Shown here: positions 1 to 64,000 of the stretch, one piece after another | How the letters are laid out: every line of letters begins with the position of its first letter | How positions within the stretch are numbered: position 1 is the stretch's first letter | DNA from: Gammaproteobacteria bacterium | Lineage (GTDB): Bacteria > Pseudomonadota > Gammaproteobacteria > Steroidobacterales > Woeseiaceae | Length of the DNA stretch: 64,000 nucleotides | Direction of reading: 5' to 3' | Assembly: GCA_029863305.1 (NCBI GenBank) | Contig: JAOTVR010000004.1 | Location: 1-64,000 of the forward strand | Position numbers and translations under genes: made by a program | The notes under the pieces: generated by a model | Told to the model about the DNA's origin: nothing | Databases searched by the model: none | The model's input: the letters and a program-made list of their open reading frames with translations, nothing else

Positions 1-174
1 ATATTCTTCGCCGGTCTCGGGATGCAAAAACACCGGAAAGTCCTTGCCGACCTGTTTGTAGCCGGCATCCGTCAACTCCTTCGGTGTCGCGCCCACGACA
101 CACCAATCCCGTTCTTTGACAGGAAGCCCAAGCCGTTCGTCACGAACAGCACCACCGACGAGGTACACTTGCAT
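1..174 (-). CDS. cca: CCA tRNA nucleotidyltransferase, N-terminal fragment
   Basis: This is the first 58 codons of a CCA-adding enzyme, which builds or repairs the 3' CCA end of tRNAs in the cytoplasm; the rest lies beyond the window edge. The N-terminus shows the class II nucleotidyltransferase signature, with GGAVRD at residues 7-12 and ERDW at 21-24 (the metal-binding acidic pair), followed by the bacterial [17 protein letters not shown] segment. The ATG at 172-174 is the obvious family start. It is divergent from the aminopeptidase gene at 203, with only 28 bases between them. Family identification is secure; nothing can be said about the C-terminal HD domain. Confidence 0.93.
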
Positions 175-202
175 GCGGCGATTCTAGCATTGAGGGACAG
201 CC

Positions 203-1231
203 ATGATTTCGATGTTCGATCGAAAGCTCCTGCGGGCTGTCGTCGTTACCGGATTCCTCACATCGATCTCCGGGTGCTACTACATGCAGGCGGCAAGTGG
301 GCAGTTCGAAGTCATGCACAAGCGCGTGCCGATTACGGAGATCGTCAAGGCCAGTGATACACCGACCGAACTTGCGGCACGTCTCAGGCTGGTCGATTCC
401 GCACGGCAGTTCGCGATCGACGAATTAGGGCTTCCCGACAACGACAGTTACCGCAGTTACGCGGATATCGAACGTGACTATGTCGTCTGGAATGTGTTCG
501 CAGCCGCGGAATTCTCTCTCACGCCCAAGCGCTGGTGTTGCCCCATTGCCGGCTGCGTAAGCTACCGCGGCTATTTTTCGGAGGACGCAGCACGCAAAAA
601 AGCCGCGCGGTTACAAGGCAAGGGATATGACGTCGCCGTCGGTGGGGTCGTCGCATATTCAACGCTTGGCAGGTTCAGCGACCCTGTTCTGAACACAATG
701 ATGCGTTGGCAGGACTCGGATCTGATTGCGGTCATGTTCCATGAGCTTGCGCACCAGGTGCTTTACGTTAAGGATGATTCCGAGTTCAACGAGTCCTTTG
801 CTACCGCAGTCGAAGAGTTTGCGATAGAGCGCTGGCTCAAGAGCCGTGACCAGGTAAACGAACTTGTCGCGTATCGGGAAAATCGCGATTTTCGACAACG
901 ACTCATGCTTTACGTCGAGTCGGCGCGTGCGGATCTGCAGGCAATCTATTCTTCGGCGATCGATGTCCGGCAAATGCGATTACAAAAGCAGCAACGCTTG
1001 AGCCGCCTGAGTGACGAACTGAACACTGAAATCAATTTGTCGGGCCGCGAGTCGCCGCCCTGGCTGGACGAGAATCTGAACAACGCCAGACTCGCGTCGA
1101 TGAACCTGTATCACGGCCGCCTGGCGGAATTCCGCGGGCTGATGGTTGACTGCAACAATGACATTCGCTGTTTCTATGCGGCTGCGAAGGATCTTGCAGA
1201 AAGCAGCCTCCAGCGCGACTCTCGCGATTAA
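203..1231 (+). CDS. Predicted lipoprotein aminopeptidase (PF10023/COG4324 family)
   Basis: A 342-residue predicted zinc aminopeptidase of the COG4324 type. The N-terminus has a basic start, a hydrophobic stretch and a lipobox-like ISGC ending near residue 25, so it is probably a lipoprotein. The metal motif HELAH (about residues 179-183) is followed by NESFATAVEEFA, whose glutamate is the usual third zinc ligand of this family. The C-terminal third is charged and probably helical. The ATG at 203 has GAGGGA upstream; a second ATG lies three codons later. It runs toward slt on the opposite strand, and the two overlap by four bases at their stops. Substrates are unknown; 'aminopeptidase' is a family-level prediction. 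Confidence 0.85.
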   Translation: MISMFDRKLLRAVVVTGFLTSISGCYYMQAASGQFEVMHKRVPITEIVKASDTPTELAARLRLVDSARQFAIDELGLPDNDSYRSYADIERDYVVWNVFAAAEFSLTPKRWCCPIAGCVSYRGYFSEDAARKKAARLQGKGYDVAVGGVVAYSTLGRFSDPVLNTMMRWQDSDLIAVMFHELAHQVLYVKDDSEFNESFATAVEEFAIERWLKSRDQVNELVAYRENRDFRQRLMLYVESARADLQAIYSSAIDVRQMRLQKQQRLSRLSDELNTEINLSGRESPPWLDENLNNARLASMNLYHGRLAEFRGLMVDCNNDIRCFYAAAKDLAESSLQRDSRD

Positions 1232-3222
1232 TTGCTGGCGACCTGCTGCGGTTTTTCGGCCGCTTGTACAAGCAGCAATTCATCGGAAAGCCGCCGCATT
1301 TCACCGGTCATGCGCCAGTGGAATATCGAGTTGGCCGCCAATACCCGCCTGACATAGCCACGGGTTTCGTTGAAAGGAATATTTTCGATCCAGATGCGCG
1401 CATCAATCGTGCCTTTTTCGGGCAGCCACGCGTCGACGCGATGAGGGCCTGCATTATAGGCGGCCGTCGCAAGCACCTGATTACCGCCGTACCGTGCCGC
1501 CATTTGCCCGAGGTAGGTCGTGCCAAGCCGTATATTGCTTTCCGGGTCCGTCAGGGTCTCGAGTCCGGAGTAGGGCAGCTGCAGCTCCCGGGCAACGTCA
1601 CGACCGGTAGCCGGCATCAACTGCATCAGCCCGATTGCTCCTGCGCCAGAGCGCACATCGCGCATGAACAGACTCTCACTGCGCGTGATGGCATACGCCC
1701 AGGTCGGCGAGATGCTGGCAGCTTCGGCGTATCGCGGAATCGTGCCGTGGTACGGCAACGGATAGCGCAGGGCCAGGTCATCAAAATCACCAACACTCGC
1801 GGCGGCGGCAATTGCCCGTGAGTGCCAACCCCAGCGATCGGCAAGTATGGCAGCCTGCATCTTGCCGTCGGAATCGAAATGGCGGATTACGGCATCCCAC
1901 TCGGATCGGCCGCGCCCCTCGAGGCCGACCAGAAATAATTCGCGTGCACGCTGCAGATCCGGCCGGGTCGTGAGCGCGGCGATCTTGTCTTCATCGGCCA
2001 CAAATTCATTGCTGCCGAATACATAAGCCGTTCCGAGTTCGTCGGCTGCGAGAAAACCGTAATAGCTGCGCTCGAGCGAAAGCGGCTCAAGGATTTCCCG
2101 AGCTTGCTTGATCATGTCCTTGCCCTGCAGCGCAATTGCGCGCCAGTACCGCCACTCCTCGGCATCACGTTCTGCGTCGGGCATTTCCTCGATATCTGCA
2201 ATCAGGTTCGCCCAGTCTTCATTGCGCAGGCTCGTACGTGCGCGCCAGCGCAACACCTCGTCATTCTGCGCGGCAACAGGCAGATTGCTCAGTAGCGCAT
2301 AAGCGCCGGGCAGTTTGTCACGCGCCATCCACAATGCGATGTGTCGCTCGGTGCGGTAGTCCTGTTCGGCAGAAAATCGACGCCCTTTGGATATGCCTCC
2401 CCACAATTGCAGCGCGAGTTCGGGGTCGTCATAGGTGATGCGTTCGATGGCGTATGCGAGCTGCTCGCGGGTCGACTCGTTGTTGATCCATTGTTTGTCA
2501 TTGCGGACAAAGGACTCGGGATCTCTCTGTGCCCTGAGCCACTGGCTGGCGATATCGATATGTGACGGGTCGATCGACTTGCCAAGCCAGCGCGCCATCG
2601 AAAATTCGCGAGCGTCGATGGCGAGCTCAAATCGCCTGACATAGTCGGCCGGACCGAGATGATGACCGTCCTCCAGAAACTCGAATACCGGATCGCACTC
2701 ATGTACCTGACTCCGGCCGACAGTCCACAATTCAATGGCGCGATTTACAACCCGCGGCGCCCTGCCTGCGGCAATTTCGGCGCGCAACGCCAGACAGTCC
2801 AGCTTCGCTATGTTCAAGCCCTGATAGAACTGCTGATAGATGTTGAAATAGGCATCGAGGTCCCCGCTCCGGGCCAGGTGCAGCGCGTACTGATAGCGCA
2901 GCTCTCGAGCCGGCTTGCTCGCGCCGTATTGACTCAGGAAATCCTCGATAACATCACGGCTGGTATTGCCGAGCGTGGCGCGCAGCCATGCTGCGCGGAG
3001 ATCGGGCCACAAAACGTACTTCTGCAGCATCTCCTGCTGTTCCGCCGAGAGGGCGTCAACAGGGTTCCAGTTGCCGCGCTCAACCGGCGCATACACTGTG
3101 AGAAAGAGTTCGCGCTGCTGCGCGACATCGCTGGCACAGGCAATATGCGACAGCATCGCTGCCACGACCAGCACGGCCAGGCGACCTTTAGATCCTTTTA
3201 TTGCGGTGTCGGCTTGCGGCAT
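1228..3222 (-). CDS. slt: Soluble lytic murein transglycosylase Slt
   Basis: A 664-residue periplasmic lytic transglycosylase that cleaves peptidoglycan glycan strands to 1,6-anhydromuropeptides. It begins with a signal peptide (MPQADTAIKGSKGRLAVLVV..., likely cut after SHIACA), followed by a long alpha-superhelical region typical of Slt70. The C-terminal SLT domain carries ITRSESLF with the catalytic Glu, GAIGLMQLMPATG, and the closing NIRLGTTYLGQM and AAYNAGPHRV motifs. The length matches Slt70. I chose the ATG at 3222 because it gives a proper signal peptide; a TTG at 3291 would add 23 residues and fall inside an inverted repeat. No clear Shine-Dalgarno precedes 3222: the bases there are the T-rich arm of that repeat. 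Confidence 0.93.
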   Translation of the reverse strand: MPQADTAIKGSKGRLAVLVVAAMLSHIACASDVAQQRELFLTVYAPVERGNWNPVDALSAEQQEMLQKYVLWPDLRAAWLRATLGNTSRDVIEDFLSQYGASKPARELRYQYALHLARSGDLDAYFNIYQQFYQGLNIAKLDCLALRAEIAAGRAPRVVNRAIELWTVGRSQVHECDPVFEFLEDGHHLGPADYVRRFELAIDAREFSMARWLGKSIDPSHIDIASQWLRAQRDPESFVRNDKQWINNESTREQLAYAIERITYDDPELALQLWGGISKGRRFSAEQDYRTERHIALWMARDKLPGAYALLSNLPVAAQNDEVLRWRARTSLRNEDWANLIADIEEMPDAERDAEEWRYWRAIALQGKDMIKQAREILEPLSLERSYYGFLAADELGTAYVFGSNEFVADEDKIAALTTRPDLQRARELFLVGLEGRGRSEWDAVIRHFDSDGKMQAAILADRWGWHSRAIAAAASVGDFDDLALRYPLPYHGTIPRYAEAASISPTWAYAITRSESLFMRDVRSGAGAIGLMQLMPATGRDVARELQLPYSGLETLTDPESNIRLGTTYLGQMAARYGGNQVLATAAYNAGPHRVDAWLPEKGTIDARIWIENIPFNETRGYVRRVLAANSIFHWRMTGEMRRLSDELLLVQAAEKPQQVASN

Positions 3223-3228
3223 AGTCGG

Positions 3229-3314
3229 AAAAATGGGGCCATTCGGCTTTATTGTCTCGATCTGCCAAGGATAACGCGACCTGCCCGGCAATAAAGCCGA
3301 ATGCCCCCATTTTT
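3229..3314. repeat. 26-bp inverted repeat with 34-base spacer between htrA-type gene and slt
   Basis: The left arm at 3229-3254 and the right arm at 3289-3314 are reverse complements over 26 bases with one mismatch. Each outer end is an A5 or T5 run next to a G/C block, and the inner part is CGGCTTTATTG or its complement. It fills most of the gap between the stop of the Do-family protease gene and the slt start. Folded in minus-strand RNA it would make a long stem ending in CCAUUUUU, so it may be a bidirectional terminator or attenuator. The 34-base loop is long for a simple terminator; a small mobile repeat is the alternative. Confidence 0.8.
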
Positions 3315-3321
3315 CGTTCTT

Positions 3322-4665
3322 CTAACGAATTTGCAGCATTATGGCGCGATCTCCACGTTGCACGAGCAAGAACAGGATTCTGTTCGCGCGTGCAATCTCG
3401 GTCAGTTGTGGCAGGTCGCGCACCGGGCGACGGTTGACCGCAGTAATGACGTCACCGGAACGCAGTCCGCGCTGCGCGGCCGGGCTGCCTGGCTCGACGG
3501 CGGTCACTTCGATACCACCCGTGCTGCTCGCCGACGAGGAGGCGAACTGCGCGCCTGCAAGGCCAGGGTGAATTTCGGTGCCGGCGCTTCGCGTAACCTG
3601 TTGCTGGCCGAGTTTTGCCGTCGCTGTCTTCGTCTTGCCGTCGCGAATGTACTTGATGCGAACATTTTCACCTGAGCCCATGAGCCCGATGGTGTTGCGC
3701 AGCTCAGAAGCATCGCTGATCGGCTTGTCATCTATGCCGACGATGATGTCGTCGACTTTGAGGCCGGCCTCCTCGGCGGCGGAGCCCGGGACGATCTCAG
3801 TGATCAGGGCGCCACGGTCAACTGCGGCATTCAGAGCTTCCGCCACTTCCGCGTCAATTGGCTGAATTGTGACGCCGAGCAATCCACGCCGCACTTCGCC
3901 GAAGTCCAGGATCTGCCGCATGATCGAACTTGCGATTTCGGTTGGCACCGCAAAGCCGATACCGACATTGCCGCCCGAGCGGCTGATGATCGCCGAGTTG
4001 ATGCCGACGAGTTCACCGCGCATGTTGACCAATGCGCCGCCCGAGTTCCCCGGGTTGATCGATGCATCGGTCTGAATGAAATCTTCATAACCGTTCCGGC
4101 TGATGCCAGTGCGGCCCAGCGCACTGACTATGCCCGAGGTCACGGTGTGGCCCAGGCCGAACGGATTGCCGATAGCCAGTACGAAGTCGCCAACGCGAAC
4201 CCTGTCAGAATCGCCTATCGGCATGTCGGTGAGGCCGTCGGCTTCGACTTTGAGCAAGGCAATGTCGGTCGCAGCGTCGGAGCCGACAACCTCCGCATCG
4301 TGAATCTCGCCGTCGATCAGCGAGATCTGAATCTCATCCGCATTTTCGACGACATGATGGTTGGTAAGAATGTAGCCACGTTTGGCATCGATGATGACGC
4401 CGGAACCGGCACTGGCTACCTCCCGGGCGCCGCCGGGCATGTCGGGCAAGCCGAAGAAACGGCGAAAGGCATCGTCGCCAAAGGGCGAATTCGTTGAAAC
4501 GGTCTGATTGACTCGAATATTCACCACGGCCGCAGACACCCGTTCGACCAGGGGCGCGAGGCTGGGTAGCGCCTGGCCGTCCGCAACAGCGGGCAGGGCC
4601 GCAGACGCGCCGGTCGAGAGTGCTAACAATATTCCGGCGCAATGTAGTCGGATTCTGGTTTTCAT
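3322..4665 (-). CDS. Do-family periplasmic serine protease/chaperone (DegQ/DegP/MucD type)
   Basis: A 447-residue HtrA protease for periplasmic protein quality control. It has an N-terminal signal peptide (MKTRIRLHCAGILLALSTGASA). The trypsin-like domain carries His in TNHHVVENAD, Asp in ATDIALLK and Ser in NPGNSGGAL. Two PDZ domains follow, the first near LLGVTIQP...GSAAEEAGLKVDDIIVGI and the second near GIEVTAVEPGSPAAQRGL. This is the DegP/DegQ/MucD layout; the short LA loop and total length favour DegQ or MucD. The ATG at 4665 is preferred because GAGG lies six bases upstream; an ATG at 4695 is possible. It sits upstream of slt on the same strand, separated by the inverted repeat. Confidence 0.9.
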   Translation of the reverse strand: MKTRIRLHCAGILLALSTGASAALPAVADGQALPSLAPLVERVSAAVVNIRVNQTVSTNSPFGDDAFRRFFGLPDMPGGAREVASAGSGVIIDAKRGYILTNHHVVENADEIQISLIDGEIHDAEVVGSDAATDIALLKVEADGLTDMPIGDSDRVRVGDFVLAIGNPFGLGHTVTSGIVSALGRTGISRNGYEDFIQTDASINPGNSGGALVNMRGELVGINSAIISRSGGNVGIGFAVPTEIASSIMRQILDFGEVRRGLLGVTIQPIDAEVAEALNAAVDRGALITEIVPGSAAEEAGLKVDDIIVGIDDKPISDASELRNTIGLMGSGENVRIKYIRDGKTKTATAKLGQQQVTRSAGTEIHPGLAGAQFASSSASSTGGIEVTAVEPGSPAAQRGLRSGDVITAVNRRPVRDLPQLTEIARANRILFLLVQRGDRAIMLQIR

Positions 4666-4780
4666 CAGGGGCCTCATTTGACGAATCGTGTTCATTATAA
4701 AGCACTAAGCGGTCGACACCCGCCGGCTGCTAAAAGTTCCGGACAGGTCGTTCCCAATCCGCGGGCCGCATGGACATGAT

Positions 4781-4811
4781 GCCCGACTGCAACGCTTCGT
4801 TGCAGTCGGGG
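4781..4811 (-). terminator. Hairpin after the small heat shock gene
   Basis: A 13-base-pair GC-rich stem (CCCGACTGCAACG and its complement) with a three-base loop lies 17 bases after the hsp20 stop codon. On the minus strand no U-run follows; on the plus strand CTTGTTTT follows. It is therefore a poor intrinsic terminator in the sense direction but a strong 3'-end stabilising hairpin, or a terminator acting on plus-strand transcripts. Confidence 0.55.
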
Positions 4812-4828
4812 CTTGTTTTCGAATTGCC

Positions 4829-5269
4829 TCAGGCCGCTTCGATCTTGATACGACGCGGCTGTATTTCGGGCAGCTTCGGGATCGAGATCTCGAGAACGCC
4901 GTTGGCGCTCTTCGCGGCGATTCCCTCTGCATCCGCCGTGTCGGGCAAAGAAAAGCGGCGGTAGAAGCGGCCGGTAACGCGCTCGAATCGTCGTACACCG
5001 TCAGTCTCGTCCGCCGTTTCCGCGTCGCGCCGACCCGAAACGCTTAGCACGCCATCCTCCATGCTGACCTCGATGTCGTCAGTGGCGACGCCGGGAACAT
5101 CGGCACGCAGAACAAAACGGTCCTTTTCTTCGACAATGTCCACGGCCGGCACCCAGTCCGCCAGCGGAGACTCCACGTCGCCACGCGCAACGCGGCGCGG
5201 CGCGAGGCGATCGAGATCGCGGTGCATCAGGTCAGCAAGCGACCATGGGTTAAAATGTACGAGATTCAT
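4829..5269 (-). CDS. Small heat shock protein (Hsp20/alpha-crystallin family)
   Basis: A 146-residue holdase chaperone that binds unfolding proteins in the cytoplasm. The alpha-crystallin domain spans about residues 40-130, with VDIVEEKDRFVLRADVPGV, SGRRDAE, FERVTGRFYRRFSLPD and the diagnostic NGVLEISIPK near the end. The short N-terminal arm begins MNLVHFNPWSLADLMHRDLD. The start at 5269 is fixed by AGGAG six bases upstream; longer readings upstream have no ribosome-binding site. The gene is monocistronic, with a heat-shock-like promoter sequence at 5338-5365 and a hairpin after its stop. Length is normal for the HspA/IbpA class; which subclass it belongs to is not clear. Confidence 0.93.
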   Translation of the reverse strand: MNLVHFNPWSLADLMHRDLDRLAPRRVARGDVESPLADWVPAVDIVEEKDRFVLRADVPGVATDDIEVSMEDGVLSVSGRRDAETADETDGVRRFERVTGRFYRRFSLPDTADAEGIAAKSANGVLEISIPKLPEIQPRRIKIEAA

Positions 5270-5337
5270 CCTTTTCTCCTGGCAATTAGCGTATGGCGAT
5301 TGAAAACCAGCTTTCGTCTGGTCGTCATTGAACGCTG

Positions 5338-5365
5338 AAATATGGACGTAAATTCGCAAATCAAG
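5338..5365 (-). promoter_or_regulatory. Possible sigma-32 (RpoH) promoter of the hsp20 gene
   Basis: On the minus strand CTTGATT (5365-5359) is followed after 13 bases by CCATATTT (5345-5338). This resembles the sigma-32 consensus of CTTGAA and CCCCATNT at about this spacing. It would start transcription about 60 bases before the hsp20 ATG. The match is partial and read by eye. Confidence 0.45.
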
Positions 5366-5433
5366 GCCGCAGTGACACGAAATGTCGGCCCATTTGTGGT
5401 CCTATTTTCGCGTATTGCGAGCTTTACTTAATG

Positions 5434-5449
5434 CCACTATATCTAGTGG
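5434..5449. promoter_or_regulatory. NrdR box 1
   Basis: CCACTATATCTAGTGG is a 16-base palindrome with arms CCACTA/TAGTGG. It agrees closely with the published NrdR consensus acaCwAtATaTwGtgt. NrdR is the ATP/dATP-sensing repressor of ribonucleotide reductase genes. The site lies about 65 bases upstream of the first nrdJ promoter. Confidence 0.75.
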
Positions 5450-5513
5450 ACAGAAAGTTTCATCAAAGTGTCATTTTTTTTCCCATGTTTTTAAAGCACT
5501 TACTGCAGAAGAA

Positions 5514-5542
5514 TTGATAACTTACTGTTTTTAATATATAAA
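5514..5542 (+). promoter_or_regulatory. Sigma-70-like promoter P1 for nrdJ
   Basis: TTGATA (5514-5519) and TATAAA (5537-5542) are separated by 17 bases, within A+T-rich DNA facing nrdJa. This is a strong match by eye, with a predicted start near 5549. Confidence 0.6.
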
Positions 5543-5570
5543 ATGCAATAGAGAAATTTCCACCAAACCC

Positions 5571-5599
5571 TTGACAGTCGCCCCCTACGGGCATAATCT
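5571..5599 (+). promoter_or_regulatory. Sigma-70-like promoter P2 for nrdJ
   Basis: A perfect TTGACA (5571-5576) is followed by TAATCT (5594-5599) after 17 bases; CATAAT two bases earlier is an alternative -10. Transcription would start near 5606, just before the second NrdR box, which is therefore placed to block this promoter. Confidence 0.55.
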
Positions 5600-5610
5600 T
5601 GTGACCGTTC

Positions 5611-5630
5611 GGACACAACATCTTGTGTCC
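5611..5630. promoter_or_regulatory. NrdR box 2
   Basis: GGACACAA-CATC-TTGTGTCC is a perfect inverted repeat with 8-base arms. Its inner 16 bases (5613-5628) match the NrdR consensus acaCwAtATaTwGtgt at almost every position. It lies at roughly +6 to +25 of promoter P2, a repressing position. Confidence 0.8.
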
Positions 5631-5773
5631 AATCAAGAAGGGAAAAGAGGCCATTTCTGGCACTCGCCGCGTGGCAGGGCACGTGCGGTGGGCAGGCGTC
5701 TGTTTCCTTCATAAAAATGTTTCAATACAAGAACTCGGGGTCTCCACAGGGAGCAAGGGGAGTAAAATAGGCG

Positions 5774-7933
5774 ATGAAGTCTGCCGCTCATTTGGAAACG
5801 CACACGGTCACCGACATTGAATTTCAGGCAGCGTCGATCGATATTTGGGATGCGAAGTATCGATTGACCGCCAAAGATGGTAACAAGATCGACGCGACGA
5901 TAGACGACACCTACAAGCGCGTCGCAAGAGCGCTGGCGGGCGTCGAAATCGAATCGAAGCGCGAGCATTTTAACAGGGAGTTTCTCTGGGCATTGCGCAG
6001 TGGCGCGATACCTGCCGGTCGGATCATGTCCAACGCGGGCGCCCGGGAACATAAGCCGGCTACATCGACGATCAACTGTACCGTGTCCGGCACAGTTGGT
6101 GATTCGATGGATAACATCCTCAACAAGGTTCATGAGGCGGGACTAACGCTCAAGGCTGGCTGTGGCATCGGCTACGAGTTCTCAACGCTGCGCCCCAAGG
6201 GTGCCTATGTTACGGGGGCTGGCGCTTATACGTCGGGGCCGCTGTCGTTCATGGATATCTACGACAAGATGTGTTTCACCGTGTCGTCGGCGGGCGGGCG
6301 TCGTGGCGCGCAAATGGGCACCTTCGATGTCGGTCACCCCGACGTCATGGAGTTCATTCGCGCGAAGCGTGAAGACGGGCGTTTGCGACAATTCAACCTG
6401 TCCTTGCTGGTGACTGACGAGTTCATGCAGGCCGTCATCAACGAGGACGACTGGCGTCTTGCGTTTCCGGTCACGCAAAAAGAAGTTGACGATGAAGAGC
6501 TCGATATCAACAACAGCGCACAATTCGTATGGCGCGAGTGGCCGGAACCGGGCAACTACGTGAGCGACTCGCGAGGTCTGGTTGCCTGCAAGATCTACAA
6601 GACGTTGCCGGCGCGACGCGTCTGGGACCTGATAATGGCGTCCACCTACGACTTTGCCGAACCCGGGTTCGTCCTGATCGACAAAGTCAACGAGATGAAC
6701 AACAACTGGTTCGACGAGAACATACGTGCTACCAATCCCTGTGGCGAGCAACCGTTGCCGCCGTATGGCTCATGCTTGCTGGGCTCGATTAACCTGACGC
6801 GATTCGTCATTGATCCGTTTACCGCGAAAGCGCGCTTCGACTGGGATGCGTTTCGCAAAGTCGTCAAGATCTTCACGCGCATGCTCGATAATGTCGTTGA
6901 GATCAACGGCCTGCCTTTGCCGCAGCAGCGCAACGAAATTCAAAGAAAACGTCGGCACGGGATGGGCTTTCTCGGCCTCGGGTCGACAATCACGATGCTG
7001 CGTATGCGATACGGCGACGATAAAGCCATTGAATTCACCGAGGAAGTGGCGCGGCAACTGGCGCTGGCGGGTTGGGAAGAAGCATTGGAACTGGCCGAGG
7101 AAAAAGGCCCGGCACCAATCATGACAGAGCAATTCGAGGTAACAGAAGAAATGCTGCGCAAGCGCCCGGAGATGATCGCAGACGGTTACCAGGTCGGCGA
7201 CAAGGTGCCCGGCAGGATTTTGCATGCGCGTTATAGCCGATACATGCAGCGGATTGCCGCGGAAGCACCGCAGCTGGTGCAGCAATTGGCCGAAACCGGC
7301 TCCCGCTTCACGCATCACAGTTCGATCGCTCCAACCGGGACGATTTCCCTGTCGCTTGCCAACAACGCAAGTAACGGCATCGAGCCGAGTTTCGCGCACC
7401 ATTATTTTCGCAACGTCATACGCCAGGGTAAGAAAACCAAGGAAAAGGTGGACGTTTACTCGTTCGAGCTATTGGCCTACCGCGAATTGGTCAACAAGGA
7501 GGCGATGCCGTCTGCTGCGGGAGGCGATAATTCGTCGGCCAATAATCTGCCCGATTACTTCATTACGGCCGAAGACGTTTCGCCGAAAGCGCACGTGGAT
7601 ATACAGGCAGCTGCGCAGAAGTGGATTGATTCGTCGATCTCGAAGACGGCGAACGTACCAACCGATTACGACTACGAAGACTTCAAACACATCTATTTGT
7701 ATGCCTACGAGCAGGGGCTGAAGGGATGTACGACATTCCGTTTTAACCCCGAAGCTTTCCAGGGCGTACTGGTCAAGGAAAAAGACCTGAAGAACACGGT
7801 CTATATATTTGAGCTTGCCGACGGGTCGACCATCGAGCTGAAGGGTGACGAGGAAATAGACTATGACGGTGAGGTTCACACCGCCGCCAATCTGTTCGAC
7901 GCCCTGAAAGAAGGCTACTACGGAAAATTTTGA
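5774..7933 (+). CDS. nrdJa: Adenosylcobalamin-dependent ribonucleoside-diphosphate reductase, catalytic part (NrdJa)
   Basis: A 719-residue class II ribonucleotide reductase that makes deoxyribonucleotides with a B12-generated thiyl radical and needs no oxygen. The ten-stranded barrel carries the redox cysteine in TINCTVSG (Cys102), the radical-site signature NPCGEQ (Asn321, Cys323, Glu325), SCLLGSINL, and the phosphate-binding SIAPTGTISL. The chain ends after the barrel, without the C-terminal CxxC tail; that part is encoded by the next gene. This is the split NrdJa/NrdJb form known from Pseudomonas aeruginosa. Start at the ATG after GGGGAG; the N-terminus has no obvious ATP cone. Two NrdR boxes and two promoters lie upstream. 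Confidence 0.95.
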   Translation: MKSAAHLETHTVTDIEFQAASIDIWDAKYRLTAKDGNKIDATIDDTYKRVARALAGVEIESKREHFNREFLWALRSGAIPAGRIMSNAGAREHKPATSTINCTVSGTVGDSMDNILNKVHEAGLTLKAGCGIGYEFSTLRPKGAYVTGAGAYTSGPLSFMDIYDKMCFTVSSAGGRRGAQMGTFDVGHPDVMEFIRAKREDGRLRQFNLSLLVTDEFMQAVINEDDWRLAFPVTQKEVDDEELDINNSAQFVWREWPEPGNYVSDSRGLVACKIYKTLPARRVWDLIMASTYDFAEPGFVLIDKVNEMNNNWFDENIRATNPCGEQPLPPYGSCLLGSINLTRFVIDPFTAKARFDWDAFRKVVKIFTRMLDNVVEINGLPLPQQRNEIQRKRRHGMGFLGLGSTITMLRMRYGDDKAIEFTEEVARQLALAGWEEALELAEEKGPAPIMTEQFEVTEEMLRKRPEMIADGYQVGDKVPGRILHARYSRYMQRIAAEAPQLVQQLAETGSRFTHHSSIAPTGTISLSLANNASNGIEPSFAHHYFRNVIRQGKKTKEKVDVYSFELLAYRELVNKEAMPSAAGGDNSSANNLPDYFITAEDVSPKAHVDIQAAAQKWIDSSISKTANVPTDYDYEDFKHIYLYAYEQGLKGCTTFRFNPEAFQGVLVKEKDLKNTVYIFELADGSTIELKGDEEIDYDGEVHTAANLFDALKEGYYGKF

Positions 7934-7940
7934 GCAGACA

Positions 7941-8648
7941 ATGATAAAGATAGACAAGAAAATCGTCGGTTACGCTGTCGCGCAGCCGGACGTTGAAGAA
8001 AAGGCACAGAAGCCCGAGTTCAAGCGCGAAGGTGGTGGCGGCGATCGTGCCGAAGTCATTCGCATGCACGAGAAGCTCGAGCGTCCCGAGGTGCTGGTCG
8101 GTTCCACCTACAAGGTCAAGACGCCGATTTCGGATCACGCGATGTACGTCACGATCAACGATATCGTGCTGAATCAGGGGACGGAGCACGAAAAACGCCG
8201 ACCGTTCGAGATATTTATCAATTCGAAGAACCTCGACCATTATCAGTGGATTGTTGCCTTAACGCGTATCATCTCCGCGGTGTTTCGCAAGGGCGGCGAC
8301 GTTGCGTTTCTGGTGGACGAGTTGAAGGCGGTTTTCGATCCGCGTGGCGGCTACTGGCAGGCCGGTGGGAAGTTCATGCCGTCGATCATCGCCGAACTCG
8401 GCTACATCGTCGAGAAGCACCTGATCATGATTGGTCTGATGGCGAAACCTGATCTCGACGACGGGCAGAAGCAACTGATTGCCGAAAAACGCGCTGAATT
8501 CGAAGAGGGCAAGAAACAACAGGACGCCTTTTCGGCAAGTGAATATCCAGAAGGTGCCCAGCTCTGCAGCAAGTGCAATACAGCGGCCGTGATCATGATG
8601 GATGGCTGCATGACCTGCTTGTCATGCGGCGACTCCAAGTGCGGCTAG
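7941..8648 (+). CDS. nrdJb: Class II ribonucleotide reductase, C-terminal redox subunit (NrdJb)
   Basis: A 235-residue partner of NrdJa, seven bases downstream and surely co-transcribed. It contains the TSCPD-type domain (YVTINDIVLNQGTEHEKRRPFEIFINSKN...GDVAFLVDELKAVFDPRGGYW) normally found near the C-terminus of one-piece NrdJ proteins. A cysteine-rich tail, LCSKCN...GCMTCLSCGDSKCG, should shuttle electrons from thioredoxin or glutaredoxin to the active-site disulfide. The separate gene with its own ATG shows that the split is natural rather than a frameshift: the reading frames differ and both proteins are complete. The first 40 residues are charged and probably disordered. Confidence 0.92.
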   Translation: MIKIDKKIVGYAVAQPDVEEKAQKPEFKREGGGGDRAEVIRMHEKLERPEVLVGSTYKVKTPISDHAMYVTINDIVLNQGTEHEKRRPFEIFINSKNLDHYQWIVALTRIISAVFRKGGDVAFLVDELKAVFDPRGGYWQAGGKFMPSIIAELGYIVEKHLIMIGLMAKPDLDDGQKQLIAEKRAEFEEGKKQQDAFSASEYPEGAQLCSKCNTAAVIMMDGCMTCLSCGDSKCG

Positions 8649-8681
8649 CCGGAGCTTTCAACCGCTAGCCTGGACGCCCTG

Positions 8682-9962
8682 GTGCGCCTTTTATACAGCC
8701 TGCTGATTTACCTGCTGCAGATTCCGGTAGCGTCGTACTGGTTGGCCCGCGGTCTCCTGAAGCGAAGTTACAGAGACAGGATCGGGCAACGCTTTGGCAT
8801 CGGTTATCCGCAGCTCGACAGATGCATCTGGGTTCATGCCGTATCCGTTGGCGAGGTGCAGGCGGCGGTGCCGTTGATTCGAGCGATCAGCAAGCGCTTC
8901 CCCAGGCATAATATGCTTGTCACGACCGTCACGCCGACAGGCGCCGAGCGCGTCAATGCCTTGTTCGGTGATGCGGTTACACACTGCTACATTCCGTTCG
9001 AGATGCCAGCTGCCGTCGATCGATTTTTCAGGTCCGTAAATCCAAGACTTGCGCTAATCATGGAAACCGAGATCTGGCCGAACCTCTACCAGGGCTGCGG
9101 TGTCCGAGGCATCCCGTTGGTGCTCGTCAGTGCGAGAATTTCACCACGCTCAGTCGACAGCTACCGCAGGTTTCTGCCTTTGTTCAGAGATACGCTGTCT
9201 CATGGCATCATCATTGCCGCACAGAGTGAGGCAGATGCGGATCGTTTCCGCTCGCTCGGTGCCAGTTCGGTACGCACCTGGGTGACCGGTAACATCAAGT
9301 TCGACATTGAATTACCGAAAGAACTCCCGCAACAGGGTAAGGAATTTCGGCGACGTACTTTCGGTGATCGCCCGGTCTGGGTGGCGGCGAGCACGCATGA
9401 TCAGGAAGAGCAGTTGGTATTGGCGGCGCATAAGCTGCTTCTCGAGAAATTTCCGGATTTACTGTTGGTGCTCGTGCCGAGGCACCCGGAACGATTCGCT
9501 GCGGTTGGCGACATGATCGACAAACGGCAGCTGGAAAAAGTAAAGCGCACGGACGATCGCGCCTGCGACGCGACCACGCGTGTCTTCCTCGGCGACACCA
9601 TGGGGGAGGTACCGTTGTTCTATGCGGCGAGTGACGTCGCGTTTGTCGGCGGCAGCCTCGTCCCGATTGGCGGCCACAACATGCTGGAGCCGGCGGCGCT
9701 AGGCTTACCGGTAATCAGCGGTCCGCATATTTACAATGCCCAGGACATTGCCGACATGTTCATCGAGCTCGGTGCCTGCCACATCGTGCACGACGCGCCA
9801 GAGTTGGCCGCGGCAGTTGATCAGTTACTGTCAGATCCGGCCGATGCCCGGGGGCGCGGCATCAAGGCTCAGGAAATCGTGCAACGCAATCGCGGTGCGC
9901 TGGCACACCTGCTTGGTCTGCTTGAGCCTCTTATCGGTAAGGAATTAAACGGACCAGGCTAA
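8682..9962 (+). CDS. waaA: 3-deoxy-D-manno-octulosonic acid (Kdo) transferase WaaA
   Basis: A 426-residue inner-membrane glycosyltransferase that adds Kdo from CMP-Kdo to lipid IVA, an essential step of lipopolysaccharide core synthesis. The N-terminal hydrophobic anchor (LLYSLLIYLLQIPVASYWLA) is followed by WVHAVSVGEV with the catalytic Glu, TTVTPTG, METEIWPNL and, in the C-terminal Rossmann half, VPRHPERF, FVGGSLVPIGGHNMLEPA and GPHIYN. All are canonical. The start is a GTG at 8682; only a weak GGA precedes it. Its stop overlaps that of tolC by four bases (CTAA). The Kdo synthesis genes kdsD and kdsC are elsewhere in this window. Confidence 0.95.
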   Translation: MRLLYSLLIYLLQIPVASYWLARGLLKRSYRDRIGQRFGIGYPQLDRCIWVHAVSVGEVQAAVPLIRAISKRFPRHNMLVTTVTPTGAERVNALFGDAVTHCYIPFEMPAAVDRFFRSVNPRLALIMETEIWPNLYQGCGVRGIPLVLVSARISPRSVDSYRRFLPLFRDTLSHGIIIAAQSEADADRFRSLGASSVRTWVTGNIKFDIELPKELPQQGKEFRRRTFGDRPVWVAASTHDQEEQLVLAAHKLLLEKFPDLLLVLVPRHPERFAAVGDMIDKRQLEKVKRTDDRACDATTRVFLGDTMGEVPLFYAASDVAFVGGSLVPIGGHNMLEPAALGLPVISGPHIYNAQDIADMFIELGACHIVHDAPELAAAVDQLLSDPADARGRGIKAQEIVQRNRGALAHLLGLLEPLIGKELNGPG

Positions 9963-11416
9963 TCCTGGCTCGACGCTGCCGCGGCTTCTTCCGCAAATAC
10001 TTCCTCGGGCGTCTTGCGCTCCTTGAGCCACTGATCGATCTCTTCCAGGTCCTGAATTTGCAGGTTGCCGGCCGCCTGCTTGAGGCGCAGGACATTCATC
10101 AGGTAGTCATATCGCGCCTGGTAGAAGAGCGTGATCGAACGATACAAGGCAAATTGTGAATCGAGCACATCGACGATCGTTCGTGTGCCGACATCGAATC
10201 CCGCCTGCGTTGCCTCGAGAGCAGTGCGGCTCGATGCTACAGCCTGTTCGAGCGCCTGCACGCGGCTCATCTCTGAGAGGACGCCAAGGTACGCGTCGCG
10301 GGTCTGGCGCTCGGTTTCGCGAGTCACGCGCTGCAGTTGTTCGCGAGCCGCGCGATGCAGGTAGACAGCCTCGCGGACACGGGACGATGTCGAACCGCCT
10401 GAAAACAGCGGCAGATTCAACTGAATTCTAATGCTGTCGCTGCTGCCGTCACTATCGGGGTTGGAAGTAATTCGTGGTGGGTCAAAAGGAGGAACGATGT
10501 TGTCAGTAATGCGTTCAGCCGTTGTATCAAATTCGCCTGTGGTTGCAATGAGTTCAATCGTCGGATAGTGGCCGTTCCTGCGGAACGAAATCTCGTCCCT
10601 CGCGAGCTTCTCATCAAGTCGGCTCGATACGAGCACGAGGTTCTGGCCCAGCGCCATATCCACCCATGCCTTCTCGCTGGCCGGAGCCGGTGCGCGCATC
10701 GGAAATTCGTCTCCCGGTGCTGACAAATTACTCACATATTCACCCGTAATCTCGCGCAGAAACTCGCGGGCGGTCGCGAGGGAACGCTTCGCGCCGATCT
10801 CGTCCGCAACAGCCTGATCATAGGCGGCCTGCGATTCCTGCACGTCGGTGATCGCAATCAGTCCGACATCGAAGCGTTGTTTCGCCTGCTCGAGCTGACG
10901 TGCGATGGCTTGCCGATTTGCATGCAGTGAAGTGAGACGATCCTCGGCCCCAAGTACGTTGAAATAGGTCTGTCCCACCCGCACGACGAGATCCTGTTGC
11001 GCGGCTTCTCGATCCGCCTCCGCCTTGGCAACAAGGCTATCGGCACGCCGCAGTCCGACAATCTGGTCCCAGCGGAAAAGAGTCTGTGTCAGTTGAAATT
11101 GCCAGCGCGTCGTATCCGAGTCGGAATCCGTGTTCACCGGCGTTGGTATACCGGCCTGGCTGTTGAAGATACTCGTGCCCGAGGAGTCGGTCGTCGACCA
11201 GTCTCCTGAAAAAGTGACCTGCGGCAGCAACACGCCACGTGCCTGCGGTTCAGCCTCGAGCGCGGCCAGCCTGCGGGCTTCGGCCTCGTGAATTCGCGGG
11301 TCGCTCTGCAGCGCCTGCTGGTAAACCTCGAGGAGTGACGCGGCATACGCCCGAGCTGGCATGGCGAACAGGCCGAATGTGACTAATAAGATGCTGAAAT
11401 TTAGTGTTTTTTTCAT
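9959..11416 (-). CDS. tolC: TolC-family outer membrane efflux/secretion channel
   Basis: A 485-residue outer-membrane channel subunit for multidrug efflux and type I secretion. The signal peptide (MKKTLNFSILLVTFGLFAMPARAYA) is followed by two repeated OEP domains, each with a long coiled-coil helix pair. SLLEVYQQALQSDPRI opens the first repeat, and the second opens around AWVDMALGQNLVLVSSRLDEKLA. The TolC-type ATEAGFDVGTRT motif appears here as ATQAGFDVGTRTIVDVLDSQ. The start at 11416 has GGAA upstream. The upstream gene is a Pcm-like methyltransferase and the convergent gene is waaA, a conserved neighbourhood in gammaproteobacteria. Confidence 0.93.
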   Translation of the reverse strand: MKKTLNFSILLVTFGLFAMPARAYAASLLEVYQQALQSDPRIHEAEARRLAALEAEPQARGVLLPQVTFSGDWSTTDSSGTSIFNSQAGIPTPVNTDSDSDTTRWQFQLTQTLFRWDQIVGLRRADSLVAKAEADREAAQQDLVVRVGQTYFNVLGAEDRLTSLHANRQAIARQLEQAKQRFDVGLIAITDVQESQAAYDQAVADEIGAKRSLATAREFLREITGEYVSNLSAPGDEFPMRAPAPASEKAWVDMALGQNLVLVSSRLDEKLARDEISFRRNGHYPTIELIATTGEFDTTAERITDNIVPPFDPPRITSNPDSDGSSDSIRIQLNLPLFSGGSTSSRVREAVYLHRAAREQLQRVTRETERQTRDAYLGVLSEMSRVQALEQAVASSRTALEATQAGFDVGTRTIVDVLDSQFALYRSITLFYQARYDYLMNVLRLKQAAGNLQIQDLEEIDQWLKERKTPEEVFAEEAAAASSQD

Positions 11417-11463
11417 TTTTTTGCGTTCCGCAGGTTGGACAGTCGTGGCGGTGACCAAGGTGT

Positions 11464-11477
11464 TATAGTTAACTATA
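11464..11477. promoter_or_regulatory. 14-bp palindrome upstream of tolC
   Basis: TATAGTTAACTATA is a perfect palindrome about 50 bases before the tolC start. On the minus strand it runs into TATAAC, a possible -10 element. Such AT-rich dyads are typical of MarR/SlyA-type operators, but no regulator can be assigned from the sequence. Confidence 0.4.
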
Positions 11478-11541
11478 TCACTAAACCAGCCAGGACTGGA
11501 ATACAATTATTAGATGCAGCGATACCTTAAGTGGTTTCGCA

Positions 11542-12192
11542 CTAGAATAAAAACTGTGGTGGTTCGCTGCCATTGACCAGCGGCAGCAGCTCTGTCTCGA
11601 ACAGGCTTTCGGTGTGCCAGTCGTTGTCACCTGTTCGAGTGATCAGCCGCGCTTCCATCGCCGGCGCGTCACCGACGACAACGAACAGACGGCCGCCCGG
11701 TTTGAGTGCCGCGGCAAAACGCGCGTCGAACTTCTGAATCGACCCGGTTATCGCTATGGCATCGAATTGCTCATCAGGCAAGTGCTGCATCGCATCCATC
11801 GTCAGTAATTTCACGTTGCTGATTCCCGAGTCTTCGAGGTTTGCCGTGGCGGTCTTCAAAAACTGCTCGACGATATCGACACTCGTGACGCGATTCGCGA
11901 GACGCGCGATACAGGCGCTCAGAAATCCCGTGCCCGTTCCTATTTCCAGCACGTGGTCTGCGGCATCCGGCTGGAGCGCCTGCAGGACGCGTCCTTCGAG
12001 TGTCGGCGTCATCATCATCTGGCCGTGACCGATCGGAATCTCGGTATCAGCAAATGCCAATGCCTCGAATCCGGCCGGAACGAATTGCTCGCGCGGCACC
12101 GTTTTCAGCACCTCGAGGATACGGGGATTCAGCACATCCCATGCGCGGACCTGCTGTTCAACCATCTGTTGGCGGGCAAATTCGGTTTTCAT
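11542..12192 (-). CDS. Protein-L-isoaspartate methyltransferase-like protein (Pcm paralogue)
   Basis: A 216-residue SAM-dependent methyltransferase of the isoaspartyl methyltransferase family. It has PREQFVP near residue 35, the SAM-binding motif VLEIGTGTGFLSACIA, and the post-II region FDAIAITGSIQKF...LKPGGRLFVVVGDAPAM. The family's catalytic loop is usually GQTIS followed by Q/A-P; here it reads GHGQMMMTP, so repair of isoaspartate is doubtful and another acceptor is likely. Paralogues like this commonly sit next to tolC. Start ATG at 12192, with AAGGA ten bases upstream. The gap to tolC is 125 bases, so tolC probably has its own promoter. Confidence 0.85.
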   Translation of the reverse strand: MKTEFARQQMVEQQVRAWDVLNPRILEVLKTVPREQFVPAGFEALAFADTEIPIGHGQMMMTPTLEGRVLQALQPDAADHVLEIGTGTGFLSACIARLANRVTSVDIVEQFLKTATANLEDSGISNVKLLTMDAMQHLPDEQFDAIAITGSIQKFDARFAAALKPGGRLFVVVGDAPAMEARLITRTGDNDWHTESLFETELLPLVNGSEPPQFLF

Positions 12193-12496
12193 TGTTCTGC
12201 TGTCCTTACTTGTTGATAATTATGCAATTACGGGCCTGGATCGCATCACATCGCTGCATTCTTCGTTGCCGGGCCGCAACGGTTACCGAATTATGGTGAA
12301 TCGTCGCGGTCCGCGCTGGCTGCTGGGATATGCTTACCGTGCTTGGGTCTGGAGCTTCTCTGGGCCTGCAAATCTCCGGCAATGGAGATCAATACCGAGC
12401 AGATAATAATAACAAATGATCTCACTACGGCATCCGACTAAATGGCAGCAACTGTGGCTTGCACGCGGCCGAATGACGCCCGATATTGAGCGCTGA
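12193..12496. other. Divergent intergenic region between pcm-like and GGDEF-EAL genes (304 bases)
   Basis: No gene, RNA or strong repeat is visible. It should contain the promoters of both divergent genes. The stretch around 12400-12420 is A+T-rich (GCAGATAATAATAACAAATG), but I cannot assign a convincing -35/-10 pair. Confidence 0.5.
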
Positions 12497-14827
12497 ATGT
12501 CGCCTTTTATAGTCATCATCATCGGGCTCGCGGTACTCCTGCTGGCCGCGGTCGCACTCAGTGTCGTGCTGTGGCGGAGCAACAAGCGTGCCACACGCAG
12601 AATGGCGATGCTAAATCAGGAGACGCTGGAGGCTTCACGTGACGCATCGGTCGGTCGCCGGATAACGATCCCACGAGACGCCGATTCGGCGCAACTCGCG
12701 AACACGATCAATCGCCTGTTTGATGCGCTCGGTGAGCGTGACGAAAGAATTCAGGGTCGTGATCGGCTGTTCACGGATTTCGCCAGGACGCTGCCGGAAA
12801 TCGTCATTGTCCATGACGAAAAGATCTTCCTGGCCAACGAAGCGGCTGCAAACCTGATTGGACTGGAATCGGCGCAGCTCGTGGGACGTGAAGTCGCCGA
12901 CCTGGTCAAACCGGCCTATCGGGCGCTGTTCCGCAACACCATGGCCAGGCGACTCGCGGGTGACAAAGTGCCGCAACGGCTCGAAATCCAGCTGATCAAC
13001 GGCAACGAAGCCGGTCTTTGGGTCGAGGCCCAGAGTTCCAATATCGATTTTCATGGCCGGAAGGCGATTCTCACCGTTGCACGGGATATCAGCCACCGCA
13101 AGAGCCTGGAAGTGTCGTTGAGTCGCAGCAAGCGTCAGGCACAGTACACCCTGGAGTCGATCTCGGAGGGAGTCATCACGACCGACATCGATGGTCGAAT
13201 CGACTACATGAACCAGGCGGCCGAGTCGCTGATCGGGACAAATCGGGATGATGCGTCCGGTCACAAGGTGGGTGAACTGTTCACGCTTGTCGACGACGCC
13301 GACCGGCGATCGCTTGGCGACCCGGTTGAGCGTTGCCTCGCAATGCGGCGGCGCGTCAACATGGGCCGACGAGCGGTCATGGTCAGCTCGGACGGCGAGC
13401 AAGAGCACTCGGTCGAGATTACCGCTTCGCCTATTCGCGGCCCCGGAAACAGCATTTCGGGAACCGTCGTTGTATTGCAAGACGTTGGTGAGCTTCGCGG
13501 TCTGACGCAAAGGATGAGCTACCAGGCGACGCATGACCCGCTCACCGGTCTGATCAACAGGCGCGAGTTCGAGCGTCAGCTCGATGAGGCGATCGATGCG
13601 GCGCACGCCGAAGAGTCGGTGCACATGCTCTTCTATATGGATCTCGATCGCTTCAAGGCGGTCAACGATAGTTGTGGCCACCTTGCCGGTGACAACATGC
13701 TCCGAGAGGTTGCGAACCTGATCAGGGAACAGGTCCGCGACTCAGACTATGTTGGCAGGCTCGGTGGTGACGAATTCGGTGCGTTGCTGATCGGCTGCCC
13801 AATTGAAAAAGCACGGCAGATTGCGACAGATATCTGCAATGCGATCGCGGATTATCGATTCGTTTGGAAGGACAAGATTTTCAATATCGGTATCTCGATC
13901 GGTCTCGTGGAAATCAGTCACGTCAGTGGCGCATTGCAGGACGTAATCAGTGCTGCCGATTCCGCTTGCTACGTCGCGAAACAACAGGGCAGGGGCAAGG
14001 TACATGTTTACTCGGCGCGCGATGAGGCGATCGCACGCGAGCGTGGTGACATTCAGTGGTTACGTCAGTTGCAGACGGCGCTGCACGAGGACAGGTTTGA
14101 GCTTGCCATCCAACCGATCCTCGCCATGAGAGGCGGCGTGGAGTCTGGTCCGGCAATGGAGGTTCTCATCCGTCTTCCCGATGAACATGGTCGGGTTGCG
14201 GATACGGCCGAATTTCTGCGGCCGGCTGAGCGTTATCAGCTGATGCCACAAATTGACCGTTGGGTCTTCAATGCTTCGCTGGTGGCCATTTCCGGCGGCG
14301 AGATAAGAATTACCAGCGGCCGCAGCTGTGCGATAAATCTGTCCGGTCAGACTCTGGGTGACGAGTCGTTTCTCGGCTTTGTTGTCGAAGCGCTCGATCG
14401 AACCGGGGTACCGCCATCGTCTATCTGTTTTGAAGTTACCGAGACCTCGATACTGGCGAACGTGCAACAGGCGCAACGCTTCATCGAAGTGCTGCACGGC
14501 ATCGGCTGTGAATTTTCGCTCGATGATTTTGGCAGTGGGCTCGGCTCATTTTCCAGTCTCAAGCATTTGCCGATCGACTACCTCAAAATCGATGGCACGT
14601 ATACGCGCAACCTGCAGTCAGATGAGGTCAATCAGGAAATGGTCGCCGCCATGATCAAGCTCGCACGCACGATGCAGTTTCGCATCGTCGCCGAGCAGGT
14701 TGAGCATCAGGACGATTTCGACTGGCTGCGCGATATCGGGGTCGATTTTGTACAAGGTCGCTTTGTTGAGTCGCCGTCGGCACTGGGCAGCCATACAACC
14801 GGCAGCTATCATCTGCTGAATCGATAA
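12497..14827 (+). CDS. Membrane PAS-PAS-GGDEF-EAL protein (cyclic di-GMP turnover)
   Basis: A 776-residue protein predicted to make and/or break cyclic di-GMP at the inner membrane. One transmembrane helix (residues about 4-26) is followed by two PAS domains (about 95-210 and 215-335). The GGDEF domain has HDPLTGLINRREF and an intact GGDEF at 423-427, with an RxxD (RDSD) inhibitory site five residues upstream. The EAL domain carries EVL instead of EAL at 555-557 but keeps EVTET, DDFGSGLGS, the KIDG lysine and EQVE. EVL is a common active variant, so both activities are possible. The ATG at 12497 directly precedes the membrane helix. It is monogenic, convergent with hppA. Confidence 0.93.
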   Translation: MSPFIVIIIGLAVLLLAAVALSVVLWRSNKRATRRMAMLNQETLEASRDASVGRRITIPRDADSAQLANTINRLFDALGERDERIQGRDRLFTDFARTLPEIVIVHDEKIFLANEAAANLIGLESAQLVGREVADLVKPAYRALFRNTMARRLAGDKVPQRLEIQLINGNEAGLWVEAQSSNIDFHGRKAILTVARDISHRKSLEVSLSRSKRQAQYTLESISEGVITTDIDGRIDYMNQAAESLIGTNRDDASGHKVGELFTLVDDADRRSLGDPVERCLAMRRRVNMGRRAVMVSSDGEQEHSVEITASPIRGPGNSISGTVVVLQDVGELRGLTQRMSYQATHDPLTGLINRREFERQLDEAIDAAHAEESVHMLFYMDLDRFKAVNDSCGHLAGDNMLREVANLIREQVRDSDYVGRLGGDEFGALLIGCPIEKARQIATDICNAIADYRFVWKDKIFNIGISIGLVEISHVSGALQDVISAADSACYVAKQQGRGKVHVYSARDEAIARERGDIQWLRQLQTALHEDRFELAIQPILAMRGGVESGPAMEVLIRLPDEHGRVADTAEFLRPAERYQLMPQIDRWVFNASLVAISGGEIRITSGRSCAINLSGQTLGDESFLGFVVEALDRTGVPPSSICFEVTETSILANVQQAQRFIEVLHGIGCEFSLDDFGSGLGSFSSLKHLPIDYLKIDGTYTRNLQSDEVNQEMVAAMIKLARTMQFRIVAEQVEHQDDFDWLRDIGVDFVQGRFVESPSALGSHTTGSYHLLNR

Positions 14828-14883
14828 CGACGCCTGTATTGCGGCAAAGCTGAAGTTCGCTGCCGTGCCCGGACTCTTTCGAG

Positions 14884-14912
14884 CAAAAAAAAGCGCCCGG
14901 TTACGGACGCCT
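14884..14912 (-). terminator. Bidirectional intrinsic terminator between GGDEF-EAL gene and hppA
   Basis: On the minus strand a GGCGTCCG...CGGGCGC hairpin with a short TAAC loop is followed by T8, about 28 bases after the hppA stop. The plus strand reads the same stem followed by CCTTTTC, so it can serve both convergent genes. One C-A mismatch lies in the stem. Confidence 0.8.
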
Positions 14913-14939
14913 TTTCGTAGAGTGTTCTGGTCATCGCTT

Positions 14940-16979
14940 CTACAGAAGCGGGACCATGAGCAGTGCAACGATGTTGATGATCTTGATCAATGGGTTAATG
15001 GCAGGACCAGCGGTATCTTTGTACGGATCGCCAACGGTATCGCCCGTGACGGCGGCTTTATGAGCATCCGAGCCCTTGCCGCCGAAGTTGCCGTCTTCGA
15101 TATATTTCTTGGCGTTATCCCAGGCACCGCCGCCAGCAGTCATTGAAATTGCGACAAACAGGCCGGTTACGATCGTTCCGAGCAGCAGACCACCGAGAGC
15201 TTTTGGACCCAGTAGCAGGCCAACCACCAGGGGTACGCCGATCGGCAGCAGGCTGGGCACGACCATTTCCTTGATCGCGGCTTTGGTCAGCAGATCTACA
15301 GCGCGGCTGTAGTCTGGTTTGCCCGTGCCTTCCATGATGCCCTCGATTTCCCTGAATTGGCGCCGAACCTCCTGAACGACCGAGCCTGCTGCGCGCCCAA
15401 CGGCCTCCATGGCCATGGCGCCGAACAGGAACGGCACCAGCCCGCCAATGAACAGTCCGATGATGACGAGGTGATCATTGAGCAGGAATACTGCATCAAT
15501 GCCGACTTTATCGAGCGCGTTGGTATAGTCCGCGAACAGTACGAGCGCGGCGAGACCGGCAGAGCCGATGGCATAGCCCTTCGTCACCGCTTTGGTCGTG
15601 TTGCCGACAGCGTCGAGCTGGTCCGTGATCTTGCGAACTTCCGGGGGCAGCTCCGCCATCTCGGCGATACCGCCGGCGTTATCGGTGATCGGGCCGAACG
15701 CATCAAGCGCAACGACAACACCGGTCATCGACAGCATTGTCGTCGCCGCAATGGCGATGTTGTAAAGACCGGCGAGGTTGTTACCTTCCGGCGCCAGTGC
15801 GAACGCACCCCAAATGCTCAGGCAGACTGCCAAAACCGGCAGAGCCGTCGCTTTCATCGATATGCCCAGTCCCGCAATGATGTTGGTCGCATCACCAGTC
15901 AGTGACGCTTCGGCAATCGTCCTGACCGGCTTGAAGTCGGTACCGGTGTAGTACTCGGTTATTACGACCATCGCCGCTGTCAGGCCGAGACCGATCAGCG
16001 CCGAGTAATAGATACTCTGCCACCCATCGTTACTACCCAGCATCAAGTCGGTGATGAAGTAGAATGCGATCGCGGCCAGAACACCTGCGACGATCATGCC
16101 TTTGTACAAGGCACCCATGATCTTGCCACCGTCCGAGGTCTTGACGAAAAACGTGCCGATAATCGAGGCGACGATCGAAACTGCGCCAAGAACGAGCGGG
16201 TAGACAACCGCCTCTGCGCCATAACTCACTGCCGCGAGTCCGCCGAGTAGCATGGTCGCAATGATCGTGACGGCGTAGGTCTCGAACAGGTCAGCCGCCA
16301 TACCGGCGCAATCACCCACGTTGTCGCCGACGTTGTCCGCAATCACGCCCGGGTTTCGCGGGTCATCCTCGGGAATACCCGCTTCCACTTTGCCGACGAG
16401 GTCAGCACCGACATCGGCACCTTTCGTGAAGATACCGCCACCGAGTCGAGCGAAAATCGAGATCAGCGAACCACCGAAGGCGAGACCAACGAGTGCGTGC
16501 ACGGCCTCGTCAGTCGTGGCGCCGGTGTTCAGCAGGATCATGAAGTAGCCGGCGACGCCCAGCAAACCCAGTCCGACAACGAGCAGGCCCGTGATCGCTC
16601 CGCCGCGGAACGCGACATTCAGGGCCGGATTCACACCTTTGGTAGCCGCCTCTGCGGTGCGGACATTTGCGCGCACTGAGACGTACATGCCGATGTAACC
16701 GGCGAGCGCCGAAAATACGGCGCCAATCGCGAAGCCGATGGCGGTTGCCCAGTCGAGGGCGAAACCCAGGACAAAGAACAACACGACGCCAACGCCGCCG
16801 ATGGTGAGGTATTGACGATCCATGTAGGCCTTGGCGCCTTCCTGAATCGCCGCAGCGATCTCCTGCATCCGGCTATTGCCGGCAGGCTGCTTGAGAATCC
16901 ACCGTGTCGAAATGATTCCGAATAAGATGGCGAGGGCGCCAGCGCCGATCGAGAGCCACAGGGCTAGCTCGTTAGTCAT
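14940..16979 (-). CDS. hppA: Membrane-bound proton-translocating pyrophosphatase
   Basis: A 679-residue, roughly 16-helix membrane pump that couples PPi hydrolysis to ion transport. The catalytic signature ([20 protein letters not shown]), [19 protein letters not shown] and the C-terminal [18 protein letters not shown] are all intact. The potassium-dependence determinant reads GNTTKA: lysine here marks the K+-independent class, whose known members pump H+. The start at 16979 follows AGGAG by eight bases; 13 extra codons upstream lack a ribosome-binding site. It lies directly downstream of the PPi-type phosphofructokinase, suggesting PPi is a shared energy currency. A terminator follows the stop. 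Confidence 0.95.
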
Positions 16980-17113
16980 TGGGTGTCTCCTGACGTAGTG
17001 CTTACCGATCGAACGCAACCACCCTCGCCAACGTCAATGTCGGCACAGCGCTTGCGCTCGTATTGAATGTCCCCAAAAGGATTTTTTTTGTCCCCGGCTG
17101 AGCCGGGCGCGCA

Positions 17114-18376
17114 TCATACCACAAATTTTGTCTTTGTCCGTGGCTTGACGGCCGCGTTCTTCAGCGCCACATACTTGGGTAAGCCATTGATATATGGAGG
17201 ATAATCTTCGCCGCGAATCAATGGCTCCAGATACCGCCGGCCGGCGGCTGTGATCCCGAATCCGTCCTTCGTGATGTAGCGTCTTGGCAGCATTTTTTCC
17301 TTGTTGGCAATACGTGCCAGCGGGGCCGACTCGATGCGCCAGCGATAGGGCTTGTCCGACACGCGCTTGATGACCGGCATAACCGCCGTCTTGCCCTGCA
17401 AGGCCAACTGGACGGCAGCCTTGCCGACCGCATAGGCCTGCTCGACGTCCACTGCCGACGCAATGTGCCGCGCCGAGCGCTGCAGGTAATCCGCGACCGC
17501 GTAGTGGTACTTGAAGCCGAGATTGTCACGTACCATCTGGGCCACGACAGGGGCCACCCCGCCGAGTTGCGCGTGTCCAAACGCGTCGCGAGTGCCGGCT
17601 TCGGCCAGGAATTTGCCATTGGCATACGCCGCACCTTCGCTTACGACGATAACGCAATACTCATAGTTGTTGACGCACTCGCGAACGCGTTTCAGAAATG
17701 CACGTTTCTTGAAGGGAATCTCGGGAAACAGGATGATATGCGGCGCGTCTTCGGGCTTGCTGCCGGAAAGACCCCCTGCCGCGGCAATCCAGCCCGCGTG
17801 CCGTCCCATAACCTCGAGCACAAACACCTTGGTCGATGTCTTGGCCATCGAGAGCACGTCAAGCGCTGCTTCCCGGGTCGATACGGCGACGTACTTGGCG
17901 ACAGAGCCGAAACCCGGGCAGTTATCGGTAATCGGCAGATCATTGTCCACGGTCTTCGGGATTCCAAGACAGGTGACAGGAAAGCCCATGCGCTTGCTGA
18001 TCAATGACACCTTGTGCGCTGTGTCCATTGAGTCGTTGCCGCCGTTGTAGAAGAAATAACCAATATCGTGAGCGCGGAAGACTTCGATCAATCGCTCGTA
18101 TTCAGCCTTGTTCTCTTCCAGGCTCTTGAGCTTGTAGCGCGCCGACCCGAATGCACCGCCCGGCGTGTGGCGTAGTGCAGCGATCGTCCTGGCGTTTTCC
18201 CGATTGGTATCGATCATGTCTTCAGTTAAGGCGCCGATAATGCCGTTTCGGCCTGCGTAAACATTGGCAATCCTGTTGCGATGCTTGCGTGCAGTTTCGA
18301 TGACGCCGCAAGCCGTTGCGTTGATGACGGCGGTCACTCCACCCGACTGGGCATAAAAGGCATTTCTGGCTGACAT
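17114..18376 (-). CDS. pfp: 6-phosphofructokinase, predicted pyrophosphate-dependent
   Basis: A 420-residue phosphofructokinase that interconverts fructose-6-phosphate and fructose-1,6-bisphosphate. Two sites predict PPi as phosphoryl donor. GGNDS at 112-116 has Asp115 where ATP enzymes have Gly, and PKTVDND has Lys141 where ATP enzymes have Gly (PGTIDND). MGRHAGWIA and the PGFGS loop are also present. PPi-PFKs are reversible, so the enzyme may serve both glycolysis and gluconeogenesis. The start at 18376 has GGGGAA upstream. It is upstream of hppA on the same strand with a 134-base gap, an arrangement also reported in methanotrophic gammaproteobacteria. Donor specificity is inferred, not shown. 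Confidence 0.9.
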   Translation of the reverse strand: MSARNAFYAQSGGVTAVINATACGVIETARKHRNRIANVYAGRNGIIGALTEDMIDTNRENARTIAALRHTPGGAFGSARYKLKSLEENKAEYERLIEVFRAHDIGYFFYNGGNDSMDTAHKVSLISKRMGFPVTCLGIPKTVDNDLPITDNCPGFGSVAKYVAVSTREAALDVLSMAKTSTKVFVLEVMGRHAGWIAAAGGLSGSKPEDAPHIILFPEIPFKKRAFLKRVRECVNNYEYCVIVVSEGAAYANGKFLAEAGTRDAFGHAQLGGVAPVVAQMVRDNLGFKYHYAVADYLQRSARHIASAVDVEQAYAVGKAAVQLALQGKTAVMPVIKRVSDKPYRWRIESAPLARIANKEKMLPRRYITKDGFGITAAGRRYLEPLIRGEDYPPYINGLPKYVALKNAAVKPRTKTKFVV

Positions 18377-18487
18377 GTTGATAATTCCCCGGTGTGCTTG
18401 TGTGTCTGCGTGCGAGGATATCACTGATTGACCTGCGACCTCAGTGTGGTAGCGTACCTGCGCTAATTGAGTATTGAGTACCAGAGA

Positions 18488-19129
18488 ATGCGAATTGTAC
18501 TGCTCGGCGCGCCAGGTTCCGGCAAGGGCACGCAGGCCAAGAAGCTGATGGCCGACAAGAATATCCCGCAGATATCCACGGGCGACATACTGCGCGAGGC
18601 AGTAGCAGGCGGAACACGATTTGGCCAAAAGGCAAAAGCCACTATAGACGCGGGCAATCTCGTGTCGGACGACATCATGCTGGGGATCATCAGCGAGCGG
18701 CTCGCGAAGCCCGATGCCGCAGACGGCTTCATCCTCGATGGTTTTCCGCGTACGAAGCAACAGGCATTCGATCTCGAGGAACTGCTTGATGAACTCGGCA
18801 CGCCGCTTGACGCCGCGGTGCTGATGGACGTCGACTTCGATGTATTGATGAAACGCCTGACGGGTCGCCGAACCTGTTCATTGACCGGCAAGCTGCTGAA
18901 TGTCTACTTCTCCTCTCAAAGAGAGCTTGACGCTTGCACGGATGCAGGCGGTGAACTGATTCACCGTGAAGATGACAATGAAGAGACGATCGCAAACCGT
19001 CTCGACGTCTATCACAGCCGAACCGAGCCCCTCATCGATTTTTATCGCAAGCGCCGTTGCCTGAGAATTGTGAACGCGAATGGTTCTGTCGATGAGGTAT
19101 ACGAGCGTCTGCTGGAAGCGCTTGCCTAA
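18488..19129 (+). CDS. adk: Adenylate kinase
   Basis: A 213-residue cytoplasmic enzyme converting ATP + AMP to 2 ADP. It shows the P-loop GAPGSGKGTQA at residues 7-17, STGDILREAV in the AMP site, DGFPRTKQQA, and the LID start GRRTCSLTGK with HREDDNEETIANRL closing it. The long LID is present but lacks the four-cysteine zinc site. The ATG at 18488 has GAG just upstream. It is divergent from the phosphofructokinase gene (111 bases) and overlaps the rnd stop by four bases. Confidence 0.96.
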   Translation: MRIVLLGAPGSGKGTQAKKLMADKNIPQISTGDILREAVAGGTRFGQKAKATIDAGNLVSDDIMLGIISERLAKPDAADGFILDGFPRTKQQAFDLEELLDELGTPLDAAVLMDVDFDVLMKRLTGRRTCSLTGKLLNVYFSSQRELDACTDAGGELIHREDDNEETIANRLDVYHSRTEPLIDFYRKRRCLRIVNANGSVDEVYERLLEALA

Positions 19130-20199
19130 AGAAGCTCGAGCAAGCGGTCCCCGATCACAGCGCGACGCCAGCCGCTCAGGACTCTTGATTCCTGAGCGCC
19201 ATCGATAATGATGGCCGACAGGTCGCGCCTGGATGCAATCGTTTCAGCTGCAAGGCCGATATCTGCGGCGCATTCTGCGACATGCTTCTGCATCGATTTG
19301 AGCAGTGCTTTCTGCGCTTCGTCGGGCGGCCGCGGCGGTGCGTAGTTGTCCTCGTCCGAGTCTGCTGCGGCGATTGCGGCAATGATGTCGCTGCCGGAGC
19401 GCCGCAACAGGCTCTCGGGCAAGCTGTCAATATTGCTTAACGCATCGACACTGGTTGGCAAATCCGTGGCGACTTCGAGCAACGCACTGTCTTTTGCGAT
19501 CCATTGCCGTGGGCGATTCGCCCGAATTGCCTCGCGCTCTCGCCAGGCCGCCAGACGTGCCGCTGCTGTTCTGCGTTTGCCCTGCAGATTTCTTGCGCCT
19601 TTCAAGCGGTCGATTGCGCGGCGTGGCTCGATGTCGTAGAGCGCGGGCTTGAGCAACTGCGCGGCGTCCTCTTCGGCCCATCCAAGCCGTCCCTGCCGGT
19701 CGAGTCGCTCGGCGAGAACGTCGCAGGCAGGTAACAGGAATTCAACGTCTTCGGCGGCATATTGCAGATACGCCTCGGGCAGTGGCCGTTTCGACCAATT
19801 GGCGCGCGTGTGGGATTTCGGAATATCGACATCGAACAATTCCTTGACCAACGTCGCGTACCCCATTTGCGGGGCGTATCCGAGCAGGCCGGCGGCTATT
19901 TGTGTGTCAAACATATGGATGGGCATCTTGCCCGCCGCCTGGTAGATAACTTCGATGTCCTGACGTCCGGAATGCACGACCCAGGTCGATTGCATGAGCA
20001 CGTTCCAGAAATCATCCATACCGCCATCGTTCAAGGGGTCCACACAGTAGATTTCCGCGCCGGTTGATACTTGCACCAGACACAACTCGGCGAAGAATGT
20101 TTTCTCGCGCATGAATTCGGTGTCGAGGCCGACACGATCGAGCCCGCGCAGCTCGGCACACAGCGTGTCAGGTCGATCGACTAATATAAATTCAGGCAT
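19126..20199 (-). CDS. rnd: Ribonuclease D
   Basis: A 357-residue 3'-5' exoribonuclease for tRNA 3'-end maturation. The DEDDy nuclease domain has LDTEFMREKTFF (first Asp/Glu pair), VHSGRQDIEVI and YAAEDVEFLLP with the catalytic Tyr and Asp. An HRDC domain follows around residues 205-285 (LQGKRRTAAARLAAWREREA...), and a second HRDC-like helical region closes the protein. Length is close to the E. coli enzyme. ATG at 20199. The stop overlaps that of adk. Confidence 0.95.
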   Translation of the reverse strand: MPEFILVDRPDTLCAELRGLDRVGLDTEFMREKTFFAELCLVQVSTGAEIYCVDPLNDGGMDDFWNVLMQSTWVVHSGRQDIEVIYQAAGKMPIHMFDTQIAAGLLGYAPQMGYATLVKELFDVDIPKSHTRANWSKRPLPEAYLQYAAEDVEFLLPACDVLAERLDRQGRLGWAEEDAAQLLKPALYDIEPRRAIDRLKGARNLQGKRRTAAARLAAWREREAIRANRPRQWIAKDSALLEVATDLPTSVDALSNIDSLPESLLRRSGSDIIAAIAAADSDEDNYAPPRPPDEAQKALLKSMQKHVAECAADIGLAAETIASRRDLSAIIIDGAQESRVLSGWRRAVIGDRLLELL

Positions 20200-20278
20200 T
20201 TGCTCAGCAGGTTCGCATTTCGATTCCGCAGGTTAACATGCGATCATTGCTGTTCCGCAACCGGGATGTTTCAGTCAC

Positions 20279-20782
20279 GTGCTACCTCTCATCAGAACGC
20301 TGTTCGATATTGTGCTGTTGCGCAAGGGCCCCGCAGATATTCCGCGTTCCTGGATACTGTTCGTTCTCGTACTGATGTTGTGGTTGTTTTCGGCGTTAGT
20401 CGCGCTCGCACTGATCGAGCAGTTTGACGAGTCAGATTTTTTCCTCGGTTTCTTCAGCGGGGTGATTGGTATCGTTTGTTACGCGGCGCTGGTCGTTTTT
20501 GCCGGCAAGCCCGAACGGCTGCTGCAGACGATTTCGGCGATCATTGGTTGTGGTGCGTTGATTTCATTCGCTTTTATTGCGGAGTACGTGCTGTTCCTGC
20601 CGTTTCTCGGCGAAGTGACAACGGGATTGATCGCCAATCTCATTTTGCTCTGGTCCGTACCTGTCGAAGGACATATCATTGCCCGCGCAATTGATCGCCA
20701 TTGGTACATCGGTATTCTGCTCGCCATCGTTGTATTTGCCCTGCAATTCGTTATTTACAGCGTCGTCACGACGACGCCCTGA
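20279..20782 (+). CDS. Small multi-pass membrane protein of unknown function
   Basis: A 167-residue protein with about five hydrophobic segments: residues 25-45, 52-75, 82-105, 110-127 and 140-162. I do not recognise a named domain with certainty; the overall look resembles Yip1-type four/five-helix proteins. The proposed start is a GTG at 20279 with no strong ribosome-binding site. It ends eight bases before mpl and is probably co-transcribed with it, so a role in envelope or cell-wall recycling can be guessed but not supported. Confidence 0.7.
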   Translation: MLPLIRTLFDIVLLRKGPADIPRSWILFVLVLMLWLFSALVALALIEQFDESDFFLGFFSGVIGIVCYAALVVFAGKPERLLQTISAIIGCGALISFAFIAEYVLFLPFLGEVTTGLIANLILLWSVPVEGHIIARAIDRHWYIGILLAIVVFALQFVIYSVVTTTP

Positions 20783-20790
20783 GTCACCGC

Positions 20791-22161
20791 ATGCACATAC
20801 ACATACTCGGAATCTGCGGAACATTCATGGGCGGCATAGCGGCCCTCGCCCGGGCGGCAGGCGTGCGAGTGACGGGATGTGATGCAAACGTTTATCCACC
20901 GATGAGTACGCAGCTGCGGGAGCTCGGTGTCGAAATACACGAGGGCTTCGATGCCGCGCAACTCGATCCCGAACCGGATTGGGTCGTTGTCGGAAACGTG
21001 ATGAGTCGCGGCAATGAGGTTGTCGAAGCGATGCTCGATCGCGGGATTCCGCACACGTCAGGTCCGCGATGGCTTGCGGATAACGTGCTGCGCGACCGAC
21101 ACGTCCTGGCCGTTGCCGGTACCCACGGCAAGACCACGACGGCGAGCATGCTTGCCTGGATATTGCACGACGCGGGTCATGCGCCAGGTTTCCTGATCGG
21201 CGGTATCCCCACGAACTTCGGCGTATCGGCGAGCTTTGGTGAGTCCAGGTACTTCGTTGTGGAGGCGGACGAATACGATACGGCGTTTTTTGACAAGCGC
21301 GCCAAGTTTGTTCACTACGGGCCGCGTACGCTGGTGCTCAACAACCTCGAGTTCGACCATGCCGACATCTACAAGGACATCGACGCAATTCTCTGGCAAT
21401 TTCATCAGCTGCTGCGCACGGTGCCCGGCAGCGGACGCATTATCAGGAACGCACCAGACGAAAACCTGGACGCGCTGATCAATATGGGATGCTGGACGCC
21501 GCTGGATACTTTCGGAACGGGCGAGAAGGCGGATTGGACAGCGCGCTTCATGGATGCTGCCGAACGCCGCATCAGCATCGAGGACCCGCAGGGTAACGCC
21601 GGTGAGACTCGCTGGAAGCTCGGTGGACGGCACAATCTCGAAAACGCTTTGGCCGCAGTGGCGGCAGCGCAATCGGCCGGCGTGACGTTGCAGCAGTCGC
21701 TCGCTGCATTGTCGCGCTTCGAGGGAGTAAAGCGCCGCATGGAGCGCACAGCGACCGTAAGCGATATCGCTATTTATGATGATTTCGCTCATCACCCGAC
21801 GGCGATTCGTCGCACCATCGCTGCAATGAAGCGGCGTTATCCCGCGCAACGCATAGTCGTCGCGATTGAGCCGCGCTCAAACACGATGAAACTGGGCGTG
21901 CACAACGATGCGCTGGCTGAATCGCTAAGCGAAGCCGATATCGTGTGGATGTATCGGCCAGCCGACATGGGCAAGGAATTCGAGTCTTCGCTTGCACCGC
22001 TCGGCGATCGGCTGCGCATGTTCAGCGACTATGACATGCTGGTTTCAGACATGTCGGGCAAAGTCCTGTCAGGTGATCAGGTGATCTTTATGAGCAACGG
22101 CGGTTTCGGCTCCGCTCGCCAGACCCTGACGGCCGTATTGCAGCGTACGCGCAGCAGCTGA
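20791..22161 (+). CDS. mpl: UDP-N-acetylmuramate:L-alanyl-gamma-D-glutamyl-meso-diaminopimelate ligase
   Basis: A 456-residue Mur-ligase-family enzyme that attaches recycled murein tripeptide to UDP-MurNAc in the cytoplasm. It opens with MHIHILGICGTFMGGIA, has the ATP motif GTHGKTTTASMLAW, the Mpl-typical EADEYDTAFFDKRAKFVHY and NNLEFDHADIY, and the C-terminal YDDFAHHPTAI. The start at 20791 matches the family N-terminus. Its substrate source would be products of lytic transglycosylases such as Slt in this window. Confidence 0.95.
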   Translation: MHIHILGICGTFMGGIAALARAAGVRVTGCDANVYPPMSTQLRELGVEIHEGFDAAQLDPEPDWVVVGNVMSRGNEVVEAMLDRGIPHTSGPRWLADNVLRDRHVLAVAGTHGKTTTASMLAWILHDAGHAPGFLIGGIPTNFGVSASFGESRYFVVEADEYDTAFFDKRAKFVHYGPRTLVLNNLEFDHADIYKDIDAILWQFHQLLRTVPGSGRIIRNAPDENLDALINMGCWTPLDTFGTGEKADWTARFMDAAERRISIEDPQGNAGETRWKLGGRHNLENALAAVAAAQSAGVTLQQSLAALSRFEGVKRRMERTATVSDIAIYDDFAHHPTAIRRTIAAMKRRYPAQRIVVAIEPRSNTMKLGVHNDALAESLSEADIVWMYRPADMGKEFESSLAPLGDRLRMFSDYDMLVSDMSGKVLSGDQVIFMSNGGFGSARQTLTAVLQRTRSS

Positions 22162-22210
22162 TCGGTCCTGCTCGTCTATACTAGGAAAGTAGAGGACGAA
22201 GGAGCGGCTC

Positions 22211-22783
22211 GTGCGGGTCCCGTTGTTTCCACTCAATACCGTGTTGTTCCCGGGCGGCCCACTGCCATTACGGATCTTTGAGCCGCGTTATTTGCAAATG
22301 GTCAGCGATTGCGTCAAAGACGATGCGCCATTCGGGGTCCTGCTGATTCGAGCAGGCGGTGAGGTGGGGCCTGCGACAACGCATGATGTCGGCACATTGG
22401 CGAGGATCATTGACTGGTATCAGGGCAGCGACGGCTTGCTCGGCGTGACTGCAATCGGCGAACAACGATTTCGAGTGCTGTCGAGCGAGCGGCAGGCTGA
22501 TGGTCTCAGCAGGGGCCGTATTGAGCTTCTGCCTGACGAACCCGTCGTGCCCTTGCCGGAAGAATATCGCGGTATGCCGAATATTTTAGCCGGTGTGCTC
22601 GACGACCTCGGACGCCTGTACGAATCACTCGAGCGGCACATGGACGATGCGGCATGGGTCTCGAGTCGTTTCGTAGAGATCCTGCCCCTTGACCTCGAGA
22701 CCAAGCAGCAATGTCTCGAGAGCTGCGATTCTCTGGAACGCTTACGCATCGTGCAGGAATTGCTGTATTCGACCCGCCGGTGA
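22211..22783 (+). CDS. LON substrate-binding-domain protein
   Basis: A 190-residue stand-alone copy of the N-terminal substrate-binding domain of Lon protease, with no AAA or protease domain. The opening VPLFPLNTVLFPGGPLPLRIFEPRYLQM is diagnostic, and FGVLLI plus GVTAIGEQRFRV follow. The GTG start at 22211 has AAGGAG seven bases upstream. Such proteins are widespread in gammaproteobacteria with unknown function. It follows mpl by 49 bases. Confidence 0.88.
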   Translation: MRVPLFPLNTVLFPGGPLPLRIFEPRYLQMVSDCVKDDAPFGVLLIRAGGEVGPATTHDVGTLARIIDWYQGSDGLLGVTAIGEQRFRVLSSERQADGLSRGRIELLPDEPVVPLPEEYRGMPNILAGVLDDLGRLYESLERHMDDAAWVSSRFVEILPLDLETKQQCLESCDSLERLRIVQELLYSTRR

Positions 22784-22848
22784 GACCGCGGGTAGTCGCC
22801 GCCCCCATGCGCAGCGACGACGTTGAGCCGATTCCCGAGAACTGACGA

Positions 22849-24117
22849 CTATAAGGACGGCAAGACCTTGCGCGCGGCTTCGAGCGTCTTGTTGATCTCG
22901 GCGTCACCGTGCGCAGCGGAAACGAAGCCGGCTTCGAAAGCCGACGGTGCGAAGTAAATACCTTCTGCCAGCATGCCGTGGAAGAACGACTTGAAGCGTT
23001 CAATATCGGCTGCAGCAACCTGGTCGAATCGGCGCACCGCTTTCTCTTCTGTGAAAACGAAACCGAACATGCCGCCGGCATGTTCGGTCGCAAGTGCGAC
23101 TCCCGCCTCGTTTGCGGCCGCTGCCAGCCCTTGCACGAGCTGCTGCGTGCGATCGGCAAGCGCTTCGTAGAAACCCGGTTGGTCGATCTGCTCGAGCGTT
23201 GCGAGACCGGCAGCCATTGCCAGCGGATTTCCGGACAGGGTGCCGGCCTGGTAAACCGGGCCGTCCGGCGCGATGCTCGACATGATGTCAGCGCGCCCGC
23301 CGAATGCGGCCGCCGGCATGCCGCCGCCAACGATCTTGCCGAGCGTCGTGAGGTCAGGGTGAATGCCGAACAACGACTGGGCGCCGCCCTTGGCGACTCG
23401 AAATCCGGTCATCACTTCGTCGAGAATCAGGATAGCGCCCGCCGCCGTGCATTGCTCACGCAATGTCTCGAGAAAGCCGGGCACCGGTGGCACCATGTTC
23501 ATGTTGCCGGCGATCGGCTCGACAATGACGCAGGCGATGTCACTGCCGAACTCGGCAAATGCCGAACGCGCCGCATCGGCATCGTTGTACGGCAACGTTA
23601 TCGTGTGCTCGGCCAGACCTGCAGGAACGCCGGGTGAGCTTGGTACGCCCAGAGTTAATGCGCCCGAGCCGGCCTTGATCAACAGCGAGTCGGAGTGGCC
23701 GTGGTAGCAGCCTTCGAACTTGACGATCTTGTCGCGTCCTGTGTGGCCGCGGGCCAGTCGGATGGCGCTCATTGTTGCCTCGGTTCCGGAACTGACCATG
23801 CGCAATCTTTCGATCGAGGGTACGAGGTCACGGATCTTCCTGGCGATGCGCGTTTCAAGTACGCAAGGCGCGCCGAAGCTCAGGCCGTGCTTTGCCGTCT
23901 CAATGACGGCGCTGACGACAGCCGGATGGCTGTGCCCAAGAATCATTGGACCCCAGGAGCCTACATAGTCGATGTAATGACCGCCGTCTTCACTTTCGAG
24001 CAAGGCACCGCTGGCGCTTTTGAAAAAAATAGGCTCACCGCCAACGCCGGCGAAGGCGCGTACCGGCGAATTGACGCCACCGGCGATGACATCTCGTGCG
24101 TCGGAAAAATGACTCAT
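22849..24117 (-). CDS. hemL: Glutamate-1-semialdehyde 2,1-aminomutase
   Basis: A 422-residue PLP enzyme making 5-aminolevulinate for heme, siroheme and cobalamin. Motifs are canonical: [59 protein letters not shown] and [11 protein letters not shown] with the PLP lysine. The ATG at 24117 gives the family N-terminus [11 protein letters not shown]. It is last in the minus-strand run metK-ahcY-cpdA-hemL, ten bases after the cpdA stop. Its product also feeds the B12 pathway that the class II reductase depends on, though that link is only metabolic. Confidence 0.96.
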
Positions 24118-24127
24118 GCGGATTTCT

Positions 24128-24895
24128 CTAGGTTGGTAGCCAAACAAGCTCGTGATCGTAACTGCCGTCGGCATGCAAGCTGAATCGGCGGTAAGCCGGG
24201 GGCTTGTCATCGACAGCAAAATCGTCGCTGCCCTGCGCGAACTGCCGGCATGTTGACGGCGTGCCGATTACGCTCGTGCCACCATGATCGGCGTCGTAAG
24301 GCTGATGTACATGGCCGAAGATGGCAAGCCGTACTTTCCCGGATGCGGTTACTCGCTCGAGGAATTCCTCGCCATTGTCGAGGCCAACAGTATCCAGCCA
24401 CCTGCTGCCCATCGCTACGGGTGGATGATGCAGGCAGACCATGACGTTAGGCGCATTGGATTCGGCAATGACCGCATCCAGTCGGTCGAGTTCCTCCGGC
24501 GTGAGATGGCCACCTGCCCGTCCCGTCGCGCAGCTGTCGATGCCCGTTATAAGCCAGTTGTTGGTCTGCAGGGAGGCGCAATAATGAAACGGTGGTTTCG
24601 CCAGCGCTTCTTGCATCAGGGTACGAATATCGTGATTGCCCGGTACGCAGTAGACCTCGAGCTGCAGGCCGCCGAGCAAGCTGCAGAAGTGCTCGTAAGC
24701 TTCCGGGCTGTCATCCTGAATCAGGTCGCCAGTGACGATGGCCAGGTCGGCCTGCCAGTCGCTGTCACGATAGTGATCGAGCACGGAGCACAGCGACGCA
24801 TAGGTGACAGTGCCGCGCAGGTCTTCTCCGGTGTCGGCAAACAGGTGAGGATCCGTCAGGTGCAGGATCCTCAGAGGACCAGGTGCGTCGTCGAT
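24128..24895 (-). CDS. cpdA: 3',5'-cyclic AMP phosphodiesterase CpdA (Icc family), start codon unclear
   Basis: A calcineurin-like metallophosphoesterase of the CpdA/Icc type. It has LTDPHLF (first metal motif), [35 protein letters not shown] and TPSTCRQF. The first ATG/GTG/TTG is a GTG at 24784, but that start would delete LTDPHLF. The frame is open upstream to 24919, where it meets the TGA that ends ahcY in the same frame. Between them are no usual start codons; an ATC at 24893-24895 lies nine bases after GGAG and would give about 255 residues. So either an unusual start, stop readthrough from ahcY, or a sequence error is involved. Family call secure; 5' end not. Confidence 0.85.
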
Positions 24896-24916
24896 ATGCG
24901 CGAACTCCGTGCGATA

Positions 24917-26230
24917 TCAGTACCTATAGTGTTCCGGCTTGTACGGGCCCTGCTTCGAAACACCGATGTAATCGGCTTGCTCATCGGTCAGTTCGGTGAC
25001 CTTCGCGCCGATGCGGCCAAGATGCAGGCGCGCGACCTTCTCGTCAAGGTGTTTGGGTAACACGTAAACTTCCTTGTCGTATTTCTCGCTGTTTTGCCAC
25101 AGTTCGATCTGCGCCAGAACCTGGTTTGAAAACGAGTTGGACATCACAAAGCTCGGATGCCCGGTGGCGCAACCGAGGTTCACCAGGCGACCTTCGGCCA
25201 GCAGAATGATGCGTTTGCCATCCGGGAATATCACGTGATCGACCTGCGGTTTGATGTTTTCCCATTCGTATTTGTGCAGATAAGCAACGTCGATTTCATT
25301 GTCAAAATGGCCAATATTGCAGACGATCGACTGATCCTTCATGCGCTCCATCTGCGGGCCGGTCACGACATGGTAGTTACCCGTCGCAGTGACGACGATA
25401 TCGGCCTGATCGCACACTTCGTCGAAGCGAACAACACGATAGCCTTCCATCGCTGCCTGCAGTGCATTGATCGGATCGATTTCCGTAATCCAGACCGTTG
25501 CGCCGAGACCACGCAGCGACTGTGCGCAACCTTTACCAACATCACCGTAGCCGCAGACGATGGCAATCTTGCCCGCAATCATTACGTCCGTAGCACGCTT
25601 GATGCCGTCAACGAGCGATTCGCGACAACCGTACAAATTATCGAATTTTGATTTCGTGACCGAATCGTTGACGTTGAACGCGGGGCAGGCAAGCGTGCCA
25701 TCTCTCATCATGTCGTAAAGGCGTTTGACACCTGTTGTCGTTTCCTCCGACAAGCCCTTAACCTCTTTCATGATCGCCGGATACTTTTCGTGCAAAATGC
25801 CCGTCAAATCACCGCCGTCATCAAGCACCATATTCGGCGTCCAGCCGTCGGGCCCATTGATGGTCTGCTCAACGCACCACCAGTATTCTTCCTCAGTCTC
25901 GCCTTTCCAGGCAAACACGGGCACGCCGGAGTCAGCGATGGCCGCTGCGGCGTGATCCTGCGTAGAGAAGATGTTGCAGGACGACCAGCGGACGTCGGCA
26001 CCGAGTTCGACGAGCGTCTCAATGAGCACGGCTGTCTGGATCGTCATGTGCAGGCATCCGGCGAGACGCGCGCCCTTCAGTGGTTTGTCCGCGCCAAATT
26101 CTTCGCGCAGCGCCATCAATCCAGGCATCTCGGTCTCGGCGATCGCGATTTCCTTGCGGCCGAACTCCGCCAGCGAAATATCAGCGACCTTGTAATCGGG
26201 TTGTTGAATGGCAACAGGTTCGCTGCTCAT
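24917..26230 (-). CDS. ahcY: S-adenosylhomocysteine hydrolase
   Basis: A 437-residue NAD-dependent enzyme splitting S-adenosylhomocysteine to adenosine and homocysteine. It shows the substrate-domain [13 protein letters not shown] and [26 protein letters not shown] with the catalytic Lys/Asp region, the NAD-binding [10 protein letters not shown], and the C-terminal signature ending KPEHYRY. The ATG at 26230 follows CCAGGAGACC. It lies 24 bases after metK, so the two steps of the methyl cycle are co-transcribed. No SAH riboswitch is visible before metK. Confidence 0.97.
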
Positions 26231-26254
26231 AGGTGGTCTCCTGGTTTTGTTGTT

Positions 26255-27415
26255 TTAAGCTGCAACGGCACCGGCAAGCGCTTCTGCCTTGTCGGTTTTT
26301 TCCCAGCTCAGGTCAATGTCTTCGCGGCCAAAATGGCCATAAGCGGCAGTCTGCTGGTAAATCGGTCGAAGCAGGTCAAGCATCTGCAGAATGCCGTACG
26401 GTGTCAGATCGAAATTCTCACGGATCAGGTCCGTCAGGCGAGTATCGGAGATCTTGCCGGTGCCGAACGTCTCAACGCTGATCGAGGTAGGTTCTGCAAC
26501 ACCAATCGCATACGAGACCTGTATCTCACATCGATCGGCGAGGCCGGCTGCGACGATGTTCTTCGCCACGTAGCGACAGGCGTAGGCCGCAGACCGGTCC
26601 ACCTTGGACGGATCCTTGCCGGAGAAGGCTCCGCCACCGTGGCGTGCAGCGCCGCCGTAAGTATCCACGATAATCTTGCGTCCGGTCAGTCCGCAATCTC
26701 CCATCGGCCCGCCGATTTCGAAGCGACCTGTCGGGTTGATGTGGTACTTGGTGTCCTTGCTGATCCATTCGGCTGGCAATACGGGCTTGATGATCTCCTC
26801 CATGATGCCCTCGTGCAAATGTGACGTTTCGACGTCTGCACTGTGCTGCGATGACAGGACGACCGCATCAATCGCCACGGGTTTGTGATTCTCGTAAACG
26901 AATGTCACCTGGCTTTTTGCGTCCGGGCGAAGAAACGGGAGAATGCCTCTCTTACGGACGTCGGCCTGGCGCTGCACGAGTCGGTGCGAGAACGTTATTG
27001 GCGCCGGCATCAGCACTTCGGTCTCGTTGGTGGCATAACCGAACATCAGTCCCTGATCGCCGGCACCCTGTTTCTCGGCTGCCTCGCGATCGACGCCCTG
27101 GGCGATATCGGGAGACTGTTTGCCGATGGCATTCAGCACCGAGCAGGTATGGCCATCGAAGCCCATCGAAGAATCGGTGTAGCCGATGCCTATAATCGTG
27201 CCTCGCACGATCTCTTCGAGATCGACCCATGCCGACGTTGTCACTTCGCCGGCCACGATGGCCATGCCGGTCTTGACCATCGTTTCGCAGGCGACACGGC
27301 AGTCAGGGTCTTCTTTCAGCATTGCGTCCAGGACGGCGTCGGATATCTGGTCGGCAATCTTGTCCGGGTGTCCCTCGGAAACTGATTCCGAGGTAAACAG
27401 AAATGCATCACTCAT
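26255..27415 (-). CDS. metK: S-adenosylmethionine synthetase
   Basis: A 386-residue enzyme making SAM from methionine and ATP. The start [31 protein letters not shown] is canonical, and [12 protein letters not shown] and [19 protein letters not shown] are both present. The ATG at 27415 has GAGAAG upstream. It is the first gene of the minus-strand run metK-ahcY-cpdA-hemL and is divergent from tkt across 244 bases that hold no other gene. Confidence 0.97.
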
Positions 27416-27659
27416 GGCTTCTCGATCGGTTGGTTTAAGCAAGCGGCAGATTGTACCGCAATGCCAGTCCCCGGCACCATCCGTGTTGCCGCGCAGATAC
27501 AAACTGTGACAACCACGGATCGCTACAGATCCGAAGTGTCGATAATATCCGCATTCGCTTGCGGCCCGGCGGCAAAACCGCGAAAATGCGCCGCTCGCAA
27601 GCGCACATTGCCTAACGATTCAACATAAGGCCTTCAGGGCTGCTATAAGAAAGACACTA

Positions 27660-29681
27660 ATGTCACATCAATCAATGCTGGCCGGGCAGATTGCCCGCCG
27701 AGATCTCGCTAACGCCATACGGGCGTTATCCATGGACGCAGTACAGGCAGCCAATTCGGGCCACCCCGGGGCGCCGATGGGCATGGCGGACATTGCGGAA
27801 GTACTTTGGAATGACTATCTGAAACACAATCCGGGCAACGCTCACTGGGTCGACCGCGACCGCTTCGTGCTGTCGAACGGCCATGCGTCGATGTTGCTCT
27901 ACAGTCTCCTGCACCTTACGGGATATGACTTGTCGATCGACGAGATTCGGAACTTTCGCCAGCTGGGCTATCGGACCGCCGGCCATCCCGAAGTCGAGCC
28001 GGACCTGTCGATCGAGACGACCACCGGCCCACTGGGTCAGGGCATCACGAATGCGGTTGGCATGGCGCTAACTGAAAAGATGCTCGCTGCAAAGTTCAAT
28101 CAGCCCGGGCTGGACATCGTTGATCACAAGACGTGGGTATTTCTCGGCGACGGCTGCCTGATGGAGGGCATCTCGCACGAAGCGTGCTCGCTGGCCGGCA
28201 CGTTGAAGCTCGGCAAGCTGATTGCGTTGTATGACGATAACAACATCTCGATCGATGGTGAGGTCGACGGCTGGTTTACCGATGACACGGTGAAACGCTT
28301 CGAGGCTTATGGCTGGCAGGTGATTGCCGACGTTGATGGTCACGATAGTGTCGCGATAGCCGCTGCCATCGATAAGGCGCTGGCTGAAACCGAGCGGCCG
28401 TCGCTGATTTGTTGCAGGACCGTGATCGGTTTTGGTGCGCCGAATAAACAGGGCACCGCGTCGACGCACGGAGCGCCATTAGGCGAAGACGAGATTGCTG
28501 CCGCGCGGAAACAATTGGCTTGGGAGGCACCACCGTTTGAAATTCCTGCCGATATCGCCTCGGCCTGGGACGGCACGGCGCGTGGCAAGGCGATGGAGGA
28601 CGATTGGCAGAAGCTGTTCACAGCCTACGAGACGAAATTTCCGGAGTTGGCGGCAGAGTTCACCCGGCGCACGAGCCGCCGGTTGCCGGCCGACTGGGCG
28701 GCTTTTGCCGATAGCGCTATCGCCAGGATCGATGCGGCCGGGGAGGATATGGCGACACGCAAGGCATCGCTGGTGGCGTTAAATGCCTTCGCACCGGCTT
28801 TGCCTGAACTTGCGGGCGGTTCGGCTGATCTGACGGGCTCGAATCTGACGAAGCATGCCGGATCGACTGTCGTCAGCGGTGAGGATGCGTCGGGTAACTA
28901 CATCTATTTCGGTGTGCGTGAGTTTGGCATGTCGGCGATATGTAATGGTATGGCGTTGCACGGCGGCGTCATTCCGTACTCGGGTACGTTTCTGACGTTT
29001 TCCGATTACGCGCGTAACGCCCTGCGCATGGCTGCGCTCATGCGGGCGCAGAACATCTTTGTCTATACGCATGATTCGATCGGCCTCGGCGAGGACGGCC
29101 CGACGCATCAGCCGGTTGAACACACGGCCTCGCTGCGACTGATGCCGAACATGCGCGTGTGGCGCAGCTGTGACGCTGTTGAAACGGCGGTCGCGTGGCG
29201 TGATGCCATCGAACGTCGTGACGGACCGACCAGCCTGGTGCTGACGCGCCAGGGCTTGCCGCATCAGCCGCGCACTCCGGATCAGATTGCAGCAATTGCG
29301 CGCGGTGGATACGTGTTGAAAGATGCCGACGGTACACCTGAGCTGATACTGATCGCGACGGGCTCGGAGGTTGCTCTGGCGGTCTCGGCGGCAGAGGCCC
29401 TTGCCGATGAGGACATTCGGGCGCGAGTTGTCTCGCTGCCCTGCACGGATCTTTTTGACGCACAAGACGCCGCGTATCGCGAACAGGTGCTGCCTGCTGC
29501 AGTGACGGCTCGCGTGGTCATCGAGGCAGGTGTGACCGAAACGTGGTGGCGCTATGCCGGCTCGCAGGGTCGCGTGATCGGGCTGGATCGCTTCGGCGAA
29601 TCGGCACCGGCCGGCGAACTGTTTGAACACTTTGGCTTCACGACGGATAACGTCGTTGCGATAGCCAGACAAATGCTTTAA
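27660..29681 (+). CDS. tkt: Transketolase
   Basis: A 673-residue thiamine-diphosphate enzyme of the pentose phosphate or Calvin-type sugar rearrangements. It has [23 protein letters not shown], the TPP motif [18 protein letters not shown]...[10 protein letters not shown], and [17 protein letters not shown] in the pyrimidine domain. The first ATG (27660) is taken; a second in-frame ATG lies five codons on. TATAAG about 20 bases upstream may be a -10. It is the first gene of tkt-gap-pgk, 14 bases before gap. I see no Rubisco or phosphoribulokinase gene, so a Calvin cycle role is not indicated. Confidence 0.96.
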
Positions 29682-29695
29682 ATCAGGAGAAAGTA

Positions 29696-30709
29696 ATGAC
29701 CATCAAGATTGGCATCAACGGCTACGGCCGTATCGGCCGCAACATGTTGCGAGCAATTCATGAGTTGAATCGCACTGACGAATTCGACGTTGTGGCTCTC
29801 AACGACCTGGGTGATGCGAAGACCAACGCGCATCTGACACGCCGCGATACGGCGCACGGTCCGTTCCCGGGCACCGTCGAGGTAGACGGTGATGACATCA
29901 TTGTTAACGGTGATCGTGTCAAAGTGTTCGCCGAACGCGATCCGGCGAAATTACCTTGGGGGGACCTTGGTGTCGATGTCGTTTTCGAGTCCACCGGTCT
30001 GTTCCGCACCCGCGAGACGGCGGGCAAGCACATTGAAGGCGGTGCGAAGAAAGTCATCATATCCGCGCCGGGCGGCAAGGATATCGACGGCACGATCGTC
30101 TATGGCGTAAACCATGACACCCTGACCGCCGAACATACGATCATTTCGAATGCATCGTGTACAACCAATTGCCTCGCGCCGCTGGTCAAGCCGCTGCATG
30201 AAAAGATTGGTGTCAAGCACGGCATCATGACGACCATCCATGCGTATACGAATGACCAGGTTTTGACCGACGTGTATCACAGTGATCTTCGCCGCGCCCG
30301 TTCAGCGACGATGTCGCAGATCCCGACGAAGACTGGCGCTGCGGCGGCGGTTGGGCTTGTTTTGCCGGAACTCAACGGCAAGCTTGATGGTTTCTCGATG
30401 CGCGTACCCACGATCAATGTCTCCGCTGTCGACCTGACTTTCGTCGCCGAACGCGAGACCAGCATCGAAGAAATCAACGAGATCATGAAAGATGCGAGCG
30501 AAGGTTCGCTCAAAGGTGTGCTTGCCTACAACGACGAGCCGCTGGTATCGATCGACTTCAATCATGACCCGGCTTCGTCGACGTACGATGCAGGGCTCAC
30601 CAAAGTCATGGAGGGCACCCTGGTCAAGGTTTGCGCCTGGTATGACAACGAGTGGGGCTTCTCGTGTCGCATGCTCGACACCGCTGTTGTCCTCATGAAC
30701 GCCAAGTAG
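29696..30709 (+). CDS. gap: Glyceraldehyde-3-phosphate dehydrogenase, type I
   Basis: A 337-residue glycolytic dehydrogenase. The NAD-binding [10 protein letters not shown] is at residues 7-16, followed by NDLGD after the second strand, and the active-site [10 protein letters not shown] surrounds the catalytic Cys. [22 protein letters not shown] and [16 protein letters not shown] are canonical. AGGAG sits eight bases before the ATG. It is in the tkt-gap-pgk operon. Confidence 0.97.
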
Positions 30710-30736
30710 TCGCTTCCTGCCGACCCGGGAACCAGC

Positions 30737-31924
30737 ATGCCAGTCATTGAAATGGCCGATGTCGGATTGTCCGGCAAACGTGTCCTTATTCGCGAGGATC
30801 TCAACGTGCCGGTCGCCGACGGTGCGGTGACCAGTGATGCGCGCATTCAGGCGGCACTGCCGACCATTCGCGCGGCACTCGATGCCAACGCGGCCGTGAT
30901 GCTGATGTCGCACCTTGGTCGCCCGACCGAAGGCCAGCCCGACAGCAAATACTCACTGCAACCCGTCGCTGAGCGTCTGTCCGAGCTGCTCGGCGTGGAT
31001 GTGCCCCTGGTCGCCGACTGGATCGATGGCGTTGCGGTGGAACCCGGCAAGGTCGTCCTGCTCGAAAATGTACGATTTCTCGCCGGCGAGAAAGCCTGTG
31101 ATCCGGCGCTCGCGAAGAAGATGGCCGAATTGTGCGAGGTATTCGTCATGGATGCGTTTGGTACCGCGCATCGCGCGCAGGCCAGCACTTATGGCGTAGC
31201 CGAGCATGCACCTGTCGCTTGCGCCGGGCCACTACTGGCGGCGGAGCTGGCGGCGCTCGGGAAGGCGATGACCAATCCGGCGCGACCATTCGTGGCGATT
31301 GTCGGTGGCTCCAAGGTATCGACCAAGCTGACTGTGCTTGATGCCCTCGCCGGAATCGTCGATAGCCTCATCGTCGGCGGCGGGATCGCCAACACATTTA
31401 TTGCTGCCGCGGGGCATGGTGTCGGCCTGTCGTTGCACGAACCCGACATGCTCGATAAGGCGCGCAAACTGGCCGCCGGAGGCGATGGGCGGGCTGACAT
31501 ACCCGTACCGACTGATGTTGTCGTTGCCAACGAATTTGCTGCCGATGCGCCTGCCACGACAAAATCGGTTGCAGCGGTCACCGCGGATGAGATGATCCTC
31601 GATATCGGCCCCGAAACGGCACGGAGCTTTGCGGCGATTTTGGCCGGTGCGGGGACAATCATCTGGAACGGGCCGGTTGGCGTGTTCGAATTCGATTCGT
31701 TCGGCGCCGGCACGCAGGCGCTTGCACAGGCTATTGCCGACAGCGACGCGTTTTCGGTAGCCGGCGGCGGCGACACGCTCGCTGCAATCGACAAATACGG
31801 CGTTGCCGACCGAATTTCCTACATATCCACAGGTGGCGGGGCCTTCCTCGAATTTGTCGAAGGCAAAACCCTTCCGGCCGTGGAAATCCTGGAGCGGCGC
31901 GCCGCTGGACAGGACGCAACGTAA
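30737..31924 (+). CDS. pgk: Phosphoglycerate kinase
   Basis: A 395-residue kinase transferring the acyl phosphate of 1,3-bisphosphoglycerate to ADP. It has [67 protein letters not shown] and [13 protein letters not shown], all standard. The start at 30737 follows GGGAACC. It ends five bases before the stop of the convergent acetyltransferase gene. Confidence 0.97.
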
Positions 31925-31928
31925 CTCT

Positions 31929-32465
31929 TTAGCGATCCTTCCGTATTTCGTAGACGACGTATGGCCTGTCGCCACTGCCTTCTTTGAAATAAATTCCATT
32001 GCGCAGCGTGCCGCCAATTTTTTCCATTGCTCGACGAGATCGCAAATTCGACTCGTCCACCCAGAACTCGACCGTATCGACAAAAGACAATGCGTGTTCG
32101 ATCATAAGGCGCTTGATTTCGGCATTGTAACTGCCGCCCCAATAGTCACGCGACAGAAAGGTCCAGCCTATCTCTATCGTCCGAGCGACAGGATCGTGGT
32201 CGTGGTAGCGGCTCGATCCGATAATGTTGTTGTTCTGGCGGTCGATAATCGCGAACGCCGCACCGCTTTCGACCGCACCGTCAAAAAAGAGTCGGAACTC
32301 CTGTTCGGTGTAACGGTTATGGTCCGGGTGCAGCTCCCATATCCCGGGGTCGGCCGCTGCGGCAAACATGGCGGCCCAATCTGTCGTAGCGATGGGACGC
32401 ACGATCACTCGAGCCCCCGCCAGCGTGGGCTGAAGATTACAGTCGCTAAATTGCCGTTTATCCAA
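31929..32465 (-). CDS. GNAT-family N-acetyltransferase (RimJ/RimL type)
   Basis: A 178-residue acetyl-CoA-dependent acetyltransferase. It has the RimL-like order: ARVIVRPIATTDW, IIGSSRYHDHDPVARTIEIGWTFLSRDYWGGSYN (acetyl-CoA-binding strand and loop), and NLRSRRAMEKIGGTLRNGIYFK. The start is a TTG at 32465 with AGGA eight bases upstream; no ATG in a sensible position exists. Substrate unknown. It separates pgk from the rest of the glycolytic genes. Confidence 0.88.
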   Translation of the reverse strand: MDKRQFSDCNLQPTLAGARVIVRPIATTDWAAMFAAAADPGIWELHPDHNRYTEQEFRLFFDGAVESGAAFAIIDRQNNNIIGSSRYHDHDPVARTIEIGWTFLSRDYWGGSYNAEIKRLMIEHALSFVDTVEFWVDESNLRSRRAMEKIGGTLRNGIYFKEGSGDRPYVVYEIRKDR

Positions 32466-32539
32466 TTATTGAGTCCTGGCCGTCAGGTCTCGGGCAGAGC
32501 AGTCATCGAAAGATATCTTAACTGTGTTAGCAACCTGGC

Positions 32540-33907
32540 TCAGGTCGGGAAGGGCCCGCTGATCGCCAGCGTCATGCCCGGATACTGGATGTTTACGAAC
32601 AGTGTACTGCCGTCCGGCGAGAAACAGGCGCCGGCAAGCTCGGAGTTCGAGTGCGCGTTGTCGGCCAGCTGATACTGACGGCCGTCGGGACGTATACCGA
32701 CGAGGCCGCAATGGCCCGACGTATCTTCGCAGAAAATCAGGTCACCCCACGGTGCCATCGTCAGATTGTCGGCGTTGCGCAGCATCGAATCAGGCGATGA
32801 TTCGGCGAGCAGTGTCAGTTGGCCGGGGGCCTTTTGTTCATCGGGCCGCCCTTCGTGCGGGCTCGGCCGGTAGGAAAACACCTGCCCCAGACGCGCTGCC
32901 CCACCAATAGTACAGGTGAATACGAAATCGCCTGCGGCCTCGGTCAACCCTTCGCCACGTGCGAAGGTCGCCGCGCCCCTGGCCGCACCGCGCAAACGCA
33001 GATCGTTTTCGACCGGGTCGACATCGTCCAGGTCCACCCATCGCGTTGCCAGCGCCTCGTTGCAAATCACTTGCGGTGTCTGCGACCAGTTGTGTGTCGC
33101 AAACGATGGTTGTCCGTCGATCGCGAGCGCTTGCAGTTTTCCGCCCTCCTGTAACTTGCCCGGCACATCGGGAATGTAACGATAAAAAAGGGAGTGATGG
33201 CGGTCTTCGGTCATGTAGACGATGCCGGTTGCCGGGTGCACTGCTGCCGCCTCGTGTTCGAATCTGCCCATAGCCTTGATCGGCACTGCGGCAACAAGTC
33301 CGGCGCTCAATGCGGGCACCTCAAATACGTAACCATGAGCTTGTTCTCGCCGAACGATTCTGCCGGCGCTCCAGCCGTTTCCGGGCGACTCGAAACACTC
33401 TTCGCAGCTCAGCCAACTTCCCCAGGGCGTTGGCCCGCCGGCACAATTCAATTCGGTGCCCGCCAGGCTCAGGTATTGCCGTTCCGTCCTGCCGGTTTGT
33501 GGGTCGTAAACGCTTGTGGTTGTGCCACCGGCGCCGGGTGTCGAGCCGCCACCCTGATCGTACAGCTTGCTCTTGACGGCATGAGGTAATGAAGCAAAGG
33601 TATCCGCAAACGCGCTGCGCTCGGGGAACGCCGGCTGGATTTCGTGGTTACAGACAATGATGACGCGGCCGGCTTCGCCCGCAAAGGCGGCCATGCCGTC
33701 GTGGGCTTGCGGGACCCGAAAACCGTCACTCATCGGATCACCTGCACGCGATACAATCCTGTAGCTGTATCCACTTGGCAGATCCAGAAGGCCGCCGGGG
33801 TCGGGTCGCAGCGGGCCGACCAGTGTTTCGTCAGCACGGCCGGAGAGTGCGATGGCTGGACTGGCGGCAGCGATCGCGATGCTCTGAAGAAAACGGCGTC
33901 GATCCAT
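32540..33907 (-). CDS. Tat-exported PhoX-like (DUF839) phosphatase family protein
   Basis: A 455-residue protein with a twin-arginine signal (MDRRRFLQSIAIAAASPAIALSGRA), so exported folded, probably with a metal cofactor. The body matches the DUF839/PhoX beta-propeller family: LPSGYSYRIVSRAGDPM, VCNHEI, LNCAGGPTPWGSWLSCEE, GRFEHEAAAVHPATGIVYMTEDR and a final WGDLIFCEDTSG...LAGACFSPDGSTLFVNIQYPG. Characterised PhoX enzymes are calcium/iron alkaline phosphatases; I infer but cannot prove phosphatase activity here. It is divergent from pyk, 117 bases apart. Confidence 0.88.
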   Translation of the reverse strand: MDRRRFLQSIAIAAASPAIALSGRADETLVGPLRPDPGGLLDLPSGYSYRIVSRAGDPMSDGFRVPQAHDGMAAFAGEAGRVIIVCNHEIQPAFPERSAFADTFASLPHAVKSKLYDQGGGSTPGAGGTTTSVYDPQTGRTERQYLSLAGTELNCAGGPTPWGSWLSCEECFESPGNGWSAGRIVRREQAHGYVFEVPALSAGLVAAVPIKAMGRFEHEAAAVHPATGIVYMTEDRHHSLFYRYIPDVPGKLQEGGKLQALAIDGQPSFATHNWSQTPQVICNEALATRWVDLDDVDPVENDLRLRGAARGAATFARGEGLTEAAGDFVFTCTIGGAARLGQVFSYRPSPHEGRPDEQKAPGQLTLLAESSPDSMLRNADNLTMAPWGDLIFCEDTSGHCGLVGIRPDGRQYQLADNAHSNSELAGACFSPDGSTLFVNIQYPGMTLAISGPFPT

Positions 33908-34024
33908 GAGACCAGTTGATCCGGAATTGCAGGCCGGGCAGCATAGCTCTTAATCGTGCCGGCGTGAAGCTGCCACCAGCAATTGCCGGTACTACTTCTG
34001 TGCGCCTGTGCAATAATCGCCGCC

Positions 34025-35461
34025 ATGCGAAAACGAACAAAAATTGTTGCGACACTCGGGCCGGCGTCGGACGACCCCGAGACGCTGGGCAAAATGATCG
34101 ATGCCGGTCTGGATGTGGCGAGGATCAATTTCTCCCACGGCGATCAGTCGCAGCATCGGCGACGCGCCGAAACATTGCGGTCTGCGGCCATGTCGCGTGG
34201 GAAGAATGTCGGCCTCATGGGTGATTTGCAGGGTCCGAAGATCCGCATCAGGCGATTCAGGAATGGCAGCGTTGTCCTGTCAGACGGCGATGCGTTTTTC
34301 CTGGACAGCACGCTCGGGCAGGAAGACGGAGATCGGGATGGTGTAGGCGTTGCCCTGGAAACACTGCACGACGATGTGTCATCGGGCGATGTACTCTTGC
34401 TCAACGACGGCATGATCGAGCTTCGCGTCGAACGGGTCGACGGCACTCGAATTCATACGACGGTCATCAACGGCGGTATCCTGTCCGATTTCAAGGGCAT
34501 CAACCGAAAGGGCGGCGGCCTGTCGGCCGATGCGTTGACCGATGTCGATCGCGATAATATCAGGCTGGCTGCCGAGCTCGATATGGACTTCCTTGCAGTT
34601 TCCTTCGTGCGCAGCGGTGCCGACGTAGCCGAGGCTCGTCGACTGTTTCAAGCTGCAGGCGGCAGTGGCCTGATTGTGGCCAAGATCGAGCGTGCCGAGG
34701 CAATCGAGGATATCGAGTCCATCATCGACGCGGCGGATATCGTGATGGTGGCACGCGGTGATCTTGGTGTCGAAATGGGCTATGCCGAGCTTCCGGGTAT
34801 CCAGAAAAAGCTGATCCACATGACGCGGGCCAAGAACAAGATCGTAATAACCGCGACACAGATGATGGAGTCGATGATTCAAAACCCGATTCCGACGCGC
34901 GCCGAGGTTTCCGACGTAGCCAATGCCGTTATCGATGGTACTGACGCGGTCATGCTGTCGGGCGAAACCGCTGTGGGTGTCTACCCGGTCGAAGCGATCA
35001 CCGCAATGAGCAGCGTTTGTCTGGGTGCCGAGAAGTTTCCGCACCCGTCCGGTCGCATGAGTCACCGCACCGACGACGAGTTCGAACGGGTTGATGAGGC
35101 GATTGCCATGGCGGTCATGTACACGGCAAATCACATGGACGTACGCGCGATCATTGCCTTGACAGAGTCAGGTTCAACGGCACTCTGGATGTCGCGCGTA
35201 CGCTCCGATATCCCGATCTATGCGCTGACGCCGTATGCGGCGACGAGCCGCCGCGTCGCCATTTACCGTGGCGTGTATCCCGTGCAGTTCGATATCAAGG
35301 AAACCGACCGCGACAGCCTGTATGCCAACATATTTGAGACACTGCTTTCGAAAGACCTCGTCGAAGTTGATGACCTGGTCATATTTACCAAAGGTGACTT
35401 GAAAGGTATTTCCGGGAGCACCAACGCCATGAAGATACTCGAGGTCAAAGCGTCGGAGTAA
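34025..35461 (+). CDS. pyk: Pyruvate kinase
   Basis: A 478-residue enzyme making pyruvate and ATP from phosphoenolpyruvate. The start MRKRTKIVATLGPASDD is canonical. Motifs include RINFSHGD, DLQGPKIRI, SDFKGINRKGGGLSADALTDVD, AKIERAEAIEDIE, ARGDLGVEMG, TATQMMESMI and DAVMLSGETAVGVYPVEA. An upstream in-frame ATG at 33983 would add 14 unlikely residues. It lies six bases before the acylase gene and may be co-transcribed with it. Confidence 0.96.
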   Translation: MRKRTKIVATLGPASDDPETLGKMIDAGLDVARINFSHGDQSQHRRRAETLRSAAMSRGKNVGLMGDLQGPKIRIRRFRNGSVVLSDGDAFFLDSTLGQEDGDRDGVGVALETLHDDVSSGDVLLLNDGMIELRVERVDGTRIHTTVINGGILSDFKGINRKGGGLSADALTDVDRDNIRLAAELDMDFLAVSFVRSGADVAEARRLFQAAGGSGLIVAKIERAEAIEDIESIIDAADIVMVARGDLGVEMGYAELPGIQKKLIHMTRAKNKIVITATQMMESMIQNPIPTRAEVSDVANAVIDGTDAVMLSGETAVGVYPVEAITAMSSVCLGAEKFPHPSGRMSHRTDDEFERVDEAIAMAVMYTANHMDVRAIIALTESGSTALWMSRVRSDIPIYALTPYAATSRRVAIYRGVYPVQFDIKETDRDSLYANIFETLLSKDLVEVDDLVIFTKGDLKGISGSTNAMKILEVKASE

Positions 35462-35467
35462 CGGTCA

Positions 35468-37840
35468 ATGCGGCGATGGTTATTGCGCCTCGCTGGAGGC
35501 ATGATTCTTGCGGTAGCCATTGTCGTGGTGCTGGCTTGGTTCACGATCCGCGCAAGTTTGCCGCTGCTCGACGGGGACTTGCGCGTGCTTGGCCTGACCG
35601 CAAGCGCGACGATCGAACGGGATGTCGAAGGCATCCCGACGATTACGGCCGGCAGCCGCGAAGACCTTGCGTTTGCCACCGGCTTTGCCCATGGCCAGGA
35701 CCGCTTCTTTCAGATGGATTTGATTCGGCGACGCTCCGCGGGTGAGTTGTCGGAGCTGTTCGGTGGCCTCGCCCTTGAAATGGACAAACGCAATCGCTTT
35801 CATCGCTTCCGCAGCCGCGCCGGCGCCGTACTACAGAATTTGCCGGCGTCAGAACTCGCGTTTCTCGAAACCTATGCAGATGGCGTGAATGCCGGAATCG
35901 CGAGCCTTCACGCGAAGCCATTCGAATACTACCTGTTACGGGTGGACCCGAAGCCGTGGACGCCAGCAGATTCATTACTCGTCGTCTACACCATGTTCAC
36001 GCAGCTCAATGATTCGCGTGCGATCAGGGATGTGCAGCGCGGACTTGCCCACCGGGTGTTGCCTCATGAAGCGTATGCCTGGATGTATCCGCAGGGAACG
36101 AATTGGGATGCGCCATTGATGGGGGACGCGCGTCCCGTGGCGTCGCCGCCTGCGGCCGAGATCCTGTCGATACGGCACGTGCGTGACACGGCGCCGCCAT
36201 CGCAGGAAATCGGCAAGCCCATGCTCAATGGCAGCAACAACTGGGTGGTGAGCGGTGATTTGACGAAATCGGGACGCGCTATCGTTTCGAATGACATGCA
36301 TCTCGGACTGCAGGCGCCGAATATCTATTATCAAGCCCGGCTGGTGGTCGATGGAGAAGCACCACGGGACGTGACCGGAGTAACCCTGCCAGGCGCGCCG
36401 TTCATTGTTGCCGGCAGCAACACCAAAGTTGCCTGGGGTTACACCAACAGCTACGGAGACTGGACAGATGCGGTCATACTGCGACCCGGCGCCGAGCCTG
36501 GAACGTATGAGACGCCGGCTGGTGATCTGCCGTTTACTGAATACCTTGAGAGAATCGTCGTCAAAGGCGCCGAACCTGTCGACGTCAGCATCCGGGAGAC
36601 GATCTGGGGGCCGGTTAACGAGGACGTTGACTATCCGGACGGCGAAATCGCCGTGAGCTGGATCGCGCACAAGCTTGACGCAGTCAATCTTCGCCTGCTC
36701 GATCTGGAAGTTGCCGACTCGGTCCATGCGGCGGTTGATATCGCGAACACCATTGGTATGCCACCACAAAATTTCGTGACGGGTGACGCGGAAGGCAACA
36801 TCGCCTGGACGATTACCGGGAAGATTCCCGTCCGAGGTAATTTCGACCCGATGCTGCCGGCAGACTGGAGCGAAACGGCGGGGTGGAGCGGTTGGGTGGC
36901 GGCACAGGACTACCCACGCATTGTGAATCCCGAGAGCGGCCGAATCTGGTCTGCGAACGCGCGTGTCACTGATGGTGAGGCGTTGCGCCTGGTGGGCGAT
37001 GGAGGATATGACCTTGGCGCCAGATCAGCGCAGATTCGTGATCGCCTGTTTGCGCTGGACACGTTTGAGCCCGGAGACATGCTGGCGATCCAAATCGATG
37101 ATCGGGCGGTTTTTCTGACCCGCTGGCGCGATCTGTTGCTCGACGTATTGGATGAGGAGCTTGTTGCGGCCGACAGCAATCTGGCGGAGTATCGCCGCCT
37201 TGCCCAGGCATGGATCCCCCGTGCGGCGCCGGAATCGGTCGGTTATCGCCTGGTCCGGGCATTTCGCCTGGAGGTGCAGGCGCGCGTCTTTCATGGACTG
37301 ATGGCATCGGTCCGCGAGACCTACGGCGATGACGTCAAGCTGCGCATCAGCAATCAGTTCGAAGCGCCGTTATGGTCGCTGGTGACCGAACAGCCCGAGC
37401 ACCTGTTGCCGGCGAATTACGAGACCTGGCAGGAACTGATGGTTGCCGCCGTGCAGGAGAATATTCGCTACTTCGACGCACACTATGAAGGCGCGCTTGC
37501 CGACCGTAGTTGGGGAGAGCGCAATACGGCGAGAATCGGCCATCCGCTGAGTCAGGCTTTGCCGATCTTGTCGGACCTTCTGGACATGCCGAACGAGCCG
37601 CTCGGCGGCGACGTCGACTTACCTCGGGCTCAGGGTCCGAGATTCGGCGCGTCCGAGCGTTTCTCGGTAATGCCGGGTGACGAAGCCAACAGTCTTATGC
37701 ACATGCCGACGGGTCAGAGTGGGCATCCGCTGTCCGAATTTTATCGCCGTGGTCATGCCGCCTGGGTTCGCGGTGAGCCGAGCCCGTTTCTTCCGGGTGA
37801 GACGCAACATAAGCTTGTTCTGTCACCCGACACTGAATAG
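35468..37840 (+). CDS. Penicillin-acylase-family N-terminal nucleophile hydrolase
   Basis: A 790-residue periplasmic amidohydrolase precursor. A membrane anchor or signal (residues about 7-27) precedes the alpha chain (ATIERDVEGIPTITAGSREDLAFATGFAHGQDRFFQMD). The autocatalytic site is LNGSNNWVVSG: cleavage before Ser would free the catalytic N-terminal serine of the beta chain. SNDMHLGLQAPNIYYQARL and the late beta-chain NSLMHMPTGQSGHPLSEFY also fit. Relatives act on beta-lactams, acyl-homoserine lactones or cyclic lipopeptides; the substrate here is unknown. A terminator-like hairpin follows the stop. Confidence 0.92.
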   Translation: MRRWLLRLAGGMILAVAIVVVLAWFTIRASLPLLDGDLRVLGLTASATIERDVEGIPTITAGSREDLAFATGFAHGQDRFFQMDLIRRRSAGELSELFGGLALEMDKRNRFHRFRSRAGAVLQNLPASELAFLETYADGVNAGIASLHAKPFEYYLLRVDPKPWTPADSLLVVYTMFTQLNDSRAIRDVQRGLAHRVLPHEAYAWMYPQGTNWDAPLMGDARPVASPPAAEILSIRHVRDTAPPSQEIGKPMLNGSNNWVVSGDLTKSGRAIVSNDMHLGLQAPNIYYQARLVVDGEAPRDVTGVTLPGAPFIVAGSNTKVAWGYTNSYGDWTDAVILRPGAEPGTYETPAGDLPFTEYLERIVVKGAEPVDVSIRETIWGPVNEDVDYPDGEIAVSWIAHKLDAVNLRLLDLEVADSVHAAVDIANTIGMPPQNFVTGDAEGNIAWTITGKIPVRGNFDPMLPADWSETAGWSGWVAAQDYPRIVNPESGRIWSANARVTDGEALRLVGDGGYDLGARSAQIRDRLFALDTFEPGDMLAIQIDDRAVFLTRWRDLLLDVLDEELVAADSNLAEYRRLAQAWIPRAAPESVGYRLVRAFRLEVQARVFHGLMASVRETYGDDVKLRISNQFEAPLWSLVTEQPEHLLPANYETWQELMVAAVQENIRYFDAHYEGALADRSWGERNTARIGHPLSQALPILSDLLDMPNEPLGGDVDLPRAQGPRFGASERFSVMPGDEANSLMHMPTGQSGHPLSEFYRRGHAAWVRGEPSPFLPGETQHKLVLSPDTE

Positions 37841-37862
37841 GGCGTCAGAGCGCTGCAGCTCC

Positions 37863-37885
37863 AGGGGACTTTGTCCCTTTCTTTT
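37863..37885 (+). terminator. Intrinsic terminator after the acylase gene
   Basis: AGGGGAC-TTT-GTCCCTT forms a five- to seven-pair stem with a TTT loop, followed by TCTTTT, 22 bases after the acylase stop. It suggests that the MoxR gene has its own promoter. Confidence 0.6.
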
Positions 37886-37928
37886 CCGGTAAGATAGTCA
37901 TTGCACTTTACTGAGATCGGAAAACAGC

Positions 37929-38792
37929 ATGACCGCAAGCAAATTCACCGGAACCAGTACCTACGTAGCGACAGAAGACCTGATGATAGCCGTGAACGCG
38001 GCTGTGACGCTCGAGCGCCCCATTCTAATCAAAGGCGAGCCAGGCACCGGCAAGACACAGCTGGCGATCGAAGTGGCCAATTCACTCGGGAAGCCCCTGT
38101 ACGAGTGGCATATCAAGTCAACGACGAAAGCGCAGCAAGGCCTCTACGAATACGACGCAGTAGCGCGTCTTCGCGATTCGCAACTCGGCGATGATCGCGT
38201 GCACGATATTGCGAACTACATCGTGCGCGGCAAAATCTGGGAGGCGTTCGAGGCAGATGAGCAGCCCGTTTTGCTGATCGACGAAGTCGACAAGGCTGAC
38301 ATAGAGTTTCCGAACGACCTGCTCCGCGAACTTGATCGAATGGAGTTCTACGTCTATGAAACCAAGCGCCTCATCAAGGCTGTGCATCGTCCGATCATAG
38401 TAATCACGAGTAACAACGAAAAAGAGTTACCGGACGCGTTCTTGCGGCGCTGTTTCTTCCATTACATAAAGTTTCCGGAAAAGGAAACGATGCAACAGAT
38501 CGTAGATGTTCACTTTCCGAATCTGAAGAAGGATCTATTGAGCGAAGCTCTCAACGCTTTTTACAAAGTTCGTGAGGTCCCTGGCCTGAAAAAGAAACCG
38601 TCCACCTCGGAACTGCTCGACTGGATCAAATTGTTGCTGGCAGAAGACATCCCGCCTGAAGCGTTGCGCATGGAGGATACGCGCAAGGCGATTCCGCCTT
38701 TGTATGGCGCGTTGTTGAAGAACGAGCAAGATGTGCATTTGTTCGAGCAATTGGTTTTTCTTGATCGACGAGCAAACTCGAGATCGCAGTAA
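37929..38792 (+). CDS. MoxR-type AAA+ ATPase
   Basis: A 287-residue single-domain AAA+ ATPase. Walker A is IKGEPGTGKTQLA (about residues 35-47) and Walker B is VLLIDEVDKADIEFPNDLL. Sensor 1 is ITSNNEKELPDAFLRRC with the arginine finger pair; the small lid domain lies C-terminal. MoxR proteins work as chaperones that remodel or mature partner enzymes together with a VWA-domain protein, which is the next gene six bases on. The target is unknown. Confidence 0.93.
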   Translation: MTASKFTGTSTYVATEDLMIAVNAAVTLERPILIKGEPGTGKTQLAIEVANSLGKPLYEWHIKSTTKAQQGLYEYDAVARLRDSQLGDDRVHDIANYIVRGKIWEAFEADEQPVLLIDEVDKADIEFPNDLLRELDRMEFYVYETKRLIKAVHRPIIVITSNNEKELPDAFLRRCFFHYIKFPEKETMQQIVDVHFPNLKKDLLSEALNAFYKVREVPGLKKKPSTSELLDWIKLLLAEDIPPEALRMEDTRKAIPPLYGALLKNEQDVHLFEQLVFLDRRANSRSQ

Positions 38793-38798
38793 GCCGGT

Positions 38799-39974
38799 AT
38801 GCTGATTCCATTTTTCTATTTGCTTCGTGACGGCGGCATGAAGACGTCGATAACCGAGATGTTGACGTTGCTCGAAGCGATGAAACGGGGAGTAGCACAG
38901 CAAAACGTCGACGACTTTTATTATCTGGCGCGTGCATGTCTTGTCAAAGACGAGTCGCAACTCGATCGGTTTGATCGAATCTTCGCTGTTTACTTCAAGG
39001 GTGTTGAGGACAGCTTCGGAGACCTTATGGATGACATTCCGGATGAGTGGCTCCGGCGCCAGGCCGAACTCACGTTGTCCGAAGAAGAGCGCGCGAAAAT
39101 CGAGGCGCTCGGCGGGTTCGAGGAACTGATGAAGGCCCTGCAGGAGCGTCTCGATGAACAGAATGAGAGACACGAAGGCGGTAACAAGTGGATTGGCACT
39201 GCCGGGACATCACCGTTTGGCGCATTCGGGTACAACCCGGAAGGTGTTCGCATCGGTCAAAATGGCTCACGAAACCGCAGTGCCGTGAAGGTCTGGGACC
39301 GCCGCGAGTATCGTAATCTCGATGATTCCGTCGAGCTTGGTACGCGCAACATCAAAGTCGCGTTGCGACGCTTGCGAAAATTCGCACGTGAGGGCGCCGC
39401 CGATCAGCTGGATCTGGAAGATACGATCGACAAGACGGCGCGCAATGCCGGACTGCTGGACATTCGCATGGTTCCCGAGCGACACAACGCAGTCAAGGTT
39501 CTGCTGTGTCTCGATATCGGCGGTTCGATGGATGATCATGTTCGCGTTTGCGAGGAGTTGTTTTCCGCATCGCGCAGCGAGTTCAAGCACCTCGAATATT
39601 TCTATTTTCACAATTTTATCTATGAGAGCCTGTGGAAAGACAATCGCCGCCGACACGCCGAAAAAATTTCGACACTCGACATAACGCACAAATACGGCGC
39701 TGACTATAAGCTGGTTTTTGTCGGGGATGCGACGATGAGCCCTTACGAAATCGTCTACGCCGGCGGGAGCGTTGAGCACTGGAATGAAGAGCCCGGGGCG
39801 GTGTGGATCAAGCGCCTGCTTAATACGTATCCCAAAGCTATCTGGCTTAATCCGGAACCGAGAAATCGCTGGGAATACACGCCATCGGTAAGACTAACGC
39901 GCGAAATCATGGGCGACAGAATGTACCCGCTCACGATTGCCGGACTCGATGCAGGTATCAGGGCGTTGCATTGA
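38799..39974 (+). CDS. VWA-domain protein, CoxE-like partner of MoxR
   Basis: A 391-residue cytoplasmic protein with a helical N-terminal half and a C-terminal von Willebrand A domain. The metal-ion-dependent adhesion motif reads LDIGGSMDDH (DxGxS; second Gly where Ser is typical), with FVGDATMSPYE supplying the distal Asp/Thr. No signal peptide or membrane segment. RREYRNLDDSVELGTRNIKVALRRLRKFAREGA before the VWA domain is typical of the group. Coupled to the MoxR gene, it probably presents a substrate to the ATPase. Confidence 0.9.
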   Translation: MLIPFFYLLRDGGMKTSITEMLTLLEAMKRGVAQQNVDDFYYLARACLVKDESQLDRFDRIFAVYFKGVEDSFGDLMDDIPDEWLRRQAELTLSEEERAKIEALGGFEELMKALQERLDEQNERHEGGNKWIGTAGTSPFGAFGYNPEGVRIGQNGSRNRSAVKVWDRREYRNLDDSVELGTRNIKVALRRLRKFAREGAADQLDLEDTIDKTARNAGLLDIRMVPERHNAVKVLLCLDIGGSMDDHVRVCEELFSASRSEFKHLEYFYFHNFIYESLWKDNRRRHAEKISTLDITHKYGADYKLVFVGDATMSPYEIVYAGGSVEHWNEEPGAVWIKRLLNTYPKAIWLNPEPRNRWEYTPSVRLTREIMGDRMYPLTIAGLDAGIRALH

Positions 39975-40001
39975 ATCGTCCGATGGCTACGGCCCGGGTT
40001 T

Positions 40002-40535
40002 CTACAAGTTCTTGCCTGCCCCAAGCGCTTTGAGGTCCGCCAGCACCTGTGCCGAATGCTCTGCGGGTTTGACTTTGGTGTAGTGCTTGGCGAGCGTGCC
40101 GTCGGGACCAATCAGAAAGGTCTGTCGTTTGGCTACCGTCATGCCGAACATTTTTGTCTTGACGCCATACGCTTCGGCCGCCTGGCCTCGAGTATCGGCA
40201 AGAAGCGGGAAGGGGAGGCCGTGATTCTCCGCAAATTTCTGGTGTGATTCGACGTCATCCAGGCTCACGCCGAGAATCTGGGCATTGAGCGCCTTAAAAG
40301 CGAAAATGTTGTCGCGAAACTCGCAGGCTTCGGTCGTGCAACCGGGCGTTTCGTCCTTTGGGTAGAAGTAAAGTACGACCCACTGGTCTCGGTAGTCTTC
40401 GAGCGAGTGCAACTGGCCGTCCTGGTCAGGCAGCTCGAATTCGGGAGCTGATTGCCCCACAGTGATCTGCTCGGAGGCCAGCGCTGTCGCGCCGAGCGCC
40501 AAAAATATCAAAAGAGCAAATAGTGATCGATGCAT
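40002..40535 (-). CDS. Exported thiol peroxidase of the Bcp/PrxQ family
   Basis: A 177-residue peroxiredoxin reducing hydroperoxides. The domain contains VGQSAPEFELPDQDG, YFYPKDETPGCTTEACEFRD with the peroxidatic and resolving cysteines five residues apart (CTTEAC, atypical two-Cys Bcp), and GVSLDDVESHQKFAENHGLPFPLLAD. Most Bcp proteins are cytoplasmic; this one has a clear signal peptide (MHRSLFALLIFLALGATALA), so it should act in the periplasm. The start at 40535 is set by AGGAGG. It is divergent from the patatin gene. Confidence 0.93.
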   Translation of the reverse strand: MHRSLFALLIFLALGATALASEQITVGQSAPEFELPDQDGQLHSLEDYRDQWVVLYFYPKDETPGCTTEACEFRDNIFAFKALNAQILGVSLDDVESHQKFAENHGLPFPLLADTRGQAAEAYGVKTKMFGMTVAKRQTFLIGPDGTLAKHYTKVKPAEHSAQVLADLKALGAGKNL

Positions 40536-40608
40536 CGGAAACCTCCTTCGGCCAACACTATAATACGATTTGGCCCGCATTGACTGCTATTTGACAAATC
40601 GTAACGTT

Positions 40609-41829
40609 ATGAGACCTGCTGCAGTGTCAGACCACAAGACAGCTCTCGTCCTGCCGGGCGGTGGTGCCCGCGGTGCGTTCCAGGTCGGCGTTCTCAAGGC
40701 ACTGGCTGAGCTGATGCCCAAGGGCAGTCCGAATCCCTTTGCGGTCATCAGCGGGACGTCTGCGGGCGCGATCAACTCGGTCGTCCTGGCGAGCAAGGCG
40801 CGGCGGTTTCGCGTTGCTGTTGCAGAGCTCGACAGGGTCTGGGCCAATTTTCACTGCGACCAGGTATTTCGCAGCGACAATCTGGCGATGCTGAAGAGCA
40901 GTTTGCACTGGCTGGCGTCAATCGTGCTCGGCGGGTTTCTTGTCGGTACGCCGAAATCGCTGCTCGACAACTCGCCGCTTCGTTCGTTGCTGAGTCGCAA
41001 CGTCCGCTTTCCACGGATACAGGTTGCGATCGACGCCGGATATCTCGAGGCTGTGGCAGTCACGGCGGCCAGCTACGCGTCGGCGCACTCGACGTCTTTC
41101 TTTCAGGCGGCTCGGGGTCGTGGCGGTTGGTCGCGGACCCGCCGCGTCGGTGTGCGCGGCGATCTGCATCTCGATCATCTGATGGCCAGCATCGCCGTAC
41201 CAATGATCTTTCCGCCTGTTCGGATCGGCGGCGGGTATTTTGGGGATGGCGCGATGCGGCAGGCAACTCCGCTGAGCCCTGCGATCCATTTAGGGGCCGA
41301 TCGAATACTTGTCATTGGTGTACGCGACGAGACAGCGGACAAGGAACCGGATCCCGACAAACCACAGGAACACCCGAGTTTTGCACAGATCGCGGGCTAT
41401 ATGCTCGACACATTATTCATGGATGGTCTCTACTCTGACATCGAACGCATGACACGCATCAACCAGCTCGTCGACGCCGTGAGTCCACAGCATCGCAGTG
41501 GAGCGCTGAAGCGGATGCGTCCGATCGATACGATGCTCATCGTTCCGAGCGAAGACCTTCGCGTGATCGCGCACAATCACCGGCGCGAACTGCCATTCGC
41601 GGTTCGGGGGCTCTTGCGCGGTATCGGCGGCCGGGGCAGGGGTGAGAATCGTCTGCTGAGCTTCCTGATGTTTGAACAGGCGTACACGCGCGAACTGATT
41701 GAACTCGGCTATCAGAACGCGATGCAAGTCAAAGACGAACTGCTCGATTTCGTGACGGGCGCCGACGTCCCGCGTCTATTTGCGCCAAGCTGGATAAAGA
41801 AGGACTTGAGCCCGTTTCATAACGATTAA
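40609..41829 (+). CDS. Patatin-like phospholipase
   Basis: A 406-residue serine lipid acyl hydrolase. The oxyanion-hole motif is PGGGARGAFQVGVL, the nucleophile elbow is ISGTSAGAINSVV, and the catalytic Asp is in YFGDGAM. The rest (DETADKEPDPDKPQEHPSFAQIAGYMLDTLFMDGLYSDIERM) is typical of the proteobacterial RssA-like group. The ATG at 40609 is used; GTG at 40624 is possible and neither has a good ribosome-binding site. No signal peptide. It ends nine bases before the stop of mgtE. Confidence 0.9.
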   Translation: MRPAAVSDHKTALVLPGGGARGAFQVGVLKALAELMPKGSPNPFAVISGTSAGAINSVVLASKARRFRVAVAELDRVWANFHCDQVFRSDNLAMLKSSLHWLASIVLGGFLVGTPKSLLDNSPLRSLLSRNVRFPRIQVAIDAGYLEAVAVTAASYASAHSTSFFQAARGRGGWSRTRRVGVRGDLHLDHLMASIAVPMIFPPVRIGGGYFGDGAMRQATPLSPAIHLGADRILVIGVRDETADKEPDPDKPQEHPSFAQIAGYMLDTLFMDGLYSDIERMTRINQLVDAVSPQHRSGALKRMRPIDTMLIVPSEDLRVIAHNHRRELPFAVRGLLRGIGGRGRGENRLLSFLMFEQAYTRELIELGYQNAMQVKDELLDFVTGADVPRLFAPSWIKKDLSPFHND

Positions 41830-41838
41830 GACGTGCAG

Positions 41839-43188
41839 CTACAATAAGAAAGCAGCTCCGAGGCCGAGAAACGCCATGTAACCGATGACGTCGGTTACGG
41901 TCGTCAGCACGACACCGCCGGCCAGCGCCGGATCAATGTTCATGCGCCTGAGAGCAAGGGGTATGCTAAAGCCGGCGACAGCCGCGACAATCAAGTTGAT
42001 GATCATCGCGGCACCTATAACCCCACCAATTCGCCACTGGCCGAACCACAGGTAGGTGAATCCTGCGACGATGATGGACCAGCCGATGCCGTTCAATACA
42101 CCGACCAGCAGTTCCTTGCGCAATATTCGCCGGGCGTTGGTGCGATCGATCTGGCCCAGTGCGATGGCGCGGGTAATGATCGTCAGCGACTGGCTGCCGG
42201 CGACGCCGCCCATACTTGGAACCACGGGCATGAGCACTGCGAGCAGCACGATCTTGTCGACGGTCGTCTGAAAAATGTCGACGACCGCCGCGGCCAGAAA
42301 AGCTGTGCAAAGATTTACGCCAAGCCACAGAGCGCGGCGCGAAGCACTCTTGAATACCGGCGCGAACATATCATCCTCTTCGTCGAGACCGGCGGCACTC
42401 ATAAAAGAGTGCTCGGCTTCATCTCGAATTACATCGACGACATCGTCAACGGTAATGCGACCGACGACGTGATGGTTGTCATCGACGACGGGAGCCGACA
42501 GAAGATCACGGTGCTCAAATTCCCACACGACTTCCTGCGATGGCGTGTGCGCCGGAATCGGCAGAATATCGGTCGACATGACCGCCGCAACGCTGGTGTC
42601 GGCATCGTTGGTCAACAGCCGTGACAAATACAGCGTGCCGACGTACCCGTTATCACGATCAACGACGAAGATCGAGTCCGTGCCGTCGGGCATCTCCCCC
42701 CGCGCCCGCAGGTAGCGACAGACGACTTCCAGGGTGACGTCCGGTCGAACGGTCACGATGTCGACGTTCATCAGGCCGCCTGCGCTGTCCTCACCGTAGG
42801 CGAGTACCTGGCGCAGTCGTTCTTCGTCCTGATCATCGAGCGATTGCAGTACTTTTTGTGTGATGGTTTCCGGCAGATCGATGAGCAGGTCGGCGAGATC
42901 ATCGAGCTCCATGCCTTCGGTCGCGGCGATGAGCTGTTCGGTCTTCATGCCCTTGATCAGGCCATCGCGAACCTCGTCGGAAACCTCAACGAGTACGTCG
43001 CCCTCGTCGTCGGAACCGACCATTTCCCAAAGAACCGCGCGCTCGCCGAGTGGCACGGACTCGAGCAGGCGGGCAATTTCGGCCGGGTGCAAGCTGTGGA
43101 TCATCCGGCGGGCAGAGCGCATACCGCCGCTGTCGAGCTGTTCGCGCAACAGTTTCAGGCTAGCCTGGGTGTGCTCTCTCGCTTCCAT
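41839..43188 (-). CDS. mgtE: Magnesium transporter MgtE
   Basis: A 449-residue magnesium channel of the inner membrane. It has the cytosolic N domain (helical, MRSARRMIHSLHPAEIARLLESVPLGERAVLWEM), a CBS pair (AGGLMNVDIVTVRPDVTLEVV... and VMSTDILPIPAHTPSQEVVWEFEHRDLLSAPVVDD), the connecting helix, and five transmembrane helices with PVVPSMGGVAGSQSLTIITRAIA lining the pore. All family parts are present. It is last in the minus-strand cluster, 55 bases after rapZ. Confidence 0.95.
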   Translation of the reverse strand: MEAREHTQASLKLLREQLDSGGMRSARRMIHSLHPAEIARLLESVPLGERAVLWEMVGSDDEGDVLVEVSDEVRDGLIKGMKTEQLIAATEGMELDDLADLLIDLPETITQKVLQSLDDQDEERLRQVLAYGEDSAGGLMNVDIVTVRPDVTLEVVCRYLRARGEMPDGTDSIFVVDRDNGYVGTLYLSRLLTNDADTSVAAVMSTDILPIPAHTPSQEVVWEFEHRDLLSAPVVDDNHHVVGRITVDDVVDVIRDEAEHSFMSAAGLDEEDDMFAPVFKSASRRALWLGVNLCTAFLAAAVVDIFQTTVDKIVLLAVLMPVVPSMGGVAGSQSLTIITRAIALGQIDRTNARRILRKELLVGVLNGIGWSIIVAGFTYLWFGQWRIGGVIGAAMIINLIVAAVAGFSIPLALRRMNIDPALAGGVVLTTVTDVIGYMAFLGLGAAFLL

Positions 43189-43243
43189 AACTTACCGCCC
43201 CGGAAATCTAGCCGGAGTTTAACTGTCTTCGGGACCAGCGGCA

Positions 43244-44122
43244 CTATGTATTGCCGTGCGACGGAGTAGCCAGTTCGTTGTGGCGGGCCAGGACGGGATC
43301 GTGCATCTCGCGCAGGGCATTGGTGAGTTTTTCGGTCATGTATACCGAGCGGTGCTGGCCGCCGGTGCAGCCGATCGCGACGGTCAGATAAGCCCTGTGG
43401 ACGTTTTCGTACTCCGGAATCCAGCGTTGCAGGAAATTCAGGATGTCCTCGTACATCGCGACGAAAGCCGGTTGGGCATCCAGAAAATCAATGACCTCCT
43501 GATCCAGGCCCGTCAGACCGCGCAGCTCGACAGTCCAGTACGGGTTTGGCAGGGATCGCAGATCAAATACGAAGTCCGCGTCCGATGGTATGCCATGCTT
43601 GAAGCCGAAGGACTCGATCAATACAGAAAGCGTATCTGTAGTTCGTCGATCAATTCGTTCGCGAATCGTGTTAGCCAGTTCGTAGATACTCGTTCGCGAC
43701 GTATCGATCACAAGATCCGCCGAATTGAGCACGACCGACAGCATCTCCCGCTCACCTATGATCGCCGCACGTAACGCGGTTCCCTGACGGGCCAGCGGAT
43801 GGCGTCGTCGCGTTTCGCCATAGCGTTTTAGCAGGACTTCATCGCTGGATTGAAGAAACAACAACTCGGTCTGGATACCCTGCTGACGCAACTCTTCGAT
43901 TAACTGCGGGAGCGCTTCGAGATTTTCATTGCGATTGCGTGCATCCACGCCGACCGCGAGAAGACGTGTCGATTCATCAGTCTGTGCGGTAACTTCATTG
44001 ATTACCGGCTTCAGCAATGCTGCCGGCATGTTATCAATACAGTAATAGCCCAGATCTTCGAGGACGTGTAGCGCGATCGACTTGCCCGAGCCGGACAAGC
44101 CGCTAACAATAATCAAGCGCAT
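43244..44122 (-). CDS. rapZ: RNase adapter protein RapZ
   Basis: A 292-residue nucleotide-binding protein. In E. coli it delivers the small RNA GlmZ to RNase E and so controls glucosamine-6-phosphate synthase. It has Walker A GLSGSGKS (residues 8-15), DNMPAALL, VDARN, FLQSSDEVLLKRYGETRRRHPL, RSLPNPYW and the C-terminal IGCTGGQHRSVYMTEKL, all conserved. The ATG overlaps the ptsN stop by ten bases, so the two are translationally coupled. The usual downstream npr gene is not here; mgtE follows instead. Confidence 0.95.
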   Translation of the reverse strand: MRLIIVSGLSGSGKSIALHVLEDLGYYCIDNMPAALLKPVINEVTAQTDESTRLLAVGVDARNRNENLEALPQLIEELRQQGIQTELLFLQSSDEVLLKRYGETRRRHPLARQGTALRAAIIGEREMLSVVLNSADLVIDTSRTSIYELANTIRERIDRRTTDTLSVLIESFGFKHGIPSDADFVFDLRSLPNPYWTVELRGLTGLDQEVIDFLDAQPAFVAMYEDILNFLQRWIPEYENVHRAYLTVAIGCTGGQHRSVYMTEKLTNALREMHDPVLARHNELATPSHGNT

Positions 44123-44559
44123 AGGGCGTCGTACAACTCTCTGCTTGACGTGGCTTCACGCAATGCGACCCGCAATTCTCTGTCGCCGAGTAACTCTGCG
44201 ATACTGCAGATGGTAGCCTGATCCTCATCATTGAGATCAGATGGCACCATAAGGCCCAGAATCAGGTCGACGGCTTCACCGTCCGCCGAATCAAACTCAA
44301 CGGCGTCGCTCAGCTTGATTAGCGCACCGGCGCTGCTGTCCAGGCCGTCGACTCGACAGTGTGGGAAAGCGACGCCCTGGTCCAGACTTGTGCAGCCCAG
44401 TCGTTCACGTTCTATCAGCCCTTCGAAGATGCTTTCGTGCGAAATGCCGGGATAGCCGCGGACGAGTAACTCGCTCATTATTTCAAGACAGTGTTTCTTG
44501 CTGCGAGCGTGCGCGTTACACAAAACACTGTCTGGCTTGATGATTTCCTGGAGCAACAT
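44113..44559 (-). CDS. ptsN: Nitrogen-PTS EIIA protein PtsN
   Basis: A 148-residue regulatory phosphoprotein of the nitrogen PTS. It shows the EIIA-fructose-like fold with ERERLGCTSLDQGVAFPHCRVD, whose His is the phosphorylation site, and LGLMVPSDLNDEDQATICSIAELL. It regulates potassium transport, sigma-54 output and other functions in relatives. The order rpoN-hpf-ptsN-rapZ is conserved. A strong hairpin lies in the gap before it. Confidence 0.94.
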   Translation of the reverse strand: MLLQEIIKPDSVLCNAHARSKKHCLEIMSELLVRGYPGISHESIFEGLIERERLGCTSLDQGVAFPHCRVDGLDSSAGALIKLSDAVEFDSADGEAVDLILGLMVPSDLNDEDQATICSIAELLGDRELRVALREATSSRELYDALCA

Positions 44560-44582
44560 TTGAATTGAGCTTTATGCGTGCT

Positions 44583-44612
44583 GGTCCGCGCGGCCGAGTA
44601 GCCGCGCGGACC
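44583..44612 (-). promoter_or_regulatory. Strong hairpin in the hpf-ptsN intergenic gap
   Basis: GGTCCGCGCGGC and its exact complement form a 12-pair GC-rich stem with the loop CGAGTA, between the hpf stop (44623) and the ptsN ATG (44559). No U-run follows on the minus strand, so it is more likely an RNA-stability, processing or attenuation element than a terminator. Confidence 0.7.
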
Positions 44613-44622
44613 AAATGCGGGG

Positions 44623-44940
44623 CTAATATCTTATCTTACGTGCTTCTTTGGCACGGTGGTCGCCGAGCTTCTCTTTATATTTTCTCACTCGCCGATCGAG
44701 TTTGTCGACGAGACCATCGATAGCAGCATACATGTCCTCTTCAGTATTGTCGGCGTAAATCGTACCGCCGTTAACCTTGACAGTGGCTTCTGCTTTATGA
44801 CGGAGTTTTTCGACGGTCAGGATACAGCTTACGTCAGACACCAGATCAAAATGCCGTTCGATCTTTTCAATCTTGGACTCGACATAACCTCTAAGCGAAG
44901 CGGTTACCTCGACGTGATGGCCTGAAACGTTCAATTGCAT
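44623..44940 (-). CDS. hpf: Ribosome hibernation promoting factor, short form
   Basis: A 105-residue protein that binds the small ribosomal subunit and promotes 100S dimers in stationary phase. It has MQLNVSGHHVEVTASLRGYVESKIEKIERHF, EKLRHKAEATVKVNGGTIYADNTEEDMYAAIDGLVDKLDRRVRKYKEK, and a basic tail. The start at 44940 follows GGGAG by seven bases. The lack of the C-terminal long-form domain is normal for gammaproteobacteria. It lies between rpoN and ptsN. Confidence 0.95.
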   Translation of the reverse strand: MQLNVSGHHVEVTASLRGYVESKIEKIERHFDLVSDVSCILTVEKLRHKAEATVKVNGGTIYADNTEEDMYAAIDGLVDKLDRRVRKYKEKLGDHRAKEARKIRY

Positions 44941-45084
44941 AGTGTTCTCCCATACTTCTAATGTCGTACGTGTCCAACCATATCGGCCCCCGCGAAGATA
45001 TGGCGCGGCTCGCACATTTGTGACGGGTTTAGATTACAAGCAGCTCAGATCTCCTTCTGTGGTGTTAAATTCGCATATTTCCTG

Positions 45085-46476
45085 TTACGCCGGGCGTCTC
45101 CTGCGTTCGCTCGACGATGCAATATTCATAGCTTCACGGTACTTCGCGACAGTCCGTCTCGCAACCGAAATACCCTCTTCGGCAAGCATATTTGCGATCT
45201 TGCTGTCGCTGAGAGGCTTGCCCGGGATCTCGGCACCGATCAGTTTGCGGATCTTGGCTCTGACCGACGTCGACGATTGATCCTCACCGTCTGCCGACGA
45301 CAGGTGAGATGAGAAAAAGTACTTGAATTCAAAAACTCCGCGCGGCGTATGCATGTACTTGTTAGTCGTTACCCGCGAGATCGTGGATTCGTGCATACCG
45401 ATTTCCTCGGCCACATCGCGCAATACCATCGGTTTCATTGCCTCGTCGCCATGTTCGAGAAAGTTGGTCTGTCGGGAGACGATGCTGGTTGCCACCTTCA
45501 TCAGCGTTTCGTTGCGTATTTCGAGGCTGCGTATCAACCAGCGAGCTTCCTGCAGTTGTGAGCGAAGCACCGTATGATCACCGCTGCCTCGCAGCAGTCG
45601 TGCGTACTGTTGATTGACCGACAGCCGCGGAACACCGGTGGGGCTGATTTCCACCACCCAATGGTTGTCCACTTTACGGACGAATACATCGGGTATGACG
45701 TATTGGGCGGCGGCGGGGCTGACTGCCAGGCCCGGTTTCGGATTACAGCTTTTGACCAGCACCAGCGCTTCATGCAGGTTATCTTCAGACGTTCGCAGGC
45801 TGCGTCGCAATTCACCGTAGTTGCGGTCGGCGACAAGGTCAAGATGACTCTCCGCAAGCTGGATAGCCAGCGGCAATCCAGGCGTTTCGGCATCAAGTTG
45901 CCTGAGCTGCAAAATAATGCATTCCGAAACAGAGCGGGCGGCCACTCCGACCGGATCAAGCCGCTGAACCTTGTCGAGCGTATCCTCTACTTCCTGATAC
46001 GAAAAACCCGATTGTGCATCAAGGCCCCCGGCAATTTCCGCAAGATCCTCGCTCAGGTATCCGTCATCACCGATCGAATCGATAATCGCTTCGCCGATGA
46101 CAGCCTGACGTGGGGTGAAATGCTCCATCTCGAGCTGCCACAGCAGATGTTCGCGCAAGGTCTGTCCGGATTCGTCGGCGAAATCACTGCTCGGTCGGCC
46201 TTCCCCATTCCAGCCGCCATCCTGAATGTTGGCGGTCGCACGTTCCTGCCAGGAATCTTCCGCCTGAATCGTCTGAACCTCCGCAGTCGTTTCCGCACTG
46301 GTTTGAGGAACGTCAGGCAGATCCTCCATCTCGAGCATGATGTTCTCTTCGAGTGCTTCCTGAATCTGTGCGTTCAAGTCCAGAACCGGCAGCTGCAAGA
46401 GTCGGATGGCCTGCTGCAGCTGCGGCGTCATCGTCAGTGTTTGCCCAAGTTTTAACTGCAGTGACGGTTTCAGCAT
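45085..46476 (-). CDS. rpoN: RNA polymerase sigma-54 factor
   Basis: A 463-residue sigma-54. Region I is glutamine-rich (LKLGQTLTMTPQLQQAIRLLQLPVLDL), followed by an acidic region II. The core-binding and DNA-binding region III contains HESTISRVTTNKYMHTPRGVFEFKYFFSS, and the RpoN box reads ARRTVAKYREAMNI. The size matches the family. It follows lptB by 59 bases in the conserved lpt-rpoN-hpf-ptsN cluster. No activator gene is seen nearby. Confidence 0.96.
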   Translation of the reverse strand: MLKPSLQLKLGQTLTMTPQLQQAIRLLQLPVLDLNAQIQEALEENIMLEMEDLPDVPQTSAETTAEVQTIQAEDSWQERATANIQDGGWNGEGRPSSDFADESGQTLREHLLWQLEMEHFTPRQAVIGEAIIDSIGDDGYLSEDLAEIAGGLDAQSGFSYQEVEDTLDKVQRLDPVGVAARSVSECIILQLRQLDAETPGLPLAIQLAESHLDLVADRNYGELRRSLRTSEDNLHEALVLVKSCNPKPGLAVSPAAAQYVIPDVFVRKVDNHWVVEISPTGVPRLSVNQQYARLLRGSGDHTVLRSQLQEARWLIRSLEIRNETLMKVATSIVSRQTNFLEHGDEAMKPMVLRDVAEEIGMHESTISRVTTNKYMHTPRGVFEFKYFFSSHLSSADGEDQSSTSVRAKIRKLIGAEIPGKPLSDSKIANMLAEEGISVARRTVAKYREAMNIASSSERRRRPA

Positions 46477-46535
46477 TGGTTAGTGTGTGCGACGGAAATG
46501 TGCATTGCCCCTTTAGTACGTGACTCCAGTTTGCC

Positions 46536-47261
46536 TCAGAGTTTGAACTCCTGTCCGAGATACACTTCTCGAACGTGGTGATTTTCGAGAATGTCTTCCG
46601 GTGATCCGGAAGCGATCAAACTTCCATCACTAAGTATATAGGCTCTACCGCAAATTCCGAGCGTTTCGCGGACATTATGGTCAGTGATCAGCACACCAAT
46701 CCCGCGCTCGCACAAGTGCTTGATAATGCGTTGAATATCGAGCACCGAAATCGGGTCGACGCCGGCGAAAGGTTCGTCCAGCAAAACGAACAAGGGATTT
46801 GCGGCGAGCGCCCGGGCGATCTCGACACGACGGCGCTCGCCGCCGGAAAGACTGATGCCTGGACTGGTACGCACATGACCGACATGTAGTTCATCCAGCA
46901 GGATTTCAAGTTCTTCTTCACGGCCGGCCGCATCCAGATCGTCGCGGTGCTCCAGGATTGCGAGTATGTTCTGTTCCACACTCAATTTGCGAAATATGGA
47001 TGCTTCCTGCGGCAGGTAGCCGAGCCCGAGCTTTGCGCGCCGATGCATCGGTTGCGCGGTCAGGTCCTGACCGTCGAGCAGGATTGTGCCGCTGTCAGGC
47101 GCAATCAAACCCACAATCATGTAAAACGCCGTGGTTTTGCCGGCACCGTTCGGGCCGAGCAGGCCGACGACTTCGCCGCTCTTGATTTCGAGTGACAGGC
47201 TCTTGACGACTTTGCGGAGTTTGAAGCTCTTGGAGATATCCTGGGCACTGAGGATACTCAT
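46536..47261 (-). CDS. lptB: LPS export ABC transporter ATP-binding protein LptB
   Basis: A 241-residue ATPase powering lipopolysaccharide extraction from the inner membrane with LptFG and LptC. Walker A is GPNGAGKTT, the signature is [15 protein letters not shown], Walker B is [14 protein letters not shown], and the switch His is in ITDHNV. The ATG overlaps the lptA stop (ATGA). lptF and lptG are not in the window. Confidence 0.97.
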
Positions 47262-47914
47262 CGAAGCACTTCCTCCGCGCCGGCATCTGTGTTGGGTTCG
47301 ACCTCGTCATTGTCGGGGGCGGCATCGGGGGTGACCGTTATCTTTACCTTTTCCTCACCGTTACCCGTGGATTGCGCGTTAATGCGCTGGTCCTTGATGT
47401 TATAGACGAGATAGTTCGATGCGATCTGATTGCCGCCTTCCATGATCACCGCATCGTTGGAGAATTCCACGACACCGGCGTCAAGGTCGTACTCCAGCCG
47501 GCCGGCTTGAGCGAAAGTCACCTCGTCGCTGCCAGGCCGTCGTAGCTCGAAGGTTGCGGGACTACCCTCTAGCGCCGCGAGTCGCAGCCGCGTGTCGGTA
47601 AAGCTGAGCTCCGCCGACTCACATTCGATGTGCCCCGCATCAACGTCTATGACGACATTGCCACTGAAATGCCAGACGCTGTCTTTGAAGTCGAGTTTGC
47701 TCGCGCGACCGATATCGGCCTCGATGTTGGTCGTGCCCTGCGACAGACGCAAACCACGGAACATCAGCATGGAACTCTTGCCGTCGTAGTCTGTGGAGTC
47801 TGCATCCAAAGAGATGGGCAGGCGCAGGTCACTGCTCTGCGCGAACGCAAGGGCGGGCAGGAGTAATAGCAAACAAAGAGTACGCGCTGTCATAGATGTC
47901 ACTGCTGCTGTCAC
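47258..47914 (-). CDS. lptA: LPS periplasmic bridge protein LptA
   Basis: A 218-residue periplasmic protein whose OstA-type beta-jellyroll bridges LptC to LptD. The signal peptide ([19 protein letters not shown]) is followed by [34 protein letters not shown] and further jellyroll strands up to [20 protein letters not shown] at 47914 overlaps the lptC stop (GTGA); the ATG at 47893 gives a tidier signal peptide. The last 30 residues are acidic and probably disordered, longer than in E. coli. Confidence 0.93.
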
Positions 47915-48471
47915 GGGGCAAACTTGCCGCTGACATTCGATTTCAGTTGCACACGATTGTCCTTGAGTGATGCTAGCATGCCGGTCGCTGTCAGGCTGCG
48001 CGCGCCGATCCGAATCTGGACGCGCTCGTCAGTTTCCGCCAGGTAATTCTCCGGATCGATCTCCAGGTGCTGTGTGCGAATCTCCGTGTCATTGCCGGAG
48101 AAGCCCTCGCTGCTGACGGCGCGGACGTGGCCGTGTAACACGACGCGCTGCTGGTCTGCGTGTATCGTGGCCGAATCTGCATTGACGCTCCACGGTACAT
48201 CGCTTTGTGGCGAGTAATTGATCCGGACGTCGGTAAACGAAACGTGATCATCATCCTGTTGTTCGGCATACTCGGCCTGAAGCTCGTAGAGCAGCGCGCC
48301 ATCCGAGCCAGTACCGAGAATGCGTGCGGACTTCAGGTAATAGCCACGTTGTGCGGCATCAAATGCTGGCGTGTCGCCATTGTCACGCAGATTTGTTCGT
48401 GCGAGATACCAGCTGGCAATCGCACCGGCGGCAAGCGCTCCGATAATGACAATGTTACGCGGGCTTATCAC
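47911..48471 (-). CDS. lptC: LPS export inner-membrane protein LptC
   Basis: A 186-residue bitopic inner-membrane protein that receives LPS from LptB2FG and passes it to LptA. One N-terminal transmembrane helix (residues about 6-24, IVIIGALAAGAIASWYLA) is followed by a jellyroll: ADSATIHADQQRVVLHGHVRA, TEIRTQHLEIDPENYLAETDERVQI. ATG at 48471 overlaps the kdsC stop and its own stop overlaps lptA. Confidence 0.93.
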   Translation of the reverse strand: MISPRNIVIIGALAAGAIASWYLARTNLRDNGDTPAFDAAQRGYYLKSARILGTGSDGALLYELQAEYAEQQDDDHVSFTDVRINYSPQSDVPWSVNADSATIHADQQRVVLHGHVRAVSSEGFSGNDTEIRTQHLEIDPENYLAETDERVQIRIGARSLTATGMLASLKDNRVQLKSNVSGKFAP

Positions 48472-48977
48472 GTCGCAGTTTCGCTTTGGGCAGCCAGTAT
48501 CAGGTCACAAACCTCCCGTACCGCCCCGGAGCCGCCCGCGGCAGTAGTCGTGTGGTCGCAGTACTCGCGGACGACGGCCACGGCGTTCGCTACGGCAATC
48601 GAGAAGCCGACCGCCTGCAACAACGGCAGGTCCGGGATATCGTCGCCAACAAACGCACATTCTGCGACGCTGACGCCGAGCTCAGTGCCCAGTGTTTCAA
48701 GCGCAGCGACCTTGTCTCTACAGCCCTGAACGACGTGTTTTACGCCGAGTTCGGCCATGCGGTGATCGACGGCGCCCGACTGCCGGCCGCTGATCACGGC
48801 GACTTCGATTCCGGCATTGATCAGTCGGCGTACGCCGAAGCCATCCTGTGTATTGAAAGATTTCGACTCGACTCCGTCATCTGTCAGATAGAATCGCCCG
48901 TCCGTGAATACGCCGTCCACGTCAAAAGCGACCAGGCGAATCTGCGACAATGCAGTTGCGTTACCGGCTGTGTTCAC
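48468..48977 (-). CDS. kdsC: 3-deoxy-D-manno-octulosonate 8-phosphate phosphatase KdsC
   Basis: A 169-residue HAD phosphatase producing Kdo. The nucleophile motif is VAFDVDGVFTDG, then ISGRQSGAVDHRMAELGV and GDDIPDLPLLQAVG with the magnesium-binding Asps. The GTG at 48977 overlaps the kdsD stop as GTGA and gives the family length; reading further upstream only enters kdsD. Together with kdsD and waaA it supplies and transfers Kdo. Confidence 0.95.
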   Translation of the reverse strand: MNTAGNATALSQIRLVAFDVDGVFTDGRFYLTDDGVESKSFNTQDGFGVRRLINAGIEVAVISGRQSGAVDHRMAELGVKHVVQGCRDKVAALETLGTELGVSVAECAFVGDDIPDLPLLQAVGFSIAVANAVAVVREYCDHTTTAAGGSGAVREVCDLILAAQSETAT

Positions 48978-49957
48978 ATGATGCCTGCGCGAAAAAGGTC
49001 GTGAATATTCAGGGCGCCGATCAGTCGATTGTTTTCGTCGGCGACCAGCAACGACGTGATTTTGTTTTCCTCCATCAGGCGCACTGCTTCGACCGCCAGC
49101 ACATCGCTCGAGGTGGTCTTGCACTCCGTGTGCATGATTTCGCTCATTAGAGTCTTGTGCACGTCCACGCCGGCGTCCAATGCCCGTCGTAAGTCACCGT
49201 CCGTGAATATACCCAGTATTCGTTGCCGCTCGTCGATGATGGCCGTCATGCCAAGCCCCTTTTGCGACATCTCGATGAGGCCATCTCTGAGGCGCACAGT
49301 TGGCGCAACATGCGGGATGTCCGCATCGGTTCGCATGACGTCGGCGACGCGCAGGAGCAGGCGTTTGCCCAGGCTGCCGCTCGGATGAGACATAGCGAAG
49401 TCCTCGGCGGTAAAGCCGCGAGTCTTCAATAGTGCGACGGCCAGAGCATCGCCCATCGCGAGCGTGGCGGTTGTGCTGGCAGTGGGGGCCAGATTCAACG
49501 GGCATGCTTCCTCACTGACGCTGATGTCAAGGTGCGCGTCCGCAGATTTTGCGAGCGTCGAATTCGGATTGCCCGTCAATGACAAAAGCTTCGCTCCCAT
49601 TCGCTTGACCAGCGGCAGGATCGTGACAATCTCATCCGTCTCGCCGGAGTATGAGACAGCAAGCAGCACGTCCTGCCCCGTGATCATGCCGAGGTCTCCA
49701 TGGCTGGCTTCGGCGGGATGCATGAAGAAAGCCGGTGTGCCCGTGCTCGCCAATGTCGCGGCGATCTTGTTGCCGATGTGGCCCGATTTGCCCATGCCGG
49801 TGACGACGATCCGACCGGGCGTGTCCAGACATAGCTGGCAGGCGGCCACGAAGCTCGCATCCAGTCTGGTGCGAATGGATTCCACCGCCCGGGACTCGAT
49901 CGCGAGCACTTCGTCGGCCAAAGCAATCAGTTCGTCAGGTGTCAGCTCGAGCAGCAT
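48974..49957 (-). CDS. kdsD: Arabinose-5-phosphate isomerase KdsD
   Basis: A 327-residue isomerase converting ribulose-5-phosphate to arabinose-5-phosphate for Kdo. The SIS domain has VVTGMGKSGHIGNKIAATLASTGTPAFFMHPAEASHGDLGMI, SYSGETDEI and the histidine in AMSHPSGSLGKRLLL. Two CBS domains follow (residues about 205-327). Size and order match E. coli KdsD. It lies 18 bases after yrbG. Confidence 0.96.
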   Translation of the reverse strand: MLLELTPDELIALADEVLAIESRAVESIRTRLDASFVAACQLCLDTPGRIVVTGMGKSGHIGNKIAATLASTGTPAFFMHPAEASHGDLGMITGQDVLLAVSYSGETDEIVTILPLVKRMGAKLLSLTGNPNSTLAKSADAHLDISVSEEACPLNLAPTASTTATLAMGDALAVALLKTRGFTAEDFAMSHPSGSLGKRLLLRVADVMRTDADIPHVAPTVRLRDGLIEMSQKGLGMTAIIDERQRILGIFTDGDLRRALDAGVDVHKTLMSEIMHTECKTTSSDVLAVEAVRLMEENKITSLLVADENNRLIGALNIHDLFRAGIM

Positions 49958-49975
49958 TCGCGGCCTCAGTCGATG

Positions 49976-50953
49976 TCATTCAGGCATTCTAACGTTTTGC
50001 ATGACCACGTAGGTATCGTAGGCGACAAAAGCGAACAAAAGAGCAGCACCTTCGATTCTCGACAATTCACTCTTGCCGTCGTAATCGTACGTCATGGCGA
50101 ACAGTACAAGCGTGAACGCGACCATGACGAACACGTGCAGGGACAAAACCGATGGCGCCAGGGAGGACGGTGCGATTGTAGCTGCAACACCGATTACGGC
50201 GAGCAAATTGAAGATATTCGAACCGACGATGTTGCCGATCGCGAGACCGTATTCGCCTTTCATCGCACTGACCAGTGACACGGCAAGCTCGGGCAAACTG
50301 GTGCCAAACGCGACCAGCAGGATGCCGATGACAACTTCGCTCACGCCGATCAATCGTGCGATTTCGATCGATCCGTCGACCAGCAGTTGCGCACCGATCA
50401 GCAATGTGACCAGCCCGACCAGCAGCCAGAATATGGCCATGCGCATTGACACGTTAGCCGGGATTTCGGCCTCGAAGTCCATCTTGATCGGGTCGCTGGG
50501 CGCGGATCGCACCCCAAGGCGGGCCAGCCAGATCATTACAATCACCAGTCCCGTCAACATGACGATGCCGTCGATCCGGCTAAGATGGGAGTCGAGGAAG
50601 AGCGAAACGGTCAACAAGGATACGGCAAGCAAGGCCGGCATTTCGCGCCGCAGGGTAGCAGAACGAAGCTGAATCGGGCGAATGACCGCAACGCAGCCGA
50701 GTACCAGGCCCACGTTGACGATGTTGGAGCCAATCGCGTTGCCGATTGCCAGCCCGGGCTCGCCGCGAACAGATGCGACAACCGAGACGAGAATCTCCGG
50801 GGCAGAGGTTGCAAATGCCACGATGGTCAGGCCGATCAGCAGCGGCGCAATGCCCAAATTGCGCGCCGTCGCTGCTGCGCCGTGAACAAATCGGTCGGCG
50901 CCCCAGATCAGGAGCACAAGTCCGGCTATGACTTCGAGCAAATTTTCAAGCAT
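49976..50953 (-). CDS. yrbG: Calcium/sodium antiporter YrbG
   Basis: A 325-residue inner-membrane cation/Ca2+ exchanger. Two homologous halves each hold a CaCA alpha repeat: GLTIVAFATSAPEILVS...GNAIGSNIVNVGLVLG and GILLVAFGTSLPELAVSLVSAMKGEYGLAIGNIVGSNIFNLLAVIG, with the ion-binding Glu in each. About ten transmembrane helices. It is first in the kds-lpt cluster, as in E. coli, and divergent from ibaG-murA. Confidence 0.95.
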   Translation of the reverse strand: MLENLLEVIAGLVLLIWGADRFVHGAAATARNLGIAPLLIGLTIVAFATSAPEILVSVVASVRGEPGLAIGNAIGSNIVNVGLVLGCVAVIRPIQLRSATLRREMPALLAVSLLTVSLFLDSHLSRIDGIVMLTGLVIVMIWLARLGVRSAPSDPIKMDFEAEIPANVSMRMAIFWLLVGLVTLLIGAQLLVDGSIEIARLIGVSEVVIGILLVAFGTSLPELAVSLVSAMKGEYGLAIGNIVGSNIFNLLAVIGVAATIAPSSLAPSVLSLHVFVMVAFTLVLFAMTYDYDGKSELSRIEGAALLFAFVAYDTYVVMQNVRMPE

Positions 50954-50965
50954 AAATAAACGGTG

Positions 50966-52591
<1,626 letters not shown>

Positions 52592-52603
52592 CGCCCGGCC
52601 GCG

Positions 52604-53683
52604 CTACTCAGCCGTAACAGGCCGTTCCGCCGCAATAACGGTCGTCGCAAATTCCTCGCCTTCGCGAAGGCCGACGATCTTGACCTCGTCACCCGGATTC
52701 GTACCGGCAGCCAGCAGTCTTGCCTGGCGCTGCGAGAATATCGGGTCTCCGTTAATCGAAAGAACGACATCTCCCCGCTGCAACCCGGCATTGGCAGCCG
52801 GACCACCTTCGTACACGTCGCCGAGCAATATGCCGATATTCCCGTCAATGCCCATGGCGGCTCGCTCGGCGTTCGTCAGGTCATCGGGCTCCGCCAGCCC
52901 CAGCCAGCCGCGAATAACGCGACCGTGAATCTTGATTTCGGCGACGACGCCCCGAACCAGATCGACGGGAATGGCGAAACCGATACCTTCGGTCCCTGCA
53001 TCCTGCGCAAGCACGGCCGTATTGATACCCACCAACTCACCTTCGACATTGATCAAGGCGCCACCGGAGTTGCCGGCGTTGATCGCTGCGTCAGTCTGAA
53101 TGAAATTCTCAAATGTCGTCAAATTCAACAAGCCACGCCCGGTGGCGCTGACGATGCCTTGTGTCACGGATTTTGTCAGGCCGTAGGGATTCCCGATCGC
53201 CAAGACGACATCACCGATACGCAGTTGCGCCGAATTGCCGATGCGTATCGCGGGCAATGTGCCGAGATCGACCTTGAGCAAAGCGAGATCGGTCTCTGCG
53301 TCGACGCCGACGACTTCAGGTGTGGCAATTTGGCCGTCCGATAACTGCACGCGTATTTCCGCGGCCTCTCCAATTACGTGGTAGTTCGTGACCAGATACC
53401 CTTCACGATCAATAACCACCGCCGATCCGAAACTCGTCTCGACGCGGAATCGAGTCCTCTCCTCGAGCGACGGGTTGTCCTCGACCAGCCGCTTCGTATA
53501 GATGCTCGCGACAGCCGGCGCGCTGATATCAACGGCATCCGCATAGCTGGCGGCCGCGCCCGTGCCGCGCAGGCCGATCGTCGGCAGCAGGTCAGGCCGG
53601 ACCAGCACGACCAGAAATGCGACGGCCAGTCCGACGACGATCGACTGCGTGACGAATAGCAATGCTGATTTCAAATCCGTCAA
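52604..53683 (-). CDS. degS: DegS-like membrane-anchored serine protease (AlgW/DegS family)
   Basis: A 359-residue HtrA protease with a single N-terminal transmembrane anchor (residues about 7-29) rather than a cleaved signal. The catalytic triad is in TNYHVIGEA (His), ETDLALLK (Asp) and INAGNSGGALIN (Ser). One PDZ domain follows (about 260-350, GILLGDVYEGGPAANAGLQRGDVVLSING). One PDZ plus anchor matches DegS/AlgW, which starts sigma-E release by cutting the anti-sigma factor. No rpoE or rseA is in the window. ATG at 53683. Confidence 0.9.
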   Translation of the reverse strand: MTDLKSALLFVTQSIVVGLAVAFLVVLVRPDLLPTIGLRGTGAAASYADAVDISAPAVASIYTKRLVEDNPSLEERTRFRVETSFGSAVVIDREGYLVTNYHVIGEAAEIRVQLSDGQIATPEVVGVDAETDLALLKVDLGTLPAIRIGNSAQLRIGDVVLAIGNPYGLTKSVTQGIVSATGRGLLNLTTFENFIQTDAAINAGNSGGALINVEGELVGINTAVLAQDAGTEGIGFAIPVDLVRGVVAEIKIHGRVIRGWLGLAEPDDLTNAERAAMGIDGNIGILLGDVYEGGPAANAGLQRGDVVLSINGDPIFSQRQARLLAAGTNPGDEVKIVGLREGEEFATTVIAAERPVTAE

Positions 53684-53747
53684 ACTAAATTCCTTTGAAA
53701 ATCAGAGGGAAACGTGACTCCGCTGGCTAACTTCGATGTGGCGCGTG

Positions 53748-53753
53748 TATAAT
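53748..53753 (+). promoter_or_regulatory. Possible -10 element of the petABC promoter
   Basis: A perfect TATAAT sits about 160 bases before petA on the plus strand, preceded by TG. The -35 region (TGGCTA at 18 bases) is weak. It is the best promoter signal in the degS-petA gap of 229 bases. Confidence 0.35.
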
Positions 53754-53912
53754 GCGCGGCTGTTACGCACCAAGGTTGGGAACAGGTGTCATCCTGACGC
53801 CAAATCCGGCCTGCTGCAAATCTACCAATATCGATACAAAGCATAATAAAACGCGCTGACAAAGAGGCCTCGATAGCAAACCTTTTTTCAGCCGGGTGTA
53901 TGGGAGTGCCTG

Positions 53913-54509
53913 ATGAACGAAGACGACGTTGATCGCATCGATCGCAACAGACGTCATTTTCTAACCGTAGCCACCGCAGTGACTGGAGCCGTCGGTGTTG
54001 GGTTTGTTGCGGTTCCATTTCTGTCTTCGTTGAAGCCAAGCGCGCGAGCGCAGGCGCTCGGAGCACCGGTGGAAGTGCCGATAGGCTCGATGCAACCCGG
54101 TGAGATGGTGCGCGTGTTGTGGCGCGGCAGATTGGTGTTCGTACTGCGACGCAGCGAAGCCATGATGGCGCGCCTGCCCGAGAGTCTCGCGGATCTCAGG
54201 GATCCGAATTCCGAGGTGGCCGAGCAGCAACCCGACTATGCGGCCAATGAAACCCGTTCGGTCAATCCCGAATTCCTTGTCGTCGAGGGATCCTGCACGC
54301 ATCTCGGCTGTGCGCCGCTCGAGGACTTCGAGGTGCGGCCCGCCGAGAATTGGGCTGGCGGCTTTTTCTGCCCCTGCCACGGCTCGAAATTCGATCTCGC
54401 CGGGCGTGTCTATAAGGGTGTTCCGGCACCGACTAACCTGCGGGTTCCGCCGCACCGATTTGTCAGGGACGACCTGATCCTGATCGGTCAGGATACGGGA
54501 GCAGCATAA
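53913..54509 (+). CDS. petA: Ubiquinol-cytochrome c reductase Rieske iron-sulfur subunit
   Basis: A 198-residue Rieske protein of the bc1 complex. A twin-arginine start (RNRRHFLTVATAVTGAVGVGFVAVPFL) serves as uncleaved membrane anchor. The 2Fe-2S site is CTHLGC and CPCHGS with two Cys and two His ligands. GGGAG lies six bases before the ATG at 53913. First gene of petABC; its stop overlaps the petB ATG (TAATG). Confidence 0.96.
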   Translation: MNEDDVDRIDRNRRHFLTVATAVTGAVGVGFVAVPFLSSLKPSARAQALGAPVEVPIGSMQPGEMVRVLWRGRLVFVLRRSEAMMARLPESLADLRDPNSEVAEQQPDYAANETRSVNPEFLVVEGSCTHLGCAPLEDFEVRPAENWAGGFFCPCHGSKFDLAGRVYKGVPAPTNLRVPPHRFVRDDLILIGQDTGAA

Positions 54510-55759
54510 TGGCAAGAATCGAAGCGGAGGTAGGCAAACCTCAGGGCGGCTTGATGAAGTGGATCGATGATCGCTTTCCGTTCACGGAGACGATGAAGTA
54601 CCACGCCACAGAATATTATGCCTCCAAGAATTTCAACTTTTGGTACGTGTTCGGCGTGCTCGCATTTGTCGTATTGGCAATTCAGCTCATCACCGGCATT
54701 TTCCTCACGATGAATTACAAGCCGGCGGCCGCTGAAGCATTTGCCTCGGTCGAATACATCATGCGAGACGTCGAGTGGGGCTGGCTGATTCGCTACATGC
54801 ATTCCACCGGTGCCTCGTTCTTTTTCATTGTCGTCTACCTGCACATGTTTCGTGCGATGTTGTATGGCTCATACAAGAAGCCGCGTGAGTTGATCTGGAT
54901 CATCGGCATGATGATCTTCTTCGTACTCATGGCAGAAGGATTCGCGGGCTACTTGCTCCCCTGGGGCCAGATGTCGTACTGGGGCGCCCAGGTCATCATC
55001 TCGTTGTTCGGCGCGATACCCGGTATCGGGGAAGCGCTTGTCGAAATCATACGCGGCGACTACTCGATCTCCGACATCACGCTCAACCGTTTCTTTGCGC
55101 TGCACGTCATTGTGTTGCCTTTGGCGCTCATCGGCCTGGTCTTCGTGCACATCGTTGCGCTTCACGAAGTTGGGTCGAACAACCCGGATGGCATCGAGAT
55201 CAAAGAGAATAAAGGACCCGACGGTGTCCCACTCGATGGCATCGCTTTCCATCCGTATCACACGAGCAAAGACCTCGTCGCGATCATCGTGTTTCTCATG
55301 ATCTTCTCGGCGGTTGTATTTTTCGCCCCGGATATGGGTGGTTATTTCCTCGAGCATGCGAACTTCGAACCGGCCAACCTGACGGCGACTCCGGAGCATA
55401 TTGCGCCGGTCTGGTACTTCACGCCGTTCTACGCGATTCTTCGGGCGGTTCCCGACAAGCTGTGGGGCTTCATATTGTTCGTCCTCGCAGTTCTGTTACC
55501 GGTATTCTTGCCGTGGCTCGATCGGGCGCGCGTCAAGTCCATCCGCTATCGCGGCTGGATCTACAAGTCGGCGCTAACCATGTTTGTCGTGACATTCCTG
55601 TCGCTGGGCTGGCTCGGAACTCAACCGGCAGAAGATATCTATGTCCTGGCCGCGAGGATCTTCTCGGTGCTCTACTTCGCGTTTTTTCTGTTGATGCCGT
55701 ATTACACGACGATTGACAAAACGAAGCCCGTGCCGGACAGGGTGGTCTACCATGGATAA
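54509..55759 (+). CDS. petB: Cytochrome b subunit of the bc1 complex
   Basis: A 416-residue eight-helix membrane protein with two b hemes that oxidises ubiquinol. Heme His pairs lie in RYMHSTGASFFFIVVYLHMFR and RFFALHVIVLPLALIGLVFVHIVALHEVGSNNPDG. The quinol site has the PEWY-type motif as PVWY near the third quarter (ATPEHIAPVWYFTPFYAILRAVP). It starts on the petA stop and runs eight bases into petC. Confidence 0.97.
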   Translation: MARIEAEVGKPQGGLMKWIDDRFPFTETMKYHATEYYASKNFNFWYVFGVLAFVVLAIQLITGIFLTMNYKPAAAEAFASVEYIMRDVEWGWLIRYMHSTGASFFFIVVYLHMFRAMLYGSYKKPRELIWIIGMMIFFVLMAEGFAGYLLPWGQMSYWGAQVIISLFGAIPGIGEALVEIIRGDYSISDITLNRFFALHVIVLPLALIGLVFVHIVALHEVGSNNPDGIEIKENKGPDGVPLDGIAFHPYHTSKDLVAIIVFLMIFSAVVFFAPDMGGYFLEHANFEPANLTATPEHIAPVWYFTPFYAILRAVPDKLWGFILFVLAVLLPVFLPWLDRARVKSIRYRGWIYKSALTMFVVTFLSLGWLGTQPAEDIYVLAARIFSVLYFAFFLLMPYYTTIDKTKPVPDRVVYHG

Positions 55760-56504
55760 GTCAAAGATGTTTAGCAGGCTCGTTGCCGTCGTTGCGCTGT
55801 TGGCGGCTACCGAGGGTTTTGCGTCAGGCGGGGGAGCGCAGCTCGATGCGGCGGACATTGACCCGGGTAATATTTCGTCGCTGCAACGCGGCGCGCGTAA
55901 TTTCATCAACTACTGTTCGGGGTGTCATTCGGCCCAATACGTGCGCTTCAATACGATCGGCAAGTACCTTGAGCTGTCTGAAGAGCAGTTGGTCGATAAC
56001 CTGATGTTCAACGCCGACAAGACCTTCGAGACCATCAAGGCATCGATGCCGGCGGCGGACGCAGCGCGCTGGTACGGAACCGCGCCACCAGACCTGTCGC
56101 TGATGGCGAGGGCGAAGGGCGCTGATTACGTTTACAACTTTCTGCGCGGATTCTATCTGGACCCGGCAAGTCCAACCGGTGTCGATAACCTCGTTCTGGC
56201 AGGCACCAGCATGCCGAACGTATTGTGGGAGTTGCAGGGCTATCAGAGCGCCGTCTTTACCGAGCATACGGTTGACGGTGTAACGTCGCGCGAGTTCGAG
56301 GGCTTCGAACATGTCACGGCAGGAACGCTCGACGCGGAAGACTTTGACGAGTTCGTGCGTGATACCGTCAATTTCCTCGCGTATATCGCCGAACCGATTC
56401 GATCCGATCGGCGCAAGCTCGGTGTCTGGGTGCTGATGTATCTGATTGTTTTCGGGATCATCGCGCTAATGCTGAAAAAACAAATCTGGAAGGACGTCAA
56501 ATAA
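55752..56504 (+). CDS. petC: Cytochrome c1
   Basis: A 250-residue c-type cytochrome of the bc1 complex passing electrons to soluble cytochrome c. It has a signal peptide (MDKSKMFSRLVAVVALLAATEGFA), the heme motif CSGCH, and probable heme Met in AGTSMPNVLW, then a C-terminal membrane anchor (VWVLMYLIVFGIIALML). The ATG at 55752 lies inside the end of petB. Its stop overlaps the sspA start (TAATG). Confidence 0.96.
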   Translation: MDKSKMFSRLVAVVALLAATEGFASGGGAQLDAADIDPGNISSLQRGARNFINYCSGCHSAQYVRFNTIGKYLELSEEQLVDNLMFNADKTFETIKASMPAADAARWYGTAPPDLSLMARAKGADYVYNFLRGFYLDPASPTGVDNLVLAGTSMPNVLWELQGYQSAVFTEHTVDGVTSREFEGFEHVTAGTLDAEDFDEFVRDTVNFLAYIAEPIRSDRRKLGVWVLMYLIVFGIIALMLKKQIWKDVK

Positions 56505-57133
56505 TGGCAGTAATCGCCAACAGACGCTCCGTGATGACCCTGTTTTCGCGACCGACTGACATACACAGTCATCGGACACGGCTGGTCCTTGCTGAGAAGA
56601 ACATCAACATCGAAATCGCAAGCGTCATGGGCAGTGAGTTGCCCGAGGACCTCATGGATCTGAATCCGTATCATTCGGTGCCGACCCTGGTCGACCGCGA
56701 CCTCACTCTGTACGATTCGCGCGTCATCATCGAATATCTCGATGAACGATTCCCGCATCCGCCGCTTATGCCGGTTGACCCGGTCATGCGCGCGCAGTTT
56801 CGACTGGCGTTATTTCGCATCGAGACGGACTGGTATTCGATTGCCGAGGAGTCCGAAGCCGTTGCTGACGGCAAGCTCAGCAGCAAGTCGCGCAAGCTCC
56901 TGCGTGAGAGCATCCTGCAAAGCACCGAGTTATTCGGCGCCAGGCCGTACTTCCTCAGCGACGAATTCTCACTCGTCGACGCGACGATCGCGCCGATTCT
57001 GTGGCGACTGCCGGTCTACGGGATTGATCTCGGCAATGCGGCAGGTGCGATTGAGGACTACATGAAGCGTGTGTTTGCGCGCCGGTCATTCCAGCAAAGC
57101 CTGACCGAACTCGAGCAGGAAATGCGGCTGTAA
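56504..57133 (+). CDS. sspA: Stringent starvation protein A
   Basis: A 209-residue glutathione-S-transferase-fold protein that binds RNA polymerase and does not act as a transferase. It has MTLFSRPTDIHSHRTRLVLAEKNINIEI, LNPYHSVPTLVDRDLTLYDSRVIIEYLDERFPHPPLMPVDP and a helical C-terminal domain. It is joined to petC by a one-base stop/start overlap. The petABC-sspA-sspB order is a gammaproteobacterial arrangement. Confidence 0.95.
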   Translation: MAVIANRRSVMTLFSRPTDIHSHRTRLVLAEKNINIEIASVMGSELPEDLMDLNPYHSVPTLVDRDLTLYDSRVIIEYLDERFPHPPLMPVDPVMRAQFRLALFRIETDWYSIAEESEAVADGKLSSKSRKLLRESILQSTELFGARPYFLSDEFSLVDATIAPILWRLPVYGIDLGNAAGAIEDYMKRVFARRSFQQSLTELEQEMRL

Positions 57134-57218
57134 AGCCAAGTTATGTCACTTTCCCTGCAGAAATCGTAAACAGTGGTAAGCTACAGCCGGTGTAATCTAT
57201 AACCGGGACTCGCAAGCG

Positions 57219-57617
57219 TTGAGTAATCCCAGCCGTTCAAAAAGACCGTATTTGATTCGCGCCATGCATGAGTGGATGGGCGACAATGGACATACGCCGC
57301 ACATCGTCGTCGATGCGTCGGTAGATGGTGTCAGCGTGCCGCTCGAACACGTCAAAGATGGCAAGATTATTCTGAATATCAGCGAAACCGCTGCTCACAA
57401 CCTGAAACTAAGCAATGATGCCGTGAGCTTTCGAGCGCGGTTTTCCGGCGTGCCGTACGACGTCTGGGTACCCATGAAGTCGGTCCTGGGCATCTACGCC
57501 AGAGAGACGGGGCAGGGCATGATCTTCTCGCACGATTCGGACACAACGGAGCAGAAGGTTCGGGATAACGAAATCGAGTCGACGCGCAGCCGCCCGCACC
57601 TCAAAGTCGTCAAGTAA
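57219..57617 (+). CDS. sspB: ClpXP adaptor SspB
   Basis: A 132-residue adaptor that carries ssrA-tagged peptides to ClpXP. The folded domain spans about residues 8-100 (RPYLIRAMHEWMGDNGHTPHIVVDA, IILNISETAAHNLKL, ARFSGVPYDVWVP). A flexible linker follows, and the last residues RPHLKVVK are the ClpX-docking tail (RPxLxVVK in E. coli). The start is a TTG at 57219 with GGGA upstream. The 85-base gap after sspA could hold a promoter. Confidence 0.95.
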   Translation: MSNPSRSKRPYLIRAMHEWMGDNGHTPHIVVDASVDGVSVPLEHVKDGKIILNISETAAHNLKLSNDAVSFRARFSGVPYDVWVPMKSVLGIYARETGQGMIFSHDSDTTEQKVRDNEIESTRSRPHLKVVK

Positions 57618-57631
57618 GGTCGTACGCAGAC

Positions 57632-58018
57632 CTACAAACGCGAATCGCCCGGGCGGAAGGCGTCCTTGATCCACTCGATTGATCTCTTGCCGTGCGGGTC
57701 GCCGTCAATTGCCACAATATCGAAGCGGCACACGCAGTTCGCATAGCCGCATTTCTTCGCCAGAAACAGTGCGGCCGTGCGGATGATCTTGCGTTGCTTG
57801 TGAGAGTCGACGGTCAGTCCGGCGCGAGAGAAGCGGTTGTTCGCACGATATCGTACTTCGACGAAAACCAGCTGTGTATGGTCCTGCATGATCAGGTCGA
57901 TCTCGCCCAGGCGGCAGCGAAAGTTTCTGGCGATCTGACGCAGGCCCTGACGTTGCAGGAATTGTTCGGCAAGCCGCTCTGCGCCGGAACCTACAGCTCG
58001 CGTGTCGCGTCGTACCAC
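57632..58018 (-). CDS. yraN: YraN family (UPF0102) putative endonuclease
   Basis: A 128-residue protein of the restriction-endonuclease-like fold. GAERLAEQFLQRQGLRQIARNFRCRLGEIDLIMQD and LVFVEVRYRANNRF carry the acidic/lysine-like catalytic positions E...D...ExR. Function is unproven in the family. The GTG at 58018 lies inside the end of lpoA, overlapping by 28 bases. Downstream of lpoA, as is usual. Confidence 0.88.
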   Translation of the reverse strand: MVRRDTRAVGSGAERLAEQFLQRQGLRQIARNFRCRLGEIDLIMQDHTQLVFVEVRYRANNRFSRAGLTVDSHKQRKIIRTAALFLAKKCGYANCVCRFDIVAIDGDPHGKRSIEWIKDAFRPGDSRL

Positions 58019-59967
58019 GATTCGTCGTCAGCGGCGTCGGGCAACAATAACTCGGCGTCTTCGCTGGTATCCTGAATCGGCCCGCCGCCGTAATCGGTAT
58101 CCGGCAATGCGACAGGCTCGCCACCCTGAAACTGCGCCCAGGCCAGCCGGCGGCGAACGCGACCGTCGTAATCGAGATAAAGTCTGCCGGTCGCGCCGTC
58201 GATTTCCTGCATTGGACCCGTTCGCGCTGCGAACAACGCGGCAATCAGCTGATACGCGTCATAGCCCATCGCATGCAATCGGCCCAATCGACGTTCATCC
58301 GGCCAGTACTCCTGGTACAGCGCTGGCAGATTCTCGATCCAATGCTGCGGCGCGATGACCCACGGCGTGTCGGCGAACATAATGCCGTTCAGGTCGGCAT
58401 TTGAGCGTCCATCCATCGCATTGATTTCGGACGTCGAGTACACGGGCAGGTCGCCTGAGTAGTGAAATTTCAATTGTGATTTCAACAGGCGCCCCGCCGG
58501 CGCGTCGGCCGCCAGAAAAATGAACTCACCGTCCTGGCGCCGGCGTGGGTCGAATTGCAGAGGCCCGCCGATATTTGCGCGCAGGCGCTGATATCGGCGC
58601 ACGCTTCCGGACAAAGCCATCAGGTCCTCAATCGTATTCGAGAAATCCTGAATGCCCGGGGTGTAGGTCCGATGGTCCAGCAGCGTTCCGCCAAGCGCCT
58701 CGAATTGCGAGGCGAAGCTGCTCAAGACGCGGCGGCCCCAGTCATTATTGGGTACCAGTGCCAATGCGCGCGTATGTCCGTCCGCCAGTGCGCGGTCGGC
58801 GGCAGAACGCGCTTCGTCTTCGGGCGCCAGCGCAAACTGATACAGTCCAGGAGGCGCAAGCGTGTCGTCGGGCAGATAGTTCAGTGTAAGAACCGGTACG
58901 GGCACGAGAATGTCATTCGCGAGTTCACTGACGCTGCTTCTAAGCAACGGACCGATAATGAATTCAGCGCCGTCGGCCACTGCCGTGGTGTAGGCGGCAC
59001 TGGCTCCGCCTTCGTTGCTTACATCGTAGACACGCACGGTCTGGTGATCATCGAGGCCCGCCGCAGTCGAAAAATACGCGCCGAAGAATCCGTGCTGAAT
59101 CGCATGACCGGCCGCCCCGGCGCGGCCGGTCAGCGGCAGCAGCAAAGCGATCTGCCGTGGATAGTCGAGGCTCATCCGGGCAGGAATTTGCAGCCTGTCG
59201 ATGATCGCCATCGCCGGATGACCGCCATGTGCGTCGCGCCAGCGCACCGCGCCATTGATCCAGCCAATACCTTGTTGTCCGGTCGACGCTGCCAGCGAGC
59301 CGAGTTCCAGCCACGCTTTTACGTTTTCATCGAGCGCTGTTTCTGCACTCGCCCTGAGTAGCTGTGGGTCGCTGACGACCAGGCCTTGCCAGAGACGCCA
59401 ACGATTCTGCTCGATACTGCGCCGGTCACGAAGCCAGATTTCACGTTGCGTCATCAATTCGACGGATCTCGCAGGATCGCCTTTTTGTATCCAGGCATCA
59501 CCGCGCAACGCTTCGACGCGCAAGCGGTGCCGCCCGGGCAGCGATTCAAGGCTCATAGCCTCGAGAATGCTGAGTGCGGCATCAGGCTCCCCGGCGTACA
59601 GCAGCAACGCGGCCTGATTGGTATTCCACAGCCAGCGCAAGTCGGAAGCGCCCGGTCGCACGACCGCGTCAAAGGCCCGGCGTGCCCGGGTCGTATCGCC
59701 CGCATCGAGCCATTGCTCGACGGCCAGTAGCGTCAGTCGGTCTTTCTCATAGCCGCTCGCTGCGGCCGCGAGACCGATATAGATGCCTGCTGCATCTTCG
59801 TAGCGACCGTTGCTCGCCAGCCGTTCAGCGCGACTCTCGCCCGGGCTACCACCAAACATGCCGCCGGTGGTTTCACAGGCCGTCAGTGTCAGGGTCACCA
59901 GCAGCAGTGCGACAACGCTTGCTACCGGGCTTCTTTGTTGGGCAGGATGTGTCAAAGTCTTTCGCAT
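57991..59967 (-). CDS. lpoA: Penicillin-binding protein activator LpoA
   Basis: A 658-residue outer-membrane lipoprotein that activates PBP1A. The signal ends in a lipobox (TLTLTAC, Cys about residue 30). The N-terminal half has TPR-like helices (residues about 40-270), and the C-terminal half is a periplasmic-binding-protein-like domain starting IALLLPLTGRAGAAGHAIQHGFFGAYF and containing IIGPLLRSSV and GIMFADTPWVI. It is divergent from rsmI by 34 bases, a conserved arrangement. Confidence 0.93.
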   Translation of the reverse strand: MRKTLTHPAQQRSPVASVVALLLVTLTLTACETTGGMFGGSPGESRAERLASNGRYEDAAGIYIGLAAAASGYEKDRLTLLAVEQWLDAGDTTRARRAFDAVVRPGASDLRWLWNTNQAALLLYAGEPDAALSILEAMSLESLPGRHRLRVEALRGDAWIQKGDPARSVELMTQREIWLRDRRSIEQNRWRLWQGLVVSDPQLLRASAETALDENVKAWLELGSLAASTGQQGIGWINGAVRWRDAHGGHPAMAIIDRLQIPARMSLDYPRQIALLLPLTGRAGAAGHAIQHGFFGAYFSTAAGLDDHQTVRVYDVSNEGGASAAYTTAVADGAEFIIGPLLRSSVSELANDILVPVPVLTLNYLPDDTLAPPGLYQFALAPEDEARSAADRALADGHTRALALVPNNDWGRRVLSSFASQFEALGGTLLDHRTYTPGIQDFSNTIEDLMALSGSVRRYQRLRANIGGPLQFDPRRRQDGEFIFLAADAPAGRLLKSQLKFHYSGDLPVYSTSEINAMDGRSNADLNGIMFADTPWVIAPQHWIENLPALYQEYWPDERRLGRLHAMGYDAYQLIAALFAARTGPMQEIDGATGRLYLDYDGRVRRRLAWAQFQGGEPVALPDTDYGGGPIQDTSEDAELLLPDAADDESWYDATREL

Positions 59968-60001
59968 ACGCCTAAATTTTTCCAGGGATCAAGTCTCTTC
60001 G

Positions 60002-60847
60002 ATGAGCGGCACACTATTTGTTGTGGCAACGCCGATCGGTAATCTCGACGATCTGCCGCCGCGAGCGCGTGAGACACTCGCAAGCGTTGATCTGATTGCC
60101 GCCGAGGATACCCGCCACACCGGGCGATTGCTATCGCATTTCGGGATCAAAACACGGCTTTTGGCATTGCACGATCACAATGAAGAGCAACTCGCCGAAA
60201 AGCTCGTCAAGCGTCTCGCCGCGGGTGATTCGATAGCATTGGTCAGCGATGCCGGCACGCCTCTCGTCAGTGATCCGGGTTTTCGACTGCTGCGCGCCGC
60301 CCATCGCGCCGGTGTGGCCGTATCCCCCATCCCGGGGCCGAGTGCGCTGACCGCAGCTTTGTCGGTCGCTGGTCTGCCCACCGATCGCTTCTGTTTCGAG
60401 GGCTTCTTGCCCGCAAAGAAGAAAGCGCGTCGCGACGCGCTCGCCAGCCTCGCGAGCGAGCGCCGCACGATGATTTTTTTTGAATCCGTACATCGAATCG
60501 CCGACACACTCGGCGACCTTGTGACAGAACTCGGCGACGATCGATCCGCTTTTCTGGGCCGGGAGCTCACCAAGTTGCACGAACAGTGTATTCGAGGGAC
60601 GTTGGGAGATCTGCTCGAACAAATTGGCGACGGGACGATTACCGCGAAGGGCGAATTCGTAATTGTCGTTGCAGGAACCACGCACACCGGAAAGTCCTCG
60701 ATCAATATCGATCGCTTGCTTGTCGAGCTTGTCGAGCTGATGCCCGGCAAGCAAGTCGCAAAGGTCATTGCACGGGCGACGGGCGAGAAACGCAATGCCT
60801 TGTATCGACGGCTGCTCGAGCTGACAAAGACAGGGGACGATTCATAA
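60002..60847 (+). CDS. rsmI: 16S rRNA (cytidine(1402)-2'-O)-methyltransferase RsmI
   Basis: A 281-residue SAM-dependent methyltransferase acting on C1402 of 16S rRNA. The start MSGTLFVVATPIGNLDDLPPRA is canonical, followed by AAEDTRHTGRLLSHF, ALVSDAGTPLVSDPGFRLLRAA, PIPGPSALTAALSVAGLPTDRFCFEGFLPAK and a TAKGEFVIVV strand. The end of the gene abuts the stop of a convergent membrane methyltransferase gene. Confidence 0.96.
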   Translation: MSGTLFVVATPIGNLDDLPPRARETLASVDLIAAEDTRHTGRLLSHFGIKTRLLALHDHNEEQLAEKLVKRLAAGDSIALVSDAGTPLVSDPGFRLLRAAHRAGVAVSPIPGPSALTAALSVAGLPTDRFCFEGFLPAKKKARRDALASLASERRTMIFFESVHRIADTLGDLVTELGDDRSAFLGRELTKLHEQCIRGTLGDLLEQIGDGTITAKGEFVIVVAGTTHTGKSSINIDRLLVELVELMPGKQVAKVIARATGEKRNALYRRLLELTKTGDDS

Positions 60848-61288
60848 CCAGCGCCGGACAGTGTCGGCGTATGCCCGATACTGATCGCCGAATTCAGCCA
60901 GCGATTTGGCCTCTTCGTAGGGGCAGAACACCCTGTCGATCACGCAGGCGTAGCTTATGACGATGGCATAGAACGGCACCGAGCCAGCGGCAAGCGCCAG
61001 CCCCAGGAGCATCAGTATCATGCCGAGGTACATCGGGTTGCGGGAAATTGAGTAGACATCGTGCGTCAGCAGCGATGTCGAGCTTGCGGTTGGACAGATC
61101 GGCGTAGCCGCCCGCTTGAATAACCACCAGGCTCTGATCATTATTGCAAAGCCCGCTATGCCTGCAATGCTTGCGGCAACGGGCAGGGCAGGATGCAATG
61201 GCATCGGTGCCAGCAAATGTGCGATGAAGGCGATGAGCACGAAGCTCATGGCAATACGCGGTGGTCGATATTCAATGAGCTTGTGCAT
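60842..61288 (-). CDS. Isoprenylcysteine carboxyl methyltransferase-like membrane protein
   Basis: A 148-residue protein with about four hydrophobic segments and the ICMT/PEMT-like C-terminal motif SISRNPMYLGMILMLLGLALA and PYEEAKSLAEFGDQYRAYADTVRRWL. That fold binds SAM in membrane-embedded methyltransferases. Bacterial members are common and mostly uncharacterised; the substrate is unknown. It starts 11 bases after the marR stop and is surely co-transcribed, so the regulator may control it. Confidence 0.85.
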   Translation of the reverse strand: MHKLIEYRPPRIAMSFVLIAFIAHLLAPMPLHPALPVAASIAGIAGFAIMIRAWWLFKRAATPICPTASSTSLLTHDVYSISRNPMYLGMILMLLGLALAAGSVPFYAIVISYACVIDRVFCPYEEAKSLAEFGDQYRAYADTVRRWL

Positions 61289-61299
61289 AGCCTGATCCC

Positions 61300-61734
61300 C
61301 TAGCCGAGCTTGCTCAATAGTGCTGTCAGTGTTTCGCGCGTCGTCTCGAGCGCATCGTCGGAGATGTCACTGAAGGTTTCTTCGATCACTGCCGCTTCGC
61401 TGCGCCGAATCTCCTGGAAGGACATGCGGCCAGCATTGCTTAGTCGCATTAATCGAGATCGTTTGTGCTGCGGATTCTCGACACTGCGCACCAATCCTCT
61501 GGCGACAAGCGCGTTGATGGTGACCTGTACATGCTGGCGTGACACGTTGTAACGGCGCGCGATCTCCGGCACGGAGAGTTCCAGCCGTGGATGCAGGAAT
61601 TCCATGACCGCTCGATCGGCCGCCGACAAGCCGGTGTCGGCGAGGTACTGATCGGCCACAGCCGCCATGGCGCGAAATAGCCGCCGGATCAGCCAGGTAA
61701 TTTCATACGCGTGCTCGCTGCGCTGTAGTGACAC
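61300..61734 (-). CDS. MarR-family transcriptional regulator
   Basis: A 144-residue winged-helix regulator. The DNA-binding part is LSVPEIARRYNVSRQHVQVTINALVARGLVRSVENPQHKRSRLMRLSNAGR, with the wing NPQHKRSR. N- and C-terminal helices form the dimer interface. I place the start at the GTG at 61734, which has GGAG seven bases upstream. ATG at 61770 is possible but lies inside a palindrome. Two copies of TGACAA-N5-TTGTCA overlap its promoter, pointing to autoregulation. Ligand unknown. Confidence 0.9.
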   Translation of the reverse strand: MSLQRSEHAYEITWLIRRLFRAMAAVADQYLADTGLSAADRAVMEFLHPRLELSVPEIARRYNVSRQHVQVTINALVARGLVRSVENPQHKRSRLMRLSNAGRMSFQEIRRSEAAVIEETFSDISDDALETTRETLTALLSKLG

Positions 61735-61752
61735 GGTCAAGCTCCGAAAAAG

Positions 61753-61769
61753 TGACAAGTGGATTGTCA
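61753..61769. promoter_or_regulatory. MarR operator candidate O1
   Basis: TGACAA-GTGGA-TTGTCA is a 17-base dyad covering the predicted transcription start of the marR gene. Confidence 0.65.
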
Positions 61770-61797
61770 TTATTCCGATTGACAATTTAATTGTCAA
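61769..61797 (-). promoter_or_regulatory. Promoter of the marR-ICMT operon
   Basis: On the minus strand TTGACA (61797-61792) and AATAAT (61774-61769) are 17 bases apart. Transcription would start near 61762, 28 bases before the GTG start, with GGAG in between. Confidence 0.65.
61780..61796. promoter_or_regulatory. MarR operator candidate O2
   Basis: TGACAA-TTTAA-TTGTCA, part of a longer perfect 10-1-10 palindrome (61778-61798), overlaps the -35 element. Same arms and spacing as O1, with centres 27 bases apart. Confidence 0.7.
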
Positions 61798-61834
61798 TAT
61801 CACATCAAACCGGATCGGGCCGCAGCGAATTTAT

Positions 61835-61865
61835 TTGCGGTGCGATCCCCGTATTTGTGTAAAAT
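61835..61865 (+). promoter_or_regulatory. Possible rnpB promoter
   Basis: TTGCGG (61835-61840) and TAAAAT (61860-61865) with a 19-base spacer; the -10 lies nine bases before the predicted RNA 5' end. Confidence 0.4.
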
Positions 61866-61873
61866 CGCCGTCC

Positions 61874-62246
61874 GAGAAAGCAGGAGTTGGCCAGACAATC
61901 GCTGTAAGCATGCTGCTTGCAGAGGAAAGTCCGGGCTCCTTCGGACAGGGCGCCAGGTAACACCTGGGGGGCGTGAGCCCATGGAAAGTGCCACAGAAAA
62001 CAAACCGCCGGCTCTGCCGGTAAGGGTGAAAAGGTGCGGTAAGAGCGCACCGCGCGACTGGTAACAGCTCGCGGCACGGTAAACCCCGCCCGGAGCAAGA
62101 CCAAATAGGGGAGTAGCGCTTGTTGCGCGCCGCCGGTCCCGAGCGGACTCCCGGGTAGGTTGCTAGAGGCAGTCGGTGACGACTGTCCCAGATGAATGAT
62201 TGTCGTCGACAGAACCCGGCTTATTGCCGGCTCCTGCTTTCTCACC
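61874..62246 (+). ncRNA. rnpB: RNase P RNA, bacterial class A
   Basis: The catalytic RNA of RNase P, which removes tRNA 5' leaders. Conserved blocks appear in order: the P1 strand GAGAAAGCAGGAG (paired with CTCCTGCTTTCTC near 62231-62243), AGAGGAAAGTCCGGGCTCC (61921-61939), CGCCAGGTAACACCTGG, ACAGAAAACAAACCGCC, AAGGGTGAAAAGGTGCGGTA with AGAGCGCACCGCGCG, CGGAGCAAGACCAAATAGGG, and the closing GACAGAACCCGGCTTA. The full P1 helix and all core blocks show an intact gene of about 373 bases. Ends are set from the P1 pairing. Confidence 0.96.
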
Positions 62247-62256
62247 TCCCGACAAG

Positions 62257-62275
62257 GGCTGGGAGCCGTTTTGAT
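62257..62275 (+). terminator. Possible rnpB terminator
   Basis: GGCT-GGG-AGCC followed by GTTTTG about ten bases after the RNA. The stem is only four pairs; a second T-rich spot (TTTTAGTCTTTTT, 62293-62305) follows. Weak evidence. Confidence 0.35.
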
Positions 62276-62550
62276 GAAAAGGGCTCGGACCGTTTTAGTC
62301 TTTTTAAATCAATAACTTATTGACATTTCACGGGTGCAGGCGCGAGAATATGCGCTTGCTGCGCAAATCAGGACGCCAATCGCACAGAAACAAGCCCTGT
62401 CGCCGTTTGCCGACCGGTTTATAAGGCCGTGTCGAGCATTAACCCCTAAGTCTATGATTTACCTTGCGCCAGAGCTGCCACAATTCGCCCGAATTGGGCC
62501 ACCGAAAAGCCCCAAAGACCTTATAAAACAATAACGTGTGCCAGGGCTTG

Positions 62551-62580
62551 TTGACGCTCGCTTCACTCCGACCTTATAGT
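62551..62580 (+). promoter_or_regulatory. mraZ (division and cell wall cluster) promoter
   Basis: TTGACG (62551-62556) and TTATAG/TATAGT (62574-62580) are 17-18 bases apart, about 90 bases before mraZ and just upstream of the MraZ repeats. Confidence 0.6.
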
Positions 62581-62589
62581 GTTGAAAAG

Positions 62590-62614
62590 TGGATAAAAGT
62601 GGGAGGAAATGGGC
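62590..62614 (+). promoter_or_regulatory. MraZ operator: three TGGGA-like repeats at 10-base spacing
   Basis: TGGAT-N5-TGGGA-N5-TGGGC, with repeats beginning at 62590, 62600 and 62610. MraZ is known to bind TGGGN direct repeats with five-base spacers near its own promoter, so this is a probable autoregulatory site just after the transcription start. Confidence 0.75.
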
Positions 62615-62667
62615 ATCCCGCCCAGGATTCGCGCCAGAAGAGCGGAGCCGGGGCCGTCCGTAGCGTT

Positions 62668-63117
62668 GTGTTTAGAGGGGCCACCAAAGTCAGTCTGGAC
62701 GCCAAAGGGCGTATGGCAATGCCGACCCGGTATCGGGAGCGGCTGGCAGCTCGTTGTGGCGGCGAAATCGTCGTGACGGTCGACAGGGATCATTGTCTGC
62801 TCATTTATCCGCTGCCGGATTGGGAAGAGCTCGAACGCAAACTGGTGCGGCTGCCGAGCATGAACAAAGTCGCGCGCAACATCGTGCGCATCATGGTCGG
62901 CTATGCGACCGAAGTTGATATGGATTCGAGCGGTCGGATCCTGGTGTCGCGAGAGTTGCGGGATTTCGCAGACCTCGAGAAGCAGGCGATGTTGATCGGG
63001 CAGGGCAACAAATTTGAACTTTGGGATGAAGGGACCTGGAACGAAAAACGGGATGCATGGCTTGGCGACGAAGAGGACGGTGAATTACCAGCCGATCTCG
63101 AGTCGATCTCGTTCTAG
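62668..63117 (+). CDS. mraZ: Transcriptional regulator MraZ
   Basis: A 149-residue AbrB-fold regulator of the division and cell wall cluster. It has two tandem half-domains with the hallmark turns SLDAKGRMAMPTRYRERL (residues about 9-26) and VDMDSSGRILVSRELRDF. The start is a GTG at 62668, which gives the family N-terminus (M)FRGATKVSLDAKGR; longer forms would add 44 unrelated residues. No good ribosome-binding site precedes it. It lies 15 bases before rsmH. Its own binding repeats sit at 62590-62614. Confidence 0.95.
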   Translation: MFRGATKVSLDAKGRMAMPTRYRERLAARCGGEIVVTVDRDHCLLIYPLPDWEELERKLVRLPSMNKVARNIVRIMVGYATEVDMDSSGRILVSRELRDFADLEKQAMLIGQGNKFELWDEGTWNEKRDAWLGDEEDGELPADLESISF

Positions 63118-63132
63118 TTCGAAATTCATCTC

Positions 63133-64000
63133 ATGAGCAGCAACGAGCATGTGCCGGTGCTGCTGGGGCCAGTCCTCAAGGGACTGAATGTAAGAAAAGA
63201 CGGCGTGTACGTCGACGGGACTTTCGGACGCGGGGGACACAGTAGCGCGATATTGCAGCAATTGAATGCGCACGGCCGATTGATAGCTATCGATCGTGAC
63301 CCGCAGGCGATTGCAGCGGCGCCGCCGACACTGACGAATGATCCGCGTTTCGAATTGATCAGGTGTGAAATTGCAGAGCTGGCGAAAAGCATTGACGAAC
63401 GAGGACTCAAAGGATTGGTCGACGGCCTGTTACTCGATCTCGGAGTCTCATCGCCGCAGTTGGACAAAGCCGACAGAGGCTTCAGCTTTTTACGCGATGG
63501 ACCGCTGGACATGCGCATGGATCCGGAGTCAGGCGTCTCCGCCGCAGACTGGTTGCGGGCAGTGGACGAGAGAAGTTTGAAAATCGTACTCAGAAAATTC
63601 GGGGAAGAGACGCAGGCTGCCCGTATTGCGCGTGCCATTGTGGCGTCGCGCCGCAACGGCGCCATTGAAACGACCGGGCAACTTGCAAACATCATAAGTT
63701 CGGTGATTCCCGCGCACACCCGCAAGAAGCACCCGGCGACCAGGACATTTCAGGCGATTCGCATTTTCATCAACAAAGAACTCGAACAGCTCGAGGCGGC
63801 GTTGGCACAATCAATTGACATACTGGCGCCGGGCGGGCGGCTCTGTGTCATCAGCTTTCATTCGCTCGAAGACCGAATCGTGAAACGCTTCATGCGTGAC
63901 GCGTCACGCGAGGCCGAACAATATCGCGGCATGCCCGACATTCCCGAAGCATTTCGGCCGAAGCTGAGGCCCATTGGCAAGCTGATAACGGCCTCTGCCG
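63133..64000 (+). CDS. rsmH: 16S rRNA (cytosine(1402)-N4)-methyltransferase RsmH, truncated by window end
   Basis: The first 289 codons of RsmH, which methylates N4 of C1402, the same nucleotide that RsmI modifies at the ribose. From the ATG at 63133 it reads HVPVLLGPVLKGL, VDGTFGRGGHSSAIL (SAM site), IDRDPQAI, LLDLGVSSPQLDKADRGFSF, GPLDMRMD, and GGRLCVISFHSLEDRIVKRFMRD. The frame is open to the last base, and only the final 20 or so residues are missing. Second gene of the division and cell wall cluster. Confidence 0.95.
   Translation, partial: MSSNEHVPVLLGPVLKGLNVRKDGVYVDGTFGRGGHSSAILQQLNAHGRLIAIDRDPQAIAAAPPTLTNDPRFELIRCEIAELAKSIDERGLKGLVDGLLLDLGVSSPQLDKADRGFSFLRDGPLDMRMDPESGVSAADWLRAVDERSLKIVLRKFGEETQAARIARAIVASRRNGAIETTGQLANIISSVIPAHTRKKHPATRTFQAIRIFINKELEQLEAALAQSIDILAPGGRLCVISFHSLEDRIVKRFMRDASREAEQYRGMPDIPEAFRPKLRPIGKLITASA

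Follow-up and report, generated by a model that had tools for sequence, protein, structure and literature searches.

A Paired TGACAA-N5-TTGTCA Dyad, a Putative Double Operator, Upstream of a marR Gene in Woeseiaceae and Relatives

Results

The marR locus and its protein products

The window analysed here is a 64,000-nucleotide (64-kb) stretch of DNA from a gammaproteobacterium of the family Woeseiaceae, the genome of which is represented by 4.25 Mb and is 90% complete. The features of the marR locus are as follows:

60842..61288, minus strand: ICMT/PEMT-type membrane methyltransferase-like protein, 148 aa (PF04191, E 4.3e-9); 11 bp after marR, presumably on the same transcript
61300..61734, minus strand: marR, MarR winged-helix regulator, 144 aa, GTG start (PF12802, E 1.7e-10; AlphaFold mean pLDDT 92.2; best PDB match ST1710, TM 0.84)
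61742..61745, minus strand: probable Shine-Dalgarno sequence GGAG, 7 bases before the GTG, read by eye
61753..61769, no strand: putative proximal operator dyad, exact match, conserved in the same 23 loci as the distal dyad; covers the expected transcription start
61769..61774, minus strand: -10 hexamer AATAAT, 17-bp spacer (promoter scan)
61780..61796, no strand: putative distal operator dyad, exact match, arms near-invariant in 23 paired loci; with the flanking T supplies the -35
61792..61797, minus strand: -35 hexamer TTGACA (promoter scan, 11/12 over both hexamers)
61883..62238, plus strand: rnpB, RNase P RNA gene, divergent, upstream of marR

The initial annotation named a marR gene with a membrane ICMT-like methyltransferase as its neighbour, and both assignments hold at the family level. 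The regulator scored above the curated cut-offs of two MarR profiles (41.4 bits against 27 for PF12802 and 26.6 against 24.6 for PF01047), and its AlphaFold model has the order of the MarR fold, namely alpha1, alpha2, the helix-turn-helix alpha3-alpha4, a beta wing and alpha5-alpha6. The model matched 313 PDB entries at E<=0.001, and the top ones, among the best 50 of the 313, were MarR-type. The protein scored below the NCBIfam cut-offs of the named MarR equivalogs (TcaR, BilQ, FabT, AdcR and others), the best values being 30.1 of 170 bits for TcaR and 29.6 of 125 for BilQ. Across an alignment of 12 homologues that share 47-60% identity with the window protein, recognition helix residues R66, Q67, H68, Q70, T72 and N74 and wing residues N87, P88, H90, K91, R92 and S93 were invariant, as was much of helix 1. 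The invariance of the recognition helix and wing fits a single conserved DNA specificity for these proteins. A tree of the family, built from 32 MarR rows and excluding L018-L022, L026, L027, L037, L042 and L087, had 17 weak branches among its 29 inner ones and very long outgroup branches, and it was set aside.

The neighbouring protein scored 37.2 bits against the PF04191 gathering score of 25, and fell far below the NCBIfam equivalog cut-offs of ICMT (28.7 of 160 bits) and of the methanethiol S-methyltransferase MddA (22.6 of 270 bits). The sequences RNPMYLG and EE, which make up an ICMT-type motif, were invariant in eight aligned relatives. The best structural match of its model (pLDDT 79) was ICMT 5v7p, and this match was weak (E 0.018).

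Two dyads embedded in the predicted marR promoter

The proximal dyad TGACAAGTGGATTGTCA and the distal dyad TGACAATTTAATTGTCA each have 12 of 12 arm bases of TGACAA-N5-TTGTCA correct. They had been described as two identical 6-5-6 dyads with centres 27 bases apart; the arms are indeed the same and the centres (61761 and 61788) lie 27 bp apart, but the 5-bp centres themselves differ (GTGGA vs TTTAA). These are the only two exact sites in the window. Under a first-order Markov model, exact single dyads are expected by chance 0.003 times per 64 kb and 0.2 times per genome, and dyad pairs at 27-bp spacing 1.4e-10 times per 64 kb and about 1e-8 times per genome.

A promoter scan found a sigma70-like promoter, TTGACA-17-AATAAT, on the minus strand at 61797-61769, with 11 of 12 consensus bases, lying within the 45-base minus-strand unit that spans both dyads, TTGACAATTAAATTGTCAATCGGAATAATGACAATCCACTTGTCA. 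The -35 hexamer is composed of the T before the distal dyad and the first five bases of that dyad, and the last base of the -10 hexamer is the first T of the proximal dyad. Because the -10 ends on base 1 of the proximal dyad, the usual start, 6-8 bases further on, would fall near 61762, inside this dyad. The dyads had been said to cover the -35 and the predicted start, which agrees with this geometry: the distal dyad covers the -35 and the proximal dyad covers the last -10 base and the expected transcription start.

An ATG in the same frame, at 61770-61768, overlaps both the -10 and the operator, and translation could not begin there on a transcript from this promoter. With the GGAG 7 bases ahead of it, the GTG at 61734 is the favoured start of marR, as originally argued against the ATG inside the operator. 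A candidate ATG or GTG after the proximal dyad was also found in the paired relatives, some of which have frames that stay open further upstream.

Conservation of the dyad pair in relatives

Conservation was evaluated in 26 non-redundant loci, five copies having been dropped from the 24 loci first read (L028, L029, L030, L035 and L040, which match L006, L007, L008, L011 and L086, respectively). A pair was present upstream in 23 of the 26 loci, with centres 27 bp apart in 17, 28 bp in 3, 26 bp in 2 and 21 bp in 1. Three loci added after this set was made (L191, L194 and L198) have pairs at 28, 27 and 27 bp, giving 26 paired loci of 29; 25 of these 26 pairs are spaced by 26-28 bp. The fragment L026 (residues 90-143, genome G006) entered no count. 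The distant loci L087 and L092 have a single dyad only, and L037 has no site upstream, where the region holds a transposase-like fragment (judged by eye).

At both sites, G2, C4, A5 and positions 12-15 (TTGT) were the same in all 23 pairs, and the 5-bp centre varied at positions 7, 9 and 11 between near-invariant arms; part of this arm invariance is due to selection, because a mismatch limit was applied in choosing the paired loci. In 22 of 23 pairs the base ahead of the distal dyad is T, completing a perfect -35. Spacers of sigma70 promoters range over 16, 17 and 18 bp. With the -10 of the relatives placed as in the window and judged by eye, operator spacings of 26, 27 and 28 bp correspond to promoter spacers of 16, 17 and 18 bp. 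Since a half-site doubles as the -35, operator spacing would follow the promoter spacer. Helical phase was considered as the cause of the spacing and dropped, 26-28 bp being about 2.5-2.7 turns and the range being that of the 16-18 bp promoter spacer. The comparison suggests that the pair is a subfamily-wide composite promoter-operator and more than a local duplication.

Sites were also found at remote homologues. Three Phaeobacter plasmid records that were looked at (34-37% identical) have two dyads 20 bp apart with two mismatches each, and a plasmid-borne Streptomyces homologue (33%) has two one-mismatch sites 31 bp apart. Homologues of marR occur on nine plasmid records and one phage record, of which four of the ten were looked at. 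Carriage of the locus on mobile DNA was considered and rejected, the best plasmid or phage homologue being 37% identical and the locus DNA having no near match in plasmids. In Nitrosomonas aestuarii Nm36 (L042:3001-3346), the marR frame is broken, yet the two dyads persist, with two mismatches in the proximal one.

Position of the putative operator relative to rnpB

The operator lies in the gap between marR and the divergent rnpB, which is present in 16 of 17 genus loci; rsmI is present in 13 of 17, and two of the four loci without it end at a contig edge (L010 and L011). The sites might therefore also, or mainly, control rnpB. The gap between the distal dyad and the conserved rnpB 5′ block is only 31-35 bp in L007, L009, L011 and L034, which places the dyad where an rnpB -35 would fall, and in these species MarR might affect the transcription of RNase P RNA. 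In the window, however, this gap is 83 bp, and rnpB was found in none of the 12 fetched loci (3-7 kb) of more distant relatives, 11 of which have the operator. An rnpB search of 12 genomes included 10 without marR, nine of which gave a full-length rnpB match; these nine congeners have rnpB and no pair. Control of rnpB is accordingly an improbable account of the sites.

No marR or ICMT match was found in the nine rnpB loci of these marR-less congeners. The distance from the rsmI match to rnpB was 24-211 bp in seven of them, and gaps of ~640 bp (L163) and ~1,130 bp (L158) indicate other sequence there. From these junctions, the marR cassette looks to have been inserted at, or lost from, the rnpB-rsmI junction.

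Co-occurrence of the pair with marR

The dyads could instead serve a different, perhaps global, regulator, with their place before marR being incidental. Similar single sites do occur sporadically in marR-less genomes: at least one TTGACAA-N5-TTGTC site was found somewhere in 26 of 60 relatives, 9 with a close marR and 17 without. Against this stands the distribution of the pair. Within the genus, marR was found in 17 of 73 genomes (E<=1e-20); allowing up to 3 mismatches, a 27-bp pair was found in 13 genomes and a 28-bp pair in 4 (G017, G021, G028 and G821), a set that coincides exactly with the 17 genomes carrying marR. In every one of them the pair stands just before marR, whereas none of the 56 marR-less genomes has a pair at 27 or 28 bp at this mismatch limit. 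In eight marR-bearing congeners, exact TTGACAA-N5-TTGTCA was found at the marR locus only, with scattered one-mismatch sites elsewhere.

A search of the window genome for more TGACAA-N5-TTGTCA sites likewise argues against another regulator. There are three exact dyads, two at marR and the third inside a 538-codon frame that is oxidoreductase-like (judged by eye). All 20 one-mismatch sites lie within open frames of 131-405 codons, and because these frames were taken stop to stop and are cut by 1.2-kb stretches, the coding nature of the 20 sites is likely and not proved. No second target promoter was found in the window genome at up to one mismatch, and the regulon appears to be the marR operon itself. 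Service to another regulator is thus very improbable.

More widely, the 27-bp pair occurred in 3 of 369 genomes of a class sample, all among the 6 with marR; of the remaining three, G342 has its pair at 26 bp, G383 at 21 bp, and G323, with stops in its marR frame, has one site. In a phylum sample, a homologue was found in 4 of 398 genomes (E<=1e-15), all with upstream sites: the window genome, G380 and, outside the class, G453 (37% identical, 27-bp pair) and G744 (35%, single site), so that even beyond the class, at 35-37% identity, the site is still present. Thirteen further loci, with other MarR genes of 23-35% identity, served as a control, and one of them (L022) lacks upstream sequence; none of the remaining 12 has a site at up to one mismatch, and a match with two mismatches is present in L021 and L024.

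Partner genes downstream of marR

Of the 17 genus loci, 9 have an ICMT-type gene after marR (L005, L006, L007, L010, L191, L192, L193, L195 and L196). Locus L197 (the same as L034) has an ICMT remnant, L011 reaches a contig end, and in six loci (L008, L009, L012, L013, L194 and L198) the double operator is intact with no ICMT-type gene downstream. The methyltransferase is therefore not essential to the circuit, and it is not a constant partner of the operator. A search of genomes with a lone marR for a free-standing ICMT gene gave no match in G028 and no more than weak ones in G021, G029 and G034. An operator and marR without the enzyme suggest either that the enzyme was lost and the switch kept or that there are targets elsewhere with weaker sites.

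Among the loci not matched to genus genomes, 11 of 12 have a small hydrophobic protein with an LWsWNT-like motif after marR; it is broken in L042, and L038, missed by the motif scan, was counted by its frame. This protein of ~80 residues was seen, for example, at L041:3447-3686 and also in L039, L085, L086, L087, L088 and L091. It had no Pfam match (three copies) and no NCBIfam match (two copies). L041 has an ICMT gene in addition, and a class I methyltransferase is present in L084, L087 and L091.

A different arrangement was observed at L084:2910-3809 (G326), where the double operator precedes, 0.9 kb upstream of marR, a fatty-acid hydroxylase gene (PF04116, OlsE-like at 76 of 475 bits) that lies between operator and marR and overlaps marR by 4 bp; the small hydrophobic protein and the class I methyltransferase follow.

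Because the partner genes vary while the pair stays with marR, the operator appears to follow the regulator, and the controlled genes to change, leaning to methyltransferases.

Discussion

Taking the sequence comparisons together, the two dyads are very probably a double operator of the MarR encoded downstream, which would repress its own promoter and with it the methyltransferase gene, and be relieved by a small molecule. The initial annotation had proposed autorepression by MarR, and as a prediction this is the best reading, supported far more strongly by the relatives than by the window alone. We infer the following steps, from binding through repression of co-transcribed genes to release by a ligand. 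A MarR dimer bound at the distal dyad would cover the -35, and a second dimer at the proximal dyad would lie over the start point and the end of the -10. With dimers in these positions, RNA polymerase would be kept off, and marR and the downstream methyltransferase gene would be shut. A small molecule, plausibly a substrate of the methyltransferase, would then loosen MarR, and the operon would be made until the small molecule had been dealt with. Steric autorepression of this kind, relieved by a ligand, is the likely mechanism here, and an ordinary one.

Some MarR proteins are activators, and this one might activate its own promoter from these sites. That is hardly credible here, as the -35, the -10 and the start of this near-consensus promoter all lie under the sites, and such an arrangement is tied to steric repression in the portions of PMC5401885 and PMC5487221 available to us.

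For the double operator of MarR, the design is economical, a predicted repressor half-site being also the -35. Comparison alone yields a predicted DNA site for this MarR subfamily, which occurs in Woeseiaceae, in Nitrosomonas and in further Pseudomonadota records. To our knowledge, the bacterial roles of small ICMT-like membrane methyltransferases are largely unknown. The predicted site would offer a ready reporter for finding the ligand and, through the ligand, the substrate of these enzymes. More speculatively, and with considerable doubt, the loci might represent an undescribed "switchable methylation" module, in which the MarR subfamily, the fixed composite promoter-operator and the ~80-residue hydrophobic protein would be combined with exchangeable enzymes (ICMT-type, class I methyltransferase or OlsE-like hydroxylase), one shared lipophilic compound or membrane lipid being both substrate and MarR ligand.

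Comparison with known systems

In the open-access PMC literature, the TGACAA-N5-TTGTCA site was not found in print, and no title among those listed dealt with this system (a MarR with such a methyltransferase, a Woeseiaceae MarR or the Nitrosomonas small membrane protein). The general size of MarR sites is treated in the accessible part of PMC6018408. The SlyA, MalR, HpaR, CosR and PA3458 sites are also short and more or less palindromic, but no consensus quoted in the excerpts of PMC8070244 equals TGACAA-N5-TTGTCA. The top Foldseek PDB match of the regulator, ST1710 of Sulfolobus tokodaii (PDB 3gfi), is a DNA complex, but only 21% identical. With ICMT and MddA, the methyltransferase-like protein has in common a PEMT/ICMT-type profile match, at the low scores given above.

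CrtR of Corynebacterium glutamicum is likewise a MarR repressor with a very small regulon and a site overlapping the -35 and -10; it differs in having a divergent carotenoid operon and a TTAA motif needed for binding, and its ligand class is not transferable to the present regulator (PMC5401885, in part). MarR autorepressors as described in the available sections of the review PMC5487221 are alike in the winged-helix dimer, the palindrome in their own promoter and the neighbouring gene as target, whereas here two sites are locked to the -35 and -10. MarR autorepression is a well-known kind of system (PMC5487221 and PMC5401885, both in part); the new elements are the regulator subfamily, the precise site predicted for it and its changing partner genes.
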